A stretch of 64,000 nucleotides of DNA from Terrimonas ferruginea DSM 30193 (GTDB taxonomy: Bacteria; Bacteroidota; Bacteroidia; Chitinophagales; Chitinophagaceae). The notes beneath the pieces are model-generated. The model ran no database searches and had not been told where the DNA came from. It saw only the letters and a program-made list of their open reading frames with translations. The stretch is taken from positions 1 to 64,000 of the forward strand of contig NZ_AUDS01000028.1 in NCBI RefSeq assembly GCF_000425585.1, given 5' to 3'. Below, piece after piece: positions 1 to 64,000 of the stretch (within the stretch, counting starts at the first letter, position 1; every line of letters starts with the position of its first letter). Made by a program: the position numbers and the translations under genes.

Positions 1-1352
1 TATCCCCAGAAATCGTTCAGCTTCGAGTCGCGCAGATTCAACTGTAAAGGATTGTACTCAAATACCGTCGGACGCGAGATCACCCCGTCATTGGAAATTT
101 CTTTGATGGAATCCAGGCGGAGACGCTTGGTCCAGTCATTGCTTGAGAGATAGCCAACATGAGGACTGCCGGTGGAAGCAAAATAACCATAACTAAATAC
201 CGTTTTCTTGACCAGTTCCTGGTTCATGTTTTTTACCGACAAGCCTGTCAGCGCACTGCTGCCCGCGAGGTCCTGACGCACCAGGTCATAGTCAAACGTT
301 ACTACCGAACTATCGGGGAGACGGATTTTTTTCACAAAACCTTCTTCAAAAATTTCCAGGTAAGTATAACTGCGGCTTTGATCATTGACCGTAAAATCCG
401 TGATCACCGTGTAGTCCATCGGGTCGCGTTTGGTGATACCAAACGTCTGGCTCTCGTTAAAACCTGTTTCATAAGCGATCCCTGACGGTGTGGATGCATA
501 CTCAAAAGTGATCTCGTCATTGGTTTCCGGGTCTTTAATGGAGGTGATCAGCCAGCTCGAAGGAAGGGTTACCGAACCGGGTGACACCGAAGAAGAAGTG
601 GAATAGGTCGTTGCCTGCTGTACTTCTTTTTTGGCAAACGTGTAAACGATGCCTATATCAGAAAGAACCGTAAATGAGTTGATGCGTCCGGTTGTGCCGT
701 CCAATAAATAAGCAACCTTGTTATTATTTTTCTCCAGTTGCACCACCTCGCCATTTTTATTGATCACAAAACGGCCGGAGCCTCCGGGAAAGGAATAACT
801 AAACAGATCGAGTTCTCCGTCCGTCACGCCTTCAGCAATATCACGGACAAGATTGGAATAGGCAGAGTTGTAATGGGAGACCGCTTCGTTAGGATTCTGG
901 CTGGTCCAAAGTGACGTGAGGTAAGCCGGCATGGCCACATAACCTCCATTATATAACGTCGTTACCAGCAAAGGCAGTGCTGCCGTATACAGGCTTCCTT
1001 TCACCACCAGGTCATCCGGCAACCCTCTCACCGTACGAGATACACGGCCGATGCCGCTCAGCGCCCAACCCAGACCCGTATTCGGTGCCATGTCTTCGAC
1101 CTTGTGGCCACCCGCATGATAACTTAATCCCAATGCGAGGGAAAGTTTGTTACGTTTCCAGCTCCACAGCGGATAGGAAATCTGCGGCACACCTGTGGAA
1201 TAATCCACTGGGATCGTTCCAAACTTGTCAATGGCGGCTGAGTTAGGTGTGGAAGGAATCACATTGTTCAATGCCTGGTTGAGCTCTTCTGAGGTTTGTG
1301 CAGAAGCCCCAAGGCTCCACCATAAACAGGCGGCTACTAATAATCTTCTCAT
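1..1352 (-). CDS. RHS/YD-repeat family protein, N-terminal part (3' end off window)
   Basis: An open frame runs without a stop from an ATG at 1352 to the left edge, so only the first ~450 residues are visible. A signal peptide (MRRLLVAACLWWSLGASAQ) is followed by the N-terminal signature of large Bacteroidota RHS/YD-repeat proteins: a 'GTIPVDYSTGVPQISYPLW' stretch, then 'LGLSYHAGG', then 'NTGLGWALSGIGRVSRTV'. Further on come beta-rich strings such as 'YSFPGGSGRFVINKNGEVV'. In this family the C-terminus usually carries an RHS core and a variable, often toxic, domain, which cannot be seen here. It lies 51 bp downstream of the coiled-coil/barrel gene on the same strand, so the two are probably co-transcribed. 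Family assignment is firm; function is inferred. Confidence 0.85.
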   Translation of the reverse strand, partial: MRRLLVAACLWWSLGASAQTSEELNQALNNVIPSTPNSAAIDKFGTIPVDYSTGVPQISYPLWSWKRNKLSLALGLSYHAGGHKVEDMAPNTGLGWALSGIGRVSRTVRGLPDDLVVKGSLYTAALPLLVTTLYNGGYVAMPAYLTSLWTSQNPNEAVSHYNSAYSNLVRDIAEGVTDGELDLFSYSFPGGSGRFVINKNGEVVQLEKNNNKVAYLLDGTTGRINSFTVLSDIGIVYTFAKKEVQQATTYSTSSSVSPGSVTLPSSWLITSIKDPETNDEITFEYASTPSGIAYETGFNESQTFGITKRDPMDYTVITDFTVNDQSRSYTYLEIFEEGFVKKIRLPDSSVVTFDYDLVRQDLAGSSALTGLSVKNMNQELVKKTVFSYGYFASTGSPHVGYLSSNDWTKRLRLDSIKEISNDGVISRPTVFEYNPLQLNLRDSKLNDFWG

Positions 1353-1403
1353 CTTGGTTTGTATTAAAACTCCACCAGTGGTGATACCGGCTTCGTGGTT
1401 CGC

Positions 1404-2789
1404 TTAAAAATTATATCCTACCCGGAACAGGAACTGCTGCGTTCGCGGTACCTGCCGGTAGCTTAAGAAATCCCACAATAACTTTATGCTGGTTTTCTTG
1501 AATACTTTACTTTGAAGGGAAACAACCTTGCTCATACCGATCAGCCCGCTCTGCTGCCAGGCATTCCGCCCCTGCAACTCTTCCCATCTTTTAAATTCCG
1601 CGCGGTGATGTTGCTCGTAGCCGCCCGAGAGCCAGAAGCTGCCTTTGAGTTTCACATCTACAAAACTCCTGAACCCGATTCCCTGGTGGCTGATGCGGAT
1701 CTTGCGGATGCCTTCATGGCCCCAGCCCATGCTGTAGTCCATGCCAATGCCCACGATACTTTTATCATTGATCTTATAGCCAACCGATAAGCCGAGGTCG
1801 GTACTTGCTGGCAGGTAACCATTGCCCTTGCGGCTCTGCACCTGTGTGCTGTATTCCAGTCGCTGAAAGAATGATTTATTCTTCTGGTTGTTGGGTTTAA
1901 ACCCTTCCGGCATTTCCACATCCCCGTTACCACCGGCTTTATTGATCTTATCTTTTAACGAGTTGAGTTGCGATTGTGCCTGTTGCAGGTTGTTGCGGAA
2001 CTGCTCCCTCGCCGCAGGGCCGCCCGCTGCCAGTTGGTTTTCGATGAGGTTGTTGATCTCGGTCCTGGTCTGCAAACCAGCGAGGGACGCGGCATTGCCA
2101 TCTTGTCCCGGTGTGCGGAACAAAGAAGCCAGCATACTGTTGCGCTTCATGAAGTCGCGGAATACGCGCGTCTTGCTCAGCATTTCCAGTGCTTTCTTCT
2201 CTGCCTTCTTATGATCTTTTAATAACTCCTTGTATTCGGCAACCTGTGATTGGTAATAATAAACCTGTTTGTTGAGTTGTTTGAGTTCTTTGGCCCACCC
2301 CATTTTCAACAGTTGCTCTTTTAGTTGCGCGCGGCGTTCTTTGATGAACTGCTGCACCGATTCTGCCTGCGCAAAGCCTTGCTGCAGTCCTTTTACTTTG
2401 TCCAATGATTGCGTTACATCTTTGGCAATCCCATTTTGTTGCAGGAACTGCAGGCTAGTGGCCATGGTATCGATGGACGCATTGTAAGAACCGGATTGTA
2501 TGTGGGAGAGTTTGTCGCGGAGGCCGTCGTATTTGGCCCTGGTGTCGCCGAAGAGCTCGGCGGCTTTGGCGGAGTCTTTGCGCGCGAGTTTACGGCGCAT
2601 TTTTTCTTCCTGCTTTTGCAGGGACGACAGCAGTTTATCCGTTTTTTTATCGAGTTGTTTGTCGATGGACGCGGCTTTAGCGCCGATCTTATCAACGTAA
2701 GAAGCTGGTACCTTTTCAGGTGCCAACGTATCGTGTTGGGCAAATACTATTGCTGGCACCAGCAATAGTACGAGTAGCAGGTGGCGCAT
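1404..2789 (-). CDS. Secreted coiled-coil protein with C-terminal outer-membrane-barrel-like region
   Basis: I place the start at the ATG at 2789 because it opens directly onto a signal peptide (MRHLLLVLLLVPAIVFAQ); the 21 extra codons reachable upstream look unlike any leader. Residues ~35-270 are rich in Lys, Glu, Gln and Leu in heptad-like patterns (for example 'DKLLSSLQKQEEKMRRKLAR'), predicting a long coiled coil. From ~310 to the end the sequence alternates polar and aromatic residues and ends in 'QFLFRVGYNF', the terminal aromatic typical of outer-membrane barrels. I do not recognise a named family. Position immediately upstream of an RHS gene suggests a surface-display or anchoring partner (inference). 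Confidence 0.75.
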   Translation of the reverse strand: MRHLLLVLLLVPAIVFAQHDTLAPEKVPASYVDKIGAKAASIDKQLDKKTDKLLSSLQKQEEKMRRKLARKDSAKAAELFGDTRAKYDGLRDKLSHIQSGSYNASIDTMATSLQFLQQNGIAKDVTQSLDKVKGLQQGFAQAESVQQFIKERRAQLKEQLLKMGWAKELKQLNKQVYYYQSQVAEYKELLKDHKKAEKKALEMLSKTRVFRDFMKRNSMLASLFRTPGQDGNAASLAGLQTRTEINNLIENQLAAGGPAAREQFRNNLQQAQSQLNSLKDKINKAGGNGDVEMPEGFKPNNQKNKSFFQRLEYSTQVQSRKGNGYLPASTDLGLSVGYKINDKSIVGIGMDYSMGWGHEGIRKIRISHQGIGFRSFVDVKLKGSFWLSGGYEQHHRAEFKRWEELQGRNAWQQSGLIGMSKVVSLQSKVFKKTSIKLLWDFLSYRQVPRTQQFLFRVGYNF

Positions 2790-3137
2790 CGGTGGATGGA
2801 CGGTTGGTTGGTTTGGACTGCATGCCCAGCGATGGCTCAGGTCGCCGTACATGGTTTATTCTTCTCAGACGCAAAAGTCGGTTGTTTACACAACAAATCC
2901 TGAACGACTTCCAAAGAAGTTTTCCACGAAAAAATAAATTAACAAATAAGAAAAAAATTAGAAGTGAAAGAGATTTAAACAAGATTGACGGCATGTTCGC
3001 AGGAGACTAAGCAGCACAAACTGTACTGACTGACGACGCAATTTTCACGCAAAGACGCTTAAGGAGCAAAGACGCAGAGAACAACTTTATTCTGGTTGGC
3101 TGTTTATACTTATAACTTATAACGGTTGTTTAACTTA
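2790..3137. other. Gene-free stretch with dispersed repeats
   Basis: This 348-bp gap holds the upstream region of the coiled-coil gene and the downstream region of the barrel gene. Its left half is AT-rich with no convincing TAnnTTTG element. At 3042-3079 is a GCAAAGACGC-containing repeat related to one at 5692-5730, and at 3103-3140 a heptanucleotide tract abuts the next gene's stop codon. No RNA gene was seen. Confidence 0.6.
3042..3079. repeat. Dispersed TTCACGCAAAGACGC-type repeat, copy 1
   Basis: The core GCAAAGACGC occurs twice here, 17 bp apart. The leading TTTTCACGCAAAGA is shared with the copy at 5692-5730 in the same orientation. The two copies flank the TonB-receptor-like gene. 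Confidence 0.6.
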
Positions 3138-3140
3138 CTA
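3103..3140. repeat. Heptanucleotide tract A
   Basis: The sequence reads in 7-base steps of the type ATAACTT / ATACTTA / ACTTACT, with degenerate units in the middle. It runs up to the stop codon of the barrel gene (3138-3140). It belongs to the same sequence class as the tracts near 14.1 kb and 61.7 kb. Confidence 0.6.
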
Positions 3141-5570
3141 CTTTATCGCCTTCAGCAGCGCCTTCTGCTGCGCCTTTGTCGCTTTCTGTTTATTACGTTT
3201 GAGATTGTACGCAACGGCTATACGCACATTGCGCGTGCGGGTCTGCGAGTAACTGTCCACCTGGAAATTTTTTCCATAAGTCACTGTATTGAACTCCTGC
3301 TGCGCAAAGATGTCGATCATGCTCAGCGTTACCGTCAGTTGTTTATTGAGCCATTTGGTCATCAGGCCGAGGTTTTGCTTGATGTTGCTCGATGAGCGGC
3401 CCTGCGCATTGGCAATGGAGTTATAACGGATATTTCCTTCCAGCGTAATGCGGTCGGTAAAAATATAATTGAAGTTGAGACTGCTGTAAAATGTGCCGCC
3501 ATTGCGATAGCGGTTGTTGAGCCGGTCATATTCACTATAGACATTGTAGGAATAACCCGAGCTCGCATTCATGCGCAATTTTTTCGAAAAAGTGTATCCA
3601 CCAAATATACTTGCCTCGTATTCTTTGCGATCGGTAATATTCTGATAAGTGATCTGCGTTTTATCGCCGGGGATCAATGTCCTGATCGACTGAATGATAT
3701 CCTTTACCAGGTTGTATCCGGCTGATACATTTACATAATACTTTCCTTTATACAATCCCACATTCCAATCGAAGTTATCGGCCAGTTGTGGCAACAGCAC
3801 AGGATTACCAAAACGTAAATTGTATGGATCGTTGTAGTCGATACTCGGATTCAGCTGGCCGATACCGGGACGGCGGATGCTTTTACGGTAAATGACGGAA
3901 CTGCTCCAACCACTGGCCAGCCATTCCTTCCGCAGGGTGAAATTGGGCAATACATTCCAGTAGTTATTGGCATAGTCTTCCGCTATTTCTTTGAAAGCAA
4001 AAGAGATTCTTGTGTTCTCTGCCTGCGCACCGCCCACGATGCGCCACTTGCGCGGCAGATCGATGGTGAATGCGGCCCGCGCCGTATGTACGTCCTGGTA
4101 AAACCAAAAGTCATTACTCAATAAAGGATTGTTGAAATAATCGCCACTGCCATTGCGCAGCACATCTGTATTCAAAATATTATGAAATCCTGAACGGCTG
4201 CTCGATGCTCCGGTGCTCAATGTCAGCCATTTCATCAGCGGTTTGGTATAATCCAGCCGCAAGGTCCAGGTGCGGTTCGTATTGTTTGTTTTCTGGCGCT
4301 GTGTACTGTCCAGCCCGGTCGGCGATGCGTCCGGATTCAGGAATTGCTGAAAGAAGATGCGTTTGTTATCATAACTGCCGGTAGCAAAACTTCCGATAAA
4401 ACGCAATACTTCACGCACATCTTTGCCTTTGCGCGTGTAGGTTACCGAACCTGTTGGCGTAAGACTATTACCGGTAGTGGCATTGCTACGCGTGCTGTAA
4501 CGGTAGATATCTTCAAACCGGTTACGGTTGATGTATTCGGTTTCGCTGAGGTTGTCAAAGAGGTTGGCATTGAACAAAGCCGTTACATTCAGCAGGTTTC
4601 TTTTATTGAATTCATAATCCGCCGTGATACGCAGATTCGGGCGCAGACTTTTATTGACATAATCGCCGCTGGTAGCGAGGCTGTTTGTTGAATCCGCATA
4701 AAAATTCTGCCGGAAGGAAGAGTTATCGCCGGTAATGCGGCTTGCCCCCGCTCCTGCGGTCAAATTCAAAATCAATTTTTTCTCTCGATACGAAACGTTA
4801 CCCGAGAGGGTTGCCTCGCCCCTGGTGCCATAAGCCAGGTTGATGCGGCCGGTCAATCCTACACGGCCTTTCTTGGTAACGATATTAATCACCCCTCCGC
4901 TTTCACTGGCGTACTGTGGAGGCGGATTACTAAGCAGTTCAATTTTTTCAATCAGACCGCCGGGCATCGATTCCAGCAGATCACTCAGTTGTTCGGCAGT
5001 AAGATCCGTTGGTTTGTCGTCGATCAGGATTTTGGGTTCTTTTCCTTTTAATAAAATTCGGCCGTTGGCATCGGTTGACACCAGCGGCATGTTTTTCAAT
5101 AACTCCGAAGTGCTCGATCCCGCGCTCAGCGCCGACTCGCCTACATTATAAATAATGGCGCCGTCTTTCGCTTCAATCAATGGCTTTTCGGCATAAACGA
5201 TCACTTCATTCATTTCGCCAACGGCTGGATACATCCGTACATCACCCAGGTTGAAATCGAAACGGTCTTCACGGATATGAATGCTGTCGATGCGAACGGT
5301 GCCCATGCCCACGGCCGAGAAACGTATATTATAATAACCAAAACGGATATCGTTGATTTCAAATACGCCGTCTTTATCCGTCAGAAGTGATTTGGAGTGC
5401 AGGGAATCGTCGAGTGACAACAGGTCGATGGTAACGGAAGGAATGCCTTTTCCGGACAAGGTGTCGATGACATTGCCGATGATAATACCGGTGATTTCTT
5501 TTTTGCCGGATTGGGCGCGGGTGGAAAGGGTAATAAGCAGTAATAGAAAAGCCAGCCAGTTTCTTCTCAT
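3138..5570 (-). CDS. Outer membrane beta-barrel protein (TonB-dependent receptor-like, OMP_b-brl_3 type)
   Basis: The 810-residue protein begins with a signal peptide (MRRNWLAFLLLLITLSTRAQ). Residues ~25-110 form a carboxypeptidase-regulatory-like domain ('GIIIGNVIDTLSGKGIPSVTIDLLSL'), ~120-230 a plug-like domain ('SAGSSTSELLKNMPLVSTD', 'GGLIEKIELLSNPPPQYASE', 'GGVINIVTKKG'), and the remainder a large barrel. The final segment is a Lys/Gln-rich tail ('NKQKATKAQQKALLKAIK') instead of a terminal aromatic. This family is widespread in Bacteroidota as SusD-less transporters or surface proteins; the substrate is unknown and no partner gene is adjacent. A -7-like box sits only 4 bp before the start codon, so the mRNA may have almost no leader. 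Confidence 0.88.
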   Translation of the reverse strand: MRRNWLAFLLLLITLSTRAQSGKKEITGIIIGNVIDTLSGKGIPSVTIDLLSLDDSLHSKSLLTDKDGVFEINDIRFGYYNIRFSAVGMGTVRIDSIHIREDRFDFNLGDVRMYPAVGEMNEVIVYAEKPLIEAKDGAIIYNVGESALSAGSSTSELLKNMPLVSTDANGRILLKGKEPKILIDDKPTDLTAEQLSDLLESMPGGLIEKIELLSNPPPQYASESGGVINIVTKKGRVGLTGRINLAYGTRGEATLSGNVSYREKKLILNLTAGAGASRITGDNSSFRQNFYADSTNSLATSGDYVNKSLRPNLRITADYEFNKRNLLNVTALFNANLFDNLSETEYINRNRFEDIYRYSTRSNATTGNSLTPTGSVTYTRKGKDVREVLRFIGSFATGSYDNKRIFFQQFLNPDASPTGLDSTQRQKTNNTNRTWTLRLDYTKPLMKWLTLSTGASSSRSGFHNILNTDVLRNGSGDYFNNPLLSNDFWFYQDVHTARAAFTIDLPRKWRIVGGAQAENTRISFAFKEIAEDYANNYWNVLPNFTLRKEWLASGWSSSVIYRKSIRRPGIGQLNPSIDYNDPYNLRFGNPVLLPQLADNFDWNVGLYKGKYYVNVSAGYNLVKDIIQSIRTLIPGDKTQITYQNITDRKEYEASIFGGYTFSKKLRMNASSGYSYNVYSEYDRLNNRYRNGGTFYSSLNFNYIFTDRITLEGNIRYNSIANAQGRSSSNIKQNLGLMTKWLNKQLTVTLSMIDIFAQQEFNTVTYGKNFQVDSYSQTRTRNVRIAVAYNLKRNKQKATKAQQKALLKAIK

Positions 5571-5574
5571 GCCG

Positions 5575-5582
5575 CAAAAATA
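5575..5582 (-). promoter_or_regulatory. -7 box (TATTTTTG) of the barrel gene
   Basis: This is a perfect match to the Bacteroidota TAnnTTTG element, read on the minus strand. It lies 4 bp upstream of the ATG at 5570. No good TTG -33 element was seen at the usual distance. Confidence 0.45.
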
Positions 5583-5691
5583 GCAGAATGAAGCATTAGG
5601 AAATGATTAGAACCCTTATTTTATCTGACTTCTGCACCGCAGAAAACCGCATTTTAAAAGTCAAAAATCCGCCTCGTTTCAGCGAAAGGTA

Positions 5692-5730
5692 TTTTTCACG
5701 CAAAGATGCATAAGAAGCGAACGCGCAAAG
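5692..5730. repeat. Dispersed TTCACGCAAAGACGC-type repeat, copy 2
   Basis: The stretch begins TTTTTCACGCAAAGATGC and ends with GCGCAAAG, a degenerate copy of the element at 3042-3079 in the same orientation. Both lie between genes. Confidence 0.5.
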
Positions 5731-5747
5731 GCTTCTATCAGTTACTT

Positions 5748-5775
5748 TTTTGACTTTTGAATTTTGACTTTTGAA
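5748..5775. repeat. Heptanucleotide tract B
   Basis: Four exact 7-base units in a row: TTTTGAC, TTTTGAA, TTTTGAC, TTTTGAA. It lies in the divergent intergenic region between the barrel gene and miaB. Confidence 0.8.
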
Positions 5776-5819
5776 TTATACCCTCCCTGCCATCCTGTCA
5801 CTTTTCCCTTCTTTTTCGC

Positions 5820-5827
5820 TATCTTTG
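5820..5827 (+). promoter_or_regulatory. -7 box (TATCTTTG) of the miaB operon
   Basis: Exact TAnnTTTG match 23 bp before the chosen miaB start. It supports starting translation at 5851, because a start farther upstream would precede the transcript. A clear -33 TTG was not found. Confidence 0.55.
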
Positions 5828-5850
5828 CCTTCTTTTCAATTTTCATAAGT

Positions 5851-7305
5851 ATGCTCGATTCAGGGATCAATAAAGTACACGATGAAACGCGGCAGGGTGA
5901 GGCATTTGCTCCCTTTGCCCTCGACCCCAATCAATATTCGAAACGTTTCTATATTGAAAGCTACGGGTGCCAGATGAATTTTGCGGACAGCGAGATCGTA
6001 GCGTCTATTCTCAACCAGCAGGGTTTTGGTGCCACGCGCAACGTGGAAGAAGCGGATCTCATTTTTGTCAACACCTGCTCCATCCGCGAGAAGGCAGAAC
6101 AGACCGTTCGCAAACGCCTGCACGATTTCCGCCGTATCAAAGAAGAGAAGCCCGGCCTGCTCGTAGGCGTACTGGGTTGTATGGCCGAGCGCCTGAAAGC
6201 GAAATTCCTCGAGGAAGAAAAACTCGTGGACATGGTGGTTGGCCCCGATGCTTATCGTTCGCTTCCCGCACTCGTAGAAGAAGCCGGCAGCGGAAGCCGC
6301 GCCATCAATGTGTTGCTGAGCCGCGACGAAACCTATGCCGATATTTCTCCCGTGCGTCTCGACAGCAACGGCGTTACCGCTTTTGTCAGCATCATGCGCG
6401 GTTGCAATAATATGTGTTCGTTCTGCGTAGTTCCTTTTACCCGTGGCCGCGAACGCAGCCGCGACGCAGGCAGCATCCTCCGCGAATGCACAGACCTGTT
6501 TCAACAAGGTTACCGCGAAGTGACATTGCTCGGACAAAACGTGGACAGCTATCATTTTAATGATGATATCCATACCGCGCCCGTCACCTTTGCCAACCTG
6601 CTGGAAAGCATTGCACAGATCTCTCCCCTTTTACGTGTGCGTTTCTCTACCTCGCATCCGAAAGATATCACAGACGATGTGTTGCACACCATGGCGCGTT
6701 ACGACAATATCTGCAAATACATTCACCTGCCGGTGCAAAGCGGCTCCACCCGTATCCTGCAGATGATGAACCGCACTTATACCCGCGAATGGTATATGGC
6801 GAAGGTCGACCGCATCCGCGAGATCGTGCCCGACTGCAGCATCAGCGCAGATATCATCACCGGCTTTTGCACGGAAACGGAAGAAGATCATGCCGAGACA
6901 CTCAGCATCATGGAGTATGCCGGTTATGATTACTCTTATATGTTCTTTTACAGCGAACGTCCGGGCACATTGGCGGCACGCCGCTATAAAGATGATGTTC
7001 CCGAAGACGTGAAGAAGAGAAGATTGAGTGAAGTGATTGCCATGCAAAACAAACTTTCGCGTGAACGCAACCGCTTCGATATCGGGCAGACCTACAAAGT
7101 GCTGATCGAAGGTGAAAGCAAAAAAAGCAAAGACGACTGGATGGGTCGCAACTCCCAGAATAAAGTAGTAGTGTTTCCCAAAGGCGACCAGCCCCGTGCA
7201 AAAGGCGATTATGTATGGGTGAAAGTGAACGAATGCACGCAGGGAACGTTATTAGGAGAAATTGCAGTAGAACAGCCTGATGAACAGGCATTGGTCACTG
7301 CCTAA
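5851..7305 (+). CDS. miaB: tRNA-2-methylthio-N6-dimethylallyladenosine synthase MiaB
   Basis: This radical-SAM methylthiotransferase adds the 2-methylthio group to i6A37 of tRNAs reading UNN codons. From the ATG at 5851 it has 484 residues, normal for the family. The N-terminal UPF0004 domain carries the auxiliary-cluster cysteines C40 (YGCQMN), C76 (NTCSIRE) and C110 (GCMAER). The SAM-cluster motif CNNMCSFC gives C185, C189 and C192. A TRAM-like region closes the protein. An upstream in-frame ATG at 5764 would add a Phe-rich stretch lying across the promoter, so I rejected it. It is the first gene of an operon: the next start follows 10 bp after its stop. Confidence 0.96.
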
Positions 7306-7315
7306 TTAACACGTA

Positions 7316-8566
7316 ATGGATATTCAAAGTATAAAAAACCGTTTTGGTATCATCGGCAATTCTCCTGCGCTCAACTATGCGCTGCAGGTGGCCGTGCAGG
7401 TAGCCGCTACCGACCTCACGGTGTTGATAATGGGCGAAAGTGGTGTAGGTAAAGAAGCCTTCTCCGGAATCATTCATGCCCTGTCATCAAGAAAACACAA
7501 TGCCTTCATTGCCGTTAACTGCGGCGCGATACCCGAAGGCACCATCGATTCAGAATTATTCGGCCACGAAAAAGGCTCGTTTACCGGCGCTGTCGATGCA
7601 CGCAAAGGTTATTTCGAAACCGTAAACGGCGGCACTATTTTCCTGGATGAGATCGGGGAAATGCCACTCGGTACACAGGCGCGTTTGCTGCGTGTGCTCG
7701 AGGCCGGTGAATACATCCGCGTGGGTTCATCCAAAACACAAAAAACGGATGTACGCGTGATTGCCGCCACCAACAAAGACCTGCTTCAATTGGTGCAGCA
7801 GGGCAAATTCCGTGAAGACCTTTACTATCGCCTCAGCACTGTGCCTATCCGCGTGCCGGCACTGCACGACCGCACCGAAGATATTCACCTGTTGTTCCGC
7901 AAATTCACCGCAGACTTCGCCGACAAATACAAGACCTCGTCTGTACAACTGGACGACGAAGCAAAAAACCTGTTAATTACCTATCCGTGGCCCGGTAATG
8001 TGCGCGAATTGAAGAATATTGCCGAACAGATCTCCGTGCTGGCACAGGATAAACTGATCACCGCAAGAGAACTGTCGAAATACCTTCAACCCTATTCCAG
8101 CAATCGTCTGCCCGTACTCGCACACCAGAACGGAAGTGCGCCGGGACAAGACTTTGCGAATGAACGGGAGATTCTTTACAAGCTCTTTTTCGATATGAAA
8201 AAAGACGTGACGGAGTTGAAACGTATGTTCCTGGATGTATTGCAAAACCCCTCGCTGGCCACACAGAATCCTGCCTTCATCAATGAACTGAAGGAACTGA
8301 AAAACCACGAGAGCTTTGCCCCGGTTCCGGCTGTTGGTGTACAACCCGTATTGCAACCAACGCATCATCAACCGATGATACTGGACAACGACATTCATGA
8401 TCATGTGGAAGTGGAAGAAAGTCTCAACATCATGGACAAGGAAAAAGAACTGATCATAAAAGCGTTGAAGAAACACCGCGGCAAACGCAAAGACGCGGCA
8501 CTTGACCTGGGCATCAGCGAAAGAACCCTTTACCGCAAACTAAAAGAATACGACATCGAGGAGTAA
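7316..8566 (+). CDS. Sigma-54 interaction domain transcriptional activator (AAA+, Fis-type HTH)
   Basis: The 416-residue protein has no receiver or GAF domain and starts almost directly with the AAA+ module. The P-loop GESGVGKE is at 40-47, the sigma-54 contact loop reads GSFTGA at 87-92 (Ser replacing the Ala of the usual GAFTGA), and Walker B GGTIFLDE is at ~106-112. An acidic/His linker follows, then a Fis-type helix-turn-helix at ~375-416 ('RGKRKDAALDLGISERTLYR'). With no sensory domain its control is unknown; it may be constitutive or act through a partner. It sits inside a tRNA modification/envelope operon, an arrangement repeated across Bacteroidota. Whether it truly uses sigma-54 depends on rpoN elsewhere in the genome. 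Confidence 0.92.
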   Translation: MDIQSIKNRFGIIGNSPALNYALQVAVQVAATDLTVLIMGESGVGKEAFSGIIHALSSRKHNAFIAVNCGAIPEGTIDSELFGHEKGSFTGAVDARKGYFETVNGGTIFLDEIGEMPLGTQARLLRVLEAGEYIRVGSSKTQKTDVRVIAATNKDLLQLVQQGKFREDLYYRLSTVPIRVPALHDRTEDIHLLFRKFTADFADKYKTSSVQLDDEAKNLLITYPWPGNVRELKNIAEQISVLAQDKLITARELSKYLQPYSSNRLPVLAHQNGSAPGQDFANEREILYKLFFDMKKDVTELKRMFLDVLQNPSLATQNPAFINELKELKNHESFAPVPAVGVQPVLQPTHHQPMILDNDIHDHVEVEESLNIMDKEKELIIKALKKHRGKRKDAALDLGISERTLYRKLKEYDIEE

Positions 8567-8586
8567 TCCTTCTGAAAATAATCTGC

Positions 8587-9111
8587 ATGTTGTCATTATC
8601 GCGTTTAGCAAAAAAAATAAATACGGGCCTGCTTCTTTTACTGGCTGTGGCTATTTTCGCCGGCTGCAAGGTGTATAAGTTTGTGGACGTATCCATTCCT
8701 GCGGATATCAAAACGATAAAGATCAACTTTATCGAGAACAAAGCGCCTTACATCAACCCGCAACTCAGTCAGCGCGTAACGGACCGTCTGCGTCAGAAAA
8801 TATTGAGCCAGACGCGGCTTAACCAGACGAATGCCGACAATGCAGACTGGGAAGTAAGCGGTGAAATCCGCGACTATTCCTTCAGTACATCCGGTATCTC
8901 CAATCAGCAAACAACCAATTCGCGTATCACGGTCAGCATACACATTACGGTGTATGATCACAAAGCCGGCAAGCCGACGGAATATGATGTCAGCCGCAAC
9001 TTTGAATTTGATTCAAAGCTGTCGCTGCAACAAGCCGAAGCGGCACTGGCCGACAACATGATCCGTGACCTCACAGACGATATCTTCAACCGCATCTTTT
9101 CAAACTGGTAG
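8587..9111 (+). CDS. lptE: LptE-family LPS-assembly lipoprotein
   Basis: The 174-residue protein starts with a lipoprotein signal peptide ending 'LAVAIFAGC', giving lipidated C27. The mature part matches the Bacteroidota LptE-like family: 'VDVSIPADIKTIKINFIEN', 'INPQLSQRVTDRLRQKIL', 'WEVSGEIRDYSFST' and a C-terminal amphipathic helix. In the Lpt pathway LptE plugs and assists LptD, which inserts LPS into the outer leaflet of the outer membrane. It begins 20 bp after the sigma-54-type activator gene and precedes the unknown gene and secG, so it is almost certainly co-transcribed. The family call is sound; direct evidence for LPS binding is not visible in the sequence. Confidence 0.85.
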   Translation: MLSLSRLAKKINTGLLLLLAVAIFAGCKVYKFVDVSIPADIKTIKINFIENKAPYINPQLSQRVTDRLRQKILSQTRLNQTNADNADWEVSGEIRDYSFSTSGISNQQTTNSRITVSIHITVYDHKAGKPTEYDVSRNFEFDSKLSLQQAEAALADNMIRDLTDDIFNRIFSNW

Positions 9112-9135
9112 GTAGTTTATTATTAACTTGCGCCC

Positions 9136-10101
9136 ATGAATCAAGCTGTCAACGACATAGCTGCCATATTGCTTCAGAAGGAGTTGAAAGATGCAGACGA
9201 AACGCAACTTCGCCGTCTCGCAGAAGCGCATCCGTACTTTGCAGCCGCCCAGTTGTTGCTGGCAGCAAAGCTTCAGCAAAATGACGATGCACAATTTAGT
9301 GCCCAGTTACAAAAGACCTTTCTCTATGTGCAGCCGCCGCTGCGCCTGCAACATTTATTATACAGTACAGGCGATGCCGATGTGGAAGAAAAAGCGGGAA
9401 CGGAAATCATTGCTCCGGTTATCGAAAAAGAAGAGCCGGCGGCTGACATCCCTGTTCCGCTTGTTGAAACTACTAGTCCTGCTGTTAGTGAAACAATAGA
9501 TCAAGTGCCCGTAGCCGATGCCGGCAGCAAAACCATTTTACCGGAAGAATTACCCGAACAACCTGTAGCCCCTTCATTGGAAGAGACCGAACTGGTGATC
9601 GATCAGACGCCACCGGCCATGGAAACAGCATACGAAGAAGAGCCGCTGCCTGAAGGTGCAGAAGATGATATGCCGGCAAGACCCATTCCCGGTTTAAAGA
9701 TCGAGCCCATCGATCCGGCAAAAGCAGAACTCAATTTCACACCTTATCACACAGTCGACTACTTCGCATCGCTGGGAATCCGCATGCGCGAAGAAGAAAA
9801 ACCTTCCGATAGTTTCGGCCGTCAACTGAAAAGTTTTACGGAATGGATCAAGGTAATGCGTAAGCTGCCGACGAGCGAGCTAAACGCCCGCACCGATGCC
9901 GTAGCCGAGAAAAAAGTGGAGATCCTGGCCAATGATTCGGTGACCGGAGAACAGGCTGAAACAGAGGCGATGGCGGAAGTCTGGGAAAAACAAGGCAATA
10001 TTACCCGTGCTGTGGCCCTTTACCAGAAATTAAGTTTGCAAGATCCCGCCAAAAGCGCTTATTTTGCGTCCAAAATCGAAGAACTAAAGAAAAAGAACTG
10101 A
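9136..10101 (+). CDS. Conserved Bacteroidota protein between lptE and secG, C-terminal TPR-like helix pair
   Basis: The function is unknown. The protein (321 residues) has no signal peptide. Residues 1-70 are helical ('ELKDADETQLRRLAEAHPYFAAAQLLLAAKL'), 85-190 form an acidic Pro/Glu-rich, probably disordered linker, and the C-terminus holds one TPR-like pair ('AMAEVWEKQGNITRAVALYQKL...KSAYFASKIEEL'). It ends only 2 bp before secG, so translation is probably coupled. The fixed position next to lptE and secG suggests an envelope-biogenesis or secretion-linked scaffold role (inference). Confidence 0.75.
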   Translation: MNQAVNDIAAILLQKELKDADETQLRRLAEAHPYFAAAQLLLAAKLQQNDDAQFSAQLQKTFLYVQPPLRLQHLLYSTGDADVEEKAGTEIIAPVIEKEEPAADIPVPLVETTSPAVSETIDQVPVADAGSKTILPEELPEQPVAPSLEETELVIDQTPPAMETAYEEEPLPEGAEDDMPARPIPGLKIEPIDPAKAELNFTPYHTVDYFASLGIRMREEEKPSDSFGRQLKSFTEWIKVMRKLPTSELNARTDAVAEKKVEILANDSVTGEQAETEAMAEVWEKQGNITRAVALYQKLSLQDPAKSAYFASKIEELKKKN

Positions 10102-10103
10102 AT

Positions 10104-10448
10104 ATGACACTTTTGTTTGTGATCCTGATTGTAATTGCGACGGTGGTGCTGAGCCTGATCGTACTGGTACAAAACCCCAAAGGTGGTGGCCTGGCCGGCA
10201 CATTCGGTGGCATCAGCAACCAATTCATGGGCGTTAAACAAACCAACGACGTGCTGGAAAAAGGCACCTGGATTTTCTCTGGTATCATTGGCGCACTCTG
10301 CCTGCTGTCTTCCCTGTTCATTTCAGGCGGTAGCGGTCCCAACACTTCTACCATTGACAACGTTGGTGGCAAAGCAGCTCCTGTACAGCAGACAGCTCCC
10401 GCTCCGGTAACACCTGGTCAGCCTGCTGCGCCAGCTCCGCAGCAATAA
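10104..10448 (+). CDS. secG: Preprotein translocase subunit SecG
   Basis: The 114-residue protein is an auxiliary subunit of the SecYEG inner-membrane channel. It shows two membrane segments (~2-22 and ~55-73) joined by the conserved cytoplasmic loop 'VQNPKGGGLAGTFGG'. The C-terminal tail is rich in Ala, Pro and Gln, typical of Bacteroidota SecG. It is the last gene of the miaB operon and is followed by a strong intrinsic terminator. Confidence 0.95.
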   Translation: MTLLFVILIVIATVVLSLIVLVQNPKGGGLAGTFGGISNQFMGVKQTNDVLEKGTWIFSGIIGALCLLSSLFISGGSGPNTSTIDNVGGKAAPVQQTAPAPVTPGQPAAPAPQQ

Positions 10449-10477
10449 GTTTTCAACTATCTTATTCTGAATAGATT

Positions 10478-10506
10478 AAACCCTGTCGAAAGACGGGGTT
10501 TTTTAT
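10478..10506 (+). terminator. Intrinsic terminator after secG
   Basis: AAACCCTGTC, a GAAA loop, and GACGGGGTTT form a 10-bp stem with a single G-U pair, followed by a T run. It closes the miaB-secG operon. Confidence 0.85.
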
Positions 10507-10578
10507 TATTTTGAGATTGATTTCCATAAGGTCTGGCATGATGTTTTGACGCTTCAGCCCGGCATTATCCCCCATTTT

Positions 10579-11607
10579 ATGCGTATAAGAAAAATTCTGT
10601 TGCTGCTCCTCCTGCTGGTTTTGCTGATTGGCGGTTTTGCAGCTTATAAAATAATCGGACCCGCTACCCGCAAACCGGCCGATGGCTTCCTGTATATTCC
10701 CACAGGTTCCTCTATGGCCGATGTTAAGCGTTTACTCGTTGAACAGAAAGTGGTGAGCAGCACCTACTGGTTCTCCTTAACCGCACGCGCTGTGGGTTAC
10801 GACCGTGTAAAACCGGGAAAATATGCCGTGCCATCCGGTACCAGTATGCTCACCCTGGTACGCAAGCTCAACAACGGCCGGCAAAGCCCCGTTGAATTTG
10901 TGATTACCAAACTCCGCACAAAAGAATCATTGGCGGGAAAAGTGGGCCGGCAATTCGAATGCGATTCGCTGGCCTTTATCAACTTCCTCAACAGCCCCGA
11001 CTCGCTCAGCCGCTTCAATCTCGATACCAATACCGTAATGGCCGCCGTGATGCCGTACAATTATGAATTGAAATGGACAACAACGCCAGGGCATATCATG
11101 GAGCAGTTTGAGGCTGCTTATAAACGTTTCTGGACGGATGAACGCAAAGCCAAAGCAACGGACCAGGGATTAAGCCCGATGCAAGTGATGATCCTCGCAT
11201 CAATCGTGGAAGAAGAAAGCAACGATGCCGAAGACAGATTAAAAATTGCCAGCACCTATATCAACCGTTATAAAAAAGGCATGTTGCTGCAGGCTGACCC
11301 TACGGTGAAATTCGCATTGAAAGATTTCGCACTGCGTCGCATTTTATTTGGGCATCTGAAAGCGGTTTCACCTTATAATACTTACCTGAATAAAGGCTTG
11401 CCGCCGGGTCCGATTTGTACGCCATCGCAGCAGGCTATTGAATCGGTGCTCAACGCTCCTAAAACGGAATACATTTATTTTGTAGCCAGCGCCAAATTTG
11501 ACGGTTCGCATATCTTCACCACCAATTACGAAGACCACATGAAGTATGCGAGAGAATTCCAGGCAGAACTAACACGCCGGCAGAACGCCCGCAAAAACGC
11601 ACCCTAA
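10579..11607 (+). CDS. mltG: Endolytic transglycosylase MltG
   Basis: MltG cuts nascent peptidoglycan strands at the inner membrane and is thought to set glycan length. The start at 10579 opens on a membrane anchor (MRIRKILLLLLLLVLLIGG); an in-frame ATG 33 bp upstream adds a Pro-containing leader and is less likely. A LysM-like region is followed by the YceG catalytic domain. The catalytic-Glu segment 'ASIVEEES' lies near residues 208-213, and the conserved strings 'LLQADPTVKFAL', 'YNTYLNKGLPPGPICTP' and 'FDGSHIFTTNYEDH' are all present. Length (342) is normal. Confidence 0.94.
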   Translation: MRIRKILLLLLLLVLLIGGFAAYKIIGPATRKPADGFLYIPTGSSMADVKRLLVEQKVVSSTYWFSLTARAVGYDRVKPGKYAVPSGTSMLTLVRKLNNGRQSPVEFVITKLRTKESLAGKVGRQFECDSLAFINFLNSPDSLSRFNLDTNTVMAAVMPYNYELKWTTTPGHIMEQFEAAYKRFWTDERKAKATDQGLSPMQVMILASIVEEESNDAEDRLKIASTYINRYKKGMLLQADPTVKFALKDFALRRILFGHLKAVSPYNTYLNKGLPPGPICTPSQQAIESVLNAPKTEYIYFVASAKFDGSHIFTTNYEDHMKYAREFQAELTRRQNARKNAP

Positions 11608-11621
11608 ACATTCTTAATCTA

Positions 11622-12590
11622 TTGTCCCTGTTCAAAAATATCCGACACAATATTGCCACATCGGCTCCCGTGAACTTTGTGGTAAACCGCAGCAAAAAAG
11701 TATCGCTGCCGGGTTTCAGGCGAATCCCTATCTATGATGTAGTGGAGTTTTTCTTCAAGCAGATCCGCACGGCGGGTATGGTGGAGCGGGCTTCGGCCAT
11801 CGCGTTCAATTTTGTCATGGCCATCCCTCCCGCCATCATCTTTTTGTTTACACTCATTCCTTACATTCCCATTAACCGGCAATTTGAATTCGCTTTGTAT
11901 GGTTTGATCCGCGATATTATTCCCGGTGAAAATAACAACGGCGCCATTATTGCCTTCCTGAGAGACTTCATCAACAACCCGCGTAATGGTTTGCTGTCAT
12001 TGGGTTTTCTATTATCGCTTTTCTTTTCGTCCAATGCGATGATGGGAATTATGCGTTCGTTTGATAAAAACTATCCGGGTTTCCGCAAGCGGAAAGGCCT
12101 GCAGAAACGCGGCACGGCCCTGCGGATGACATTGGTCTTATTCGTGTTGTTCTTTATCTGTATTGCCTTATTGGTGTTGCAGGGAGCGGTATTGAAATGG
12201 CTGGGGGTGGCCAGGGCCGATATCCGTGCGCTGATCAATAATGTGCGGTGGATCTTCATAGCCCTGTTGTTCTTTGCCTGCATTTCCTATATCTACCGCA
12301 CGGCGCCCGCCGTGCATAAAAAGTGGCGGTTTATCAATCCCGGCTCTATTCTTGCTGCCTTCCTGATGATCCTGTTTACACTGGGATTTTCGTGGTGGGT
12401 CAACAATTTCGGCAACTATAACAAGCTCTACGGATCTATCGGAACTATCCTGATCCTCATGCTGTTAATCTTTTTTAACTCCCTGGTGCTCCTGGTCGGA
12501 TTTGAGTTGAATGTGAGCATCAGTTCGCTGAAAAGAATTGCAGATGAGCGGAAAAATAATGAGGCGGATGGTCAGGTAAGCTCCTCCTGA
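11622..12590 (+). CDS. YihY/BrkB-family inner membrane protein
   Basis: This 322-residue polytopic membrane protein matches the YihY/BrkB family in 'ERASAIAFNFVMAIPPAIIFLFTLIP', 'SLGFLLSLFFSSNAMMGIMRSFDKNY', 'WRFINPGSILAAFLMILFTLGFSWWVNNF', 'NKLYGSIGTILILMLLIFFNSLVLLVG'. About six membrane segments are apparent. The frame offers only a TTG at 11622 as a start 14 bp after mltG; the first ATG would delete the conserved N-terminus. The C-terminal tail is charged and cytoplasmic. Transport or lipid roles have been proposed for the family, but the function is not established. Confidence 0.85.
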   Translation: MSLFKNIRHNIATSAPVNFVVNRSKKVSLPGFRRIPIYDVVEFFFKQIRTAGMVERASAIAFNFVMAIPPAIIFLFTLIPYIPINRQFEFALYGLIRDIIPGENNNGAIIAFLRDFINNPRNGLLSLGFLLSLFFSSNAMMGIMRSFDKNYPGFRKRKGLQKRGTALRMTLVLFVLFFICIALLVLQGAVLKWLGVARADIRALINNVRWIFIALLFFACISYIYRTAPAVHKKWRFINPGSILAAFLMILFTLGFSWWVNNFGNYNKLYGSIGTILILMLLIFFNSLVLLVGFELNVSISSLKRIADERKNNEADGQVSSS

Positions 12591-12629
12591 TTTCGGATAT
12601 TTACAACTCAACCTAAAAACAGACCTTTT

Positions 12630-13241
12630 ATGAAAAAGATGCTTTTGCCGCTCCTGGTACTTGGAGCCACTCTGGGTTTTGCATTCCGTCCTGCGGCAAT
12701 CGACCCGCTGCCGATCGGTGCTGCCATGCCTAAAGCTGATGTAAAACTGACTGCGATATATGGTAGCGACGGCACGCTGGCTGATGCCCGCAAAGAAAAC
12801 GGCCTGCTGGTGATCTTCAGTTGCAATACCTGTCCTTATGTAATCAAAAATCAGTCGCGCAACAATGAAGCGGCTGCTTTTGCTGAATCAAAAGGTATTG
12901 GTGTGATCATCCTCAACTCCAACGAAGCCCAGCGCGAAGGCGCCGACTCTCCCAAAGAGATGAAGAAGTATGCGGCCGCACAACAATACAAATGGACTTA
13001 TGCCATCGATAAAAATGCAGAGATCGCCGATGCGTTCGGTGCCACCCGCACACCGGAAGTATACCTGTTCGACAAGAATAATAAACTGGTTTATCACGGA
13101 GCCATTGACGACAATCCTTCTGATGCGGCAGCGGTTACCCGTAACCACCTCAAAGAAGCTATCAATGATCTCACAAGCGGACGTGAAGTGACGGTGAAGA
13201 CGTCGAAGTCTGTCGGCTGTTCGATCAAACGCGCTAAATAA
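12630..13241 (+). CDS. Secreted thioredoxin/AhpC-TSA-fold protein
   Basis: A signal peptide (MKKMLLPLLVLGATLGFAF) precedes a redoxin fold. The redox site is C65-N-T-C68 in 'VIFSCNTCPYVIKNQSR', a CxxC form typical of redoxin-domain proteins in Bacteroidota. The cis-Pro region appears as 'ATRTPEVYLFDKNNKLVYHGAIDDNP'. It probably acts as a periplasmic thiol oxidoreductase; the substrate is unknown. A terminator follows, so it forms a single-gene unit. Confidence 0.85.
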   Translation: MKKMLLPLLVLGATLGFAFRPAAIDPLPIGAAMPKADVKLTAIYGSDGTLADARKENGLLVIFSCNTCPYVIKNQSRNNEAAAFAESKGIGVIILNSNEAQREGADSPKEMKKYAAAQQYKWTYAIDKNAEIADAFGATRTPEVYLFDKNNKLVYHGAIDDNPSDAAAVTRNHLKEAINDLTSGREVTVKTSKSVGCSIKRAK

Positions 13242-13266
13242 TCATAGCAAACTGCTCGTTTCAAGG

Positions 13267-13297
13267 TCCTCCTGCCAACCGCAGGGGGATTTTTTTT
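13267..13297 (+). terminator. Intrinsic terminator after the thioredoxin-fold gene
   Basis: TCCTCCTGC and GCAGGGGGA pair around a CAACC loop (one G-U) and are followed by eight T residues. Confidence 0.85.
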
Positions 13298-13363
13298 ATT
13301 CCTTTTATGGAAAAATAAATCCCGTGCGTCTAGTGCTTATTACCTCACGCTAAAACCGGGCTT

Positions 13364-13573
13364 ATGAAGAGTAGTACATTCCACCTCATCTTTATCGGAT
13401 TTCTCGCGCTCGCAGGTTATTCACTGGGCTGGGCTATCCGTCAGAACAGCATTATCGGCATGGTATCGTCAGGCATCAGCCTTTCGGCTGGCGCCTGCTT
13501 CCTGTACCTGCGTACACGTATGGAAAGGGAGTTGAAGAAAGCTGGTAACGAGATGCGCGACACGGGTTACTGA
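13364..13573 (+). CDS. Small membrane protein, unknown
   Basis: A 69-residue protein with two hydrophobic segments (~7-25 and ~30-48) and a basic/amphipathic tail ('RTRMERELKKAGNEMRD'). No family recognised. Its last 7 bp overlap the 3' end of the convergent TlpA-like gene. Codon use and the hydrophobic pattern make it plausibly real, but there is no homology evidence. Confidence 0.55.
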   Translation: MKSSTFHLIFIGFLALAGYSLGWAIRQNSIIGMVSSGISLSAGACFLYLRTRMERELKKAGNEMRDTGY

Positions 13574-14049
13574 CCCAGCATCTCTTTCATTTCTTTTATT
13601 AATTGCGCTTCGCTGAGTTGTTCTTCGTGAAAGCGGCGGTAGTTGCGTGCGTTGTTGACAAACAAAGTGGCAGGAATAGCGCCTGACCAATTGCTGTCCA
13701 CTTTCGGACAGAAGTAATCTGCGTTTGTTTCATTCAGCCACACGACCGGCGCCGTAATTTTTCTTTTTTTCATGAAACGGCTGATGCCATCCGGATACTC
13801 ATCCGGAAGATCGAGGCTTACGAGCAATAGCTGCACACTGTCTTTTTTGCGCGTTGCCACCTGCTGCTGGAAGTAAGGTATTTCTTCTATGCAGGGAATG
13901 CAGAAGGTTGCCCAGAAGTTAACGATCAGCGGCGTGGTGCTTTCCTGTATAGTCTGCTCCAGATCGGTGATTTTTATCTTGCGGATGGATTGTGCCGAAG
14001 CACATACCGAGAGCAACATAAAACTGCATATGATTGATAAGTGCTTCAT
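13567..14049 (-). CDS. TlpA-like thioredoxin-family disulfide reductase
   Basis: 160 residues with a signal peptide (MKHLSIICSFMLLSVCASAQ) and a thioredoxin fold. The active site is C50-I-P-C53 in 'NFWATFCIPCIEEIPYF', and the cis-Pro loop is 'SGAIPATLFVNN'. It is probably a periplasmic thiol-disulfide reductase. Upstream of its start lies only heptanucleotide tract C, with no recognisable promoter, so it may depend on read-through from the methyltransferase gene at 14181-14780 on the same strand. Confidence 0.88.
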   Translation of the reverse strand: MKHLSIICSFMLLSVCASAQSIRKIKITDLEQTIQESTTPLIVNFWATFCIPCIEEIPYFQQQVATRKKDSVQLLLVSLDLPDEYPDGISRFMKKRKITAPVVWLNETNADYFCPKVDSNWSGAIPATLFVNNARNYRRFHEEQLSEAQLIKEMKEMLGQ

Positions 14050-14055
14050 GAGTTG

Positions 14056-14180
14056 GTGAATGAGTGAATGGTGAATAGTGAATGGTGAATGGTGAATGGT
14101 GAATAGTCAATGGTACTTATAACTTACTACTTATAACTTACTACTTATAACTTAATACTTGCCCCTTACGCCTTACCCCT
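14056..14180. repeat. Heptanucleotide tract C (longest)
   Basis: The whole 125-bp gap is built of 7-base units: eight GTGAATG/GTGAATA/GTCAATG units (one single-base slip at 14063), then from 14115 ACTTATA, ACTTACT, ACTTATA, ACTTACT, ACTTATA, ACTTAAT, ACTTGCC, CCTTACG, CCTTACC. It begins 6 bp before the start of the TlpA-like gene and ends exactly at the stop codon of the methyltransferase gene. Confidence 0.9.
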
Positions 14181-14780
14181 CTAAAACGGGCATCCTCTCG
14201 GCTTCACACTCCACTCCTGCAGCAACTGTTGTTTCAGCTCGCCATGAAGATCGCTGCGGTTATAATGACCGGCCAGGTTTTTCTGGCGGAATGCCTCGTA
14301 TAAAGATACGGCACAAGCTACACTGATATTCAGTGAACTGATGATGCCCATTTGCGGGATCAGGAAATTTCCGTCGGCAATCGCTCTTATTTCATCACTC
14401 ACGCCGGTGTGTTCGTTACCAAATACCAGCGCCACACTTTCCGTCAGGTTCATGTCGTATAAGGAAACTGCATCGTCTGCCAGATGCGTGGTGTAAACGC
14501 GGCTGTAGCGGCTGCGCACGGCTTTAAAACAGGCCTCCGTGTCTTCAAACTGATGCACGGTGAGCCATTTTGCTGCGCCGGATGAACTTCTTGGCCCGAA
14601 CTTCGGATGACGCGGAATCCGCGTATTGAGGATAAAGATATCCTGTATTCCCACCGCATCGCAGGTACGCATGACCGCTGAAATATTATGCGGATCAAAT
14701 ACATTTTCCAGCACTACCGTCAGATCAAACTGGCGGCTCGACAGCACACGGCTTAATTTTTGTTTTCTTTCTGGCGTCAT
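14181..14780 (-). CDS. trmH: SpoU/TrmH-family RNA 2'-O-methyltransferase
   Basis: A SPOUT (trefoil-knot) methyltransferase of 199 residues. All three SpoU motifs are clear: motif 1 'ENVFDPHNISAVMRTCDAVG', motif 2 'ALVFGNEHTGVSDE' and motif 3 'IPQMGIISSLNISVACAVSL'. Length and the C-terminal extension ('LQQEWSVKPRG'-like end) resemble tRNA (Gm18) methyltransferase TrmH. Assignment to TrmH instead of another SpoU paralogue is likely, not certain. An AGGAG stretch sits directly before the ATG, and a TAACTTTG -7 box lies 17 bp upstream. Confidence 0.88.
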   Translation of the reverse strand: MTPERKQKLSRVLSSRQFDLTVVLENVFDPHNISAVMRTCDAVGIQDIFILNTRIPRHPKFGPRSSSGAAKWLTVHQFEDTEACFKAVRSRYSRVYTTHLADDAVSLYDMNLTESVALVFGNEHTGVSDEIRAIADGNFLIPQMGIISSLNISVACAVSLYEAFRQKNLAGHYNRSDLHGELKQQLLQEWSVKPRGCPF

Positions 14781-14796
14781 CTCCTGTATTAAATGA

Positions 14797-14804
14797 CAAA
14801 GTTA
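14797..14804 (-). promoter_or_regulatory. -7 box (TAACTTTG) of the SpoU methyltransferase gene
   Basis: Exact TAnnTTTG match on the minus strand, 16 bp before the ATG at 14780. No -33 TTG at the normal distance. Confidence 0.5.
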
Positions 14805-14857
14805 AGGCAAGCCTGCCTTATTTTTGAGGTGCAGAAAGTTGCAGGTATAATATGAAT

Positions 14858-14937
14858 AAGGCGTAAGGTTTAAGGCGTAAGGCTTAAGGTTAGAATGCCC
14901 TATTGACGATTCACGATTCACTATTCACCATTCACGT
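14858..14937. repeat. Heptanucleotide tract D
   Basis: Eleven consecutive 7-base units: AAGGCGT, AAGGTTT, AAGGCGT, AAGGCTT, AAGGTTA, GAATGCC, CTATTGA, CGATTCA, CGATTCA, CTATTCA, CCATTCA, then CGT and the ATG of the AsmA-like gene. The first family is the reverse complement of the CCTTACG units in tract C, and the last that of its GTGAATG units. Confidence 0.9.
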
Positions 14938-17900
14938 ATGAAAAGAATACTTCGAAAAACGTTAAAGATCACGGGCATTTCCATCGGTGTGCTGTTGGTG
15001 CTGCTCTTCACGCTGCCGCTGATCTTTAAAAACAAGATCATTGCTTTGGTTAAAAAAGAGATCAACAAGAACCTCGAAGCCGTCGTGGATTTCAAGGATG
15101 TGGACATATCTTTTTTCCGGCGCTTTCCGCGCGTATCGGTACGCCTGGAAGACGTGTATGTGGCGGGCAAAGCAGATTTTGCCAAAGACACATTGATTGC
15201 GGCCCGCGGTATTGATGCAGCGGTCAACCTCTGGAGTTTTGTGAAAGGTGATGAGATGAAAATCTACAGCGTTGACCTTAAATCGCCACGGATCCGCGCG
15301 CTCGTGAATGAAAATGGAAAAGCAAACTGGGATATCGTAAAAGCAGATACCACCACCCAAACACCCGATACTGATACCAGTGCCTCCTCCTTCAACCTCA
15401 AACTGAATCATTACAGCATCTCCGACGGATACATTTATTACAACGATCAACCCGGCGGACTATCCGCCGAGATCACGGGACTGAATCATGAAGGCAGCGG
15501 AGACTTTACCCAGGATATGTTTACGTTATCGACCGGCACAAAAGCTGATGCCGTCAGTTTCACCTCCGGTGGCGTGCCCTACCTGGTCCAAACGCGTACC
15601 GTCATCGATGCCAACGTGGCCATCGATAATAAAAACAGCAAGTATACTTTCAAGACGGATGATATTGAACTCAACAACCTGAAGCTGTCTGCCGGCGGGT
15701 TCTTTCAATTGATAAACGACAGCACCTACGGCATGGACATCACCTTCAAAACGCCATCCAATGATTTTAAAGATATCCTTTCACTGATACCGGCCATTTA
15801 TAAAACCGATTTTGACAAACTCAAAACAGAAGGCAAGGCCGCCTTCGAGGGATTTGTGAAAGGAACATACAGCCCGCAGCAAATGCCAGCCTACGACGTA
15901 AAGCTCCAGGTCGATAATGGATTTTTCCAATATCCCGATCTCCCCAAGCCTGTGCGCAATATCCAGATCAACCTGCAGGCCAGCAACCCAGACGGCCAGC
16001 CGGACAACATGGTGATCAACCTTTCCAAAGGCCATTTGGAAATGGATAAAGAACCTTTCGACTTTAAATTTCTGTTCCGCCAACCCGAAACACAGCAATA
16101 CATCGATGCCGTTGCCAAAGGCAAACTGGATCTGGCACAGGTGAGCCAGTTTGTAAAACTGGATGACATGAAATTAGCCGGCCTGGTATGGGCTGATATA
16201 TTTGCCAAAGGCAGCCTGAAAAGTCTTCAGCAGCAACAGGGCGATTTTGCAGCGGGAGGATTTCTCGATGTACGTAACCTGTTTTATTCCTCCGCGGCTT
16301 TTCCCGCTCCCATTCAGAATGGCAATATGAAAATCGATATCACCAATACAGGTGGCGTGGCAGACAACACAACGGTGTCTATCCCATCCGGCCACGTGGA
16401 AGTGGGCAAAGATCCGGTCGACTTTTCGCTGCAGGTCAGCAAGCCGATGTCGGTACTCAATTTCAGTGGCCAGGCAAAAGGAAGTTTTGTACTCGATCAT
16501 GTGAAACAATTTGTGACGCTCGAACCCGGAACTTCACTGAGTGGTTTGTTGCAGGCCGACATAAAATTTGCCGGCAATAAAGCCGCCATCGACCGCGGCG
16601 CATACGACCAGATCAACCTCGGCGGCACCGCAAATGTCAGCAACCTGAAATATGCCGCCCCCGATTATCCGGGAGGCGTACAAGTGCCCATACTCAAAGC
16701 CACGTTCAATCCGCATACAGTATCGATCGATCAATTCAATGCCTCTTATCTGCAATCCAATTTTAACGGAGCCGGTACGGTCGAGAACCCGATTGGTTAT
16801 GCGCTCCGCGATGAACCGCTGAAAGGATCCTTGTCGGTGGCAGTCGATAAAATGAACCTCAACAAATGGATGGGCACCAGCGAAGCCGCCGCTCCTGCGA
16901 AAGACGAAAAAGCACAACCTGCTGCATCCTCATCAGATCCCTTCCTCGTGCCATCCAACCTCAATCTTACCCTGAATGCAAAGGCGGGAGAAGTGATCTA
17001 TGATAAGGTTACTTACAGCAACATCAGTGGTACGGTGGCGCTTGCGGATCAGACGGTGCGGCTACAAAACCTGCAGGCGAATGCATTGGAAGGAAACATC
17101 ATTATCAATGGCTCCTACTCTACCAAAGTCGATAAAAAAGAGCCGGATGTCACCCTCACTTATGATGTGAAAGATGTGGACATTCAGAAAGCTTTCCTGG
17201 CCTTCAACACGGTACAGAAACTCATGCCCATTGCGCAATTCATCGATGGCAAACTGAATTCACAACTGACGGTGCGCGGTAATCTCGAAGGCAACATGAT
17301 GCCTGATCTGGCAAGCCTTACCGGCAACGGTAACCTGCTGTTACTCGATGGTGTGCTCCGTAAATTTGCCCCGCTGGAAAAACTCGCCGGTACATTACAG
17401 ATCGATGAACTGAAATCTATCACAGTAAAAGACATCAAGAACTATATTGAATTTGCGAATGGCAAAGTATTGGTAAAACCATTCACCATAAAAGTAAAAG
17501 ACATCGAACTACAGATCGGTGGTACACACGGACTCGATCAATCGATCGATTATATCGTCGGCTTAAAAGTACCGCGCAAATACATCGGTACGCAAGGCAA
17601 TAACCTGATCAATGGCCTGGTTTCGCAGGCCAACAGCAAAGGCATTCCCGTAAAGCTGGGCGATATGGTGAGCTTAAATGTAAAAATGGGTGGCAGTTTG
17701 ACCAATCCTACCATCAAAACCGATCTGAAAGAAGTAGCGGGCGATGCGGTTGCCGATCTCAAACAACAGGCTGCCGATTTTGCACAGGAGAAAATCGATA
17801 GCGCCAAAGCACGTGCAAAAGACTCCCTGAATGCGGTGAAGAACCAGGTAGTCGACAACCTGAAAGACGAACTGAAGAACCAGTTGTTCGGCAAAGACAC

Positions 17901-18024
17901 CGCGCGCAAAGGCGGCGTCGACAGCGCGAAGAAAAAGACCGAACAGACTTTGAAGAATACGCTCAACGACCTGCTGAATAAGAAGAAAAAACCGGCGCCT
18001 GCAGCGGCGGATACCATGAAGTGA
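14938..18024 (+). CDS. AsmA-family protein
   Basis: A 1028-residue protein with an N-terminal membrane anchor (~10-30, 'ITGISIGVLLVLLFTLPLIF') followed by the AsmA signature 'DFKDVDISFFRRFPRVSVRLEDVYV' and 'ENGKANWDIVKA'. The middle is a long beta-rich region, and the AsmA-like C-terminal part carries 'LNSQLTVRGNLEGNMMPDLASLTGNGNLLLLDG'. AsmA proteins are large periplasmic proteins implicated in lipid transport and outer-membrane homeostasis. The last ~110 residues are Lys/Ala-rich and helical ('KQQAADFAQEKIDSAKARAKDS'). The start codon follows repeat tract D directly, so its promoter is not obvious. Confidence 0.88.
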   Translation: MKRILRKTLKITGISIGVLLVLLFTLPLIFKNKIIALVKKEINKNLEAVVDFKDVDISFFRRFPRVSVRLEDVYVAGKADFAKDTLIAARGIDAAVNLWSFVKGDEMKIYSVDLKSPRIRALVNENGKANWDIVKADTTTQTPDTDTSASSFNLKLNHYSISDGYIYYNDQPGGLSAEITGLNHEGSGDFTQDMFTLSTGTKADAVSFTSGGVPYLVQTRTVIDANVAIDNKNSKYTFKTDDIELNNLKLSAGGFFQLINDSTYGMDITFKTPSNDFKDILSLIPAIYKTDFDKLKTEGKAAFEGFVKGTYSPQQMPAYDVKLQVDNGFFQYPDLPKPVRNIQINLQASNPDGQPDNMVINLSKGHLEMDKEPFDFKFLFRQPETQQYIDAVAKGKLDLAQVSQFVKLDDMKLAGLVWADIFAKGSLKSLQQQQGDFAAGGFLDVRNLFYSSAAFPAPIQNGNMKIDITNTGGVADNTTVSIPSGHVEVGKDPVDFSLQVSKPMSVLNFSGQAKGSFVLDHVKQFVTLEPGTSLSGLLQADIKFAGNKAAIDRGAYDQINLGGTANVSNLKYAAPDYPGGVQVPILKATFNPHTVSIDQFNASYLQSNFNGAGTVENPIGYALRDEPLKGSLSVAVDKMNLNKWMGTSEAAAPAKDEKAQPAASSSDPFLVPSNLNLTLNAKAGEVIYDKVTYSNISGTVALADQTVRLQNLQANALEGNIIINGSYSTKVDKKEPDVTLTYDVKDVDIQKAFLAFNTVQKLMPIAQFIDGKLNSQLTVRGNLEGNMMPDLASLTGNGNLLLLDGVLRKFAPLEKLAGTLQIDELKSITVKDIKNYIEFANGKVLVKPFTIKVKDIELQIGGTHGLDQSIDYIVGLKVPRKYIGTQGNNLINGLVSQANSKGIPVKLGDMVSLNVKMGGSLTNPTIKTDLKEVAGDAVADLKQQAADFAQEKIDSAKARAKDSLNAVKNQVVDNLKDELKNQLFGKDTARKGGVDSAKKKTEQTLKNTLNDLLNKKKKPAPAAADTMK

Positions 18025-18030
18025 GGTGGT

Positions 18031-18072
18031 TTAAAGTAATAAGTTATAAGTATTGAGTTTTAAGTAGTTGGT
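18031..18072. repeat. Heptanucleotide tract E
   Basis: Units TTAAAGT, AATAAGT, TATAAGT, ATTGAGT, TTTAAGT, AGTTGGT in perfect 7-base phase, 7 bp after the stop of the AsmA-like gene. Confidence 0.8.
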
Positions 18073-18074
18073 TA

Positions 18075-18116
18075 AAAGGCCCTGGTTGGTGTACGCACGA
18101 ACCGGGGCTTTTTTTT
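18075..18116 (+). terminator. Intrinsic terminator after the AsmA-like gene
   Basis: An A-rich left arm ending CCCTGGTT, a GGTGTACGCAC loop region and GAACCGGGGC followed by eight T residues. The centre resembles the perfect palindrome at 58996-59025, which also follows a heptanucleotide tract. Confidence 0.75.
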
Positions 18117-18328
18117 CGGATTAAGTTGCAGGGGTGACATTCTCTCTTTGTGTTTGGCTGGTCAAAAAAGAGGAAGACAAACAACAACTATTACAACAAG
18201 AAATGGCCGCGAGAGCCTCGACCCAAAAAGGCAGATCAATTCATCGGCTAAATTATTAAATTCGATTAATTAAAGCAACTTTCGAAAATTGGTCCTATAG
18301 TTATGCTCTATTAGACAAGACACTTTAC

Positions 18329-19603
18329 ATGAAAAGACTTTACATTTTCTGCTGCTGCTTTCTTTTTTTATTTAGCGCAAATGCACAATCAGATAGCCTC
18401 TATCAAACATTGATAGCAAAAGCTGGGTTGTTGCATTTGCAGAAAGATTATAAGAACGCTATTCGGTATTATGAACAATCTTTTCAAATACAAAAGCCCG
18501 ATGCATTGACCGCTTATAAAGCAGCAGGTATGTATTCATTAGACAGTAATGCAGACCTGGCATTTCATTATTTACAAATAGCGTTAGATTCCGGATGGAC
18601 AGAAGCCGATTGGCTTGCTTTTGACTCTTATTTTGATTACCTAAAAAAAACAGAACAGGAAAAATGGAAAGCAACAGAACAGGAAGCGCTTGCCAGAGAA
18701 GAGCAATACGCTAAAACTTTACAATTACCGTCTCTGAGAAAAGAAATCAATTTAATGACGCTCAGAGATCAGCAATTAAGATATAAGCGGGCACAAACAA
18801 ATAATGACAGCTTAATGGCCATTATTGATGAACAAATCAATCAATCCGACCTCAGTAACCTGAATAGGGCAAAAGCAATTATTCAACAGTATGGCTGGAT
18901 TAAAATATCACAAATTGGAAAAGATGGTCAAAATAATTTATGGCTTATTGTTCAGCATGCAGACCAGGATGTAATGTTTCAGCAAACAGCCTTGCTTGCT
19001 ATGGAAAAACTAAAAGGTACAAAAGAGCTCAATATGGAAAATTATGCTTTTCTGTATGACAGGGTTCAATGTAATCTTAATTATAAGCAATTATACGGAA
19101 CACAAGTAGAATGGACAATGAATGGAAAAGCTGCACGCTTCAGACCTATTAAAGAAGAAAATAAGGTTAATGAGCGAAGGAGAAAAATAGGATTACAACC
19201 ATTAGAGATGTATGCGCTTACATATGGATTTAGTTACCAGCAACCAACAACTGCACAAGCAAGGTATAATGATTCTGCAGCGAATGCGAATGTTCAACTG
19301 CTAATGGACAGTGCAAAATATTTCTATTCAAAAAAGGACTTTCAAAAATCGTATGACTATTATAATACAGCTTCTACCTTTTTAAGCGGGATGAGCAATA
19401 CAGACAATCTTGATGCAGCAATTATTTTTTCAAAGATTGGAGCAATAGATAAAGATGAAAAATATAAAAGTATCTCCTTGGACTTTTTGAACTTGCTTTA
19501 TGCGAGAAGAACTTTGACCAAAATGCAATTGCTGTCACAACCTCCTTTTAAAGTATTATATAAAGAACAACGTTGGGTGGATATGATTAACGGACTAAAA
19601 TAA
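18329..19603 (+). CDS. Secreted DUF6624-like protein
   Basis: A 424-residue protein with a signal peptide (MKRLYIFCCCFLFLFSANAQ). Residues ~30-110 resemble TPR-like helical hairpins ('LHLQKDYKNAIRYYEQSFQIQK'). Residues ~135-310 match the DUF6624 pattern: 'LMTLRDQQLR', 'QQYGWIKISQIGKDGQNNLWLIVQHADQD', 'YAFLYDRVQCN', 'LYGTQVEW', 'RRRKIGLQPLEMYA'. A second TPR-like block follows. The molecular function of this domain is unknown. The gene is visibly more AT-rich than its neighbours and lies next to the tRNA-Pro cluster, which suggests lateral transfer. Confidence 0.8.
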   Translation: MKRLYIFCCCFLFLFSANAQSDSLYQTLIAKAGLLHLQKDYKNAIRYYEQSFQIQKPDALTAYKAAGMYSLDSNADLAFHYLQIALDSGWTEADWLAFDSYFDYLKKTEQEKWKATEQEALAREEQYAKTLQLPSLRKEINLMTLRDQQLRYKRAQTNNDSLMAIIDEQINQSDLSNLNRAKAIIQQYGWIKISQIGKDGQNNLWLIVQHADQDVMFQQTALLAMEKLKGTKELNMENYAFLYDRVQCNLNYKQLYGTQVEWTMNGKAARFRPIKEENKVNERRRKIGLQPLEMYALTYGFSYQQPTTAQARYNDSAANANVQLLMDSAKYFYSKKDFQKSYDYYNTASTFLSGMSNTDNLDAAIIFSKIGAIDKDEKYKSISLDFLNLLYARRTLTKMQLLSQPPFKVLYKEQRWVDMINGLK

Positions 19604-19936
19604 CAAAACGGTATACAACCAATGCATTGGTAAAAGCATGGCTTGACCAGCAACATTTGTACAGTGGTAACTCTTATCATTTTTTGTTCAAGCCGGCATT
19701 ACGCTACTGAGCATTTGCAATTATCTTCAACACGGTTTTCAATTAAGCCATTTGAACCGGGTAGTAAGGGACCGAATTCTGTCGGAGCAGAACCGCCAGA
19801 AGAAATGCTTAGAGAAGCTAAATTCAAGAAACAAATTATAAAGTGACGGAACGGCGGAGCAAATACCAGCAAGAGGAAAAAATTTATTCTACCTAAAAAA
19901 GCCTTCATATCCAATGACCTGAAGGCTTTTTTTTAG
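19604..19936. other. Gene-free stretch between the DUF6624 gene and tRNA-Pro(CGG)
   Basis: A 67-codon open frame at 19643-19846 has no recognisable product and no start context, so I do not call it. The stretch ends in a bidirectional terminator at 19895-19934. No transposase fragment or attachment repeat was recognised. Confidence 0.5.
19895..19934 (-). terminator. Bidirectional terminator downstream of tRNA-Pro(CGG)
   Basis: AAAAAAGCCTTCA and TGAAGGCTTTTTTTT form a perfect stem around a 12-base loop. T runs on both strands let it work for the tRNA and for the converging side. Confidence 0.85.
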
Positions 19937-20010
19937 TCGGGATGAATGGATTCGAACCAGCGACTCCTACGTCCCGAACGTAGTGCGCTACCGGGCTGCG
20001 CTACATCCCG
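19937..20010 (-). tRNA. tRNA-Pro (anticodon CGG)
   Basis: 74 bases including the discriminator A; CCA is not encoded. The acceptor stem CGGGATG/CATCCCG is perfect. The anticodon stem CTACG/CGTAG encloses TTCGGGA, giving anticodon CGG. The D arm reads GCGCAGCCCGGTAGCGC. The T stem carries one mismatch. Confidence 0.9.
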
Positions 20011-20023
20011 TTTTCCGGAAAGG

Positions 20024-20031
20024 CAAAGTTA
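20024..20031 (-). promoter_or_regulatory. -7 box (TAACTTTG) of tRNA-Pro(CGG)
   Basis: Exact TAnnTTTG match 13 bp upstream of the tRNA 5' end on the minus strand. Confidence 0.55.
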
Positions 20032-20079
20032 AATAAGTCTATCAAAAATGAAAAAAGTAAGGCCGGCAGATAATACCTC

Positions 20080-20144
20080 GGGATCGAACTAGCGACCCCT
20101 TGCCCCCCATGCAAGTGCCCCGCCAACGGCGGGGCTACGTCCCC
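20080..20144 (-). pseudogene. Degenerate tRNA-Pro fused to the end of GIY-YIG copy 1
   Basis: It keeps the 5' acceptor strand (GGGGACG), the anticodon arm CTTGC/GCAAG with a GGG-type loop and the start of the T arm (GTCGCTAGTTCGA). The 3' T stem and acceptor strand are lost. The D arm is replaced by the hairpin GCCCCGCCGTTGGCGGGGC. The nuclease reading frame runs through it and stops at the TAG inside GTCGCTAG. Confidence 0.75.
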
Positions 20145-20382
20145 GATAATAAGCTTTAAACGCGCTGCCGCCTTTCCAGGATTTAAGCTGTTTTTCTCGC
20201 TTCAGCGCTTCCTGCTTCGTTAAGTAACGCTCCGTCAGTACCAATCGAAACGGTATCCTGTGTTTGGTAGATCGCTGCAACCCCGCATTGTGAAATTTAA
20301 GACGCGCCGCTACATCCGTTGTGTAACCGATGTAATACTTGCTGTCCTTCAGGCTTTGTAAAATGTATATGTGATGAAGCAT
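20089..20382 (-). CDS. GIY-YIG nuclease family protein, copy 1
   Basis: The 97-residue protein is a single-domain GIY-YIG nuclease of the small YhbQ-like class: 'HIYILQS' and 'YYIGYT' supply the signature, with Arg in 'ARLKFHN' and a C-terminal 'KQEALKREKQLKSWKGG' helix. Its final ~20 residues (beginning YYRGRSPAVGG) are translated from the tRNA-like sequence and are probably non-functional. It is ~90% identical to copy 2 over 77 residues. The ATG abuts the T run of a tRNA terminator, leaving no room for a leader. Standalone proteins of this type have no settled function; a homing or mobility role here is inference. Confidence 0.85.
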   Translation of the reverse strand: MLHHIYILQSLKDSKYYIGYTTDVAARLKFHNAGLQRSTKHRIPFRLVLTERYLTKQEALKREKQLKSWKGGSAFKAYYRGRSPAVGGALAWGARGR

Positions 20383-20404
20383 AAAAAAAAGGCCCTAATT
20401 GCTT
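20383..20404 (-). terminator. Duplicated tRNA terminator before GIY-YIG copy 1
   Basis: Same hairpin (AGGCTCTAA, GCAA, TTAGGGCCT, T8) as at 20906-20934. Nuclease copy 1 starts at its last T; the right arm of the stem extends a few bases beyond the end given. Confidence 0.65.
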
Positions 20405-20423
20405 AGAGCCTCTTCCTTATTAG

Positions 20424-20438
20424 TCGGGACGACCAGAT
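20424..20438 (-). pseudogene. 3'-terminal fragment of tRNA-Pro
   Basis: The sequence TCGGGACGAC on the plus strand matches the discriminator and acceptor 3' strand of tRNA-Pro(GGG) exactly. Identity is lost within the T arm. It precedes the terminator and nuclease copy 1 just as the intact tRNA precedes copy 2. Confidence 0.65.
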
Positions 20439-20479
20439 TATCTGCGATGATCTTTGGATGGGGAGGTTCTCAACGAAAG

Positions 20480-20515
20480 CCCAACCGCCAGAGGCGGTTT
20501 GCTTTTTACACGGAT
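20480..20515. other. Hairpin with CCGCCA-GGCGG core
   Basis: AACCGCCAGAGGCGGTT lies within AAAGCcc...gGCTTTTT. It shares the CCGCCAnnGGCGG core with the hairpins that replace the D arms of the two tRNA-like sequences on either side. It could act as a terminator on the plus strand. Confidence 0.45.
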
Positions 20516-20552
20516 CCGCTTACGCGGTCAAGCCCTCGACACGGCTCCATGC

Positions 20553-20585
20553 AAAAAGCCCTTCAACATAGTTGAAGGGCTTTGC
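20553..20585 (-). terminator. Intrinsic terminator after tRNA-like copy 2
   Basis: AAAGCCCTTCAAC and GTTGAAGGGCTTTTT pair perfectly around a 3-base loop on the minus strand. Confidence 0.85.
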
Positions 20586-20590
20586 GTTGG

Positions 20591-20666
20591 TCGGGACGAC
20601 TAGATTCGAACTAGCGACCCCTTGCACCCCATGCAAGTGCCCCGCCAAAGACGGGGCTACGTCCCT
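20591..20666 (-). pseudogene. tRNA-Pro(GGG)-like sequence with altered D arm
   Basis: Six of seven acceptor pairs (GGGACG/CGTCCC), the anticodon arm with loop ATGGGGT, and the T arm are identical to the intact tRNA-Pro(GGG). The D arm is replaced by GCCCCGTCTTTGGCGGGGC, which lacks the normal D-loop layout, so it is unlikely to act as a normal tRNA. It overlaps the last codons of GIY-YIG copy 2, whose stop TAG is the tRNA-like ACGTAG. Confidence 0.75.
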
Positions 20667-20905
20667 GATACTAATTCTTTAAAGGGCCGCCCACCTTTCC
20701 AGGACTTGATTTGTTTTTCACGCTTGAGTGCTTCCTGTTTTGTTAAGTAATGCTCCGTCAGTACCAACCGGAACGGTATCCTGTGTCGGGTAGACCGCTG
20801 CAACCCCGCATTATGAAATTTTAGACGTGCCTCTACATCCGTTGTGTAACCGATGTAATACTTGCTGTCCCTCAGGCTTTGTAAAATGTATATGTGATGA
20901 AGCAT
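20657..20905 (-). CDS. GIY-YIG nuclease family protein, copy 2
   Basis: 82 residues, with the same GIY-YIG signature as copy 1 (Tyr of 'HIYILQ', 'YYIGYT', 'EARLKFHN', 'KQEALKREKQIKSWKGG'). It stops within the first ten bases of the tRNA-like sequence, so its C-terminus ('ELVSGT') is short. Differences from copy 1 are mostly conservative (Lys/Arg, Arg/His, Leu/Ile), indicating that both stayed under selection after duplication or diverged recently. The start codon directly follows the T run of the tRNA-Pro(GGG) terminator. Confidence 0.87.
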   Translation of the reverse strand: MLHHIYILQSLRDSKYYIGYTTDVEARLKFHNAGLQRSTRHRIPFRLVLTEHYLTKQEALKREKQIKSWKGGRPFKELVSGT

Positions 20906-20934
20906 AAAAAAAAGGCCCTAATTGCTTAGAGCCT
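20906..20934 (-). terminator. Terminator of tRNA-Pro(GGG)
   Basis: AGGCTCTAA, loop GCAA, TTAGGGCCT, then eight T residues that run into the ATG of GIY-YIG copy 2 at 20905. Confidence 0.8.
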
Positions 20935-20946
20935 CTTCCTTATTAG

Positions 20947-21020
20947 TCGGGACGACTAGATTCGAACTAGCGACCCCTTGCACCCCATGCAAGTGCGCTA
21001 CCGGGCTGCGCTACGTCCCG
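20947..21020 (-). tRNA. tRNA-Pro (anticodon GGG)
   Basis: 74 bases with discriminator A, no encoded CCA. Acceptor CGGGACG/CGTCCCG is perfect. D arm GCGCAGCCCGGTAGCGC is identical to that of tRNA-Pro(CGG). Anticodon stem CTTGC/GCAAG with loop ATGGGGT gives anticodon GGG. The T arm is well paired. This is the intact member of the cassette family. Confidence 0.92.
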
Positions 21021-21049
21021 AACATTCGACCTTTTCAGGTCAGGGGCAG

Positions 21050-21057
21050 CAAAACTA
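21050..21057 (-). promoter_or_regulatory. -7 box (TAGTTTTG) of tRNA-Pro(GGG)
   Basis: Exact TAnnTTTG match on the minus strand, 29 bp upstream of the tRNA 5' end. The leader contains a short GACC/GGTC hairpin. Confidence 0.5.
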
Positions 21058-21274
21058 ACACTTTTCACCCAAATTGCCCGCATTTTCTTGTTTTTTCTTT
21101 GCTCCTAACCGCCTGACGCTCATGTTGCAGCCGCCTCCTGTTAAGATGCTCATAACATCCCGCCTGTAGACAAGCGTCAGCCGCTTTTGGCACTATTTTG
21201 TTAACCTATTTGGTTACCGTTTGAACCAATCCACTGCTCCCGATTTTTTAACCTCGAAAAATTAAAAGCAGCGT

Positions 21275-22027
21275 ATGAAACGTATCCTGTTAGTTACTCT
21301 CTCTGTTGCCAGTGCAGCTATTATTTTTACCGGATGTCTCAAAGATAAAAATGACAATCCCACCGTGCCTGTTTCCGGCCTCATGGCTTTTAACCTGGCG
21401 CGTGACCAGAATTCGATAGGTTTTGCCTTATCGGGCAGTCCTATCAGCAACACACCGCTGGCGTTTACCAATTACACCGGTGGTTATCTGGGCATTTATA
21501 CCGGCCCGCGCAGTGTAGAAGCCTATGAGTTTTACACCGGTAATACACTCGCAACAGCCAACGCGGAATTCCGCGACAGCCTGTATTATTCCGCATTCCT
21601 GGTAGGTGCCAATGGTACTTACCAAACAGTCATTACCCATGATGCATTCGATTCGCTCGATGCATCCACCGGTAAGGCATTTATCCGTTATATCAATGCC
21701 ATTCCCGATTCTTCCCGCCCTACGGTAACCGTATCGGCAGGTGGCAGCAACGTGATTGATGAGCAGGCCGCCTTTACCAAAGTAAATGGTTTTACGGCTG
21801 CTACGCCCGGTTCCGCTACGATCCGCGTGAGCAATGGCGGTTCCATTAGTAAAGAACGCACGATCACTACCGAAGCGCGCAAACTTTACACCGTATTATT
21901 GTTAGGTAATCCCGGATCAGGAAATGCAGCAGACAGCGTGCAGATCCGATTTGTGGAGAATGGTACACTCGATGCCACACAAGGCAACCGCACCACCACA
22001 CAAGGACGGGCGGCAACTTTTCGTTAA
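21275..22027 (+). CDS. DUF4397-domain lipoprotein
   Basis: 250 residues with a lipoprotein signal (MKRILLVTLSVASAAIIFTGC). The body matches DUF4397 architecture: 'GLMAFNLARDQNSIGFALSG', 'YTGPRSVEAYE', 'YSAFLVGANGTYQTVITHD', 'KAFIRYINAIPDSSRPTVTV'. Such proteins are surface or periplasmic lipoproteins of unknown role. A strong terminator follows, so it is monocistronic. Confidence 0.88.
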   Translation: MKRILLVTLSVASAAIIFTGCLKDKNDNPTVPVSGLMAFNLARDQNSIGFALSGSPISNTPLAFTNYTGGYLGIYTGPRSVEAYEFYTGNTLATANAEFRDSLYYSAFLVGANGTYQTVITHDAFDSLDASTGKAFIRYINAIPDSSRPTVTVSAGGSNVIDEQAAFTKVNGFTAATPGSATIRVSNGGSISKERTITTEARKLYTVLLLGNPGSGNAADSVQIRFVENGTLDATQGNRTTTQGRAATFR

Positions 22028-22053
22028 TAATATTAAGCTGACCCTGGAAAATG

Positions 22054-22083
22054 AAAAAGCTACGCATTGGCGTAGCTTTTTTT
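22054..22083 (+). terminator. Intrinsic terminator after the DUF4397 gene
   Basis: AAAAAGCTACGC, ATTG loop, GCGTAGCTTTTTTT: perfect stem, usable in both directions. Confidence 0.88.
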
Positions 22084-22086
22084 AAT

Positions 22087-22128
22087 TCAAAAGTCAAAAT
22101 TCAAAAAGTAATAAGTATTAAGTTGTAG
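22087..22128. repeat. Heptanucleotide tract F
   Basis: Units TCAAAAG, TCAAAAT, TCAAAAA, GTAATAA, GTATTAA, GTTGTAG in 7-base phase. The first three are complementary in type to the TTTTGAC units of tract B. Confidence 0.8.
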
Positions 22129-22192
22129 GAGGCGGAGGGGAAACACAAGATTGTTTTCACCCCTTCCATATTCAACCGGCTGATCAATCTCC

Positions 22193-22236
22193 TCTAAAAA
22201 CCAACGCCTCCCGGACAGTTAGTCCGGGAGGCGTCA
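22193..22236 (-). terminator. Intrinsic terminator of the T9SS gene at 22259
   Basis: On the minus strand ACGCCTCCCGGAC and GTCCGGGAGGCGT form a perfect 13-bp stem around TAACT, followed by GG and five T residues. Confidence 0.85.
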
Positions 22237-22258
22237 GAAAAAATAAGGCGCTTATTTA

Positions 22259-24385
22259 TTACTGCACAATGAATTTGTTCGTTGAGCCCGCACCTGTTTC
22301 CTGCGTTACTCTTATCACATACACACCTTTCTGCAGTTCAGCAGTTTCAATCTGTTTGTTTTGACCAATCGTGCCTGTCCATTTACGTACCAGTTGTCCG
22401 CCCTGGTTATATATTTCGCCGGTATAAGTCTGTCTGCTGGCAGACGCGCCAGTATACAGCGTAACAGTCTGGCCACCTGTTACCAGCGTCGGGTTTACAG
22501 ACGTAACCATCTGGCTGCCGAAATTGACCAGGTTGACGCGGCTATAGCTGTACCGGCCATCGTTGTCGATAATCTTCAACCTGTAGTATCCTTTCTCCAT
22601 AAATGCTTTGGCGTTCACATCGGTGAAAGCATAGCTGCCGGACAAACCATTATTTACGGCTACCGTACCCACCACGGTAAATGCGTTGGAGGCAAACGCT
22701 GAGCGTTCGATCTCAAAACGGTTTACATTATCCTGATGATCGGTTGTCCAGTTCAGTTTCACGTCACGATCACTAACGGTAGCGTTGAATGACGTAAGTG
22801 TCAGCGGAAGTGTTGTTGCTGAAGGGAACACCAGCAGATACAGTGTTGCGTTTGCGCAAGCCACCGGTGATCCGTCATCACAAACCTGGTAAGGAAAGTT
22901 TACAGGTCCGCTGTAGCCCGTTGCAGGAGTAAAGGTGTAGAATCCACTGGTACTGAGTAACAACGTTCCTCTACCTGAGATAGTCGTGTTTTGAGGTGTA
23001 ATCGTTTGCGGATTGCCTTCAGGATCGCTGTCATTGATTACAACACTGCCGGATACAGCTGTATTCAGTCTTGTACTGTTATAGTCGTCGGACGCCAGGG
23101 TGCTGTTGGCTCTTGCAGCCGGCAGGATGGTGATGATCTGATAAGCCGTAGCTGTCTGCGGCGTTGGCGACGACAGATCGGCAACCTGGTAAATCAGTGT
23201 ATCGTAACCTGTATAACCGTTGTTCGGTGTATAGGTAATGTTGCCATTGCTGCTGTTAACCGTTGCCGTACCGCGCAAAGGAGCCTGCGTAATAATAACA
23301 GATGAAGCATTCAACGACACAGAGGTATTGTTTCCGGCTTTGTCGTTTGCCAGCGTATTGAGGGTCACTGCGGTGTTAATTGGCGTAGTAGCCATATCCG
23401 TATTGGCAAAAGGCTTATTGGTGGTGGCATTTGCATCGCTTACCGTAATGATCAGGTCAATAAGCGGGCAATCGGGCGACACGACACTTCCGGGACACAT
23501 CGGCACGGAGAATTTATACACCCCTGCAACCGCTGCGGTAAAGCTATAAGTACCATTGGCATTGATAACAGGTAATGCAGATGTGGGGTTACCCGGCTTC
23601 GCTACCGCTGTGCCATACGTGGTACCGCTGGGCTGGATATCGTTGGTGCCAACATTACCGGTAACAGCCGTGTTTACGAATGTAGCATTGATATCCGGCG
23701 GAACTTTTACACAGCGCGTGTAAGCAACAGATGTAAAGCCCAAAGTAACCGTGCTGGTATTGTTGGCATCTGCCTTACCGCTGGTCATCACGATCCTCGT
23801 TACCGGGCCGGGAATATTCAGCGTGATGCGGTTGGTGTTAACAGATGTACCGCCGGCAGTGTTGTTGCCTGTTAAGGTATTGCCGTTCGATATCACGATC
23901 GTACCCGAATTACCGGGATCTGCCACGTTATCGGAGAAGTTGGCGGCAGAGATCGTTATGGGCGTGGCTCCGTTGAAAGCCGTAATTCTAAGCTGGTCCT
24001 GGTTGTTAAGTCCGGCACAGCGCAGCGAGAAGTTCGTAACGGCTTCCGCAAAATCGATCGTGTACGTGGCGATATTAGCGGTACTTGTATTATTCGTATT
24101 GTTGGGTTGTACATAAATGTAATTGCCCACGGTTGCGTCGTTCTGGATTTGTATACCATTACCCCATCTTGCATTGCCTGCCACACTGCCGGTAAAACTA
24201 AACATGCCGCTACTCAGGTTATTAATGGTGGCAGGCGCCGCATTACCGGAATTAAAGGCCGTGTTTAACGTGTAATTGGGGGTGTTCAGGTTCGCTGTAC
24301 CTCTCACTGTAGCCGGTGTGCATTGCGAGAATGCCACATTAAAACAACCTGCCAGTGAAAAGAGAATTGTGTAGAATTTTTTCAT
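22259..24385 (-). CDS. Secreted Ig/cadherin-like repeat protein with T9SS type A sorting domain
   Basis: 708 residues. A signal peptide (MKKFYTILFSLAGCFNVAFSQ) is followed by a beta-rich N-terminal domain, then tandem cadherin/Ig-like modules with the recurring 'NDKAGN...GNITYTPNNGYTGYDTLIYQV' and 'NDSDPEGNPQ...FTPATGYSG' patterns (~325-515). A fibronectin-like module ('LTLTSFNATVSDRDVKLNWTT') leads to a T9SS tail ending 'KGVYVIRVTQETGAGSTNKF'. It should be exported by the type IX system and attached to or released from the cell surface. It is probably adhesive or structural; no catalytic motif is visible. Expression appears to start ~210 bp upstream. Confidence 0.88.
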   Translation of the reverse strand: MKKFYTILFSLAGCFNVAFSQCTPATVRGTANLNTPNYTLNTAFNSGNAAPATINNLSSGMFSFTGSVAGNARWGNGIQIQNDATVGNYIYVQPNNTNNTSTANIATYTIDFAEAVTNFSLRCAGLNNQDQLRITAFNGATPITISAANFSDNVADPGNSGTIVISNGNTLTGNNTAGGTSVNTNRITLNIPGPVTRIVMTSGKADANNTSTVTLGFTSVAYTRCVKVPPDINATFVNTAVTGNVGTNDIQPSGTTYGTAVAKPGNPTSALPVINANGTYSFTAAVAGVYKFSVPMCPGSVVSPDCPLIDLIITVSDANATTNKPFANTDMATTPINTAVTLNTLANDKAGNNTSVSLNASSVIITQAPLRGTATVNSSNGNITYTPNNGYTGYDTLIYQVADLSSPTPQTATAYQIITILPAARANSTLASDDYNSTRLNTAVSGSVVINDSDPEGNPQTITPQNTTISGRGTLLLSTSGFYTFTPATGYSGPVNFPYQVCDDGSPVACANATLYLLVFPSATTLPLTLTSFNATVSDRDVKLNWTTDHQDNVNRFEIERSAFASNAFTVVGTVAVNNGLSGSYAFTDVNAKAFMEKGYYRLKIIDNDGRYSYSRVNLVNFGSQMVTSVNPTLVTGGQTVTLYTGASASRQTYTGEIYNQGGQLVRKWTGTIGQNKQIETAELQKGVYVIRVTQETGAGSTNKFIVQ

Positions 24386-24457
24386 TTACTTTTTTTTGAT
24401 TTAGACTTTCGTGTTTTATCTGATTTTATCCGATCTCTCGTTTTAAAAATTGTTCAA

Positions 24458-24478
24458 AATTGACAGTTACGGTCAATT
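24458..24478. promoter_or_regulatory. Inverted repeat in the T9SS gene leader
   Basis: AATTGAC, a 7-base spacer and GTCAATT form a perfect inverted repeat ~70-90 bp before the start codon at 24385. It could be an operator or an RNA hairpin. Confidence 0.4.
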
Positions 24479-24603
24479 GTTTATTTACACAAGGCTTGAA
24501 CCTATGGCTTTACTTTACAATGAAAACCAGCAAATTACATTGTTAAAGCTGTAAAATTTTTCCCGGAAAAAAGTGCACGGCTTGTTGGTTGCTTTCGGGG
24601 CCG

Positions 24604-24634
24604 CAAAGATAGATCGTTGTAAGCTTTTTTACAA
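24604..24634 (-). promoter_or_regulatory. Complete Bacteroidota-type promoter of the T9SS gene
   Basis: On the minus strand, TTG at 24634-24632 is followed after 20 bp by TATCTTTG at 24611-24604. Both elements and the spacing fit the primary-sigma consensus. It is the best promoter match in the window. Confidence 0.7.
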
Positions 24635-24701
24635 TCGAATTATTTCGATAGCAGGTATAAATTTTTCTGAAACTGGTAGCCGGGAGGATGGATACCAGCA
24701 C

Positions 24702-24726
24702 GATCACACCAATGTGTGATCACACA
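24702..24726. promoter_or_regulatory. Operator-like overlapping palindromes
   Basis: GATCACAC-CAAT-GTGTGATC (24702-24721) overlaps TGTGTGATCACACA (24713-24726). No T run follows, so it is not a terminator. It lies 30 bp downstream of the kinase stop and ~70 bp upstream of the T9SS promoter. Confidence 0.5.
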
Positions 24727-24755
24727 ATATTGATCAGAAGATTGAATAAAGATAT

Positions 24756-26387
24756 TTACAGTAAATCCGCCAACGGCAGTGAAAACCAGAAGACGCTTCC
24801 CTGGTCGGCTTCGCTCTGCACCCCGATTTTTCCTCCGTGCCGTTCAACAATTTCGCGCGAGATATACAGGCCGATGCCAAAACCCTTCACGAATTTTGTC
24901 TTCTCATTGTTGGCACGGAAAAAGCGGTCAAATACCAGGGGCACCTCTTCCGGAGTTAAACCAATCCCTTCATCATGCACACTGATCTTCACCTGATCCT
25001 TTTCCACGACAGATGAAATGATGATCTTACTTCCGTTTGGTGAATATTTAACTGCGTTGCCCACCAGATTGGCCAGCACCTGTTCGATTTTGGCAGCATC
25101 CGCCTCTACTACAGCCGGCATCAACGGGGCATACTCAAGCGTGTGGGATGCAATCGTCACCTCGTTTTCATGACGCACGGCTTCAATTACCTCAAGTATA
25201 TTAAATTGTTTTTTGACTAATTCAATTTTGCCCTCTCCCGCTCTTGCCACATCCAGGAAGTCGCTGATCAACGCGGTCATGCGATCCACCTGGCGCTTGG
25301 CACGTATCATAATGTTGACGGCAGCGGCGTCGGCCGTCACGCATTCATTCAATTCCAATACCTGTATATATCCGCTCAATGAAGTGAGTGGTGTGCGCAA
25401 TTCATGGCTGACGATCCCGATAAAATCATTCCGGCGCTGCTCTTCCTCTTTACGTTGCGTGATATCGGCAATGGTGCCGTAGAAAGTAGTTTTTTGTCCG
25501 TCATCTCTTTTTAACGCGCGGCCGACTGATCTTACCCAATGGAGCTTGCCGTCTGTTCTGCGGATGATGCGGTATTCCTGGTCAAACAGGATTTCCTGTT
25601 CAATGGAATCGCGCATAGCCCGTTCAACACGCGGAGCATCTTCTTCCATCATATTAAATCCATCGGCAGCGGTAATAACCGCATCAGGCGGAAAGCCGAA
25701 TATTTCCCGGCAGTATTCATTTACCGTAACCACACCGGACGCAATGTCAAGGCTATACACTCCCAGTCTGGCTGCCTCTATGGTGAGTCGCAGGTTTTCC
25801 TCTTTCTCGTGAAGCTGGTGATTGAGACCGATCAGTTCCTCCTCGATCAGCAGCAATTGATTATTCCTGGAGGCCAGTTCTGCTATGCTTTCCTGCAAGG
25901 CTTCATTTGCCTTTGAAAGTCCTTCATTGGAAATGGCGAGTTTTTCGATGAGTGTTTGTTCTTCTTTTTCTTTGTGAAGAAGTTGAAGGCGGGCATCTAT
26001 TCTGGCGGTTACATCGGTGGCGCGGTGAAGGATAGCATAGGTTTTGCCTGTTTCATCCGCCAGAGCCCTGTATTCGAAGTCAAAATAACTGGTAGTAAGT
26101 ACGCCATCGCTTTCCAATTGTGCGGGCATATCCTGTGCGCGGTATGTTTGGCCGCTCCGCCACACTTCCTTCAGGATATCGATAAAGGGTTGGCCCGCCA
26201 GCTCGGGGACGCCTTCGATCAATGTCTTGCCGACGATACTGCGGTCTTTGCCGAAAAATCGCAGCATGGCATCGTTTACAAAACCGATATGCAGCTCCTC
26301 ACTCGTAAAAATAGTCGTGGGATCATCGGACAGGGTCAGCACTTCGAGCAGGGCCCGGTCATCCAAATGTGGCAGAGGTGTCGTCAT
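24756..26387 (-). CDS. PAS-domain sensor histidine kinase (soluble)
   Basis: 543 residues with no signal peptide or membrane segment. PAS 1 (~10-125) and PAS 2 (~195-310, 'LGVYSLDIASGVVTVNEYCREIFGFPPD') are joined by a Glu-rich coiled coil. HisKA follows with the phospho-accepting His in 'DFIGIVSHELRTPLTSLSGY'. The HATPase_c domain has the N box 'NLVGNAVKYSPNGS', G1 'VHDEGIGLTPEE' and G2 'GFGIGLYISREIVERHGG'. A cytoplasmic signal is implied. No response regulator is adjacent, so the partner is unknown. It lies 73 bp after the S41 peptidase gene on the same strand. Confidence 0.93.
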   Translation of the reverse strand: MTTPLPHLDDRALLEVLTLSDDPTTIFTSEELHIGFVNDAMLRFFGKDRSIVGKTLIEGVPELAGQPFIDILKEVWRSGQTYRAQDMPAQLESDGVLTTSYFDFEYRALADETGKTYAILHRATDVTARIDARLQLLHKEKEEQTLIEKLAISNEGLSKANEALQESIAELASRNNQLLLIEEELIGLNHQLHEKEENLRLTIEAARLGVYSLDIASGVVTVNEYCREIFGFPPDAVITAADGFNMMEEDAPRVERAMRDSIEQEILFDQEYRIIRRTDGKLHWVRSVGRALKRDDGQKTTFYGTIADITQRKEEEQRRNDFIGIVSHELRTPLTSLSGYIQVLELNECVTADAAAVNIMIRAKRQVDRMTALISDFLDVARAGEGKIELVKKQFNILEVIEAVRHENEVTIASHTLEYAPLMPAVVEADAAKIEQVLANLVGNAVKYSPNGSKIIISSVVEKDQVKISVHDEGIGLTPEEVPLVFDRFFRANNEKTKFVKGFGIGLYISREIVERHGGKIGVQSEADQGSVFWFSLPLADLL

Positions 26388-26460
26388 CAGGCAGCCTTGT
26401 TATCCTACTAAATTAGCACAGTTTTCTGCAATAGAAAAGAGCTATGCCGGGGAGCAACAA

Positions 26461-28188
26461 TTATTTCTGCTGATCGATGATTTCGAATGCTTTCAGCAGC
26501 AGCAGGTCTTCTTTATTGCGGATGCTGCTGACCGTGGGCCTCACCACCACATCCGGTTTTATGCCGATGCGCTGGGTTTCTCCTCCGTCGGGATAATAAA
26601 TCCCCAGGCCGGAAAAAATGATGCGATTTCCATTTGTCAGGCGAATAGAAGTCTTGTTGCCATCAGCACCGGCGGTCTGGCTGCCAACAAACACTACCCC
26701 GGGGATGCGCTTGAATATCATTCCCCACATCTCTGCCGCGCTTTGCGTATACTCATTGATCAGCACTACTACTTTGCCCTTGTATGCGTCGGGGTTATTT
26801 TTACCCGTTAATTTAAGTTCAGGGGTGATGATATTATCTTCAAAACAATACATGCCGGGGCGATTAAAATCAGCATGTGTCTTGATGCCAAAGTGTTGAG
26901 GACTGGTAAACAGGTAGTCGAAGATGCGCAGCAACGCACCGTTGTTATTATAGCCCCGCAGGTCGATCACCATTCCTTTTTTGGTCATGGCAACAGGCAG
27001 CAAACTGTCGATGTCTTTCAGGGTAAGCGATGCAAATTCGAAATAGGCTTTATCATCGAGGAAAAATGCGGGATCCAGTTTGCCGAGTTGCTGGTTCCAT
27101 ACAAGAAATTCATGATCTTTCCCTTTATAACGCAAATGATAATTAGGAATGCCGTCCTGGTCCCATTCATCGAGGAAGATGCGCGCAATGCGCGTCAGTT
27201 TCACGCCGGAGAAAGATGAGCCATCTACATGCTGTCCCTTTATCACACAAACGGAGTCATTGGAACTGAACAGAAAGTTATAGGCTTCGCGATTCAGCAC
27301 CGACTTATTGGAAGCTGGTATGAATTTGCTGTAACGCTGAATGATGCTGTTGACCGGTTCGTTGTTGATATGGGTGATGCGATCGCCCAGGCTGAGACCG
27401 GCAGCTTTCACTTTCCCGGCGTCTTTGATCACAGTGATTATCACCGAGCCATCTGCTACCTGGAAAGAAAAAGGTGAAGTCAATTTACCCAACACATCAT
27501 ACTGGTAAGTAGATTCGAGACTCGTGTGCGTGTCCTGGATATTGGCGGTCAGCAGCATGATTGCCTTTTTATAGGCAGCGGTTGAATGGATGCTACGGAA
27601 TACCGGGATCATCTCCTTCAATACATTGTCCCATTTCTTATCGAGCAGGTATTTATACGGATAAAAATATTCGATGGCATTCCAGGTTCGGAACAGATCG
27701 ATCCAGGCATAATCGAGTTTCCAATCAGTAAATACTTTTTCACTGTTTGAATTAAACCGGATGGGTTCTTTCTCCGAACGCGTGTAATAGAAGCCGATGT
27801 TGGCAGGTTGATCCACCAGTTTTCTGAACCGTTGGCGGGCTACCGTTGACAAACCCTGCTTATCGATCCAACGGAGATCGTAGTTGCGTTTGGTGAGGCT
27901 GTCGCATGTAAAGGCGGCGGGTGAAATGGTGTCGAACGGAAGTTTATCAAGCAACAGAATCCATTGATCTGCTACGCGCGAGGCTTTGGTGGTGGCAGGT
28001 CCTTCGAGCACTTTCAGCAGTTCAGCGTTCCAATCGATCTTTCCCTGCGAGGTAACGGGATGGTAATATTTTAGAAGTCCCCATATTTTGCCGATGGCAA
28101 ACAATTCTTTATCGGGGATGCGGGTTGGAGAGACCTGGGCACGGGCAGAAAGGGAGAAAAAGAGTACGATAACACACAGTATGCGCAT
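26461..28188 (-). CDS. S41-family secreted peptidase (C-terminal processing protease type)
   Basis: 575 residues with a signal peptide (MRILCVIVLFFSLSARAQ). An N-terminal helical region ('IGKIWGLLKYYHPVTSQGKIDWNAELLKVL') is typical of this Bacteroidota S41 branch. It is followed by a PDZ-like segment ('AGLSLGDRITHINNEPVNSII') and the tail-specific protease domain. The nucleophile is the Ser in 'INEYTQSAAEMWG', with 'VGSQTAGADGNKTSIRL' and 'GLGIYYPDGGETQRIGIKPDV' downstream. It probably cleaves periplasmic or surface proteins; the substrate is unknown. It sits downstream of the fecR gene but 136 bp away, so it need not belong to the PUL. Confidence 0.9.
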   Translation of the reverse strand: MRILCVIVLFFSLSARAQVSPTRIPDKELFAIGKIWGLLKYYHPVTSQGKIDWNAELLKVLEGPATTKASRVADQWILLLDKLPFDTISPAAFTCDSLTKRNYDLRWIDKQGLSTVARQRFRKLVDQPANIGFYYTRSEKEPIRFNSNSEKVFTDWKLDYAWIDLFRTWNAIEYFYPYKYLLDKKWDNVLKEMIPVFRSIHSTAAYKKAIMLLTANIQDTHTSLESTYQYDVLGKLTSPFSFQVADGSVIITVIKDAGKVKAAGLSLGDRITHINNEPVNSIIQRYSKFIPASNKSVLNREAYNFLFSSNDSVCVIKGQHVDGSSFSGVKLTRIARIFLDEWDQDGIPNYHLRYKGKDHEFLVWNQQLGKLDPAFFLDDKAYFEFASLTLKDIDSLLPVAMTKKGMVIDLRGYNNNGALLRIFDYLFTSPQHFGIKTHADFNRPGMYCFEDNIITPELKLTGKNNPDAYKGKVVVLINEYTQSAAEMWGMIFKRIPGVVFVGSQTAGADGNKTSIRLTNGNRIIFSGLGIYYPDGGETQRIGIKPDVVVRPTVSSIRNKEDLLLLKAFEIIDQQK

Positions 28189-28324
28189 AACTAATCGGAG
28201 CGGCAGGTGAACGATAATTTTGAGCGGTGAAGATAGTACAAACCGCGGACTGTCTGGATTTTGAGACCTTTTTGAAGGGAGGTTCCGACGGGTGCTTCGT
28301 CCGGGACGGAGAGGCCGCTGTCCA

Positions 28325-29461
28325 TCAGTTCAAATAAACAACCCCACCCTTAAATGTATAACTCACTTCGCCCCCACCCGACAACCTGTCTAAAAAATCT
28401 GTGACGGATTTATGCTTATCGATCATCCCGGTAAAACGCTTCGGCGCAACAGTTTTATTGCTTATTACCACTGTATATCCATAACATCTTTCCAGTATCC
28501 CAGCTATCTGCGACAACGGCGCATTGTGAAAATGATAGTAGCCCTCCATCCACGACAGTACTTCTTCCTTATCAAAAACACTGACTGCCGGTGCCGCCGC
28601 ATTTACAACCGTTCCCTGCTGGCCGGGCCTGAGTTTCACTTTGCCTGCCACAGAACTAAGGTTTACTTTGCCTTCTACCAGCGCAACGCTGACCTGTCCG
28701 CTATCATAACTGTTGAGATTGAATTGGGTGCCCAGCACCTCCACATCTGCCCCCGGTAAATGTACCACGAAGGGATGTGCGGCATCGGCAGACACTTTCA
28801 GATAAGCTTCGCCGTTTACTTCTATCTCCCTTTTATTTCCGGAGAAATTCATGGGAAACCGCACGGTAGTAGCTGAATTGATCCATAACTCCGACTTATC
28901 CGATAATTGTATTTTGTAGTCTTTTCCGGCGGGTACAACAATCCGCGCCCATTTGTTGCTGCCTGCATCATAAGTCAGCGATTTGCCATCGGTCGTCAGT
29001 GTCGTACCTCCGCCGGCCTCGATTGTTTGCCGGGTGGAATCATCGAGGCTGATGGCCGCAGCACCCTCTACCTGGAAAATAATGTTTTCTTCTTTTTTGA
29101 TACCAGGTCCCTGGGCGATGCCTGTATTCCCGGGAGAGGTGAAAAAGGGCCGCAACAGGAAGACTGCAAGGATTACGGAAGCAGCAACTGCAGATGGAAT
29201 CAATAACCCCAGCACCTTCGCTTTTTGCGTTCTTTTTTTAATCCTTTGCTCAATGACCCGCCATTCTTCCGCTGTGTCTACAGAAGATAAAAAGTTTTGC
29301 GTTTCTTCTTCCTTATAAAATGAGCTCACTTTATTCCATAAATCCTGGGCAGGGCCGGGTTTGCTGATCAACGATTGCAGCAAATCATCATTATCCGGGT
29401 GGATAGTGTTGCTTAATTTTTCAAAGATGAGGTTTTTTATATGGTCCAGGTCGTATTCCAT
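28325..29461 (-). CDS. FecR-family anti-sigma factor
   Basis: I prefer the ATG at 29461 (378 residues); an ATG at 29485 would lie inside the probable ECF promoter. Residues ~1-80 form the cytoplasmic anti-sigma part, and a membrane segment follows ('LLIPSAVAASVILAVFLL'). The periplasmic FecR domain has 'IVVPAGKDYKIQLSDKSELWINSATTVRFP' and 'REIEVNGEAYLKV', and a C-terminal DUF4974/STN-like domain comes last ('LSQIAGILERCYGYTVVIS'). It would hold the adjacent ECF sigma factor until the SusC STN domain signals ligand binding. Confidence 0.92.
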   Translation of the reverse strand: MEYDLDHIKNLIFEKLSNTIHPDNDDLLQSLISKPGPAQDLWNKVSSFYKEEETQNFLSSVDTAEEWRVIEQRIKKRTQKAKVLGLLIPSAVAASVILAVFLLRPFFTSPGNTGIAQGPGIKKEENIIFQVEGAAAISLDDSTRQTIEAGGGTTLTTDGKSLTYDAGSNKWARIVVPAGKDYKIQLSDKSELWINSATTVRFPMNFSGNKREIEVNGEAYLKVSADAAHPFVVHLPGADVEVLGTQFNLNSYDSGQVSVALVEGKVNLSSVAGKVKLRPGQQGTVVNAAAPAVSVFDKEEVLSWMEGYYHFHNAPLSQIAGILERCYGYTVVISNKTVAPKRFTGMIDKHKSVTDFLDRLSGGGEVSYTFKGGVVYLN

Positions 29462-29468
29462 GGTTGTG

Positions 29469-29499
29469 TTTAGACAGTGATTCAATGAAACGGGTGACA
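29469..29499 (-). promoter_or_regulatory. Candidate ECF promoter in front of fecR
   Basis: On the minus strand TGTCACCC (29499-29492), 15 bp, TGTCTAAA (29476-29469), followed by CACAACC and the ATG at 29461. The same two boxes occur before susC at 30105-30136. The mRNA would be leaderless or nearly so. Confidence 0.6.
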
Positions 29500-29500
29500 G

Positions 29501-30043
29501 CTATTTGAGTTTTGACCGTAAAACTTTTAATCCCCGAGACAATACGGTCTTAACGGTATTGACACTGATGCCGAGTTCTCCGGCAACGGTGTGGCGGTTT
29601 TTTTTCTCCAGGTAGTACAGCCGGAAGATTTCCGCTGTTTTCTCGGGCAGTTCGTCAATAGCTACGCGCATCTGATCAAGCCTGTTATCTTTTTGGATGT
29701 CTGTGTGGGTATGGGCATCTTCCGCTTCGTGCTGCCCGTTTGTCAAATATTCGTAAGCGGCCCGTCTTTTTTCGGCGGTCCTGGATGACTGCAGATGATT
29801 AAGACAGCGGTTTCTAACGGCCGTTCCGAGATAGGCACCCAGCGAATGAATATTTTTCCAGTGCTGCTTGTTCCAGAATTCGATAAAGATCTCCTGAACG
29901 ATGTCTTTTGCCTGCTGCTCATCCTGCAAAAGAAAAAAAGCTTCCATCAGCAGGCGCTTGTGGAAGTGAGAGAATATATCACCGAATGCGGTTTCATCTC
30001 CCTGCTGCATCCGGTGTAGTAGTGTTTGATCCGTCGTTGACAT
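29501..30043 (-). CDS. ECF RNA polymerase sigma factor (sigma-70 family)
   Basis: 180 residues. Region 2 (~8-75) has 'FGDIFSHFHKRLLMEAFFLLQDEQQAKDIVQEIFIEFW', and region 4 (~120-175) has 'ELPEKTAEIFRLYYLEKKNRHTVAGELGISVNTVKTVLSRGLKVLR'. It belongs to the Bacteroidota FecI-like group paired with FecR proteins and STN-bearing SusC transporters, and both partners are adjacent. It is transcribed away from susC across a 122-bp region. The gap to fecR is filled by a candidate ECF promoter, so sigma and anti-sigma may be differentially expressed. Confidence 0.95.
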   Translation of the reverse strand: MSTTDQTLLHRMQQGDETAFGDIFSHFHKRLLMEAFFLLQDEQQAKDIVQEIFIEFWNKQHWKNIHSLGAYLGTAVRNRCLNHLQSSRTAEKRRAAYEYLTNGQHEAEDAHTHTDIQKDNRLDQMRVAIDELPEKTAEIFRLYYLEKKNRHTVAGELGISVNTVKTVLSRGLKVLRSKLK

Positions 30044-30068
30044 GGTAGGAATAGCAGTCGTTAGACCC

Positions 30069-30076
30069 CAAACCTA
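30069..30076 (-). promoter_or_regulatory. -7 box (TAGGTTTG) of the ECF sigma gene
   Basis: Exact TAnnTTTG match 25 bp before the sigma start, with a TTTG 23 bp farther upstream. This primary-sigma-type site would give basal expression of the sigma factor. Confidence 0.55.
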
Positions 30077-30104
30077 CTATTTTATTTAATTTATTTCTTC
30101 AAAA

Positions 30105-30136
30105 TGTCACCCTGTATTGCATCATCCCTGTCTAAA
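30105..30136 (+). promoter_or_regulatory. Candidate ECF promoter of the PUL (before susC)
   Basis: TGTCACCC (30105-30112), 16 bp, TGTCTAAA (30129-30136). Similarity to the site before fecR extends into the spacer (ATTGnATCA) and past the -10 box (ACAA). It lies 29 bp before the ATG at 30166. Confidence 0.65.
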
Positions 30137-30165
30137 GACAAAACGTATCGACCAAACGATTGCTT

Positions 30166-33100
30166 ATGTTTATTTCATTACAGAATTCCCTCCGGTTACT
30201 CCTGTTGGTTGTTGCCTGTACCGTCATCCATTCCGTAAACGCCCAAATGCCGTCGGGTAAATATTCCGTACAATTTAAACAGGCCACATTGTCCGAGGTA
30301 TTCCGGTATATCCGGTCCCAGACAGGCTTTTCCTTTTTTTATAGTAATCAACAGTTGAACGATCAGCAAAAAGTCAACCTTCAGTTCAGCAGCGCCACCA
30401 CCGACCAGGTATTAAAGGCGGCTTTGGGAGACCAATACAGCTGGACGGGCAGGGACAAAACCATTACGATAACGAAGAATCAACCCGGCCTTTCAACAGG
30501 ATCAGCTAAAGACACCCTGCCTGCGCAAACAAACGGCTTGCTGATTCATGGCCAGGTAGTGAATGAAGAAGCAATGCCCCTGGCAGGCGCTTCGATAACT
30601 ATTAAGGGATCGACTTCCGCAGTCACCATATCCGACGGAAAAGGAAATTTTCAACTCAGGGACGTTACCGGTGGAAAGGCAGTGCTGGAAGTAAGTTATG
30701 TCGGGTATCAAAAAACCGAAATACCGGTGCCACAGAAAATGCCCCTTACCGTAACGTTGAAGAATGGAGACAACAGCATGACCGATGTAGTGGTCATTGG
30801 ATATGGTGCGGTTAACCGGAAAGATCTCACAGGTTCGGTGGCGCAGGTAAACATGGAAGACCTGAACAAGGCACCGGTTGCTTCTTTTACGGAAGCATTG
30901 GCAGGCCGGATAGCGGGCGTGCAGGTCAGCTCCAACGATGGCCAGCCCGGCGTGACGCAGGAGATTATTATCCGCGGTGCCAATTCCCTTACGCAATCAA
31001 ATGCTCCCTTGTATGTAATCGATGGATTTCCTGTTGAAGACCTGCAGGCTGCCGCCGTTAACAATGAAGATATAGAATCGATCAACATTCTTAAGGATGC
31101 TTCAGCTACGGCCATATATGGAGCCCGCGCCGCAAACGGCGTTGTCGTGATTACCACTAAAAAAGGGAAAGCCGGAAAGATGGCCATAAACTTCAGTACG
31201 TCGCAGGGGTTTCAATCAATCCGGAAGAAAATGGACATGATGACGCCTTACGATTTTGTAGAATACAATCTCGAGTTAAAACCGCAGGTAACACAGGATC
31301 GTTACCTGCAGCCGTATAATAAAACACTGGAAGATTACAGGGGGCTGGAAGGCGTCGACTGGCAGGATGCTATACTGGCCAACACACCCATCACCAGCAT
31401 GTATAACCTGAGCCTGCGCGGAGGAAATGCGCAAACCAAGTACAATATATCCGGCTCTATATTTGACCAGGACGGCATACTGCGCAATTCGGGCTTTAAA
31501 CGCTACCAGGGAAGAATCGGCATCGATCAAACGATCAGTACCAAATTGAAAGCTGGCGTCAGTATCAACTACAGCAGGACTGCAACCAATGGTCAGCCCG
31601 TATCAAATCCTGAATCGGAAAGCAATCAATCCACCGCCCTGTTATATCGCGTATGGGGTTACCGTCCGGTGGCGGCATCGGCCATCAACCTGCTGGAGGA
31701 AGAATCTGATCCTGAAAACCTGACGAATAATGAAATAAGATTGAACCCCGTTATTACCAACGACAACGAATACCGAAAAGGCAAGATCACCGATATCATC
31801 GCCAATGCTTACCTGGAATATAAAATAACCCGCGACCTTACCTTCCGCGCTACGGGAGCACTCAACAGCCGTGTGCAAAGGAATGATGCATTTTATAATT
31901 CAAAAACAACACAGGGCTCACCACTAAATCCGCTCAATACAAGAGGACAATGGGGTTCGGTAACCTACGCCGAACGTAATATCTGGATCAACGAGAACAC
32001 ACTCAATTACAACAGAAACCTCCGGCACAATCATAAGCTGAACCTGCTGGCAGGCTTTTCCATGCAACAGACATCTGTGAGCACCAACGGGTACGCAGCA
32101 ACGCTGGTGCCTAATGAAGAACTCGGCATTGATGGTCTCGATGAAGGCACGCCCTACAGCATAAGATCTTCCTCAAGCCGTTCAACACTTGTCTCTGTAT
32201 TTGGCCGGGCCAATTACAGTATCGACTCGCGCTTTCTTTTTACCGCCACCCTGCGTGGTGACGGCTCTTCCAAGTTTGCACCAGGCTATCGCTGGGGTTA
32301 TTTCCCATCCGGTGCTTTCGCGTGGAATGCCGGCGAAGAAAAATTTCTGAAAAACAACCGTATCATCTCTTCTGCCAAAATACGGACCAGCTATGGTGTC
32401 ACCGGTAATAACCGCGTAGCGGATTTTGCCTACCTCCCCAGCCTGATGATGCCGATCCGCTACTCCTACTCTTTTAATAACGGAACCCCAATAAACGGAG
32501 TGATCCCAAATGACCTTGGCAACGCTGAATTGAAATGGGAAAGTACCGCGCAACTGGATGCCGGAATTGATCTCGGTTTCTTTAAAGAAAGAATCAACCT
32601 TACCGTTGATCTGTACCGCAAGAACACAAGCGACCTGCTCTTCTTTGCCGATGTGCCTTTTACATCCGGCTATGAAAAAGCCTATAGAAATATCGGCAAG
32701 ATCCGCAACGAAGGAATTGAGATAAGTCTCAATACGACTAACATCAACAAAAATAATTTCCGCTGGGAGTCCAGTTTTAATGTCAGCTTTAACCGGAACA
32801 AGATCCTGGCACTTTCCGGCGACCAGCAAAACCTGTTCAATTTCGTCAGCGTATTTACGCAATACAATAACTCACCGCTGTACTTATCGCAGGTAGGTCA
32901 GCCGGCCGGTATGTTCTACGGTTATATTTACGATGGAGTATACCAGTACGACGATTTTATCAATGCCAATAACACGTATACATTAAAACCGGAGATTGCC
33001 ACCAACGGAAATGAACGGAGCACCATTCAACCAGGCGACATCAAATACAGGGATCTTAACGGAGATGGTGTGGTTGATGCATACGACCAGGCCATTATCG

Positions 33101-33612
33101 GCAATGGAATGCCCAAACATGTAGGCGGATTCACCAACAACTTCCGGTACAAAAATTTCCAACTAAGCATTTTCTTTCAATGGTCATACGGAAATAATAT
33201 TTACAACGCCAACCGTCTTTTTTTCGAAGGCAATACATTACTGGTTACCGATCTCAACCAATACAAATCCTATATGAACCGCTGGTCACCGGATAACCAG
33301 ACGAACGCCAATTTCAGAGCGGGTGGCCAGGGCCCTGCCGGCCGGCATTCTTCCCGTGTACTGGAAGACGGCTCGTACCTGCGATTGAAAACATTTTCGT
33401 TTGGTTATGATGTTCCTGCTAAATACCTGCGCAGAATATCCATGAAATCACTCAACATAAACCTGTCTGCACAAAACCTGCTGACCTGGACAAATTACTC
33501 GGGAATGGATCCTGAAGTATCTGTACGCAACAGTGTGCTGACGCCGGGCTTCGATTATTCGGCCTATCCGCATGCACGTACCGTTGTATTTGGCATACGT
33601 GCCGGTTTTTAA
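30166..33612 (+). CDS. susC: SusC/RagA-type TonB-linked outer membrane transporter with STN domain
   Basis: 1148 residues from the ATG at 30166. A signal peptide ends near 'VNAQ'. The STN domain (~30-110, 'LSEVFRYIRSQTGFSFFYSNQQL') receives the signal that is passed to FecR. A carboxypeptidase-like domain (~125-205, 'GQVVNEEAMPLAGASITIKGS') and a plug domain (~210-330, 'EALAGRIAGVQVSSNDGQPG', 'APLYVIDGFPVEDL', 'SINILKDASATAIYGARAANGVVVITTKKG') precede the barrel, which ends 'VFGIRAGF' with a terminal Phe. Together with SusD it imports oligosaccharides. Its substrate is inferred from the downstream lyases. Confidence 0.96.
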   Translation: MFISLQNSLRLLLLVVACTVIHSVNAQMPSGKYSVQFKQATLSEVFRYIRSQTGFSFFYSNQQLNDQQKVNLQFSSATTDQVLKAALGDQYSWTGRDKTITITKNQPGLSTGSAKDTLPAQTNGLLIHGQVVNEEAMPLAGASITIKGSTSAVTISDGKGNFQLRDVTGGKAVLEVSYVGYQKTEIPVPQKMPLTVTLKNGDNSMTDVVVIGYGAVNRKDLTGSVAQVNMEDLNKAPVASFTEALAGRIAGVQVSSNDGQPGVTQEIIIRGANSLTQSNAPLYVIDGFPVEDLQAAAVNNEDIESINILKDASATAIYGARAANGVVVITTKKGKAGKMAINFSTSQGFQSIRKKMDMMTPYDFVEYNLELKPQVTQDRYLQPYNKTLEDYRGLEGVDWQDAILANTPITSMYNLSLRGGNAQTKYNISGSIFDQDGILRNSGFKRYQGRIGIDQTISTKLKAGVSINYSRTATNGQPVSNPESESNQSTALLYRVWGYRPVAASAINLLEEESDPENLTNNEIRLNPVITNDNEYRKGKITDIIANAYLEYKITRDLTFRATGALNSRVQRNDAFYNSKTTQGSPLNPLNTRGQWGSVTYAERNIWINENTLNYNRNLRHNHKLNLLAGFSMQQTSVSTNGYAATLVPNEELGIDGLDEGTPYSIRSSSSRSTLVSVFGRANYSIDSRFLFTATLRGDGSSKFAPGYRWGYFPSGAFAWNAGEEKFLKNNRIISSAKIRTSYGVTGNNRVADFAYLPSLMMPIRYSYSFNNGTPINGVIPNDLGNAELKWESTAQLDAGIDLGFFKERINLTVDLYRKNTSDLLFFADVPFTSGYEKAYRNIGKIRNEGIEISLNTTNINKNNFRWESSFNVSFNRNKILALSGDQQNLFNFVSVFTQYNNSPLYLSQVGQPAGMFYGYIYDGVYQYDDFINANNTYTLKPEIATNGNERSTIQPGDIKYRDLNGDGVVDAYDQAIIGNGMPKHVGGFTNNFRYKNFQLSIFFQWSYGNNIYNANRLFFEGNTLLVTDLNQYKSYMNRWSPDNQTNANFRAGGQGPAGRHSSRVLEDGSYLRLKTFSFGYDVPAKYLRRISMKSLNINLSAQNLLTWTNYSGMDPEVSVRNSVLTPGFDYSAYPHARTVVFGIRAGF

Positions 33613-33687
33613 AACAGGCATTGACGTATTGCAACGAAATCATTTTAGTCAACAAAAGTTCATCAGACCATTCTAAATAAACACAAG

Positions 33688-35265
33688 ATGAAACGATTTA
33701 CCTGCCTATTGCTGCTGACAGCTGGATTAGCGCTGACAGCCTGTAATAAAATGTTGGATACGACACCAACCGATTTTCTTTCCCCTGTCACCTACTATAA
33801 AACGGAGAAGCAATTGAATTTTGCGCTTGCCGCTGTGTACGATGTCATGGGAGACGCAGGCTTTTATAAACAAATCTATACGGCAAGGATGGGCAATGAA
33901 GCCGATGAAGGATTCTATGCCCGTAACACCGTTGTAGCCGGCGTACAGGTTTATAATTTTTCCCCGACTGACAACGATGTACAGAACCTTTGGAAGTCAT
34001 TGTATGATGGCATCAACCGGGCGAATGTATTGCTGGCGAACATTCCATCCGCTACGGAAGTGGCAGACGATATCAAAAATGTGATCAAAGGCGAAGCGCT
34101 CTTCCTCCGGGCATATTACTATTTCCTGTTGGTGCAGCATTGGGGGGGCGTTCCCCTGATCACACAGCCCACTACATCTGCGAATGAAACGGCTGTTGCC
34201 CGCTCTTCTGTCAAGGACGTATATGCACAGGTGCTTACCGATATGGAAGAAGCCGAAACCCTCGTGCTGCCAGCCGGTACGGTCGGTCATGGTGGACGGA
34301 TCAACAAATCCGCCGTGAGAGGATTACTGGCAAGGGTTTGCCTGTTCATGGCAGGTGAACCGCTGCGCGACATAAGCAAGTACGAGATGGCCAGGACCTG
34401 GACAAAGAAAATAATGGACGATGCCGCTTCCGCCCATGCCCTGAACCCGGATTACTCACAGGTCTTCATCAATTACGCTCAGGATAAATATGACATCAAA
34501 GAAAGCATCTGGGAAGTAGAGTTCTGGGGCAACAACACGAATGCCTATAATGAAACGGGATGTGTCGGCGCATGGAATGGTATCCAATCTACGGATCAAA
34601 CCATCGGTGTGGCTTATGGATTTATCAATGCCACTTCTAAATTATTCAATTCTTATGCCGCTGCCGATCTCCGTCGCGACTGGGCCATTGCACCATTCTC
34701 TTATTCAGGAACCACTAAGGTGATGAAAGCCAATACACCCGCCAGCGCGTTGTGGACACGAAATATCGGAAAATTCAGACGGGAGTACGAGCTCCTCACA
34801 CCTAAATCAAACAATGCAACACCGCAGAACATGCCCTTGCTGCGGTACGCGGATGTATTACTCATGTTCGCCGAAGCAGATAATGAAGTAAACCACGGCC
34901 CGACCCAGGAAGCATATAATGCCATCAACCTCGTGAGAAAGCGGGCTTTCGGAAAATTATTACCCAACGCACCAAATCCGAATGAATATGACCTCTCCGG
35001 TATGGACCACGAATCTTTCTTCCAGGAGATCATCAAAGAACGTTCGAGGGAATTGTGCTTCGAATTGCTGCGGAAACAAGACCTGATCCGCTGGGGCATC
35101 TTCGTGCCAACCATGAAAGGCATTGAAAACCTGATTGCCCTGGAGGCATCAGGTCAGTATTACGCACTTACGTTCAGGAACGTTTCCGATAAACATCTGC
35201 TATTCCCGATCCCGGCAAGGGAAATGGCGCTGAATAAAAGCCTGGTGCAAAATAATAACTGGTAA
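33688..35265 (+). CDS. susD: RagB/SusD-family nutrient-binding lipoprotein
   Basis: 525 residues with a lipoprotein signal (lipidated C19 in 'LALTACNKML'). The SusD fold is seen in 'LNFALAAVYDVMGD', 'NRANVLLANIPSA', 'KNVIKGEALFLRAYYYFLLVQHWGGVPLIT', 'RINKSAVRGLLARVCLFMAG' and the C-terminal 'ERSRELCFELLRKQDLIRWG' and 'LLFPIPAREMALN'. It caps the SusC transporter on the cell surface and binds glycan. It starts 75 bp after susC and is surely in the same operon. Confidence 0.96.
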   Translation: MKRFTCLLLLTAGLALTACNKMLDTTPTDFLSPVTYYKTEKQLNFALAAVYDVMGDAGFYKQIYTARMGNEADEGFYARNTVVAGVQVYNFSPTDNDVQNLWKSLYDGINRANVLLANIPSATEVADDIKNVIKGEALFLRAYYYFLLVQHWGGVPLITQPTTSANETAVARSSVKDVYAQVLTDMEEAETLVLPAGTVGHGGRINKSAVRGLLARVCLFMAGEPLRDISKYEMARTWTKKIMDDAASAHALNPDYSQVFINYAQDKYDIKESIWEVEFWGNNTNAYNETGCVGAWNGIQSTDQTIGVAYGFINATSKLFNSYAAADLRRDWAIAPFSYSGTTKVMKANTPASALWTRNIGKFRREYELLTPKSNNATPQNMPLLRYADVLLMFAEADNEVNHGPTQEAYNAINLVRKRAFGKLLPNAPNPNEYDLSGMDHESFFQEIIKERSRELCFELLRKQDLIRWGIFVPTMKGIENLIALEASGQYYALTFRNVSDKHLLFPIPAREMALNKSLVQNNNW

Positions 35266-35276
35266 AAACGATAACA

Positions 35277-36224
35277 ATGGTAAAAGCTATTACAACCAAT
35301 ATAACAACCGGTATCATCCTGCTGATAACCGTTCTCGCGCAAACAGGCTGCTCAAAAAAAATAGAGGTGAATGGTGGTGAACCGGATCTGAAAGTAAGCC
35401 TGCCGGCCATCACCTTCAAAGCCGGCGAACCCGTTACATTTCAGTTTAAAGGAGATGCGGGCCTGATCAGCTTTTTCTCCGGTGAAGTATTTCACGATTA
35501 CAATTTCCGGGAAGGACGCGTGTTGGAACAGGGAGCCCTTAAACTTTCCTTCAATACCGCTGTGCAGTATGGTACACAAGCCAATCAATTCTCCGTGCAG
35601 GCTTCTTCGGATTTCAATGGAAACTATACAGCATTCAGTAACGTACAGCAAGCTAGCTGGACAGATATCACCAACCGGTTTACAATCGGAACGGGAACAA
35701 CCTACACGCTTTCCGGAGTCAAAGACATTACAGACCTCGTGCAGGAAGGAAAACCCCTGTATATCGCATTTAAATATATCTACCGGCCTTCGGCCACGTA
35801 TGGCACACGCCGTACCTGGAGGGTGCAAAACTTCAACCTCAGCTCTACCACTGCCTCACTTGGTACACAGGTGATCGGCAATATGACCACTTCAGGCTTT
35901 ACAACGGTTGAGCAGAATCCGCTCACCGAACCATCTGCCACTACTATTTCCGCCTCTACTATTTCCCTTGTTGGCACAGCCGTAACCCCGTCAACACTTA
36001 CCAATGAAACCTGGGTGATCACAAAGGGTTTCAGCACCGGTAAAGTTGATTTGGGGCCTGACAGACCTGTTGCCATCAAAGGTATTGCAGATGCAAAACT
36101 CACCAGCTTCTCGCATATCTATGAGAAGCCCGGCACCTATAAAGCCTATTTCATTGCAGCGAATGCAAATATTGATGATAAAAAGGAAACTGTTCAGAGC
36201 GTTGATGTAATCGTTGAACCCTAA
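35277..36224 (+). CDS. DUF5017-like surface lipoprotein (SusE-position protein)
   Basis: 315 residues with a lipoprotein signal (C25 in 'AQTGCSKKI'). The N-terminal 'AGEPVTFQFKGDAGLISFFSGEVFHDYNFRE' matches the DUF5017 pattern of an Ig-like domain often found in PUL lipoproteins. A jelly-roll-like middle ('LYIAFKYIYRP...TWRVQNFNL') and a C-terminal Ig/PKD-like domain ('FSHIYEKPGTYKAYFIAANANI') follow. It probably binds glycan at the surface next to SusD. It starts 11 bp after susD and ends 6 bp before the esterase gene. Confidence 0.85.
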   Translation: MVKAITTNITTGIILLITVLAQTGCSKKIEVNGGEPDLKVSLPAITFKAGEPVTFQFKGDAGLISFFSGEVFHDYNFREGRVLEQGALKLSFNTAVQYGTQANQFSVQASSDFNGNYTAFSNVQQASWTDITNRFTIGTGTTYTLSGVKDITDLVQEGKPLYIAFKYIYRPSATYGTRRTWRVQNFNLSSTTASLGTQVIGNMTTSGFTTVEQNPLTEPSATTISASTISLVGTAVTPSTLTNETWVITKGFSTGKVDLGPDRPVAIKGIADAKLTSFSHIYEKPGTYKAYFIAANANIDDKKETVQSVDVIVEP

Positions 36225-36230
36225 CCATTC

Positions 36231-37652
36231 ATGCAGTTATATAGAAACATATTTTTCAGCAGTGTACTTGTCTTGCTATTGATAATCCCCGGGGCACTAC
36301 AGGCGCAGGTTCAACTGCCATCCTTGTTTGCCGACAACATGATACTGCAGCGTAATTCGACACCGCCGATCTGGGGCAAAAGCAACAAAAATGCAAGAGT
36401 AAGCATAAAGACGTCCTGGAATAATAAAACCTATACCACCACCGCATCCGCCGATGGTGCCTGGAAATTGAATGTGGAGACCGGCGAGGCGGGAGGGCCT
36501 TACACTATTACCATCAAAAGCGGATCGAAATCCCAAACGCTTTCCAACGTGCTTTTGGGTGAAGTATGGCTCTGCTCCGGTCAGTCCAACATGGAAATGC
36601 CGGTAAGGGGAGCATTGAATCAACCCATACTCAACGCAAATGAGATTTACATGGAGGCGGACAATCCGCTTATCAGGATTTATAAAATGGAACGTGTTGC
36701 CGCGGGCACGCCGCAGGATAGTTGCACCGGCGTCTGGCGGGAAAGCGCTGCCGAAGTGGTAAAATATTTCAGTACGGTCGGGTATCTCTATGCACAGTTA
36801 TTGCAGAAAAAGCTGAATATTCCTGTCGGTATAATAGGCGCTTATTGGGGCGGCTCACAAATACAGCCCTGGATGACGCCGGGCAGCCTCGATGCCTTTG
36901 GTATTAAAGTACCCAATGACCTTAGTGGTATGCCGGTACCCCGCCGGGCTGCCGCTTCGCTTTATCACGGCATGATCGCACCCCTGGCAGGATATGGTAT
37001 CCGAGGATTTCTATGGTACCAGGGCGAATCAAATGTCGGGCAGCCTGATTTGTACAAACGGCTTCTTCCCGCACTGGTGCAGTCGTGGAGAGATAAATGG
37101 AACAACCCCGGTCTCCCGTTTTATTACGTTCAGATCGCACCTTATGAATACAACGGGGCCGATTCAACAGGCGCTGCACTATTGCGCGAAGCGCAGCTAA
37201 AATGTCTCGATTCCATTCCCAACAGCGGCATGGCCGTGGCATTGGATGCCGGTGAAAAAACCTGCATCCACCCGGCTGATAAAGCTATTATAGCCCGCCG
37301 TCTTGCCTACCTCGCATTGCACAAAACCTACACCTATAAAGGCATCGCTTATGCGGGGCCAACCTACCTCTCCCACACCGTCAAAGACGGCAAGGTGACG
37401 ATACAATTCAGGAATGCAGATAATGGAATTACGTCTTATTATAAGCCGGTAACGCTTTTTGAAGTGGCAGGTAACGATAAAGTGTTTTATCCGGCGGAAG
37501 CCCTGATCACCAAGGAAAAAGGGATCATTGTGTGGAACGATAAAGTAAAAGACCCGGTTGCGATACGTTATGCATTCAGGAATTGGGTTAAAGGAGAAAT
37601 TTACAATAACGAAGGACTTCCCATGTCTTCTTTCCGTACCGATGACTGGTAA
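36231..37652 (+). CDS. Sialate O-acetylesterase-like (SASA family) esterase
   Basis: 473 residues with a signal peptide. The SGNH-type nucleophile is S119 in 'VWLCSGQSNMEMPV'. Other family blocks are 'YLYAQLLQKKLNIPVGIIGAYWGGSQIQPWM', 'GFLWYQGESNVGQPDLYKRLLPALVQSWRDKW' and the Asp/His region near 'CIHPADKAIIARRLAYLAL'. Such enzymes remove O-acetyl groups from sugars. In a PL8 PUL it would deacetylate the polymer or oligomers, not sialic acid itself (inference). Its last 11 bp overlap the next gene, indicating translational coupling. Confidence 0.92.
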   Translation: MQLYRNIFFSSVLVLLLIIPGALQAQVQLPSLFADNMILQRNSTPPIWGKSNKNARVSIKTSWNNKTYTTTASADGAWKLNVETGEAGGPYTITIKSGSKSQTLSNVLLGEVWLCSGQSNMEMPVRGALNQPILNANEIYMEADNPLIRIYKMERVAAGTPQDSCTGVWRESAAEVVKYFSTVGYLYAQLLQKKLNIPVGIIGAYWGGSQIQPWMTPGSLDAFGIKVPNDLSGMPVPRRAAASLYHGMIAPLAGYGIRGFLWYQGESNVGQPDLYKRLLPALVQSWRDKWNNPGLPFYYVQIAPYEYNGADSTGAALLREAQLKCLDSIPNSGMAVALDAGEKTCIHPADKAIIARRLAYLALHKTYTYKGIAYAGPTYLSHTVKDGKVTIQFRNADNGITSYYKPVTLFEVAGNDKVFYPAEALITKEKGIIVWNDKVKDPVAIRYAFRNWVKGEIYNNEGLPMSSFRTDDW

Positions 37653-39669
37653 AACATTCAGCATATACAAAGCGGCAGGTATCAACCTGAAGGCTATTTG
37701 CCTGACGTGCATCCTGCTCGCCGGACTTGCAGCACGTCCGCAGGTGCCGGACACGGATACGATTATCAGCCGGCTTGCACGACATATTATTCAGCAGGCA
37801 TCGCCTCGCGGAGTGGACAAATATGTCTTTAAGCTGAACAGCAATAACAGATGGGATGATATTGATTACAGCGATCTATCCAAATCCAAATGGAAAACAG
37901 CAATTCACCTGGAACGGGTAAAAGACCTGGCCATAGCCTGGGCCTCCGGCTCTTCTGTTTATTATAAAGACGAGCGGGTATGGAACATTTTTTCACAGGC
38001 ATTGGATACCTGGTTGGACAAAAAATACCAGAATCCCAACTGGTGGCACAATGAAATCGGGGTACCACAGCTCATGCGAAACATCCTGGCGATCACGGGC
38101 AATCATTTAAGTGAGAAGCAGCGAAAAGCGGCGCTACAGGTGTTGGCACAATACCGTGTGAGAGGAACCGGAGCCAACCTGATCTGGAGCGCAGACCTGG
38201 CGCTGCATTATGGAGCCTTTATAAAAAATGATTCGATCATTGAACACAGCCGCCGGTTGATCGTCACCGAGATAAGAAATGATACAACGGAAGGCATACA
38301 ACGGGACTACAGCTTCCATCAGCATGGCGCCAGGCTCCAATCCTTTCATTACGGTATGGATTACCTGAATGACCTGCTGCGCATAGGCTGGCAACTGCAG
38401 GGCACCAGATGGTCTTACCCTGCTGACAAGGTATGCCTGCTGATAGACTATGTACTAAATGGCTGGCAATGGATGACCAGGAACAATTACACCACCCCCG
38501 CAACCGTTGACCGGGCGGTCAGCAGAAAGGGGCAACTTAAAGTAACGTCATTGCAAGCTGTAGCGGGCTACCTGCTGAGCCTGGATACTTCGCGAAAAGA
38601 CGCGATTAAGGAAATGATGAATGCTTATCGTCTCAATAGCCGTCAACCCGCCTTTCATTCCTTTCCGTACAGCGATTTTGCAGCTTACCATCAGCAAGGC
38701 TTCAGCATTTTTATCAAGACCATTTCAACCCGTACACTGCCGACAGAATCTATTAACTCAGAAAACAAAAAAGGACAGTTACTGAATAATGGCAACGTTT
38801 ATATCCTGAGAGACGGAAAAGAATATTTTGACCTGATGCCGCTATGGGACTGGCAATACCTGCCCGGCATTACCAGTTTCGATCCGCAGGCGAAAATTGA
38901 AAGATCTGCTTATGCAGGAACTGTTACGGATGGGGAAAGCGGACTTACCGCCATGCATTATTCACTGCGTAAAGACAGTAGTCTGCTGACAGCCCGTAAA
39001 ACCTGGATCATACGCGGCAACCAAATGATTGCCTTAATCGCCGGACTCAACCGCAAAAACATCAGTGCACCCGTATTCACAGTAATCGATCAATCTCTCT
39101 GGCGCGAACCAGTTCTATCCGGAAACAAAAAAATAAACAAGCCCGGTGTCTATTCTTTTTCCACTAATGAAAATTTATTCCATAACGGGTTGATGATATC
39201 CCTGCTCACAGCGGGTTCAGGCAAGCTGATCCTGAGAGACAGCACGGGCACCTGGAAAGCAATTAACGAAGGAGAACAGCGGACGGAGGTGAAAGCAAAA
39301 ATATTTCAACCCATGCTTGAACACCAAAGCGACAGCGCTGCAGCATACATGGTAAGCTATTGTTCATCACCGGATGATAGAAAGACTGCAAGTGCCCGGC
39401 AATGGGAAATCATCCGGAATGATAAAGACTGCCAGGCTATTCGCTTTACCGATGGAATGATAATGGCAGCTTTTCATGAAGCCGGCAGTTTGAATATTGA
39501 CGAAACAACCCTGCGGGTTGACCGTCCCTGCCTGCTGCATTACTATTCAAACAAATTAACCCTGAGCGATCCTTTACAACTTGGAGGAAAGTTAAACCTG
39601 ACCATTGGTGCGAATCACTTGCGTATCGATCTGAAAAAAGACGGATCGTGCATTAGCATAAACCTGTAA
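37642..39669 (+). CDS. Polysaccharide lyase family 8, compact periplasmic-type
   Basis: I start at the ATG at 37642, which overlaps the esterase stop and leads into a hydrophobic signal ('LKAICLTCILLAGLAA'); a longer frame upstream is just esterase sequence in another phase. The 675-residue protein carries the PL8 catalytic triad: Asn133 in 'NWWHNEIGVPQLM', His228 and Tyr237 in 'DYSFHQHGARLQSFHYG'. 'GTGANLIWSADLALHYGAF' is the substrate-cleft helix, and the C-terminal part is the beta super-sandwich. No T9SS tail is present, so it is probably periplasmic. PL8 enzymes beta-eliminate hyaluronan, chondroitin, xanthan or related polymers. Confidence 0.93.
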   Translation: MTGKTFSIYKAAGINLKAICLTCILLAGLAARPQVPDTDTIISRLARHIIQQASPRGVDKYVFKLNSNNRWDDIDYSDLSKSKWKTAIHLERVKDLAIAWASGSSVYYKDERVWNIFSQALDTWLDKKYQNPNWWHNEIGVPQLMRNILAITGNHLSEKQRKAALQVLAQYRVRGTGANLIWSADLALHYGAFIKNDSIIEHSRRLIVTEIRNDTTEGIQRDYSFHQHGARLQSFHYGMDYLNDLLRIGWQLQGTRWSYPADKVCLLIDYVLNGWQWMTRNNYTTPATVDRAVSRKGQLKVTSLQAVAGYLLSLDTSRKDAIKEMMNAYRLNSRQPAFHSFPYSDFAAYHQQGFSIFIKTISTRTLPTESINSENKKGQLLNNGNVYILRDGKEYFDLMPLWDWQYLPGITSFDPQAKIERSAYAGTVTDGESGLTAMHYSLRKDSSLLTARKTWIIRGNQMIALIAGLNRKNISAPVFTVIDQSLWREPVLSGNKKINKPGVYSFSTNENLFHNGLMISLLTAGSGKLILRDSTGTWKAINEGEQRTEVKAKIFQPMLEHQSDSAAAYMVSYCSSPDDRKTASARQWEIIRNDKDCQAIRFTDGMIMAAFHEAGSLNIDETTLRVDRPCLLHYYSNKLTLSDPLQLGGKLNLTIGANHLRIDLKKDGSCISINL

Positions 39670-39680
39670 ACTTTTATATC

Positions 39681-42600
39681 ATGAAATTTTTCCTGGGACT
39701 GCTGCTTTTTGTTGCGGTACAAACCTCCGCACAATCAAGAAAAATATCAACTGCTACGGGCGGAAATTGGCAGGACGTTACTACCTGGGCAGGTGGAGTA
39801 CTCCCTGCATCCAATGATACGGTCGAGATAGTCAGCGGCGCCGTTGTTACCGTTAACAAGACTACTGCCAATACGATGGCTGGCAGGCTTGAGTTATCGG
39901 GCACGATTGAATTTTCCGCGGCGGCCTATCCACTGGAAATAAACGGCCACCTGGTGATCAATAGTTCCGGTATCCTCAAAGCGGTGAAAGCGAATACAAC
40001 CTTTGCAAAGGCGGTGATCATACACGGCAGTATTACCAATAACGGAATCTTTTATGCACCTTATGCCATCGAAGGAACTACGCCTTCTACCACCGGCGGT
40101 ATTACCATGGCGCAGGCCAGCGCCGTCACGGGCATCAGCGGCACCGGCACATTCAGCGTTATCCGTCAGCTCACCATCGATAATTCATATGGCGTAAACC
40201 TCAACGTTGTCCTCAGTCTCTCTTCCAAACTGATCCTGTTGAACGGCATTTTTAATAACCGTACAAACCTCACCATGGATAATACGGTTGTTGGTACAGG
40301 TCCCAACGGCAATGCGACCAGTTCAGGCAACCTGCGTACCGAGCGTTCGCAGGCAGGCGTACTGGAAGATCCTTTTACGTTCGGCAGCAGTGCCTCTTTA
40401 TTCCTTACCTATTTTACCAATACAGCAGCCGCCAACCCGTCAACAACGATCACCGAAGGATACGAGATACCCTCAGGCCGGTCTATCCACGGAATCACTA
40501 TTGACCATGCCGGCGGCATCATTATCAAAAACGATCTTACATTAAGATCGGGTTCTGTACCGCTGGTGCTTAACGCGGGGATTGTTTATGTTAATAAAGG
40601 CAAGACAGTAACCTGCAATAGCCCATCTTTTGCGGGTTCGGCAGGTTTAACCAACAGCTTTGTACAGGGAGGGCTGGCGCTCGCTGTGGGCACTACCGCT
40701 GCCACACGCACCTTCCCTCTTGGCTTTGCCGGTTCCCGGAGACAGATCGTTGTCAATGGAGTGAAAGCTGCAACCGGCACCGTGATCATCCGTTTCGAGA
40801 TAACCGATACCACAGGTGGCACGGCTGGCGCGGGTATCACAATTGAACCCTCCATCAAACGCCGCGCGAGCGTTGTAAGCGGAACATTGCACAGCTTCAC
40901 CGGCCTCAATTTCGTTTTCGGAAGGGAAGAAGAAAAATATGCCATAGGAACAATTGCAGCATCTTCCACCTGGAACGGTACATATACCAGTCTTGGTGCC
41001 GTTACACGCACACTCACCGGCATCAGCCTTGCTTCAGGCACCTACACAACATTGCAGAGCTATGCACTGGCATTACCGGTAGTGCCATCTCCGGGCAACT
41101 TCGATTCGCTCCGCCATAAATGGGCAAGTTTTCTTACAGGAGGCGATTATTCTATGGCCGATCCGGAAATCAACACAAGAGTGCAGGCGATTAACAACAG
41201 CGGCAACGCTACCTGGCGTACCAATTTTGTGCAGGATACTACCGGCAGAACAACCCTCTGGACGGATTTGAATTATACCTCCTCTGATCAGCTCACCACC
41301 AGCTATTCCCGTTTGAAAACGATGGCCCTCGCCTATTGTACACAAGGCGCGGCCCTTTATCAGAATGACACGTTGCGCAATGACATTATCTATGCGCTTG
41401 ATTGGCTCCACAGGAATCACTACAATGAATCGGTGGTTGTGCCCGTATCCGGTTCCGGAAGTTCCGGCAACTGGTGGGACTATCGCATCGGCGTTCCGCT
41501 GCGCCTCAACGATATTGCGGTATTAATGTATGCCGATCTCGACAGTGTGCAACGCCTCAATTATTCCAACGCTGTGAGGCATTGTATTCCCAATACAGGT
41601 GACTATACCGGCGCCAACCTCGTATGGGCCAGCACTGCGATGACGATCCGGAGTCTCATCGCAAATGATTCGGTTTCGCTCTTCTATGCAAGAGACCAGC
41701 TAAGCCCGGTTTTTCAATATGTAAATACCGGTGACGGATTTTATGAAGATGGTTCATTCATTCAACATGAGAAACACGCCTACAATGGCGCATATGGTCT
41801 CGCATTATTCAGCACACTGACCGACATTCTCTATTTTTTCGCTGATACGCCCTGCGACATCACCGACCCGGCAAAATCAAACGTGGTGAGTTGGGTATAC
41901 GATGCTTTTGAACCGCTTGTATTCAAAGGCGGCATGATGAGCATGGTAAGAGGAAGAGAGATCGCGAGACGGACCTCTTCTGAGCATGACCAGGGACGGG
42001 CGCTGGCAGAAGCCTTGTTATTGATGAAAGAGATGGCAGACTCAGCAGATGCGGCAAGAATCGGCTCCATGGTTAAGCACTGGCTGATCAGCGACAACAG
42101 CTTCTCTACACCTTACGAAGACCTTAACTCGATCATGGCCGTAACCCTCGCCAAGAATCTCCTGGAAGATTCCTCCATAGCAGCGAGGCCAGCCTACAAC
42201 ACCTACCGGCAGTTCTCCGGAATGGATAGAGCAGTTTATCAAAGTGCCAACTACGCATTCGGTATCAGCATGCATTCCTCCCGTATTTATAATTATGAAC
42301 TGATCAACGGAGAAAACCTGAAGGGCTGGCATACCTCGGATGGCATGACCTATCTGTACAACAATGACCTGCTGCAATACGACAACTTCTTCTGGCCAAC
42401 AGTAAATGCGTACAGGTTGCCTGGTACCACCGTAGAAGACAGTGTTACCGCCACGCAAAACCGTAACAGCAACAATGCCTGGGTCGGAGGTTCTTCATTG
42501 CTGGGAAAATTCGGTACAACGGGTATGTTTCTCACTCCGAACGGCACAACCCTCAATGCGAAAAAATCATGGTTTCTTTTTGATGGCAAGATCGTTGCAT

Positions 42601-43715
42601 TGGGCGCAGCCATCTACAACAACGACAATAAATCCGTATCCACCTATATCGATCAACGGAAAATAAACAGCAATAATTCGAATACATTTCAGATAAATGG
42701 TGTGACACAGGCATCCGGTTTCGGCACGGAAAGTTCGCCGGCAACTTTTACCAATGTTGACTGGGCACATTTATCCGGCAATGTGGCCGGGGCTGACATC
42801 GGATATTACTTCCCCGGCTCTCCCGTCCTGCGGGGTTTACGCAAAGCGCAGACAGGCCGCTGGAGCGATGTCACTACCGGGGAAAGCACCGTGCTGCGAA
42901 CCCAGCAATATATCACGCTTTGGAAGGAGCACGGTAATCATACCGCCGACATTGACAGTGGCTATAATACTTATGCTTATGTGTTGCTGCCTGGTTACTC
43001 TGCCACGCAGACAGCCGCCTATGCTGCCAACCCGGACATTACCATACTGCGAAATGATCAGCATGTTCAGGCAGTGAACGACAGCTTACACGGTCTGCTC
43101 GGCGCCAATTTCTGGAACAACGGAACGCAATACGTTCCGCTTAATGGCGATACGGCCTATTTATCCGCCAATAAAAAAGCATCCGTAATGGTGATGAGTA
43201 ACGCCGATACCATTGCTTTTGGGGTTGCAGATCCAACCATGCTCAACACGGGCAGCATTACCATCCGTTTAAAGAAAAGCGCCTCCTCAATTTTATACAG
43301 CGATCCTGCTATCACCGTCAACCGGCTTAGCCCGGATATCGAATTCACCGTAAATGTTGCCGGCTTAAAAGGGGCGACCAGTCAGCTTATCCTTGCTACA
43401 GCAGCAGCAAGGTCGCTGCCGGCAAGTCCTGCCGCTTTAGCGGCTGATCCACAGGGACAGGCAGATGACTTTTCTTTTTTAGTAACCTCCTCAACGGATC
43501 CATTCTCCGTCGACTACCTGATACGATCTGATAAAAACGCAACAGGACTCCTGGCAATATATAACCTGAACGGTAGTCTGATAGGGAAATACCAGGTATC
43601 CTATAACCCCGGCGTCAATAGAAGGCAGTTGCCGGTTGCCCATCATGCCAAAGGAGTTTACCTGGCGGTATTAACCACCGATGGAAAAGTATACACGCAG
43701 AAATATTATAAATAG
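39681..43715 (+). CDS. Large secreted polysaccharide lyase family 8 with beta-helix-like N-terminus and T9SS tail
   Basis: 1344 residues. A signal peptide (MKFFLGLLLFVAVQTSAQ) is followed by a beta-rich module (~20-460: 'GNWQDVTTWAGGVLPASNDTVEI', 'LELSGTIEFSA', 'NGHLVINSSGILKAV') of the kind common in Bacteroidota surface proteins. The PL8 domain spans ~470-1150 with Asn597 ('NWWDYRIGVPLRL'), His696 and Tyr705 ('FIQHEKHAYNGAYG') and Arg-rich 'MMSMVRGREIARRTSSEHDQGR'. A C-terminal T9SS sorting domain ends 'KGVYLAVLTTDGKVYTQKYY'. It should act outside the cell as the first depolymerase. It follows the compact PL8 by 11 bp. Confidence 0.93.
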   Translation: MKFFLGLLLFVAVQTSAQSRKISTATGGNWQDVTTWAGGVLPASNDTVEIVSGAVVTVNKTTANTMAGRLELSGTIEFSAAAYPLEINGHLVINSSGILKAVKANTTFAKAVIIHGSITNNGIFYAPYAIEGTTPSTTGGITMAQASAVTGISGTGTFSVIRQLTIDNSYGVNLNVVLSLSSKLILLNGIFNNRTNLTMDNTVVGTGPNGNATSSGNLRTERSQAGVLEDPFTFGSSASLFLTYFTNTAAANPSTTITEGYEIPSGRSIHGITIDHAGGIIIKNDLTLRSGSVPLVLNAGIVYVNKGKTVTCNSPSFAGSAGLTNSFVQGGLALAVGTTAATRTFPLGFAGSRRQIVVNGVKAATGTVIIRFEITDTTGGTAGAGITIEPSIKRRASVVSGTLHSFTGLNFVFGREEEKYAIGTIAASSTWNGTYTSLGAVTRTLTGISLASGTYTTLQSYALALPVVPSPGNFDSLRHKWASFLTGGDYSMADPEINTRVQAINNSGNATWRTNFVQDTTGRTTLWTDLNYTSSDQLTTSYSRLKTMALAYCTQGAALYQNDTLRNDIIYALDWLHRNHYNESVVVPVSGSGSSGNWWDYRIGVPLRLNDIAVLMYADLDSVQRLNYSNAVRHCIPNTGDYTGANLVWASTAMTIRSLIANDSVSLFYARDQLSPVFQYVNTGDGFYEDGSFIQHEKHAYNGAYGLALFSTLTDILYFFADTPCDITDPAKSNVVSWVYDAFEPLVFKGGMMSMVRGREIARRTSSEHDQGRALAEALLLMKEMADSADAARIGSMVKHWLISDNSFSTPYEDLNSIMAVTLAKNLLEDSSIAARPAYNTYRQFSGMDRAVYQSANYAFGISMHSSRIYNYELINGENLKGWHTSDGMTYLYNNDLLQYDNFFWPTVNAYRLPGTTVEDSVTATQNRNSNNAWVGGSSLLGKFGTTGMFLTPNGTTLNAKKSWFLFDGKIVALGAAIYNNDNKSVSTYIDQRKINSNNSNTFQINGVTQASGFGTESSPATFTNVDWAHLSGNVAGADIGYYFPGSPVLRGLRKAQTGRWSDVTTGESTVLRTQQYITLWKEHGNHTADIDSGYNTYAYVLLPGYSATQTAAYAANPDITILRNDQHVQAVNDSLHGLLGANFWNNGTQYVPLNGDTAYLSANKKASVMVMSNADTIAFGVADPTMLNTGSITIRLKKSASSILYSDPAITVNRLSPDIEFTVNVAGLKGATSQLILATAAARSLPASPAALAADPQGQADDFSFLVTSSTDPFSVDYLIRSDKNATGLLAIYNLNGSLIGKYQVSYNPGVNRRQLPVAHHAKGVYLAVLTTDGKVYTQKYYK

Positions 43716-43721
43716 TAAATC

Positions 43722-46700
43722 ATGAAAAAGAATTTGAAGAAGCGCATACGAATGCGTATGATGCAGGCCATTGCTTTGATGTTCATGTCGGGAGCCAGCG
43801 CGCAGGATCAGGCAGTGAAAGTAACGGAGGTAACGGGCACCGTAGAAGCTCATTTATCCGCTATGGTGGCTGCTCAAAAAGATGTCTCCCGCTTTCCCCG
43901 CTCGGTAAAAGAAGATGGTTCGCTGCATACGGTTAAATCTTCTGACTGGACCAGTGGATTCTTTCCCGGCACGCTTTGGTATACTTATGAGTTGAAAAAA
44001 GATGCCCGATGGAAAGATGCAGCTACAAAATGGTCGAAAGAGCTGGAAAAGGAAAAATTCAATAAGACCACCCACGATCTCGGTTTTATGTTATACTGCC
44101 CGTTGGGCAATGCCTACCGCCTCACAAACGATGCAGCTTATAAAGAAATATTGTTGCAGGGTGCGGCTTCGCTCAGCAGCCGGTATCACGCAAAAACGAA
44201 AACCATCAAATCATGGGATAAACCCGGTTATCAATTTCCGGTGATCATCGATAACATGATGAACCTGGAACTATTGTTCTGGGCAACACAGGTATCGGGC
44301 GATTCTTCCTATTACAAAATAGCTGTAGCACATGCCGATCAGACGTTGAAACATCATTTCCGCGCCGACAACAGCAGCTATCATGTAGTGGACTATGATA
44401 CCCTTACAGGGCAGCCTGTAAGAAAAATCACGCACCAGGGCTATAGCGATGCGTCTGCCTGGGCCAGAGGACAGGCATGGGGACTTTATGGCTATACGGT
44501 AGCCTATCGCTTTACGCATGCCAAACGCTACCTGCGGATGGCGGAGAAGATCGCTTCATTTTACCTCAATCATCCGGGATTACCAAAGGATAAAATTCCT
44601 TACTGGGATTTTAACGCCCCCGTCACCGGTTCCACACCACGTGATGCTTCTGCGGCCGCTATTGTCGCCGCCGCATTGCTAGAACTGGCCGATTATTCAA
44701 CCGCTCATCAACAGCGGTACCGCGACGCCGCCGGCCTGATGTTGAAGAGCCTCTCTTCTCCGGCTTACCTGGCCGCGCCCGGCACCAACCAGCATTTTAT
44801 ACTTAAACACTCCACCGGCCATTTACCGCATAAATCAGAGATAGATGTACCGATCAATTATGCCGACTATTATTTTGTAGAAGCCCTGGTGCGTTATAAA
44901 AAAATCACTGACCAACATTCTGCATCCGGCGCTGTCTCTCCCAGGACCGCATCCATGGATAAACGGACAACCAAAACATCAGCCGATGTGATCGTTTATA
45001 CAGCCAACCCGGGCGGCATCATGTCTGCCATCGCTGCTGCGCGTGAAGGCGTCTCCGTATTGCTGATAGAGCCGTCGGCGCATGTGGGAGGCATCATCGC
45101 ACAAGGCGGACTCTGCGTCACCGATATCGGTAATCATTCCACCATCGGGGGACTCAGCCGCGAATTCATGAGCCGTGCAGCCAGCTACTACAAGGAGAAG
45201 TATGGTGAAAACTCCGCCCAGTTTAAAGCCAGCATCATCGACGGATTACCCGGAGCTGCATTTGAACCCAAGGTGGCGGAAGCTATTTTTGAAGAAATGA
45301 TTGCAGCTTATCCTTCCATACAAATCCTGCGCAACACAGAATTGATCAGCGCAAATAAACAGGGAAAGGAAATCAGGAGTATTAATTGCCGCAATATATC
45401 CGGAAATGAACAACTCGTGCTTGAAGCAAAGATATTTATAGACGCAAGCTATACCGGAGACCTGATGGCAAAATCAGGAATTGACTTCCTGCTCGGAACC
45501 GAAGGCAGGAACGTATTCAACGAACCCGCTGTACCTGCCAAATCATCGGCGGCCATACAGGCATTCAACTACCGTGTTACGCTTACCAATGATCCTGCCA
45601 ACCGTGTGATGGTGGAAAAGCCCGCAGGTTACAATGCGGCGGATTATTCGATAAGACTCGCGGGTCTGTTAAAAGACAGTACGTCAAGAGTATTCAAGTC
45701 GTACTGGAAACTCCCCAATAAAAAGATCGATGCCAACATTGCAGACATGCCGGGCATAAACTGGAATTATCCGTCGGCCAGTTACAGCGACCGTAAAAAA
45801 ACAGAAGAAATTCACCGGAAAAACTCCCTGGGCTATATTTATTTTCTTCAGAACGATCCCCAGGTGCCGCTGCGGATACGAACCGAAGCAAGCGAATGGG
45901 GACTGGCCAAAGATGAGTTCACCGACAACGGAAATTTCCCCCGCCATATCTACATACGTGAAGGAAGGCGCCTGCATGGCGAGTATGTAATGCGTCAGCA
46001 GGACCTGCAGAAAGACCGGCAAAAAGAAGATGCCATCGCCCTGGGAAGTTATTCAATGGACAGTCACGCAACCATGATCACAAAAAAATCTGACGGCACA
46101 ATGGCTTATACAGGTGGTGGCTTATGGGAACCGGTAAAAGCCTACGAAATCCCCTATCGTGCATTGTTGCCCAAAGCTTCGCAAAACATCAACCTGCTGG
46201 TGCCGGTATGTTTATCGTCGAGCCATCTGGCCTGGACTTCCCTGCGAATGGAGCCCGTGTTCATGATGACAGGCGAAGCCGCAGGACTCGCGGCAGCCAT
46301 GGCGGTATCAAACAACCTTACCGCGCAGACCGTACCGGCAGCAACACTTCGTCAAAAATTAAAAGCAGCCGGAGCGATTGTCAATCTTCTACCCGAAACC
46401 GTAGCCGATTTTGATTGGCAACCCAAACACCCACGCGCCGGAGAACTGGTGACGTTTACGGTCAAACAAACTCCCGGCAATTCACCGGCTGTACGGTACT
46501 ACTGGGATTTTGACGGAGATGGTATAGTGGATGGAGAAAAAGCAGCAGAACAAAAGGCGCTGAAAACGGATAAAACCCACCTGGTAAGCCTGGTGGTGGA
46601 AGATGCAACAGGAAAAAAATCACAACCCATAGCGAAAACGATACCGGTAGGAAATGCACTGGCAGGCGATATCCAGATAGATTCGGAAGACGACAAATAC

Positions 46701-47075
46701 GTAACAGTAAAACTGGTAAAAAAATCCATTGCGCAAACACCTTTCTGGGGCACTTATTTCCATACGGACGGCAATCTGATGAAAGGATCTTCCTTTGCCT
46801 CTTATGACGCTCCGATCAAAAAAGCAGGCAAATACGCGGTATATGTTTCGTCCATTCCCGGCAACGGACGGAGTGCTAATACGCTGGTTGAAATAAAACA
46901 TGCCAAAGGAACGGAGAAAGTATACATTGATCAGCGGAAAGCAGGCCCGCTCTTCGGTCTCCTATTCCTCGGCGTATTTGAATTTGAGCCCGGTGCTCCG
47001 GCGAATGTTACCATTCATAACAACGACCCGGACAAATATATTCTTTATGACATTGCCCGGTGGATTATGCAATAA
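43722..47075 (+). CDS. GH88 unsaturated uronyl hydrolase fused to FAD-dependent oxidoreductase and golvesin-like domain
   Basis: 1117 residues in one open frame. Residues ~30-395 are a full GH88 domain: 'DWTSGFFPGTLWYTYE', Asp119 in 'THDLGFMLYC', Asp177 in 'VIIDNMMNLELLFWAT', 'HQGYSDASAWARGQAWGLYGYT'. It hydrolyses the 4,5-unsaturated uronic acid left by PL8. After a ~25-residue linker, ~421-895 form an FAD_oxidored-type domain ('ADVIVYTANPGGIMSAIAAAREG', 'HVGGIIAQGGLCVTDIG', 'FIDASYTGDLMAKSGI'). A PKD-like segment ('YYWDFDGDGIVDGE') and a golvesin-type C-terminus ('AGKYAVYVSSIPGNGRSANTLVEIKH') follow. The last three modules are normally a separate protein, often misnamed xanthan lyase. Confidence 0.9.
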   Translation: MKKNLKKRIRMRMMQAIALMFMSGASAQDQAVKVTEVTGTVEAHLSAMVAAQKDVSRFPRSVKEDGSLHTVKSSDWTSGFFPGTLWYTYELKKDARWKDAATKWSKELEKEKFNKTTHDLGFMLYCPLGNAYRLTNDAAYKEILLQGAASLSSRYHAKTKTIKSWDKPGYQFPVIIDNMMNLELLFWATQVSGDSSYYKIAVAHADQTLKHHFRADNSSYHVVDYDTLTGQPVRKITHQGYSDASAWARGQAWGLYGYTVAYRFTHAKRYLRMAEKIASFYLNHPGLPKDKIPYWDFNAPVTGSTPRDASAAAIVAAALLELADYSTAHQQRYRDAAGLMLKSLSSPAYLAAPGTNQHFILKHSTGHLPHKSEIDVPINYADYYFVEALVRYKKITDQHSASGAVSPRTASMDKRTTKTSADVIVYTANPGGIMSAIAAAREGVSVLLIEPSAHVGGIIAQGGLCVTDIGNHSTIGGLSREFMSRAASYYKEKYGENSAQFKASIIDGLPGAAFEPKVAEAIFEEMIAAYPSIQILRNTELISANKQGKEIRSINCRNISGNEQLVLEAKIFIDASYTGDLMAKSGIDFLLGTEGRNVFNEPAVPAKSSAAIQAFNYRVTLTNDPANRVMVEKPAGYNAADYSIRLAGLLKDSTSRVFKSYWKLPNKKIDANIADMPGINWNYPSASYSDRKKTEEIHRKNSLGYIYFLQNDPQVPLRIRTEASEWGLAKDEFTDNGNFPRHIYIREGRRLHGEYVMRQQDLQKDRQKEDAIALGSYSMDSHATMITKKSDGTMAYTGGGLWEPVKAYEIPYRALLPKASQNINLLVPVCLSSSHLAWTSLRMEPVFMMTGEAAGLAAAMAVSNNLTAQTVPAATLRQKLKAAGAIVNLLPETVADFDWQPKHPRAGELVTFTVKQTPGNSPAVRYYWDFDGDGIVDGEKAAEQKALKTDKTHLVSLVVEDATGKKSQPIAKTIPVGNALAGDIQIDSEDDKYVTVKLVKKSIAQTPFWGTYFHTDGNLMKGSSFASYDAPIKKAGKYAVYVSSIPGNGRSANTLVEIKHAKGTEKVYIDQRKAGPLFGLLFLGVFEFEPGAPANVTIHNNDPDKYILYDIARWIMQ

Positions 47076-47098
47076 GCTCTATTCATCCGGACGGCATT

Positions 47099-47131
47099 AA
47101 AAAAGCCCACGCGTTGCGTGGGCTTTTTTAA
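47099..47131. terminator. Bidirectional terminator at the end of the PUL
   Basis: AAAAAAGCCCACGC, a 3-base loop and GCGTGGGCTTTTTT: perfect stem with T runs on both strands, between the convergent PUL and RidA-like genes. Confidence 0.88.
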
Positions 47132-47210
47132 TGCACGGTATGCCTTGTCATGAAATAACTGGTCTATTTAAAATCAATTTTCCAACGGAAACGACAGCGT
47201 TGCGTATCCG

Positions 47211-47666
47211 TTATCTTCCCGGAAGGTGCGCTACCAGTTCTACCTCCAATTTCGCATCGGGCATATACAAGCGCTGCACCTGAATCCAGGTAGCTGCGGG
47301 AAAGTCTTTTTTGTAAAATGCCTTCCTCGCATTATTATATTTTTTCATGGCTTCCATATCGGTGGTATACAGGTTTTCTTTAACCACATTTTGAAAACCC
47401 ACTCCAAAGCTTTGTAAGGATTGTTCCAATGCCCGATATACCTGCGTAATTCCTTCCGGGGTTACTTCCGTACTTACAGCTCCTGAAATGTAAAGGACGT
47501 TGTCCACCTTTACCACCTGTACATATCCGGCCGCAGTATCCTGCTTCAGCTTATTACCCCAATGCCATTTTTCTTTTATAATGTCATTTTGCTGTGCCAG
47601 TGAAGTGGTGCTTATGACCAGGAAGGAAACTAAAGCCAGGTATTTAACGTGGACTTGCTTCGGCAT
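47211..47666 (-). CDS. Secreted RidA/YjgF-family protein lacking the catalytic arginine
   Basis: 151 residues with a signal peptide (~1-25, 'LALVSFLVISTTSLAQ'). The Rid fold is clear in 'GYVQVVKVDNVLYISGAVS', 'ITQVYRALEQSLQSFGVGFQNVVKENLYTTDM' and 'NNARKAFYKKDFPAATWIQVQRL'. In active RidA enamine/imine deaminases an Arg lies in the 'P-A-R-S/T' segment; here it reads PAATWIQV, so that activity is unlikely. Other Rid subfamilies also lack it and have no clear function. It begins 29 bp after the kinase gene and may be co-transcribed with it. Confidence 0.85.
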   Translation of the reverse strand: MPKQVHVKYLALVSFLVISTTSLAQQNDIIKEKWHWGNKLKQDTAAGYVQVVKVDNVLYISGAVSTEVTPEGITQVYRALEQSLQSFGVGFQNVVKENLYTTDMEAMKKYNNARKAFYKKDFPAATWIQVQRLYMPDAKLEVELVAHLPGR

Positions 47667-47695
47667 ATCAAAACCATTTATTGGTCAATAAAAAT

Positions 47696-50600
47696 CTATA
47701 AAGGAATTTTAAAATAAAAAGTGGAGCCTACGCCCTTTTCGCTGTCCACGCCAATTTCGCCATGATGCCGTTCGATGATTTCCGCACTGATGTATAAGCC
47801 GATGCCAAATCCACCGATGGTTTCGGCTTGTTTGCCTTCTACGCGGTAGAAGCGGTCAAATAATCTGGACATATTGGCCTTGCTGATGCCTACTCCTTCA
47901 TCTGTTACCCTCACAACGGCCCAGCGGTTTTCGGTTTTACAGCTGACCGTGATCTGTTTGCCTTTGGGCGAATACTTTACGGCGTTGCTGAGGAGGTTGG
48001 TAACCACCTGTCCTATTTTATCGCGGTCGGCATTGACACGAACCGCCGGACTTTCTGTAAAAATGATTTCGTGGTGACGGTAAATAAGAAGGGTGTCCGC
48101 TACAACCTCCGCCAATAATCCGTTTAATAAAAACTCCTGTTTTTCAAGATGGATCTTGCCCGAATGAAAGCGTGACATATCCAGGAACCCGGTGATCATG
48201 ATATTCATTTTCTTCACCTGGGCGACCGATTTGTCGAGTAAGTCGCTCAGCTTTTGATCTCCCTGTTCCCGGGTAATTATTTCCAGCATCTGCACATAAC
48301 CCAGCAGCGAAGTCAACGGCGTTTTTAATTCATGGCTCACCATGGCGATGAAATCGTTTTTGCGCTCCTCGTCTTTCCGTTGTTCCGTAATATCCTGCAA
48401 CACGCCGCTAAGCCTCACAGGTTGATGTTGTTCGTCAAACAGGGTTTCTCCTTTCGCTTTTACCACTCTCGGCAGCCGGTCAAGGGGGTTGACAATTGTA
48501 TAGGAAATTTCGTACTGTCCACCCTGTTTGTAATCCAAAGCATCCGCAATTGCCTTCTGTACCTTCTCCCGGTCCTCTTTGGCAATTACATTAACAGCAC
48601 TGGTCAGTTCAATCTCGTCCCCGGGCTGTAAACCAAACCATTCTTTGATCAGGTGATTTCCCTTGAATTTTCCGGTAACGGGATTCAGGTCAAATGTAGC
48701 GAGTGATGCTGCATCGATCGCCAATTGTGTTTCATCGCGACTGATGCGTAGTTCGGCAGCAATTTTACGATAAAGCTCTTCACTTTCCTTGATAGTGTCC
48801 AACGCATTCACCTGTTCGGTAATATCCATGATCACACCTGTAAAGGCGCTGAATTCGCCGGAGGCATCCACTTTGAGATTACCAACGGCACGCACCCAGC
48901 GGATCTGCTGATCATGGTAGCCCCTGACTTTATAAGACAAATCGTAATCGCCCCCTTGCGTAATAGCATGTTCGATGGCGGCGCTTACTCCATCACGATA
49001 ATCGTCGGTGATCTGCGCTATGCAGTCTGCAATAGTGATGGTTTCGCCGGGAAGAAAACCAAACAATTCCCGCAACCGGTCGTTGGCAATGAGTTCACGG
49101 GTTTCACTATTGATATGCCAGGTGCCAAAACTCGCTGCTTCCAGCGCAATATTTAACCGGTGATTGGTTTCCGCCAGTTCGTTGTTCAGTTTTTGTAAAG
49201 CCTGGTTTGCTACAACGCGTTCAGTGATGTCGATAGACGAGCTGATCGTTCCCGCGTAATCACCGTCTTGCAGCAACCGGGGATGTATTTTGGTATAAAT
49301 ATGCCGAGGTTCACCGACGGCATTCAGCATCCGGAACTCGACTGTAAAGGATGTTCTGGAAGCGATGCCGGCCCTGAAATCTTTTAATAGTTGTTCCTGG
49401 TCATCCGGGTGCAGGAATTCACCCCAGCCATAGTCCTGCATTTGTTCCTGTGTCTTTCCGGTCAGGTTGAGCCAGGCCTGGTTTACAAACAGCACATTAC
49501 CGTCTATATCGTTAACGGAGATCATCACCTCGGAGCCTTCGGCCAGGGAGCGGAACCGGGCTTCGCTTTCTTCAATCACTTTTTGGGTCAATATCCTTTC
49601 GGTGATATCCGAGGTCAGCCCGACGATACGGGTAGCATTACCATCGTCATCATAGCGGGGTTTACCGAACGCACTGATCCAATGCATTGAGCCGTCCGGC
49701 CAGGTGATTGGGTATTCTGCGGTGTAAATGGTATCCGTGGCAATCGCATGTTGAACCCTCCGGCGGATCTCCTCGCGGTATTCAGGTACAATTGCTTCGA
49801 AAAGATCAGCGTAGTTGAAGGTTTCGCTTTCGTTTCTGCCAAAATTCTTTTTGAACTGCGGGCTGGCCTGCATTTCCCCGGTTGCGAAAACTACTTCCGT
49901 AGACCCCAGGCTACCCGCTTCCATGGCAAAATTCAACCTGATATTGGCTTCCTGCAGATTTTCCTGTGTACTATAAAGTGCTTCATTGGCCGCTGTGAGT
50001 TCTTCATTAACGGCGGTGAGTTGGTCGTTAACCTCTTTCTGCTCCTGCAATATTTGTGCGATGGCCGTTACTTCGTATACAAATGCCATCACGCCATCGA
50101 TTTCACCATCCTGGTTTTTTCTTGCGGTATAATTGAAAGTAAAATACCGGTCGCGCGTGGGTCCGCCTTCATATTCCGATACGGGAATCAACAGCTCGTT
50201 TATCCTGAAATCTTCTCCGGTATGGTATACGTTTTTTATAATTTTTTCAATGGGGGTGCCCACCAGTTCGGGCAACGCTTCGAAGATCGGACGCCCCAGC
50301 AGGGCCCTGCCCGGCAGCAATTCCTGGTAGCTGGGATTAACTAATTCATAAACCAGCTCGGGTCCGTTGAGAATACAGATGCCCGCGGGTGCCTGCATAA
50401 AAAAACGCTGAAGACGATCGCGTTCTTCCCGGAAAGCGGTTTTGGCTGCTTCTGCCTTTTGGCGCTCTGTCACTTGTGTAGTGTTTTCTAAAACCCACAC
50501 GGCCACTTTGGTGATTTCGCCTGCCGCATTTTTTACGGGTGCATATACGAACGTTACATAAATCCATTCCTCGCGTCCGTGCCGGACGAGCATCATGCTC

Positions 50601-50848
50601 ACTTCGTCGGCATAATAAGGTTCACCGGTAGCAACTACATCATTCAATGCATTCTCATAGAAAGCCTGCACTTCTGCAAAAGGTTCCCAATACCATTTAT
50701 TTACAATAGCGTCTTTGGGTTTGCCCGCAATTTCCAAAAATTTTGTGTTGAGAATTTCAACTTTAAGAGTGGCGGCTTCCAATATAGCAACACCTATCGG
50801 GGCGCTTTCAACAATCTCTGTTAAATGTTCATTGTCCGTTAAGTTCAT
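47696..50848 (-). CDS. Soluble multi-PAS sensor histidine kinase (six PAS domains)
   Basis: 1050 residues with no membrane segment. Six PAS modules can be counted, starting near residues 10, 130, 295, 425, 555 and 690, most ending in a 'D-I-T-E-x' PAC signature ('SDITERI', 'IDITERV', 'MDITEQV', 'QDITEQR'). A Glu/Asn-rich coiled coil separates PAS 2 and 3. HisKA carries 'DFIAMVSHELKTPLTSLLGY'; HATPase_c has 'NLLSNAVKYSPKGKQI', 'VTDEGVGISKANMSRLFDRFYR' and 'GGFGIGLYISAEIIERHHG'. The closely similar domain layout of the kinase at 24756-26387 suggests a paralogous family. Partner regulator unknown. Confidence 0.92.
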   Translation of the reverse strand: MNLTDNEHLTEIVESAPIGVAILEAATLKVEILNTKFLEIAGKPKDAIVNKWYWEPFAEVQAFYENALNDVVATGEPYYADEVSMMLVRHGREEWIYVTFVYAPVKNAAGEITKVAVWVLENTTQVTERQKAEAAKTAFREERDRLQRFFMQAPAGICILNGPELVYELVNPSYQELLPGRALLGRPIFEALPELVGTPIEKIIKNVYHTGEDFRINELLIPVSEYEGGPTRDRYFTFNYTARKNQDGEIDGVMAFVYEVTAIAQILQEQKEVNDQLTAVNEELTAANEALYSTQENLQEANIRLNFAMEAGSLGSTEVVFATGEMQASPQFKKNFGRNESETFNYADLFEAIVPEYREEIRRRVQHAIATDTIYTAEYPITWPDGSMHWISAFGKPRYDDDGNATRIVGLTSDITERILTQKVIEESEARFRSLAEGSEVMISVNDIDGNVLFVNQAWLNLTGKTQEQMQDYGWGEFLHPDDQEQLLKDFRAGIASRTSFTVEFRMLNAVGEPRHIYTKIHPRLLQDGDYAGTISSSIDITERVVANQALQKLNNELAETNHRLNIALEAASFGTWHINSETRELIANDRLRELFGFLPGETITIADCIAQITDDYRDGVSAAIEHAITQGGDYDLSYKVRGYHDQQIRWVRAVGNLKVDASGEFSAFTGVIMDITEQVNALDTIKESEELYRKIAAELRISRDETQLAIDAASLATFDLNPVTGKFKGNHLIKEWFGLQPGDEIELTSAVNVIAKEDREKVQKAIADALDYKQGGQYEISYTIVNPLDRLPRVVKAKGETLFDEQHQPVRLSGVLQDITEQRKDEERKNDFIAMVSHELKTPLTSLLGYVQMLEIITREQGDQKLSDLLDKSVAQVKKMNIMITGFLDMSRFHSGKIHLEKQEFLLNGLLAEVVADTLLIYRHHEIIFTESPAVRVNADRDKIGQVVTNLLSNAVKYSPKGKQITVSCKTENRWAVVRVTDEGVGISKANMSRLFDRFYRVEGKQAETIGGFGIGLYISAEIIERHHGEIGVDSEKGVGSTFYFKIPL

Positions 50849-50987
50849 TGCACAGTTCCATTTTTAGATTTATTCCCAAACACGAATGAACTGGCCTGAG
50901 ATTGAGAAAATATGGAAGCTATAAAATTAAGGCAGAATGACGAGAATCAGGATTCCTTATTGAGTACGTGATGGGGTGCGGGCTATT

Positions 50988-53210
50988 TTAGTTCAGTACT
51001 GATTGCCCTTCGAAAAAAGGCAGGTGTATTTCCGCTGTTGTGCCTTTTCCGGCCTCACCGCGGCCAATCGTAAACCGGGCCTTTCCTCCGGGGTATTGCT
51101 TATTGATCATGGCGATACGGTCTTCTATGGAAGCCAGTCCCATTGATTTTTCTTTGATGCCGGATATCCGGGCTGGATTTACCGTATTTTCAAATCCCGC
51201 TCCGTTATCTTTTACAGTAATACAAACGCCTGTGTCTGTTTTTTTGAGCGATACGGATAAATGACCATGTTCCCGCCCGCCAGTCATCAGACCATGCAGA
51301 ATAGCATTTTCAATTAAAGGCTGGATGAGCATAGGCGGTAAAAACAATGTTTTTAGTTGTAGTTGTTCGTCAACATTAAAAATGTAGGTAAATGAATTAC
51401 TGTACCGGATATCTTCCAATTCGGTATAGAGCAGCAATGCTTTCCATTCCTTATCCGCCGTAACGAGGCTTTTGGTGGAATTTTCCAGTATCAGCCGGCT
51501 TAAGGCTGCAAACTTCTGGATTAACCTCGATGCAGTTTTTTTATCATTGTCCATTATATAGGACTCGATGGAGTTTAATACGTTAAAAATAAAATGCGGA
51601 TTCATCTGTGAGCGAATAGCTTTTAACTCACTTTCGGATAACTGATGCTGGTGTTTTAGCTTCAAAGCATTTTGCTCCGATTCCTGCAACTGAATTTCAT
51701 TTTTATACTTCAGCCTTCGCAAACGGTAAAGGTTTAAAAGAAATACCAGGACGGAGAACAGGACCACTAAAGCCAATATCCCATATAACCACAATTGTTT
51801 AAGCTCAAGCCGGTCAAGTTGCTGTTGTTGCGACAACGCATTTACTTTACCCGCCTGTATCTTTTCATTATTCTGCGCGATGATTAATTGCTTTTGTTTC
51901 TCTTCATTCAGCAGTTTTTCATTTTGCAGTTGCACCTCCTGCAGACGCCTCAGTTGTTCGCCTTGCTGAAATTGTGAAGCACTTAATGCCAGCTCGAGTT
52001 GCTGCTGCCGGAGCTGTTCATCGGCCAATAGCTGTTTTTGTTTATAGACAGCTTCTGTTTTGTCAAATTCATATTTGAGGCCCATCCGGGTCACTTCACG
52101 CCTGTTGTTATCATTGCTTATCGAGTCGGAAAAGACCGTGAACATTTTATAATAATGCAAGGCGCTGTCTGGCTTCGACAACGCTTCATATACTTCACTT
52201 AATCCCAGGCTGGCCTCTTTTTTTATGTCAGTCGCATTCAGTGCCATGCCAATTTTTAACGCGTCGAGCCCATGCTCCCTGGCCAGTTTCAGGTTGCCTT
52301 TTTTCAAATAAGCGGCGGATACATTTTGTTCGTTGAGCCCCAGGCTTTTTGTGCTGCCGATTTCTTTATTGATAGCAATTGCCCTGAGACCATGTTCCAA
52401 TGCCAGGTCGTGCTGACCAAGCTCATTGTAGTAAGCTGATAAGTTACCGTTTTCACGCCCTTGTGACCGGATATCCCTGACAGAATCTGCCAATGCCAGG
52501 GCCAATCTGCTGTACCTGATCGCCTCCGGGATATTTTTCTTTTTATAATAAACGATGCCGATATTGGTCAACGTGTTTGTCTGGCCGCTATAATGGTTAT
52601 TATTTCTGAAAATCGTCAGTGAACGCTCGTAATGCTGCATGGCCTGCTCATAGTCTCCCATCTCTGTATATACGATACCGATATTTGCCTTGGTGGATGC
52701 CACGTCCAATTCACGATTAATTTTTTCCGCTTTGGCCAACGCGAGCAGGTAGTACCTTAAAGCCTCCGGGTATTTCGACTGGCTCATATAAACCAGCCCG
52801 ATTGTATTCAGATCGCCGATCATGCCAAAATCAGCTTTCAGTTTTTCATCAATCTCCAGCGCTTTGTGCAAACTCGACAACGCTTCCGGAAACTGGGAAA
52901 GGTTAAGGTGTATGATACCCTTCACCCTATAAGCTGCCGAAAGCAAATGCTGGTTCTTTATATTCCTTTGAAAAAGCAGGATTTCATCCGCATAGGTAAG
53001 GGCCTTTTTAGCATCTGATGATAGATGTTGCGCTGCCAGGTTAAAAAATGCCGTGCCGATCTCGTCGGCTTTCCCGGGATGTGCTTTTAATACTGTTCGC
53101 AGCGAATCCGCCACGCTGGTTTGTGCAGACAGATCAGTTGAACACATGTTCCAACTTATCAGCGTGATAAAAAAATACAAGCCTTTCTGTAAAGAGACTT
53201 TTACGCTCAT
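50988..53210 (-). CDS. TPR-containing LytS-type sensor histidine kinase
   Basis: 740 residues from the ATG at 53210; a longer in-frame start at 53288 lies upstream of the predicted promoter and is rejected. A signal peptide is followed by about six to seven TPR units (~35-390, e.g. 'ALRYYLLALAKAEKINRELDVASTKANIGIVYTEMGDYEQAMQHYERSL'), a Gln/Leu-rich coiled coil, a membrane segment ('LWLYGILALVVLFSVLVFLLNLY') and a His_kinase domain with 'AIRSQMNPHFIFNVLNSIESYI', then HATPase_c ('ILHGLMTGGREHGHLSV', 'VKDNGAGFENT'). Such kinases pair with LytTR regulators; one is encoded at 55573, divergently, three genes away. Confidence 0.92.
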   Translation of the reverse strand: MSVKVSLQKGLYFFITLISWNMCSTDLSAQTSVADSLRTVLKAHPGKADEIGTAFFNLAAQHLSSDAKKALTYADEILLFQRNIKNQHLLSAAYRVKGIIHLNLSQFPEALSSLHKALEIDEKLKADFGMIGDLNTIGLVYMSQSKYPEALRYYLLALAKAEKINRELDVASTKANIGIVYTEMGDYEQAMQHYERSLTIFRNNNHYSGQTNTLTNIGIVYYKKKNIPEAIRYSRLALALADSVRDIRSQGRENGNLSAYYNELGQHDLALEHGLRAIAINKEIGSTKSLGLNEQNVSAAYLKKGNLKLAREHGLDALKIGMALNATDIKKEASLGLSEVYEALSKPDSALHYYKMFTVFSDSISNDNNRREVTRMGLKYEFDKTEAVYKQKQLLADEQLRQQQLELALSASQFQQGEQLRRLQEVQLQNEKLLNEEKQKQLIIAQNNEKIQAGKVNALSQQQQLDRLELKQLWLYGILALVVLFSVLVFLLNLYRLRRLKYKNEIQLQESEQNALKLKHQHQLSESELKAIRSQMNPHFIFNVLNSIESYIMDNDKKTASRLIQKFAALSRLILENSTKSLVTADKEWKALLLYTELEDIRYSNSFTYIFNVDEQLQLKTLFLPPMLIQPLIENAILHGLMTGGREHGHLSVSLKKTDTGVCITVKDNGAGFENTVNPARISGIKEKSMGLASIEDRIAMINKQYPGGKARFTIGRGEAGKGTTAEIHLPFFEGQSVLN

Positions 53211-53264
53211 TTTCAGTATTGGATAAAAGAATGGTTGCAAAAAAAAACAGGAAATGGGGTTCGT

Positions 53265-53272
53265 CAAATATA
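53265..53272 (-). promoter_or_regulatory. -7 box (TATATTTG) of the TPR kinase gene
   Basis: Exact TAnnTTTG match on the minus strand, 54 bp before the start at 53210. It supports that start over the one at 53288. Confidence 0.5.
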
Positions 53273-53379
53273 GGACTAAGATCCCCAAGTAGTCTTTTTA
53301 TTCGCTCGGTATAAAAAGGCGTTCACTCAATTTACGCCCCTTTTCAATCATTTGCTTCCAAAGCCCGGTTTACAGGTGA

Positions 53380-53387
53380 TAAGTTTG
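53380..53387 (+). promoter_or_regulatory. -7 box (TAAGTTTG) of the 53468 gene
   Basis: Exact TAnnTTTG match 80 bp before the start codon; a TTTG lies 25 bp upstream, slightly too far. Confidence 0.4.
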
Positions 53388-53467
53388 GTTAAGAAAGGCG
53401 GCGCCATTAACCATTAAACTTTACCGCTGCCTTCTGCCAATTAAATAATATCAAAAATCAAACGACT

Positions 53468-54112
53468 ATGTCAAAACTATTTTTTTCCGTTGCCTTTTTG
53501 CTGGTAACCATGCTTTTTATGCAATGTAAAAAGGAAGGCACTCCCGGCCCGGAAGGTCCGAGGGGTGAGCAGGGCGCAACCGGCAATGCCAATGTCAAAA
53601 CGGACACCTTCCGCTTAACCAATGCGCAATGGACTGCAGGCGGAACCTATATCCTCGACCACGTGCAGGGCGGCTACATGTGGTCCGTCTCACGGTACCA
53701 TGAGAGAAACTTTACCGCTATTACACAGGACGTGTTAAATACGGGTATGGTACTGTGTTACTTTACGCCTTCTCTCACTTTTAATGTGAACAACTGGGTA
53801 CCCCTGAATTACAGTATGCTGAACCCCAACAACAGTTTCTTCTACAATATAGCTTATGAAACAAGCGTCGGAAAAGTTAAGCTGTATTATTTCTATCGGA
53901 CCAACATCCCGGGAACGGATCCACCGGCTATTTCTTCTGCAGTAATACCCAATTACAAGTTCAAAATCGTCGCCGTATCCGGGACAATGGGTCGCACAAT
54001 GAATAGCGGCACTGCAAAAAACATACATCTTAAAGGAAGAGATTATACGGAAGCACAGTTGAAAGCAATGCCCTATAACGAAGTGTGCCAGTTGCTTGAT
54101 ATTGCCCCATGA
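53468..54112 (+). CDS. Collagen-like-triplet lipoprotein, unknown
   Basis: 214 residues with a lipoprotein signal (C20 in 'MLFMQCKKEG'). Directly after the Cys comes a short collagen-like Gly-X-Y run ('GTPGPEGPRGEQGATGNAN'), common at the N-terminus of Bacteroidota surface lipoproteins. The rest is a beta-rich domain without recognised family ('TDTFRLTNAQWTAGGTYILDH...VSRYHERNFTAITQDVLNTGMVLCYF'). First of three secreted proteins between the kinase and LytTR regulator genes. Confidence 0.82.
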   Translation: MSKLFFSVAFLLVTMLFMQCKKEGTPGPEGPRGEQGATGNANVKTDTFRLTNAQWTAGGTYILDHVQGGYMWSVSRYHERNFTAITQDVLNTGMVLCYFTPSLTFNVNNWVPLNYSMLNPNNSFFYNIAYETSVGKVKLYYFYRTNIPGTDPPAISSAVIPNYKFKIVAVSGTMGRTMNSGTAKNIHLKGRDYTEAQLKAMPYNEVCQLLDIAP

Positions 54113-54125
54113 TAAACCTGTAACC

Positions 54126-54782
54126 ATGAAAACATATATCTGTTTCTGCTGCATTCTTCTTTTGATTGCCCATATGGCTATTGCACAAAATGTTCCGGCC
54201 TGCATAACTGCCTTGAACAAAAAAAGCTCACTTACCAACACGCAATTCGTAAAACCGCTGACGTTGAAAGACGGGCGAACCGTGTTTCAGTTTAAGGTAT
54301 CAAGCGCCGCCCAATGTATGGATTGCCCTAACGGAACGATCTATTACGATTCCAATTGCAACGTGGTGGCAAGTTTTATAATGGGCAGAACTGCCAGTGG
54401 CTATGTGGCATATGGTTATACCGCCGGAGATTTTGGCAAATCGCAGTATCCCAATATCCGTTACGGAAAAAAGAATGACAGCATTCCGGCTTGTATCAGC
54501 AAAGCCATGCTAAACGAGGATTCGTTGATAAACGCAGGGGTAAAAAAAGTAGTACAGGTACGTATCAAAAACAAAACACTTTATTACTTCGAACATGCAC
54601 CTGCAAAAGAAATAGCAAACTGCAAGGACTGTTCAACAAGTATGCAATACTATAATAACAATTGCGACAAAGAGGCAACGTTCACTGTTGGAGGTATAGC
54701 CGGTGCCAAGGCTAGTGAAGGCTACACTATGCCGGATTATTACAACCGGCAGGTATTACAGATTCTCTGGAACGCCAGGTAA
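54126..54782 (+). CDS. Secreted Cys-rich protein with internal duplication, unknown
   Basis: The start at 54126 opens on a signal peptide (MKTYICFCCILLLIAHMAIAQ). The 218-residue protein consists of two homologous halves: 'VPACITALNKKSSL...AQCMDCPNGTIYYDSNC' and 'IPACISKAMLNEDSL...ANCKDCSTSMQYYNNNC'. Each half has four cysteines in the order C, CxxC, C, so disulfides are likely in the periplasm. No family recognised. It lies 13 bp after the collagen-like lipoprotein gene, so it is in the same operon. Confidence 0.82.
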   Translation: MKTYICFCCILLLIAHMAIAQNVPACITALNKKSSLTNTQFVKPLTLKDGRTVFQFKVSSAAQCMDCPNGTIYYDSNCNVVASFIMGRTASGYVAYGYTAGDFGKSQYPNIRYGKKNDSIPACISKAMLNEDSLINAGVKKVVQVRIKNKTLYYFEHAPAKEIANCKDCSTSMQYYNNNCDKEATFTVGGIAGAKASEGYTMPDYYNRQVLQILWNAR

Positions 54783-54810
54783 CAAATTATAACAACTTAA
54801 AAGACATACC

Positions 54811-55479
54811 ATGAAACAATTCACAACCATTTCCCTGAAAGTTTTACTGGTTGCAACGCTGCTCACAATGTATACCGGTTGCAAAAAAGACAACGACCAG
54901 GACAACTCCACCATCAGTCCGGGAGAACTCGCCGGTTATCAATGGTTGCTCTTTATCAATAACGGTACTGGCACCGAAATGAGACTGGTCCATTTCACCC
55001 AATCTGGTAATGACGTGACCGCTACAATTGAAGATGTAGTATTGAAAAAAAGCCAGCCAGTCAGTTTGAGAAATGACAGCTTTTCCATCGATGAAAAAGA
55101 TGATGGCATATCTGTCTTTCATTTCAAATTGAAAAAAGATGCAAATGGTAATCCTGTAATCAACACGGTAGCATATAAAGACAGGCAGAACCCGGCTAAG
55201 ACTGTGCAATCAGTTCACTATATAACAAAATCATCGGAGATCATACCGTTTCAAACTAATAGTTACGAAGGGCCCGGAGTCCTGCAATTTAATGCAGGCA
55301 CATGGAGATATTACGCAGTTCCAAACGCGATGGGCAATTACACTGAAATAGCTCCCGGTGCGTGGAAAGGAACGTTGAATGGAGCTCAGTATATGGGCGT
55401 AAGTGCAAAAATCAATAACCGCTGGCGTATGTTTCTACAGAAAGCAGGTGAGCCATCGATGATGTTCTCGGTTATTTGA
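54811..55479 (+). CDS. Lipoprotein, unknown
   Basis: 222 residues with a lipoprotein signal (C24 in 'MYTGCKKDND') and an acidic linker. The remaining sequence is beta-rich with regularly spaced aromatic residues ('YQWLLFINNGTGTEMRLVHFTQSGNDVTATIEDVVL'), resembling a small beta-barrel or lipocalin-type binding protein, but no family is recognised. It starts 28 bp after the Cys-rich gene. Confidence 0.75.
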   Translation: MKQFTTISLKVLLVATLLTMYTGCKKDNDQDNSTISPGELAGYQWLLFINNGTGTEMRLVHFTQSGNDVTATIEDVVLKKSQPVSLRNDSFSIDEKDDGISVFHFKLKKDANGNPVINTVAYKDRQNPAKTVQSVHYITKSSEIIPFQTNSYEGPGVLQFNAGTWRYYAVPNAMGNYTEIAPGAWKGTLNGAQYMGVSAKINNRWRMFLQKAGEPSMMFSVI

Positions 55480-55572
55480 ACCGGTTTAAGCACCATACAG
55501 GCGTTGAACACACCGCAAACTTTATTGTGATTCCATTGTAAAAAACCGAAATTTACACAAAGCAGCCTACAC

Positions 55573-56295
55573 ATGTTAAAAGCAGCCATTTTGGATGACG
55601 AAATAAGAGGAAGCAAACTGCTGGCGCAAAAACTAAACGTTTTTGAAAATGAGCTGCAGGTGGCAGGGATTTTTAACAGCCCGGAGAAAGCACTTGATGC
55701 CGTGGCAGATCTGCATATAGATGTACTTTTTCTCGATGTAGAAATGCCGGGCATGAACGGTTTTCAATTCCTGGAAAAACTGGGCCGGTTCAACTTCGAA
55801 GTAATTTTTACCACTGCATACGACAGTTACACATTAGAAGCACTGCGGTTAAGTGCGGTTGATTACCTGCTTAAGCCGGTAGACACTGAAGAACTTGAGG
55901 CGGCCATTTCCCGGTTGCAGAAAAGAGTGAACGAGAAAACCAGCCTGAAAGCCATCAGGCCTCAGAAAAACCTGAGCACCAGAATACCGCTGCCAACGGC
56001 CGAAGGTATTTATATCGTGGACAAGCATACGATTACAAGGGTCGAAGCCATGAGTAACTACAGCGTATTCCTGCTCAGTGACAACAAAAAAATTGTTGTT
56101 TCAAAAACATTAAAAGAATACGAAACGATTCTGGACGACGACCGTTTCATGCGCATAAACAGATCGGTAATCGTTAACCTCGACTTTGTAACAAAATACC
56201 GTAAAGGCGACGGCGGCACATTGGAGCTATCCGATGGCACAGAAATAGAAGTGTCACCGCAGAAAAAAGACATTTTGTTACAACGGCTTTTTTGA
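55573..56295 (+). CDS. LytTR-family response regulator
   Basis: 240 residues. The receiver domain (1-120) has the acidic pair D8-D9, phospho-acceptor D55 in 'VLFLDVEMPGMNG', Thr in 'VIFTTAYD' and Lys in 'VDYLLKPVD'. The LytTR DNA-binding domain (~135-240) has 'AEGIYIVDKHTITRVEAMSNYSVFLLSDNKKIVVSKTL', 'RFMRINRSVIVNLDFV' and 'LSDGTEIEVSPQKKDILLQRL'. It is the probable partner of the TPR kinase at 50988-53210 and may control the secreted-protein genes between them (inference). Confidence 0.94.
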   Translation: MLKAAILDDEIRGSKLLAQKLNVFENELQVAGIFNSPEKALDAVADLHIDVLFLDVEMPGMNGFQFLEKLGRFNFEVIFTTAYDSYTLEALRLSAVDYLLKPVDTEELEAAISRLQKRVNEKTSLKAIRPQKNLSTRIPLPTAEGIYIVDKHTITRVEAMSNYSVFLLSDNKKIVVSKTLKEYETILDDDRFMRINRSVIVNLDFVTKYRKGDGGTLELSDGTEIEVSPQKKDILLQRLF

Positions 56296-56441
56296 CCAAA
56301 CCCGGTTTTCAACACACAATTTTTATATCACTCCCCCTCTCCCTTCCCTTGTATTTTGCCAGGCTGTCAATACCTGGCAAAAGTTATCGCTATGACTCAA
56401 GGTCAATAAACAGATTTCTCTACCTTTTAAAAAAACAGGTT

Positions 56442-57101
56442 ATGCAACATTTTAAAAAACATATCAAGGCTGTAGCAGCACTGTTGCTGATTGTGCTTTG
56501 CTCATTCAGCGCAAAAAGCCAGGCAATTGAATTGAAAGATTATTGCATCGTAGGTTATTATGCTTCTTCGCCAACCGCCACTTTCAAGACGCCATTCATT
56601 TTCAATTTCGGCGAGAACAATACGTTCCAATATCTTGAAGTGGATGGCAGGCTGCATGAAGGAAAGTACACCGTTACGAACGGCAATATAAAATTTGAAT
56701 TGATTGGTGGTGAGTACAATTACGAGCTAAAAGGCGAAACCGTTACGCCACGTGGCAACCGGACCTATGCCAGGCTTGAGAAAAAGATATTCGGCAACCG
56801 GTTAAAAAGCAACCGTTATACCGGCATTTTATATAAGCAGCAATCCTCCCTCGCAGTGCGCACCAGCTATCAATTTATCGGCGCCAAATTTAGTATAACG
56901 AATGAAAAAGGTACGGTGGTGCCTTATACAGAATATACATTGGTCGGTAATATGGCGGGTTATGCTGTTGGCGGAATTAAATCCAGCATCAAAAGAAGCA
57001 TTTTTGTTTTATATGGTACCCAATTGGTGGTCATGAATATTTATAGAAATGAAAGTGAGGGCGCTACTTTCGGCATATTGGATCAGGTGAATACAAAATA
57101 A
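56442..57101 (+). CDS. Secreted protein, unknown
   Basis: The ATG at 56442 leads into a signal peptide (ends 'LLLIVLCSFSAKSQ'); an in-frame start 150 bp upstream overlaps the regulator stop and encodes a Pro-rich, unlikely leader. The 219-residue protein is rich in aromatic and basic residues with beta-strand patterns ('IFNFGENNTFQYLEVDGRLHEGKYTVTNGNIKFELIGGEYNYELKGE'). No family recognised. It follows the LytTR gene by 146 bp. Confidence 0.72.
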   Translation: MQHFKKHIKAVAALLLIVLCSFSAKSQAIELKDYCIVGYYASSPTATFKTPFIFNFGENNTFQYLEVDGRLHEGKYTVTNGNIKFELIGGEYNYELKGETVTPRGNRTYARLEKKIFGNRLKSNRYTGILYKQQSSLAVRTSYQFIGAKFSITNEKGTVVPYTEYTLVGNMAGYAVGGIKSSIKRSIFVLYGTQLVVMNIYRNESEGATFGILDQVNTK

Positions 57102-57221
57102 CGATACGACAACAAGGAAATAAAACTTGCCGGCAAAGAAAGACCGTTTATTCCACGACTGCGCGGACCAATACGAAGATTAGAGAGATATTAGCGTTTA
57201 ACAACAACTTTTTCAGTCTGT

Positions 57222-57287
57222 CAATTCGTTAAATAACGAATTGAATCCATTACTTTCGCGCTACTTTTTCGATCCAGACAATTCGTT
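57222..57287. promoter_or_regulatory. Palindrome plus half-site (CAATTCGTT) upstream of the propeller gene
   Basis: CAATTCGTTA and TAACGAATTG form a perfect inverted repeat with a 2-base centre (57222-57243). A third CAATTCGTT stands at 57279-57287 in direct orientation, 57 bp after the first. A degenerate -7-like TACTTTCG lies between them at 57251. The arrangement suits a transcription-factor operator. Confidence 0.5.
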
Positions 57288-57320
57288 GGAAAAACCAATT
57301 TTAATCCAAATACCAATCTG

Positions 57321-58943
57321 ATGCGCAAGTTTTACCTGCTCTCTCTTTCGTTTTTATTGTCGTTAACTTCTTTTTCCCAGACACTTCTTTCAGATTTTCC
57401 TGTAACGAACGGAAATGTTAATGCAATAGCAATTAGTGGCAATACTGTTTATATCGGCGGCTCGTTTACCAGTATCGGTGACCAGACGAGGAATAATATC
57501 GCGGCTATAGATGCCACTACGGGCGAAATCACCGGATGGGATCCTTCGGTAACCGGCAGTGTGAGTACCATTGTTGTCAACGATAATACGGTTTATATCG
57601 GCGGCATTTTTACCGCTGTCGGCGGACAGGCGAGAACCAACCTCGCAGCATTGAATGCCACCACCGGACAGACCACCGACTTTGTAGCAAATACGAACGC
57701 TGTTGTCAACTGCCTGGCCATTGACGGTTCGACCTTATACGTTGGTGGTAATTTTACAACCATTGGCGGGCAGACTAGAAACAGAATAGCAGCACTCGTA
57801 CTCAGTACAGGTTCGGTCACGTTATGGAACCCAAGTGCTAATCAGCAGGTGCGGGCCATAGCCGTAAGTGGCAGCACCGTATATGCCGGTGGTACATTCA
57901 CGAATATCGGAACCCAGACCAGGCAGGGACTGGCAGCCCTGGACATTTCCGGGGGTACAGCCAGCACCTGGAATCCTCAACCTAATAATGCGGTAACCGC
58001 CTTAGCCGTACGAGACGGAGTAGTATGGGTATCAGGAAGTTTTTCATCAATTGGCGGGCAACCGAGAACCGGCCTCGCAGCCATCAGCGCAAGCGCAGGA
58101 ACAGCTACCGACTTTAATGCCATGCTCAACAGCACAGTTAACAGTTTTGTCATAAACGGAAACACTATTTATGCCGGCGGACTATTTGCCTCGGCGAATG
58201 GACAAGCGAGAAGCAGACTTGCTTCAATCGATATTACCACCGGACTAGCTTCATCGTGGGATCCCAACGCAGGTGGTGCCGTTAACGCGGTCGCTATAAA
58301 CGGTAGCAGGATCTTTGCGGGTGGAGCGTTCACCACTATCGGCGGGGCAGCCAGAAGCCGTTTTGCTGCCTTTGCAACCAACTCTACATTGCCCGTTCAA
58401 TTAACATCATTTACTGCCAATACAGCTACCGCTAATTCAATTATTTGTAATTGGAACACCGCATCCGAACAAAACAGTGCCCATTTTACTATTGAACGCA
58501 GCATTGACGGAAGAACATTTACCAGTGTGGGGCAAGTAGCGGCCTCTGGCAACTCGACAGCTTCACACTATTACAATTTTACGGACTTATCGCCGCTGAA
58601 AGGCATCAGCTATTATCGCCTGAAGCAGGTGGATATCGACGGCCGTTTTACTTACTCGCAAGTGGTAGCGGTGAACACCAACAGCGCTGTTACTTCGCTC
58701 ACGATTTATCCTACCCCTTCGGCAAATGAGGCAACGCTTGCCATCAATTCGGATAAAAAGCAAAATGGTTTCTATAATATTTACGACCCGACAGGAAAAA
58801 AGTTAATCACCAATACACTTTCATTGGATAAAGGATTGAATACCGTTTCTCTTCCTGTCAGTTCCTTACCTGCCGGTGTTTATTTCGTACAGGTGGTCAG
58901 TGAGTCGGGCGTGCAGCAAGGCCGGTTGGTGAAAGGAAGGTAA
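57321..58943 (+). CDS. Secreted seven-repeat beta-propeller protein with T9SS type A sorting domain
   Basis: 540 residues with a signal peptide (MRKFYLLSLSFLLSLTSFSQ). Residues ~30-360 hold seven units of 48 residues, each following V-x-A-I-A-x-x-G-x-T-V-Y-x-G-G-x-F-T-x-I-G-x-Q-x-R ('VNAIAISGNTVYIGGSFTSI', 'VSTIVVNDNTVYIGGIFTAV' and so on), of the delta-60/PQQ-like type; seven units suggest a closed propeller. A fibronectin-like module ('SFTANTATANSIICNWNTASEQN') and a T9SS tail ('LPAGVYFVQVVSESGVQQGRLVKG') follow. It is probably a surface-exposed binding protein. No enzyme motif is visible. Confidence 0.88.
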   Translation: MRKFYLLSLSFLLSLTSFSQTLLSDFPVTNGNVNAIAISGNTVYIGGSFTSIGDQTRNNIAAIDATTGEITGWDPSVTGSVSTIVVNDNTVYIGGIFTAVGGQARTNLAALNATTGQTTDFVANTNAVVNCLAIDGSTLYVGGNFTTIGGQTRNRIAALVLSTGSVTLWNPSANQQVRAIAVSGSTVYAGGTFTNIGTQTRQGLAALDISGGTASTWNPQPNNAVTALAVRDGVVWVSGSFSSIGGQPRTGLAAISASAGTATDFNAMLNSTVNSFVINGNTIYAGGLFASANGQARSRLASIDITTGLASSWDPNAGGAVNAVAINGSRIFAGGAFTTIGGAARSRFAAFATNSTLPVQLTSFTANTATANSIICNWNTASEQNSAHFTIERSIDGRTFTSVGQVAASGNSTASHYYNFTDLSPLKGISYYRLKQVDIDGRFTYSQVVAVNTNSAVTSLTIYPTPSANEATLAINSDKKQNGFYNIYDPTGKKLITNTLSLDKGLNTVSLPVSSLPAGVYFVQVVSESGVQQGRLVKGR

Positions 58944-58990
58944 AGGTGTAAGGTAAAAGGTGTAAGGCGTAAGGTAGAAGGTGTAGGGCT
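58942..58990. repeat. Heptanucleotide tract G
   Basis: AAAGGTG, TAAGGTA, AAAGGTG, TAAGGCG, TAAGGTA, GAAGGTG, TAGGGCT in 7-base phase, starting within the stop codon of the propeller gene. The short GACGATTCACTATTCC at 59030-59045 matches the end of tract D. Confidence 0.85.
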
Positions 58991-58995
58991 TCTAC

Positions 58996-59025
58996 TCCAT
59001 GGTTCGTGTATACACGAACCATGGA
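58996..59025. repeat. Perfect 30-bp palindrome
   Basis: A perfect, loop-free palindrome centred on GTGTATACAC with arms ending TCCATGG/CCATGGA. There is no T run for classical termination. Its core GGTTCGTGTATACACGAACC resembles the terminator hairpin at 18075-18116. Confidence 0.75.
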
Positions 59026-59062
59026 ATTGACGATTCACTATTCCAATCAGGCCCTTTACATT

Positions 59063-60187
59063 TTATCTTTGGATGCCAGAGAAAAAGTCACTTAGTTCCA
59101 CCGCATACACGTACGGCAATTCCATTGGTGCAAAATGACCACCCTTGTCCAGTTTCTTATAGCTGACCAGATTCACCATTCTTTCCGCCCATTCTTTTGG
59201 GAATTGCGCCTCCCCGGGAAAAAGGGAAACACCTGTCGGTACCGTCACTTTCTGTGACGACTTCAATCCTCCTGTATAAGCAGCCCGGGCATTTTCCGCA
59301 TAGGTTTTTACGGAACTGTCGATTGTCTGGCTCACCCAATAGATCATGATATTCGTCAGCAATTCGTCTTTGCTAAAGCTGTTTTCTATGTTGCCGTTGT
59401 TGTCGCTCCATGAATTGAATTTCTCGATGATCCAGCCGGCGAGGCCTGCAGGAGAATCGTTGAGGCCGTAGCTCAGGGATTGGGGCTTTGTTGCCTGGAT
59501 CATATTGAAAGCGCCTTCGGTAAAAAACCAATGCTGGATCGTCTGACCAAATTGCTGCTCGGCCGGTGTCATCACACTCCAGTCCTCCTGCCCCGTCGGA
59601 TACCCGACATCCGTAATATGAATCGCTTTAACCTCGCCGGGAAACTGGTTGGCCATCGATTTGGCAATGACGCTTCCCATATCTCCACCCGCAATAAAAT
59701 ACTGCTCGTAACCAAGTGTATCTGTCATCAGGCGGTGAAAGATTCCCGCCGTAACATCGCTGTTCACGGCACGATGCCCGGAAAAGCCGAAGCCGGGAAT
59801 AGAAGGAATAACCAGGTCAAAAGAATGCTCGCCTTCGCTAAGCATAGAGATGATCTTATGAAACCGGTAGAATGAGTCAGGCCATCCATGAATAAGCAAC
59901 AACGGCCTGCTGTTTTTATTTTTTCCTTTTACCTGTACAAAATGAACAGGGATACCATCTATCGCTGTAGTAAACTGGGGATATTTATTCAATTCTTCCT
60001 CCTGTTTGCGCCAATCGTAGGTTTCGTCCCAGTAGGTCAGGAGCTCCTTCAAATAGCGGGGATCGGTGCCATAAGCCCAGCCTGCATCCTCACCGGTTTC
60101 GGGCCACCGGGTATGACGGATACGATTGGAAAGATCATCCAGAACCGACTGCGATACATTGATTTGAAACGGATTAACTGTTGCCAT
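59063..60187 (-). CDS. Epoxide hydrolase-family alpha/beta hydrolase (EHN domain)
   Basis: 374 residues, no signal peptide. The N-terminal EHN lid segment ('FQINVSQSVLDDLSNRIRHTRWPE', 'YLKELLTYWDETYDWRKQEEELNKYPQF') precedes the alpha/beta core. The oxyanion motif HGWPDS is at 100-105, nucleophile D169 in 'FIAGGDMGSVIAKSMA', lid Tyr candidates in the middle, and catalytic His in 'KGGHFAPMELP'. It probably hydrolyses epoxides to diols, as in microsomal-type enzymes; the substrate is unknown. It lies downstream of the AraC gene with its own -7 box. Confidence 0.92.
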   Translation of the reverse strand: MATVNPFQINVSQSVLDDLSNRIRHTRWPETGEDAGWAYGTDPRYLKELLTYWDETYDWRKQEEELNKYPQFTTAIDGIPVHFVQVKGKNKNSRPLLLIHGWPDSFYRFHKIISMLSEGEHSFDLVIPSIPGFGFSGHRAVNSDVTAGIFHRLMTDTLGYEQYFIAGGDMGSVIAKSMANQFPGEVKAIHITDVGYPTGQEDWSVMTPAEQQFGQTIQHWFFTEGAFNMIQATKPQSLSYGLNDSPAGLAGWIIEKFNSWSDNNGNIENSFSKDELLTNIMIYWVSQTIDSSVKTYAENARAAYTGGLKSSQKVTVPTGVSLFPGEAQFPKEWAERMVNLVSYKKLDKGGHFAPMELPYVYAVELSDFFSGIQR

Positions 60188-60211
60188 GGTTGTTTATTTT
60201 TTGATTCATGA

Positions 60212-60219
60212 CAAAACTA
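60212..60219 (-). promoter_or_regulatory. -7 box (TAGTTTTG) of the epoxide hydrolase gene
   Basis: Exact TAnnTTTG match on the minus strand, 24 bp before the ATG at 60187. The 71-bp gap to the AraC gene thus holds a separate promoter. Confidence 0.5.
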
Positions 60220-60258
60220 CTGCGCCACAGATCCGTGGGATTGTAAAAAATTTACCTG

Positions 60259-61077
60259 CTAAAAAACCTTAATATCAGTAAGGATCCTGTTATGACCGGA
60301 GGCATTGTTCATCCTGAAATATTCAGCTGGCGTAATGCCGGTAAAGTGAACAAATTCTTTAATAAAATGCGCCTGGTCGAAATAATCGAGGTCATAAACG
60401 ATCGAGGTCCAATTCAACCGGCCCTCCGATTGCTGAACGGCATTGATTACCCGTTGAAACCTGTGCAGACGTTGGAGGTATTTAGGTGAAAAACCGGTTT
60501 GCTTCTTCAGCATACTGATGAGATGCTTCTGCGAGTAACCCGATTTGCCAACCAACCAGTCGATCGGCTGGTCGATATTTTTATCGATAAATTTGACAAC
60601 CGAGCTTTCGAACGTATTATCTGAAATATAACCGCCGAAATAATTCAGCAGTACCTGGAATTTCCGGTCAATATTTTCCTCGTCCAACAATTGCTGGTAA
60701 CACCGGTTGAATGAATTACCCAGCAACAGCTCGATCTCCAAACCAGGATGGATTATTTCAGACATGGGAATCCTCGTAAGAGCAAAGAACCCTCCGATGG
60801 CAAAACGAATGCTGATAATGGCTGAATTGGTATTATTCTGATAGGTAATGGCTTTGGCATTGGCACCGGATAACCAGGCTTTTTTCATCGTGTGTTTTCC
60901 CAGGAGACCGGGTTCGGCATACAGCGTATTCACGGTGTTCTCGAGTTCAATGACGAGGTTAAGCCGGCCGTCCGGCAGTTCCATCAGGTAAGGCAGGGGC
61001 TGGCTTCCCTTTGCATAGATGATGTGTTCTATGTACTGGGAAAGAGGAGGCGGCGGTATGTGCTTTTTAAAAATCAT
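60259..61077 (-). CDS. AraC-family transcriptional regulator
   Basis: 272 residues. The N-terminal ~150 residues are a DUF6597-type cupin-like sensor ('PPPLSQYIEHIIYAKGSQPLPYLMELPDGRLNLVIELE'). The C-terminal AraC DNA-binding domain has two helix-turn-helices ('DWLVGKSGYSQKHLISMLKKQTGFSPKYLQRLHRFQRVINAV' and 'NWTSIVYDLDYFDQAHFIKEFVHFTGITPAEYFRM'). Its start overlaps the YdeI-like stop by 4 bp (ATGA). Targets may include the downstream epoxide hydrolase gene (inference). Confidence 0.93.
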   Translation of the reverse strand: MIFKKHIPPPPLSQYIEHIIYAKGSQPLPYLMELPDGRLNLVIELENTVNTLYAEPGLLGKHTMKKAWLSGANAKAITYQNNTNSAIISIRFAIGGFFALTRIPMSEIIHPGLEIELLLGNSFNRCYQQLLDEENIDRKFQVLLNYFGGYISDNTFESSVVKFIDKNIDQPIDWLVGKSGYSQKHLISMLKKQTGFSPKYLQRLHRFQRVINAVQQSEGRLNWTSIVYDLDYFDQAHFIKEFVHFTGITPAEYFRMNNASGHNRILTDIKVF

Positions 61078-61568
61078 GACTTTCGCTGCCAGCCGTCGCG
61101 GCCGATGAACCTGTTTTTACCCAACAAAAATCCTATTGCCTTATTTACGTTTTCCGTTACCGACGCTTCCGTTTTTAAAAAAGAGATGTACCGGACAATC
61201 TCTTTCTGCAGGGAAGGCGGAATCGTTTCAAAAACTTTTTTAGCTTCCTTGTTTTTATTCAATGCCTGCACCAATTGAGGATGTGGCTGGATTGTTCTGT
61301 CTGTGCTGTCGAAGCGGATCTTCACTTTTATCCGTTCTCCGATCTTTTTCTTCGCGTCCGGCAGCATCAGGTTGTTGATATAAAGCCGCCACTCTCCGCT
61401 ATACCTTACAAGTGTCTGCACATAGTTTTTTCCATTTACGGTTCCGCTGACGGGAATTTTTCCTTTGTCTTTTCCGGCATCCCGGAACAGGCTGTCCAGG
61501 ATATCAACCGGTATAAAAACAAAGGGATTGATTCCTATAATTTCCAGTCGGGTTTCAAAAACATACAT
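61074..61568 (-). CDS. DUF1905/YdeI-OmpD-associated-like protein
   Basis: 164 residues. The N-terminal ~95 match DUF1905 ('FVFIPVDILDSLFRDAGKDKGKIPVSGTVNGKNYVQTLVRYSGEWRLYINNLML'). The C-terminal ~65 match the YdeI/OmpD-associated helical domain ('NKNKEAKKVFETIPPSLQKEIVRYISFLKTEASVTENVNKAIGFL'). Cytosolic; function not established (some relatives are linked to stress or bacteriocin protection). Translationally coupled to the AraC regulator gene. Confidence 0.87.
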   Translation of the reverse strand: MYVFETRLEIIGINPFVFIPVDILDSLFRDAGKDKGKIPVSGTVNGKNYVQTLVRYSGEWRLYINNLMLPDAKKKIGERIKVKIRFDSTDRTIQPHPQLVQALNKNKEAKKVFETIPPSLQKEIVRYISFLKTEASVTENVNKAIGFLLGKNRFIGRDGWQRKS

Positions 61569-61699
61569 GGTTAACCGTAAGGGCTGTTTGATAATTGTTA
61601 CTGCAAGCTAATTCAATATAAGTCATCCCCGGCATGGCTTTTTCCACAAACAGTTTATCAAAAAAGGCCGATCCGAACGGACCAGCCTGCTTAAAATTT

Positions 61700-61735
61700 A
61701 TTACTTAATACTTATCACTTAAAACTTATACCTTA
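61700..61735. repeat. Heptanucleotide tract H
   Basis: ATTACTT, AATACTT, ATCACTT, AAAACTT, ATACCTT then ACTACTG, in 7-base phase, ending at the stop codon of the T9SS gene at 61736. Confidence 0.8.
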
Positions 61736-63016
61736 CTACTGCTTCACCAGTTTTACCTGTTGTTTGTAACCCGTTTCACCGGATTGCAACTGCAGCACGT
61801 ACACACCCTTCGCCATGCCACTCCACTCCTGTAACCGGATCACCTGCACGCCTGTATTGGAAACCGATTGTTGCTGCCAGCAGACTTTACCATACATATC
61901 GATCAGTTGCAGCGTTATTTTTTCCTGGCCGATTGAGGTGACGCTGATATCGGCAAAATCAGTAGCAGGGTTTGGTGATACCTTTAATTGCCATTTCTTT
62001 TGTGAAGGATCAAGGGTTATTACCTGGCTATAGCGAACTCTTGTATCGAAATCAACCGCCACAATGCGGTAGTTAAAACGGCCGCTGACCGCCGCTCCCG
62101 TCCAGGTATATACGCTGCTGCCGGTTGCCGGTACTGTGCCTATGTCCTGCCACGCACTACCGTTGGTTGACCGCTCAACGCGGTAATCTTTTACGTTTTG
62201 TTCGGCACCTACTTTCCATTGCAGCTTAACGTTACCATTTCCCGGTTCACCACTAAAGGATAAAAAGTTGGCAGGAAGTAATGTCAGGGTAGAAGGAATC
62301 GCCAATGCGTTTGCGTCGTCAAATTCCCAGTTGGCCAGGTTATTAATAGTGGCACGGTCGGTGGTAGCATTACCGGTAATATTGATGCCGGCTTTCAAAC
62401 GTGCATTGTTAATTTCCGGTACGATGGCAAAAGCGAAGCTGGCAATGGCCGGCGGCACTGCGGATTTGCTGGCATTGAATTCACAGTTGCCGAGTGTGGC
62501 ATCCCATGGGCCATTCATGCTGAGGCCTGCAATGATGGAAGTAGGTGCCGTTATCGCTCCCTGGAAGGCGAAGATCTGATCGCCCCCTGTTACAAAACTG
62601 ATATAATCGGTAGGCACACTTACGCCATTAATGACACCCAATACAGTGCCTGTTGTGGCCTGTAAATCGACCCGGCAGCGAATCCGTACCTGCGTTCCGT
62701 ATTTCACCTCGGCTGTAGCCGTCCATTCAATCGCACCGTCGGAATAGGCCCCTGTACTTGCCCCGCAGGGGTTGATCGATTGAAACCGGCCCACATCACT
62801 GGCCCATCCAAAATCAGTGAACATAATCTTCGTACCCGCAGGTATGGTACGCAGGGCGATAAAGCTGAAATCGTCGTTTAAAGTGGGCCCATTGACCGTG
62901 TTATCGACTGAATTATAACCGGTAAAAAGAATGTCGCCGGGTAATAATTGTGCTTGTACAGAGGTGCAAAAAAAACTGCAGCAGAACGCTGCAAGAAGCG
63001 TAAAGGAACGTTTCAT
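61736..63016 (-). CDS. Secreted protein with T9SS type A sorting domain
   Basis: 426 residues with a signal peptide (MKRSFTLLAAFCCSFFCTSVQAQ). The N-terminal ~220 residues form a beta-rich domain beginning 'LLPGDILFTGYNSVDN' with 'FSFIALRTIPAGTKIMFTDFGWAS', a pattern seen in many Bacteroidota surface proteins of unknown role. A fibronectin-like module ('NVKLQWKVGAEQNVKDYRVERSTNG') leads to the T9SS domain ('LKVSPNPATDFADISVTS', 'MAKGVYVLQLQSGETGYKQQVKLVK'). It is exported by the type IX system; no catalytic motif was recognised. Confidence 0.88.
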   Translation of the reverse strand: MKRSFTLLAAFCCSFFCTSVQAQLLPGDILFTGYNSVDNTVNGPTLNDDFSFIALRTIPAGTKIMFTDFGWASDVGRFQSINPCGASTGAYSDGAIEWTATAEVKYGTQVRIRCRVDLQATTGTVLGVINGVSVPTDYISFVTGGDQIFAFQGAITAPTSIIAGLSMNGPWDATLGNCEFNASKSAVPPAIASFAFAIVPEINNARLKAGINITGNATTDRATINNLANWEFDDANALAIPSTLTLLPANFLSFSGEPGNGNVKLQWKVGAEQNVKDYRVERSTNGSAWQDIGTVPATGSSVYTWTGAAVSGRFNYRIVAVDFDTRVRYSQVITLDPSQKKWQLKVSPNPATDFADISVTSIGQEKITLQLIDMYGKVCWQQQSVSNTGVQVIRLQEWSGMAKGVYVLQLQSGETGYKQQVKLVKQ

Positions 63017-63046
63017 ATCGGTTGGTTTAAAGGATTAAAGACAAAC

Positions 63047-63054
63047 CAAATATA
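63047..63054 (-). promoter_or_regulatory. -7 box (TATATTTG) of the 61736-63016 gene
   Basis: Exact TAnnTTTG match on the minus strand, 30 bp before the ATG at 63016. Confidence 0.5.
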
Positions 63055-63134
63055 AAACAGATATCCTGAACAGTATAAAACTAAAAAAATGAATGCCTTT
63101 CTAAACTTTTAAATGCAGTCGAAAACAGGGAAGC

Positions 63135-63409
63135 TTACACTGGCAGATCGGCGCGTGTTTCGGGTAACCCTGCATACAAATGCTCCTCTATAGTCGTTTC
63201 AGCCGTTTCCATCGAGGCAGCCGGATAGGCGTTTGATTTTGTTCTTCCGTAATCAACACCCGCACATTCCCCAGGTGATCCTTGATCATGTAGTCATATT
63301 CCAGTCTCGCGGGGTTTGTGCCTTCGGCAGCCATATATCTTGTTCTGCATTCTTCGTTACCCAGGAACTGCAGCTTATCGGTATAACCTAAGACTACCTT
63401 TCTCGCCAA
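63135..63409 (-). pseudogene. Remnant of an RHS/YD-repeat protein (frameshifted)
   Basis: The frame from 63409 encodes 'YTDKLQFLGNEECRTRYMAAEGTNPARLEYDYMIKDHLGNVRVLITEEQ', the block that precedes the C-terminal part of Bacteroidota RHS proteins. Just after 'TEEQNQ' the match moves to another frame, where 'NAYPAASMETAETTIEEHLYAGLPETRADLPV' continues the family sequence to a TAA at 63135-63137. A single frameshift thus interrupts it. The 5' part is missing (an in-frame TAG lies just upstream of 63409) and the normal RHS core after 'LPET' is gone. It is a decayed internal fragment. Confidence 0.8.
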
Positions 63410-63442
63410 AAAAAGGTTTCTCTAAGGCTGGTCATAGAAAAT

Positions 63443-63973
63443 TCATGGTAATGTCTGTAAGTAAAAGGAATTTATTGTTATGTACTTTTTATCAAAAACA
63501 ATAAAATTAACAATAAAGAAACTAAAATCATTCCGCACGGCATCTGTTAAAACGGCTTTTGCATGCCTACCCAACCCTACTGTATCCTGCTCTTTTAAAA
63601 GCCTGACTTTGCTCACAGAATCAGCCAGTGTATCCTTAACGTTCCGAAATACAATTTCTCCACCATCGTTGGCAGTGTAATAATTTCCCGAGCTATAGTC
63701 ATACAATTCGTAGTCACGTATCGGATACTGAGGTGAAACGGTTTCCAGAAGTAAGCATTTGGCATTATCTTCTTTATCTATTTGTTTCAGAACGGCGTCT
63801 AATAAATTCGGAGAAAATTTATTCGTATCTGAATCCGGCAGTCTGAAATTAGTGGAATCAAAATAGTTCTTCCTAATTACAATTTTGGCTGAGGCTTTCT
63901 GCGAAAAAGTACATCTAAAGCCGAAAATAGCAATGATTAGCAATGCTAATATATAAATGAACTTATGTTTCAT
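63443..63973 (-). CDS. Secreted protein, unknown (possible RHS-associated orphan)
   Basis: 176 residues with a signal peptide (~1-25, 'YILALLIIAIFGFRCTFSQ'; the Cys lacks a proper lipobox). The mature protein is charged ('NLLDAVLKQIDKEDNAKCLLLETVSPQYPIRDYELYDYSSGNYYTANDGGEIVFRNVKDTLADSVSKVRLL') with no recognised family. Its ATG overlaps an upstream TAA by one base (TAATG), indicating translational coupling to a gene beyond the window. Lying between that gene and an RHS remnant, it could be an immunity or accessory protein of an RHS locus (inference). Confidence 0.7.
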   Translation of the reverse strand: MKHKFIYILALLIIAIFGFRCTFSQKASAKIVIRKNYFDSTNFRLPDSDTNKFSPNLLDAVLKQIDKEDNAKCLLLETVSPQYPIRDYELYDYSSGNYYTANDGGEIVFRNVKDTLADSVSKVRLLKEQDTVGLGRHAKAVLTDAVRNDFSFFIVNFIVFDKKYITINSFYLQTLP

Positions 63974-64000
63974 TATTTATCTGGTTTGACGATTTCATAA
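63973..64000 (-). CDS. Possible C-terminal end of an upstream gene (partial)
   Basis: On the minus strand the last codons read E-I-V-K-P-D-K followed by TAA, which overlaps the start of the next gene by one base. Too short to identify; inferred only from the coupled stop/start. Confidence 0.35.

Follow-up and report, generated by a model that had tools for sequence, protein, structure and literature searches.

The tRNA region of phages T4 and T6 encodes SegB, a homing endonuclease of the GIY-YIG type that is free-standing (PMC13096335; PMC2988022). The portion of the SegB account that we draw on places its cleavage peaks inside tRNA genes, finds it to be required if a tRNA-nuclease segment is to be amplified in tandem via recombination between short repeats, and describes relatives associated with tRNAs of many isotypes (PMC13096335). 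Intron-encoded phage GIY-YIG enzymes are described, in the relevant part of a second source, as a catalytic domain joined to DNA-binding domains (PMC2988022), and excerpts of a third present tRNA genes as attachment sites of integrative elements (PMC9897764).

We analysed a 64,000-nt stretch (the window) of Terrimonas ferruginea contig NZ_AUDS01000028.1, in which two GIY-YIG nuclease units are found between two intact tRNA-Pro genes, with all parts on the minus strand (Table 1; coordinates are positions in the window). This layout had been proposed from the sequence in the original prediction and was confirmed by ARAGORN, Rfam and the open reading frames. The ORF1 and ORF2 starts lie 523 bp apart, matching the constant 522-523 bp offset claimed for the units, and both frames do terminate within tRNA-like sequence, the ORF1 stop codon falling in copy 1. 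The proposed terminators fold as hairpins, and the T run of the first stops at the ORF1 start codon, but a strict terminator scan called none on the minus strand at this locus; in the folds the T run is partly paired with the A-rich flank, which is the probable reason. The tRNA-like bodies, read at first as degenerate, are indeed damaged, but copy 1 is still called as a tRNA by ARAGORN and has a long 8-bp hairpin in place of its D arm rather than scattered decay. A similar hairpin is present in most of the Pro-type relatives compared; copy 2 has lost its 3' end and retains the D-arm hairpin, while the 17-nt fragment is the sole recognisable remainder of the tRNA upstream of unit 2. The box TAACTTTG immediately 5' of tRNA-Pro(CGG) is promoter-like with respect to TAnnTTTG, which we take to be the promoter consensus, although the match is weak (3 at the locus versus 2.9 by chance). 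Only three tRNAs scored above the Rfam gathering score across 19700-21300. No ORF longer than 97 aa lies between the intact tRNA-Pro genes, the two longest being the GIY-YIG ORFs and the others 58 aa or less, and a search for synteny of the genes flanking this locus produced no usable result.

Table 1. Features of the tRNA-Pro/GIY-YIG locus, in window coordinates.
Feature	Position	Strand	Evidence
tRNA-Pro(GGG), intact; left edge of unit 1	20946..21020	-	ARAGORN; Rfam 59.3 bits
Terminator-type hairpin, 42 nt, from tRNA-Pro(GGG) to ORF1	20904..20945	-	fold z = -6.2
GIY-YIG nuclease ORF1, 82 aa	20657..20905	-	PF01541 61.5 bits; AlphaFold mean pLDDT 95.4
tRNA-Pro-like copy 1, anticodon GGG retained	20588..20666	-	ARAGORN; Rfam 42.1 bits; cloverleaf fold -37.2 kcal/mol
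Palindromic hairpin GCCCCG..CGGGGC, D arm of copy 1	20639..20657	-	sequence, fold
Terminator-type hairpin 3' of copy 1	20546..20588	-	fold z = -5.8
tRNA-Pro 3' fragment, 17 nt	20423..20439	-	local alignment to tRNA positions 59-75
Second terminator-type hairpin, 42 nt	20381..20422	-	letter-for-letter match to 20904..20945; same fold
GIY-YIG nuclease ORF2, 97 aa; runs into tRNA-like copy 2	20089..20382	-	PF01541 57.4 bits
tRNA-Pro-like copy 2, degenerate, tRNA positions 2-59	about 20084..20143	-	alignment, fold
Palindromic hairpin GCCCCGCC..GGCGGGGC, D arm of copy 2	20117..20135	-	sequence, fold
tRNA-Pro(CGG), intact; right edge	19936..20010	-	ARAGORN; Rfam 56.6 bits

We propose, with a probability of roughly two in three, that the unit is a minimal selfish, isotype-specific, homing-like element for which a tRNA gene would serve as both target and homology. 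The nuclease would break tRNA genes that match its isotype, or otherwise render them recombinogenic, and repair from an element-bearing donor via the flanking tRNA copies would then install a tRNA-nuclease-tRNA' arrangement in which one intact, working tRNA remains. Repeated events at a single locus would produce tandem arrays, the spare tRNA copy would decay or acquire a palindromic hairpin, which might have a role of its own, and the element would finally be lost. The layout, the same-strand tRNA association, the second copy, the isotype lineages, purifying selection and arrays are all observed, and at one tRNA gene so are occupied sites together with their empty and decayed syntenic counterparts.

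The association with tRNA genes extends across the Bacteroidota. Loci were drawn, among the matches listed, by similarity to the window protein and not randomly; at about 3 of 20 places (G252, G085, G233) lower-ranking matches were partly passed over in favour of visible tandem arrays, as in the first six loci of a later set (G629, G684), with tRNA presence at the array-preferred loci unknown when they were chosen, and L028, L030 and L031 were excluded from the counts as duplicates or a weak match. Homologues proved to be mostly tRNA-flanked, as the original prediction required: a same-strand tRNA lies within 500 bp in 96/112 family loci and 46/68 loci phylum-wide (21/28 and 25/40), and an opposite-strand tRNA in none of either set. 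Such a same-strand tRNA is found within 150 bp in 88 of the 112 family loci; at control spots in these loci, over 1 kb away from the nuclease, any tRNA is found within 150 bp in 0/879 and 0/220. In 95 family loci a tRNA lies no more than 300 bp away, and 79 of these have a second tRNA copy beside the nuclease, versus 0/464 control segments; the window layout is therefore not due to chance. Counting against our explanation, 16/112 family loci and 22/68 phylum loci are without a called tRNA within 500 bp; some of these are at contig ends, some have tRNA-like copies missed by ARAGORN, and others are of a different type, bounded by inverted repeats.

Two parts of the original prediction did not survive this comparison. 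The association is not specific to tRNA-Pro, since the nearest tRNAs span up to 17 amino acids (a few labels being those of neighbours or miscalled copies), and the idea of a regenerated tRNA-like end does not fit a far copy that is altered, often by a palindromic hairpin, with the intact copy before or after the nuclease gene depending on the locus. In 78 of 98 cases the nuclease reading frame has its stop codon within the tRNA, or tRNA-like copy, that lies downstream. At least 240 of 394 family genomes contain a relative, and Pro-type nucleases (E <= 5e-25) occur in 9 of the 394 among the matches listed, with a further Pro-type nuclease at 68% identity in one Bacteroidales MAG. Tandem arrays with a regular period of about 315-450 bp are common among the matches listed, and some tRNA copies form arrays without a nuclease. 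Relatives apparently interrupt other conserved genes, including that for RNase P RNA, and some are found within protein genes, away from any tRNA.

The nuclease tree, which is built on 77 columns and contains many unresolved forks, groups the proteins by isotype. It requires 30 isotype label changes versus a shuffled mean of 77.4 (0/200 shuffles as low; 26/151 rows without a label), and 42 versus 97.3 when 40 more loci are added (41/191 without a label). The closest relative from another genus has the same amino-acid isotype in 104/125 cases, where 16% would be expected from label frequencies, and lineages cluster in this way for about a dozen amino acids. Multiple elements within a genome also sort by isotype, as in G291 with its Arg(tct), Arg(ccg) and Ser elements. 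Among discordant labels, 'Thr' for L007 in the Pro clade and 'Gly' for L027 among Leu proteins likely denote the target's neighbour, because those tRNAs adjoin the likely target in other genomes, while 'Ile' for L048 and 'Thr' for L051 were called on altered tRNA copies. The tree also carries a host-family signal (44 changes versus 68.2 shuffled), which counts against our explanation.

Each nuclease ORF has PF01541 as its sole Pfam match (both were scanned) and no match in NCBIfam. Y6, Y17, G19, R27 and H31 are invariant and E63 near-invariant in an alignment of 24 proteins, and the AlphaFold model of ORF1 is one compact domain. Neither Pfam nor this model reveals a separate DNA-binding module in the 82-aa protein, a point against the homing reading, as such a protein would have no obvious means of recognising one particular tRNA gene. 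The nearest solved proteins by profile and Foldseek searches are UPF0213/Slx1 and not I-TevI, the best matches by sequence and fold being 1zg2 (E = 5e-17 by profile search and also the top Foldseek match), 1ywl and Slx1. A phage origin was considered and rejected, as the sole phage matches are two weak ones to S. aureus phage records, at 45.6% identity. ORF1 and ORF2 have diverged under purifying selection (dN/dS 0.10 at dS 0.52) and so are not the product of a recent passive duplication. Pooled pN/pS across tandem-neighbour nucleases is 0.18; two tandem pairs at dN/dS near 0.7, with few changes, count against our explanation.

Perfect palindromic stems of at least 7 bp occur in 48/79 damaged copies versus 5/79 intact copies and 86/1205 control windows, where a locus had two called tRNAs, the one whose hairpin was shortest served as the intact reference. 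With the comparison limited to loci at which a single tRNA was called (64), the contrast persists, at 35 damaged and 4 intact. Copies of tRNA-Asp carry six different perfect stems at nearly one position. In seven palindrome families the density is higher up to 200 bp from a nuclease than elsewhere in the same loci, which had been picked for having a nuclease: the density ratio is 6 to 34 for six families, and for the seventh, 20 versus 0 becomes a ratio of 212 with a pseudocount. The palindromes are also dispersed in genomes, including far from any nuclease. In 9 of 12 genomes searched, 8 of the 12 having been picked for a known copy or near variant close to a nuclease, CCTGCCTGCCGGCAGGCAGG is present in 2-12 copies per genome, with no nuclease at 13 of 18 loci fetched around its copies. 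TCCCGA..TCGGGA has 1-66 copies per genome in 10 genomes, and the spread of the two sequences rules out palindromes exclusive to the elements. Nor do we claim that the palindromes target loops: of 15 distinct insertion sites, 5 are strictly in stems, with ~49% expected (not significant).

Empty sites, also required by the original prediction, were found at tRNA-Arg(TCT) in one genus, but those obtained for the tRNA-Pro site of the window itself are all non-syntenic or micro-syntenic. At tRNA-Arg(TCT), a query covering the palindrome-bearing copy matched in 12/12 genomes: 4 sites are occupied, 1 has a truncated nuclease, 6 are without a nuclease domain (2 of them holding remnants, as judged by eye) and 1 is uninformative. 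G238 and G687 share 83% identity across 1376 bp up to the tRNA-Arg start. The intact tRNA sequence is the same in occupied and empty genomes in both pairs compared (G000/G001 for tRNA-Pro and G238/G687 for tRNA-Arg), so that immunity to cleavage via a changed intact tRNA is unsupported, and either the intact tRNA makes a poor target or it is rarely cleaved. Empty sites and isotype-matched lineages together speak for more than a simple tandem duplication, in keeping with the first interpretation of the locus as a mobile element. Overall that interpretation is partly supported, homing itself (cleavage and transfer) being its putative part.

A house-keeping nuclease in tRNA operons, with copies made and degraded by unequal crossing-over and no mobility at all, would produce the common arrays of regular period, the identical 42-nt hairpin in both window units and the tRNA arrays that have no nuclease. 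However, passive duplication is already weakened by the syntenic empty sites and does not sit well with the patchy occurrence of the family and its Pro type, with the low dN/dS of the window pair despite its dS, or with the same enzymes lying within protein genes and apparently that for RNase P RNA. Nor does it explain why the nuclease lineages track isotype across genera and families, and we consider it quite improbable.

The palindromes might instead be substrates and not scars, with a UPF0213/Slx1-like nuclease acting on hairpins or cruciforms formed by tRNA arms or palindromes, a mode of action comparable to that of RAYT transposases on REP hairpins. The closest solved relatives, the excess of stems in damaged copies, the concentration of palindrome families near the nuclease, the tRNA-Asp stems and the scatter of palindromes through genomes would all suit such an element, but 31/79 copies are missing a stem of at least 7 bp, insertions are not significantly confined to loops, palindromes occur far from nucleases too, and isotype specificity has no obvious account; we therefore regard it as unlikely. 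An action on the tRNA itself, in which the nuclease or its transcript would be a toxin or surveillance factor and the second copy a decoy, antidote or processing signal, is highly improbable. RNA recognition would suit isotype specificity equally well, stop codons do lie within downstream copies and the window's tRNA-like copy retains a cloverleaf fold, yet many second copies are broken or missing an arm, relatives occur within protein genes that have no tRNA close by and, to our knowledge, GIY-YIG enzymes are DNA nucleases.

Returning to the homing-like element, tRNA genes, being essential and highly conserved, are ideal homing targets only if the host retains a working copy, and the layout suggests an intron-free means of doing so by duplicating the target. 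If homing is correct, a single 80-aa domain would yield tRNA-gene-specific nucleases, and these would form a natural series for studying site recognition by a GIY-YIG domain of such small size. The family may also account for unusual tRNA predictions, and for protein C termini derived from tRNA sequence, in annotated Bacteroidota genomes. A broader proposal, to which we give slightly less than even odds, is that the whole phylum hosts a class of mini-elements so far undescribed, made up of bare GIY-YIG nucleases of the Slx1-like kind in isotype-specific lineages, each parasitising and duplicating one tRNA gene, with one copy functional and the other hairpin-bearing and either cleavage-proof or a substrate. 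The family would also split conserved genes such as that for RNase P RNA via terminal inverted repeats, and would thus have a general, splicing-free entry into essential genes.

Among known systems, the window nuclease has the minimal GIY-YIG sequence and fold of UPF0213/Slx1 (1zg2), UPF0213 being the YhbQ/YazA type; we know of no mobility for these proteins. Unlike the Bacteroidota elements, all 9 Bacillota homologue loci examined have no tRNA nearby. RAYT/REPtron and Rickettsia palindromic elements are short dispersed palindromes, some of them beside a small nuclease or transposase gene. The palindromes here are similarly dispersed and concentrated beside a small nuclease gene, but the association is one of proximity, they lie in the spare tRNA copy and, unlike in REPtron/RAYT, the sole domain recognised in the two nuclease ORFs is GIY-YIG and not Y1 HUH. 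A group I intron with a homing endonuclease does not describe the locus, as none of the 6 cmscan matches (E <= 1) in 19700-21300 is a group I intron or other intron family. Compared with Seg/I-TevI-type homing endonucleases, the window nucleases possess the GIY-YIG domain with its conserved residues and are free-standing, with no self-splicing intron around them, but lack joined DNA-binding modules; occupied, empty and decayed alleles are seen at tRNA-Arg(TCT) of one genus and not at the window's site. In contrast to integrative elements attached at tRNA genes (PMC9897764), a unit of ~315-520 bp is too short for a tyrosine or serine integrase, and the second copy here often retains almost its full length and contains a hairpin. 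Phage SegB, as described in print, is the closest published analogue that we found. Like SegB, as portrayed in the sections cited, the window nucleases are GIY-YIG proteins outside introns and adjoin tRNA genes; unlike it, they are on a bacterial chromosome and not in a phage genome, and the isotype-by-isotype lineages and hairpin-damaged tRNA copy of the Bacteroidota elements are absent from that portion of the SegB description (PMC13096335). Against the intron-encoded phage GIY-YIG enzymes with their joined DNA-binding domains (PMC2988022), the window protein is a bare domain of 82 aa. The elements would offer a parallel, on bacterial chromosomes, to the tRNA amplification that SegB drives in phages.

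The original prediction placed two GIY-YIG genes and their tRNA-like copies on the minus strand between intact tRNA-Pro genes, and this order is present in the window. GIY-YIG is the sole Pfam domain matched in either encoded protein. Both nuclease open reading frames start at the end of a T-run and, as had also been claimed, their stop codons fall in tRNA-like sequence. The two damaged tRNA-Pro copies each carry an 8-bp hairpin in place of the D arm, and copy 1 retains a cloverleaf in its predicted fold. Within the domain, the two nucleases are separated by 19 synonymous and only 9 non-synonymous changes (dS 0.52, dN 0.05), and on this basis they appear to be an old pair in which both members have kept their function. 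Four of the six GIY-YIG domain matches in this genome adjoin a tRNA: the two described here, one at tRNA-Asp and one at tRNA-Leu.

Layout of the tRNA-Pro/GIY-YIG locus in the window
Feature	Position	Strand	Composition, in minus-strand order
Locus as a whole	21020-19936	minus	ends are intact tRNA-Pro(GGG) and intact tRNA-Pro(CGG)
Unit 1		minus	intact tRNA-Pro(GGG); terminator-type hairpin; 82-aa GIY-YIG gene; tRNA-Pro-like copy; the copy's own terminator-type hairpin
Unit 2		minus	17-nt tRNA 3' fragment; 42-nt hairpin identical to the one preceding the 82-aa gene; 97-aa GIY-YIG gene; degenerate tRNA-Pro copy; intact tRNA-Pro(CGG)

A relative is present in 240 of 394 Chitinophagaceae genomes, and the homologues proved to be mostly tRNA-flanked: at 96 of the 112 family loci examined, a tRNA on the same strand lies no more than 500 bp away, with 88 of these at 150 bp or less (median gap 32 bp), and no locus has an opposite-strand tRNA in that range. 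At control spots more than 1 kb from the nuclease in the same loci, a tRNA within 150 bp was found in 0 of 879 cases. Six of the 16 family loci with no tRNA within 500 bp lie less than 200 bp from the end of a truncated locus. Across the Bacteroidota, relatives occur in 160 of 296 genomes, with a same-strand tRNA at 21 of 28 loci in one set and 25 of 40 in another, and no opposite-strand tRNA in either. Among loci on named contigs, all ten from Bacteroidota or Ignavibacteriota lie within 500 bp of a tRNA on the same strand (one has an opposite-strand tRNA too), as against none of nine from Bacillota.

An altered second copy of the tRNA accompanies the nuclease at 79 of the 95 family loci having a tRNA within 300 bp, compared with 0 of 464 control segments. 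The intact copy is found either 5' or 3' of the nuclease gene. Of 98 nuclease stop codons placed relative to the downstream tRNA or copy, 78 fall within it, 19 precede it and one lies beyond it. Full units are frequently repeated in tandem among the matches listed, two to five at a time and with a period of ~315–450 bp. On the minus strand of two further loci (L225, ~1600-2100; L050, ~580-940), tRNA-like copies and fragments, some with palindromes, are arrayed with no intervening nuclease gene; these are perhaps deletion derivatives.

Comparison of genomes for empty sites did reveal them, and the clearest case is the tRNA-Arg(TCT) gene of one genus. Genomes G687 (empty) and G238 (occupied) are 83% identical over 1376 bp as far as the tRNA start, at which point G238 has 432 bp extra, which include the damaged tRNA copy and the nuclease gene. 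Across 12 genomes of this genus, the site is occupied in four, contains a truncated nuclease in one, lacks the nuclease domain in six (two with remnants, on our reading) and is uninformative in one. The tRNA-Ser(GCT)-tRNA-Pro(TGG) pair is likewise empty in five loci and nuclease-bearing in four others (L032, L033, L038 and L068). A search for tRNA-Pro sites in 19 genomes, including the window's own, gave matches at 41 places in 17 genomes. Of the 30 loci inspected, the 28 in other genomes contained no nuclease within the stretch inspected, three of these ending early at contig ends. One genome of the window's genus (G001) has an identical tRNA-Pro(GGG) with the nuclease absent, and in another genome (G004) an empty gap of 128 bp separates the GGG and CGG members of a tRNA-Pro pair. 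In loci L008 and L041 (both 7467 bp and probably the same contig), a Pro-type nuclease is frameshifted, with stops, and still lies between two tRNA-Pro(CGG) calls, suggesting a decaying element.

In a tree of 151 nucleases, 125 of which were labelled by their nearest tRNA, the amino-acid label required 30 changes, compared with 77.4 on average after shuffling; with 40 loci added, the figures were 42 and 97.3. Host family required 44 changes against 68.2 on the enlarged tree, so some host signal is left. For 104 of 125 nucleases, the closest relative in a different genus is associated with the same isotype (16% expected), and elements sharing one genome group by isotype, not by genome. Such isotype-matched lineages are the pattern expected of target-specific spread.

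Many damaged copies contain a perfect palindrome that is not found in the intact tRNA: stems of at least 7 bp are present in 48 of 79 damaged copies, compared with 5 of 79 for intact tRNAs and 86 of 1205 for control windows. Certain palindromes are inserted cleanly at an identical site in several genomes; five loci, for example, share a palindrome of 20 nt at position 22|23 of tRNA-Arg(TCT). Copies of tRNA-Asp carry six different perfect stems at nearly one place, directly 3' of the anticodon, and in tRNA-Pro copies the D arm is usually replaced by a GCCCCGCC..GGCGGGGC-type stem. Seven palindrome families are denser near nucleases than in the rest of the same loci (six by 6–34x, one with 20 vs 0), and palindromes of such kinds are also scattered elsewhere in the genomes. 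In the window's whole genome, TCCCGA(N3-9)TCGGGA has 66 copies versus one for the reversed control and looks like a REP-like family. The CCTGCCTGCCGGCAGGCAGG palindrome forms clusters in two other genomes, with 8 copies in 32 kb (G014:C2:1200428-1232703) and 7 copies in 40 kb (G233:C1:927269-967294); one copy in the latter genome (locus L157) lies ~360 bp from a weaker GIY-YIG domain match.

A second type is found among relatives without a called tRNA, bounded by inverted repeats and located inside or beside other conserved genes; arms of at least 8 bp flank 16 of 31 such relatives versus 21 of 139 tRNA-linked ones. The sites are the 5' part of an RNase P RNA gene and genes whose products, named from translations rather than a family search, are tyrosine recombinases, a dTDP-glucose-dehydratase-like protein and a sigma-factor-like protein. 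In locus L277 (G462:C1:1049336-1052572), a GIY-YIG gene with 24-bp inverted repeats (~1470-1760) stands at the 5' part of the RNase P RNA gene (matched from 1730 onwards by Rfam RF00010 at 197 bits), which it appears to interrupt, since a stretch pairing with the RNase P RNA 3' end is found upstream of the GIY-YIG gene. Six loci (L265, L279, L191, L169, L074 and L253) have GIY-YIG genes with CACCCCGT..ACGGGGTG-kind inverted repeats inside presumed tyrosine recombinase genes, several of them at conserved motifs. In L280 and L284, a truncated start of the dehydratase-like gene is followed by the GIY-YIG gene and then the dehydratase-like gene itself, the same duplicate-the-target arrangement as at tRNAs; the break point in L280 is a CGGGATTTATCCCG palindrome.

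We favour a homing-like spread via tRNA homology, in which the chromosomal enzymes would, we infer, cut tRNA genes, the tRNA copies would supply the homology and the duplicated tRNA would shield the host. The main rival is an Slx1-like, hairpin-directed recognition of DNA by the nucleases. The predicted structure is a single compact domain (pLDDT 95.4). Among proteins of solved structure it is closest to UPF0213, followed by Slx1, and I-TevI, also a GIY-YIG enzyme, is more distant; the nuclease thus resembles structure-specific nucleases more than I-TevI. Among the best-ranked open-access journal articles, we found none that describes GIY-YIG elements associated with tRNAs on Bacteroidota chromosomes, and the only close match is work on SegB of phage T6 (PMC13096335). 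As described there, SegB cleavage in vitro peaks inside tRNA genes, and the enzyme is needed for a tRNA-nuclease segment to be amplified by a recombination-dependent route. By analogy, such amplification makes tandem arrays of the chromosomal kind plausible.
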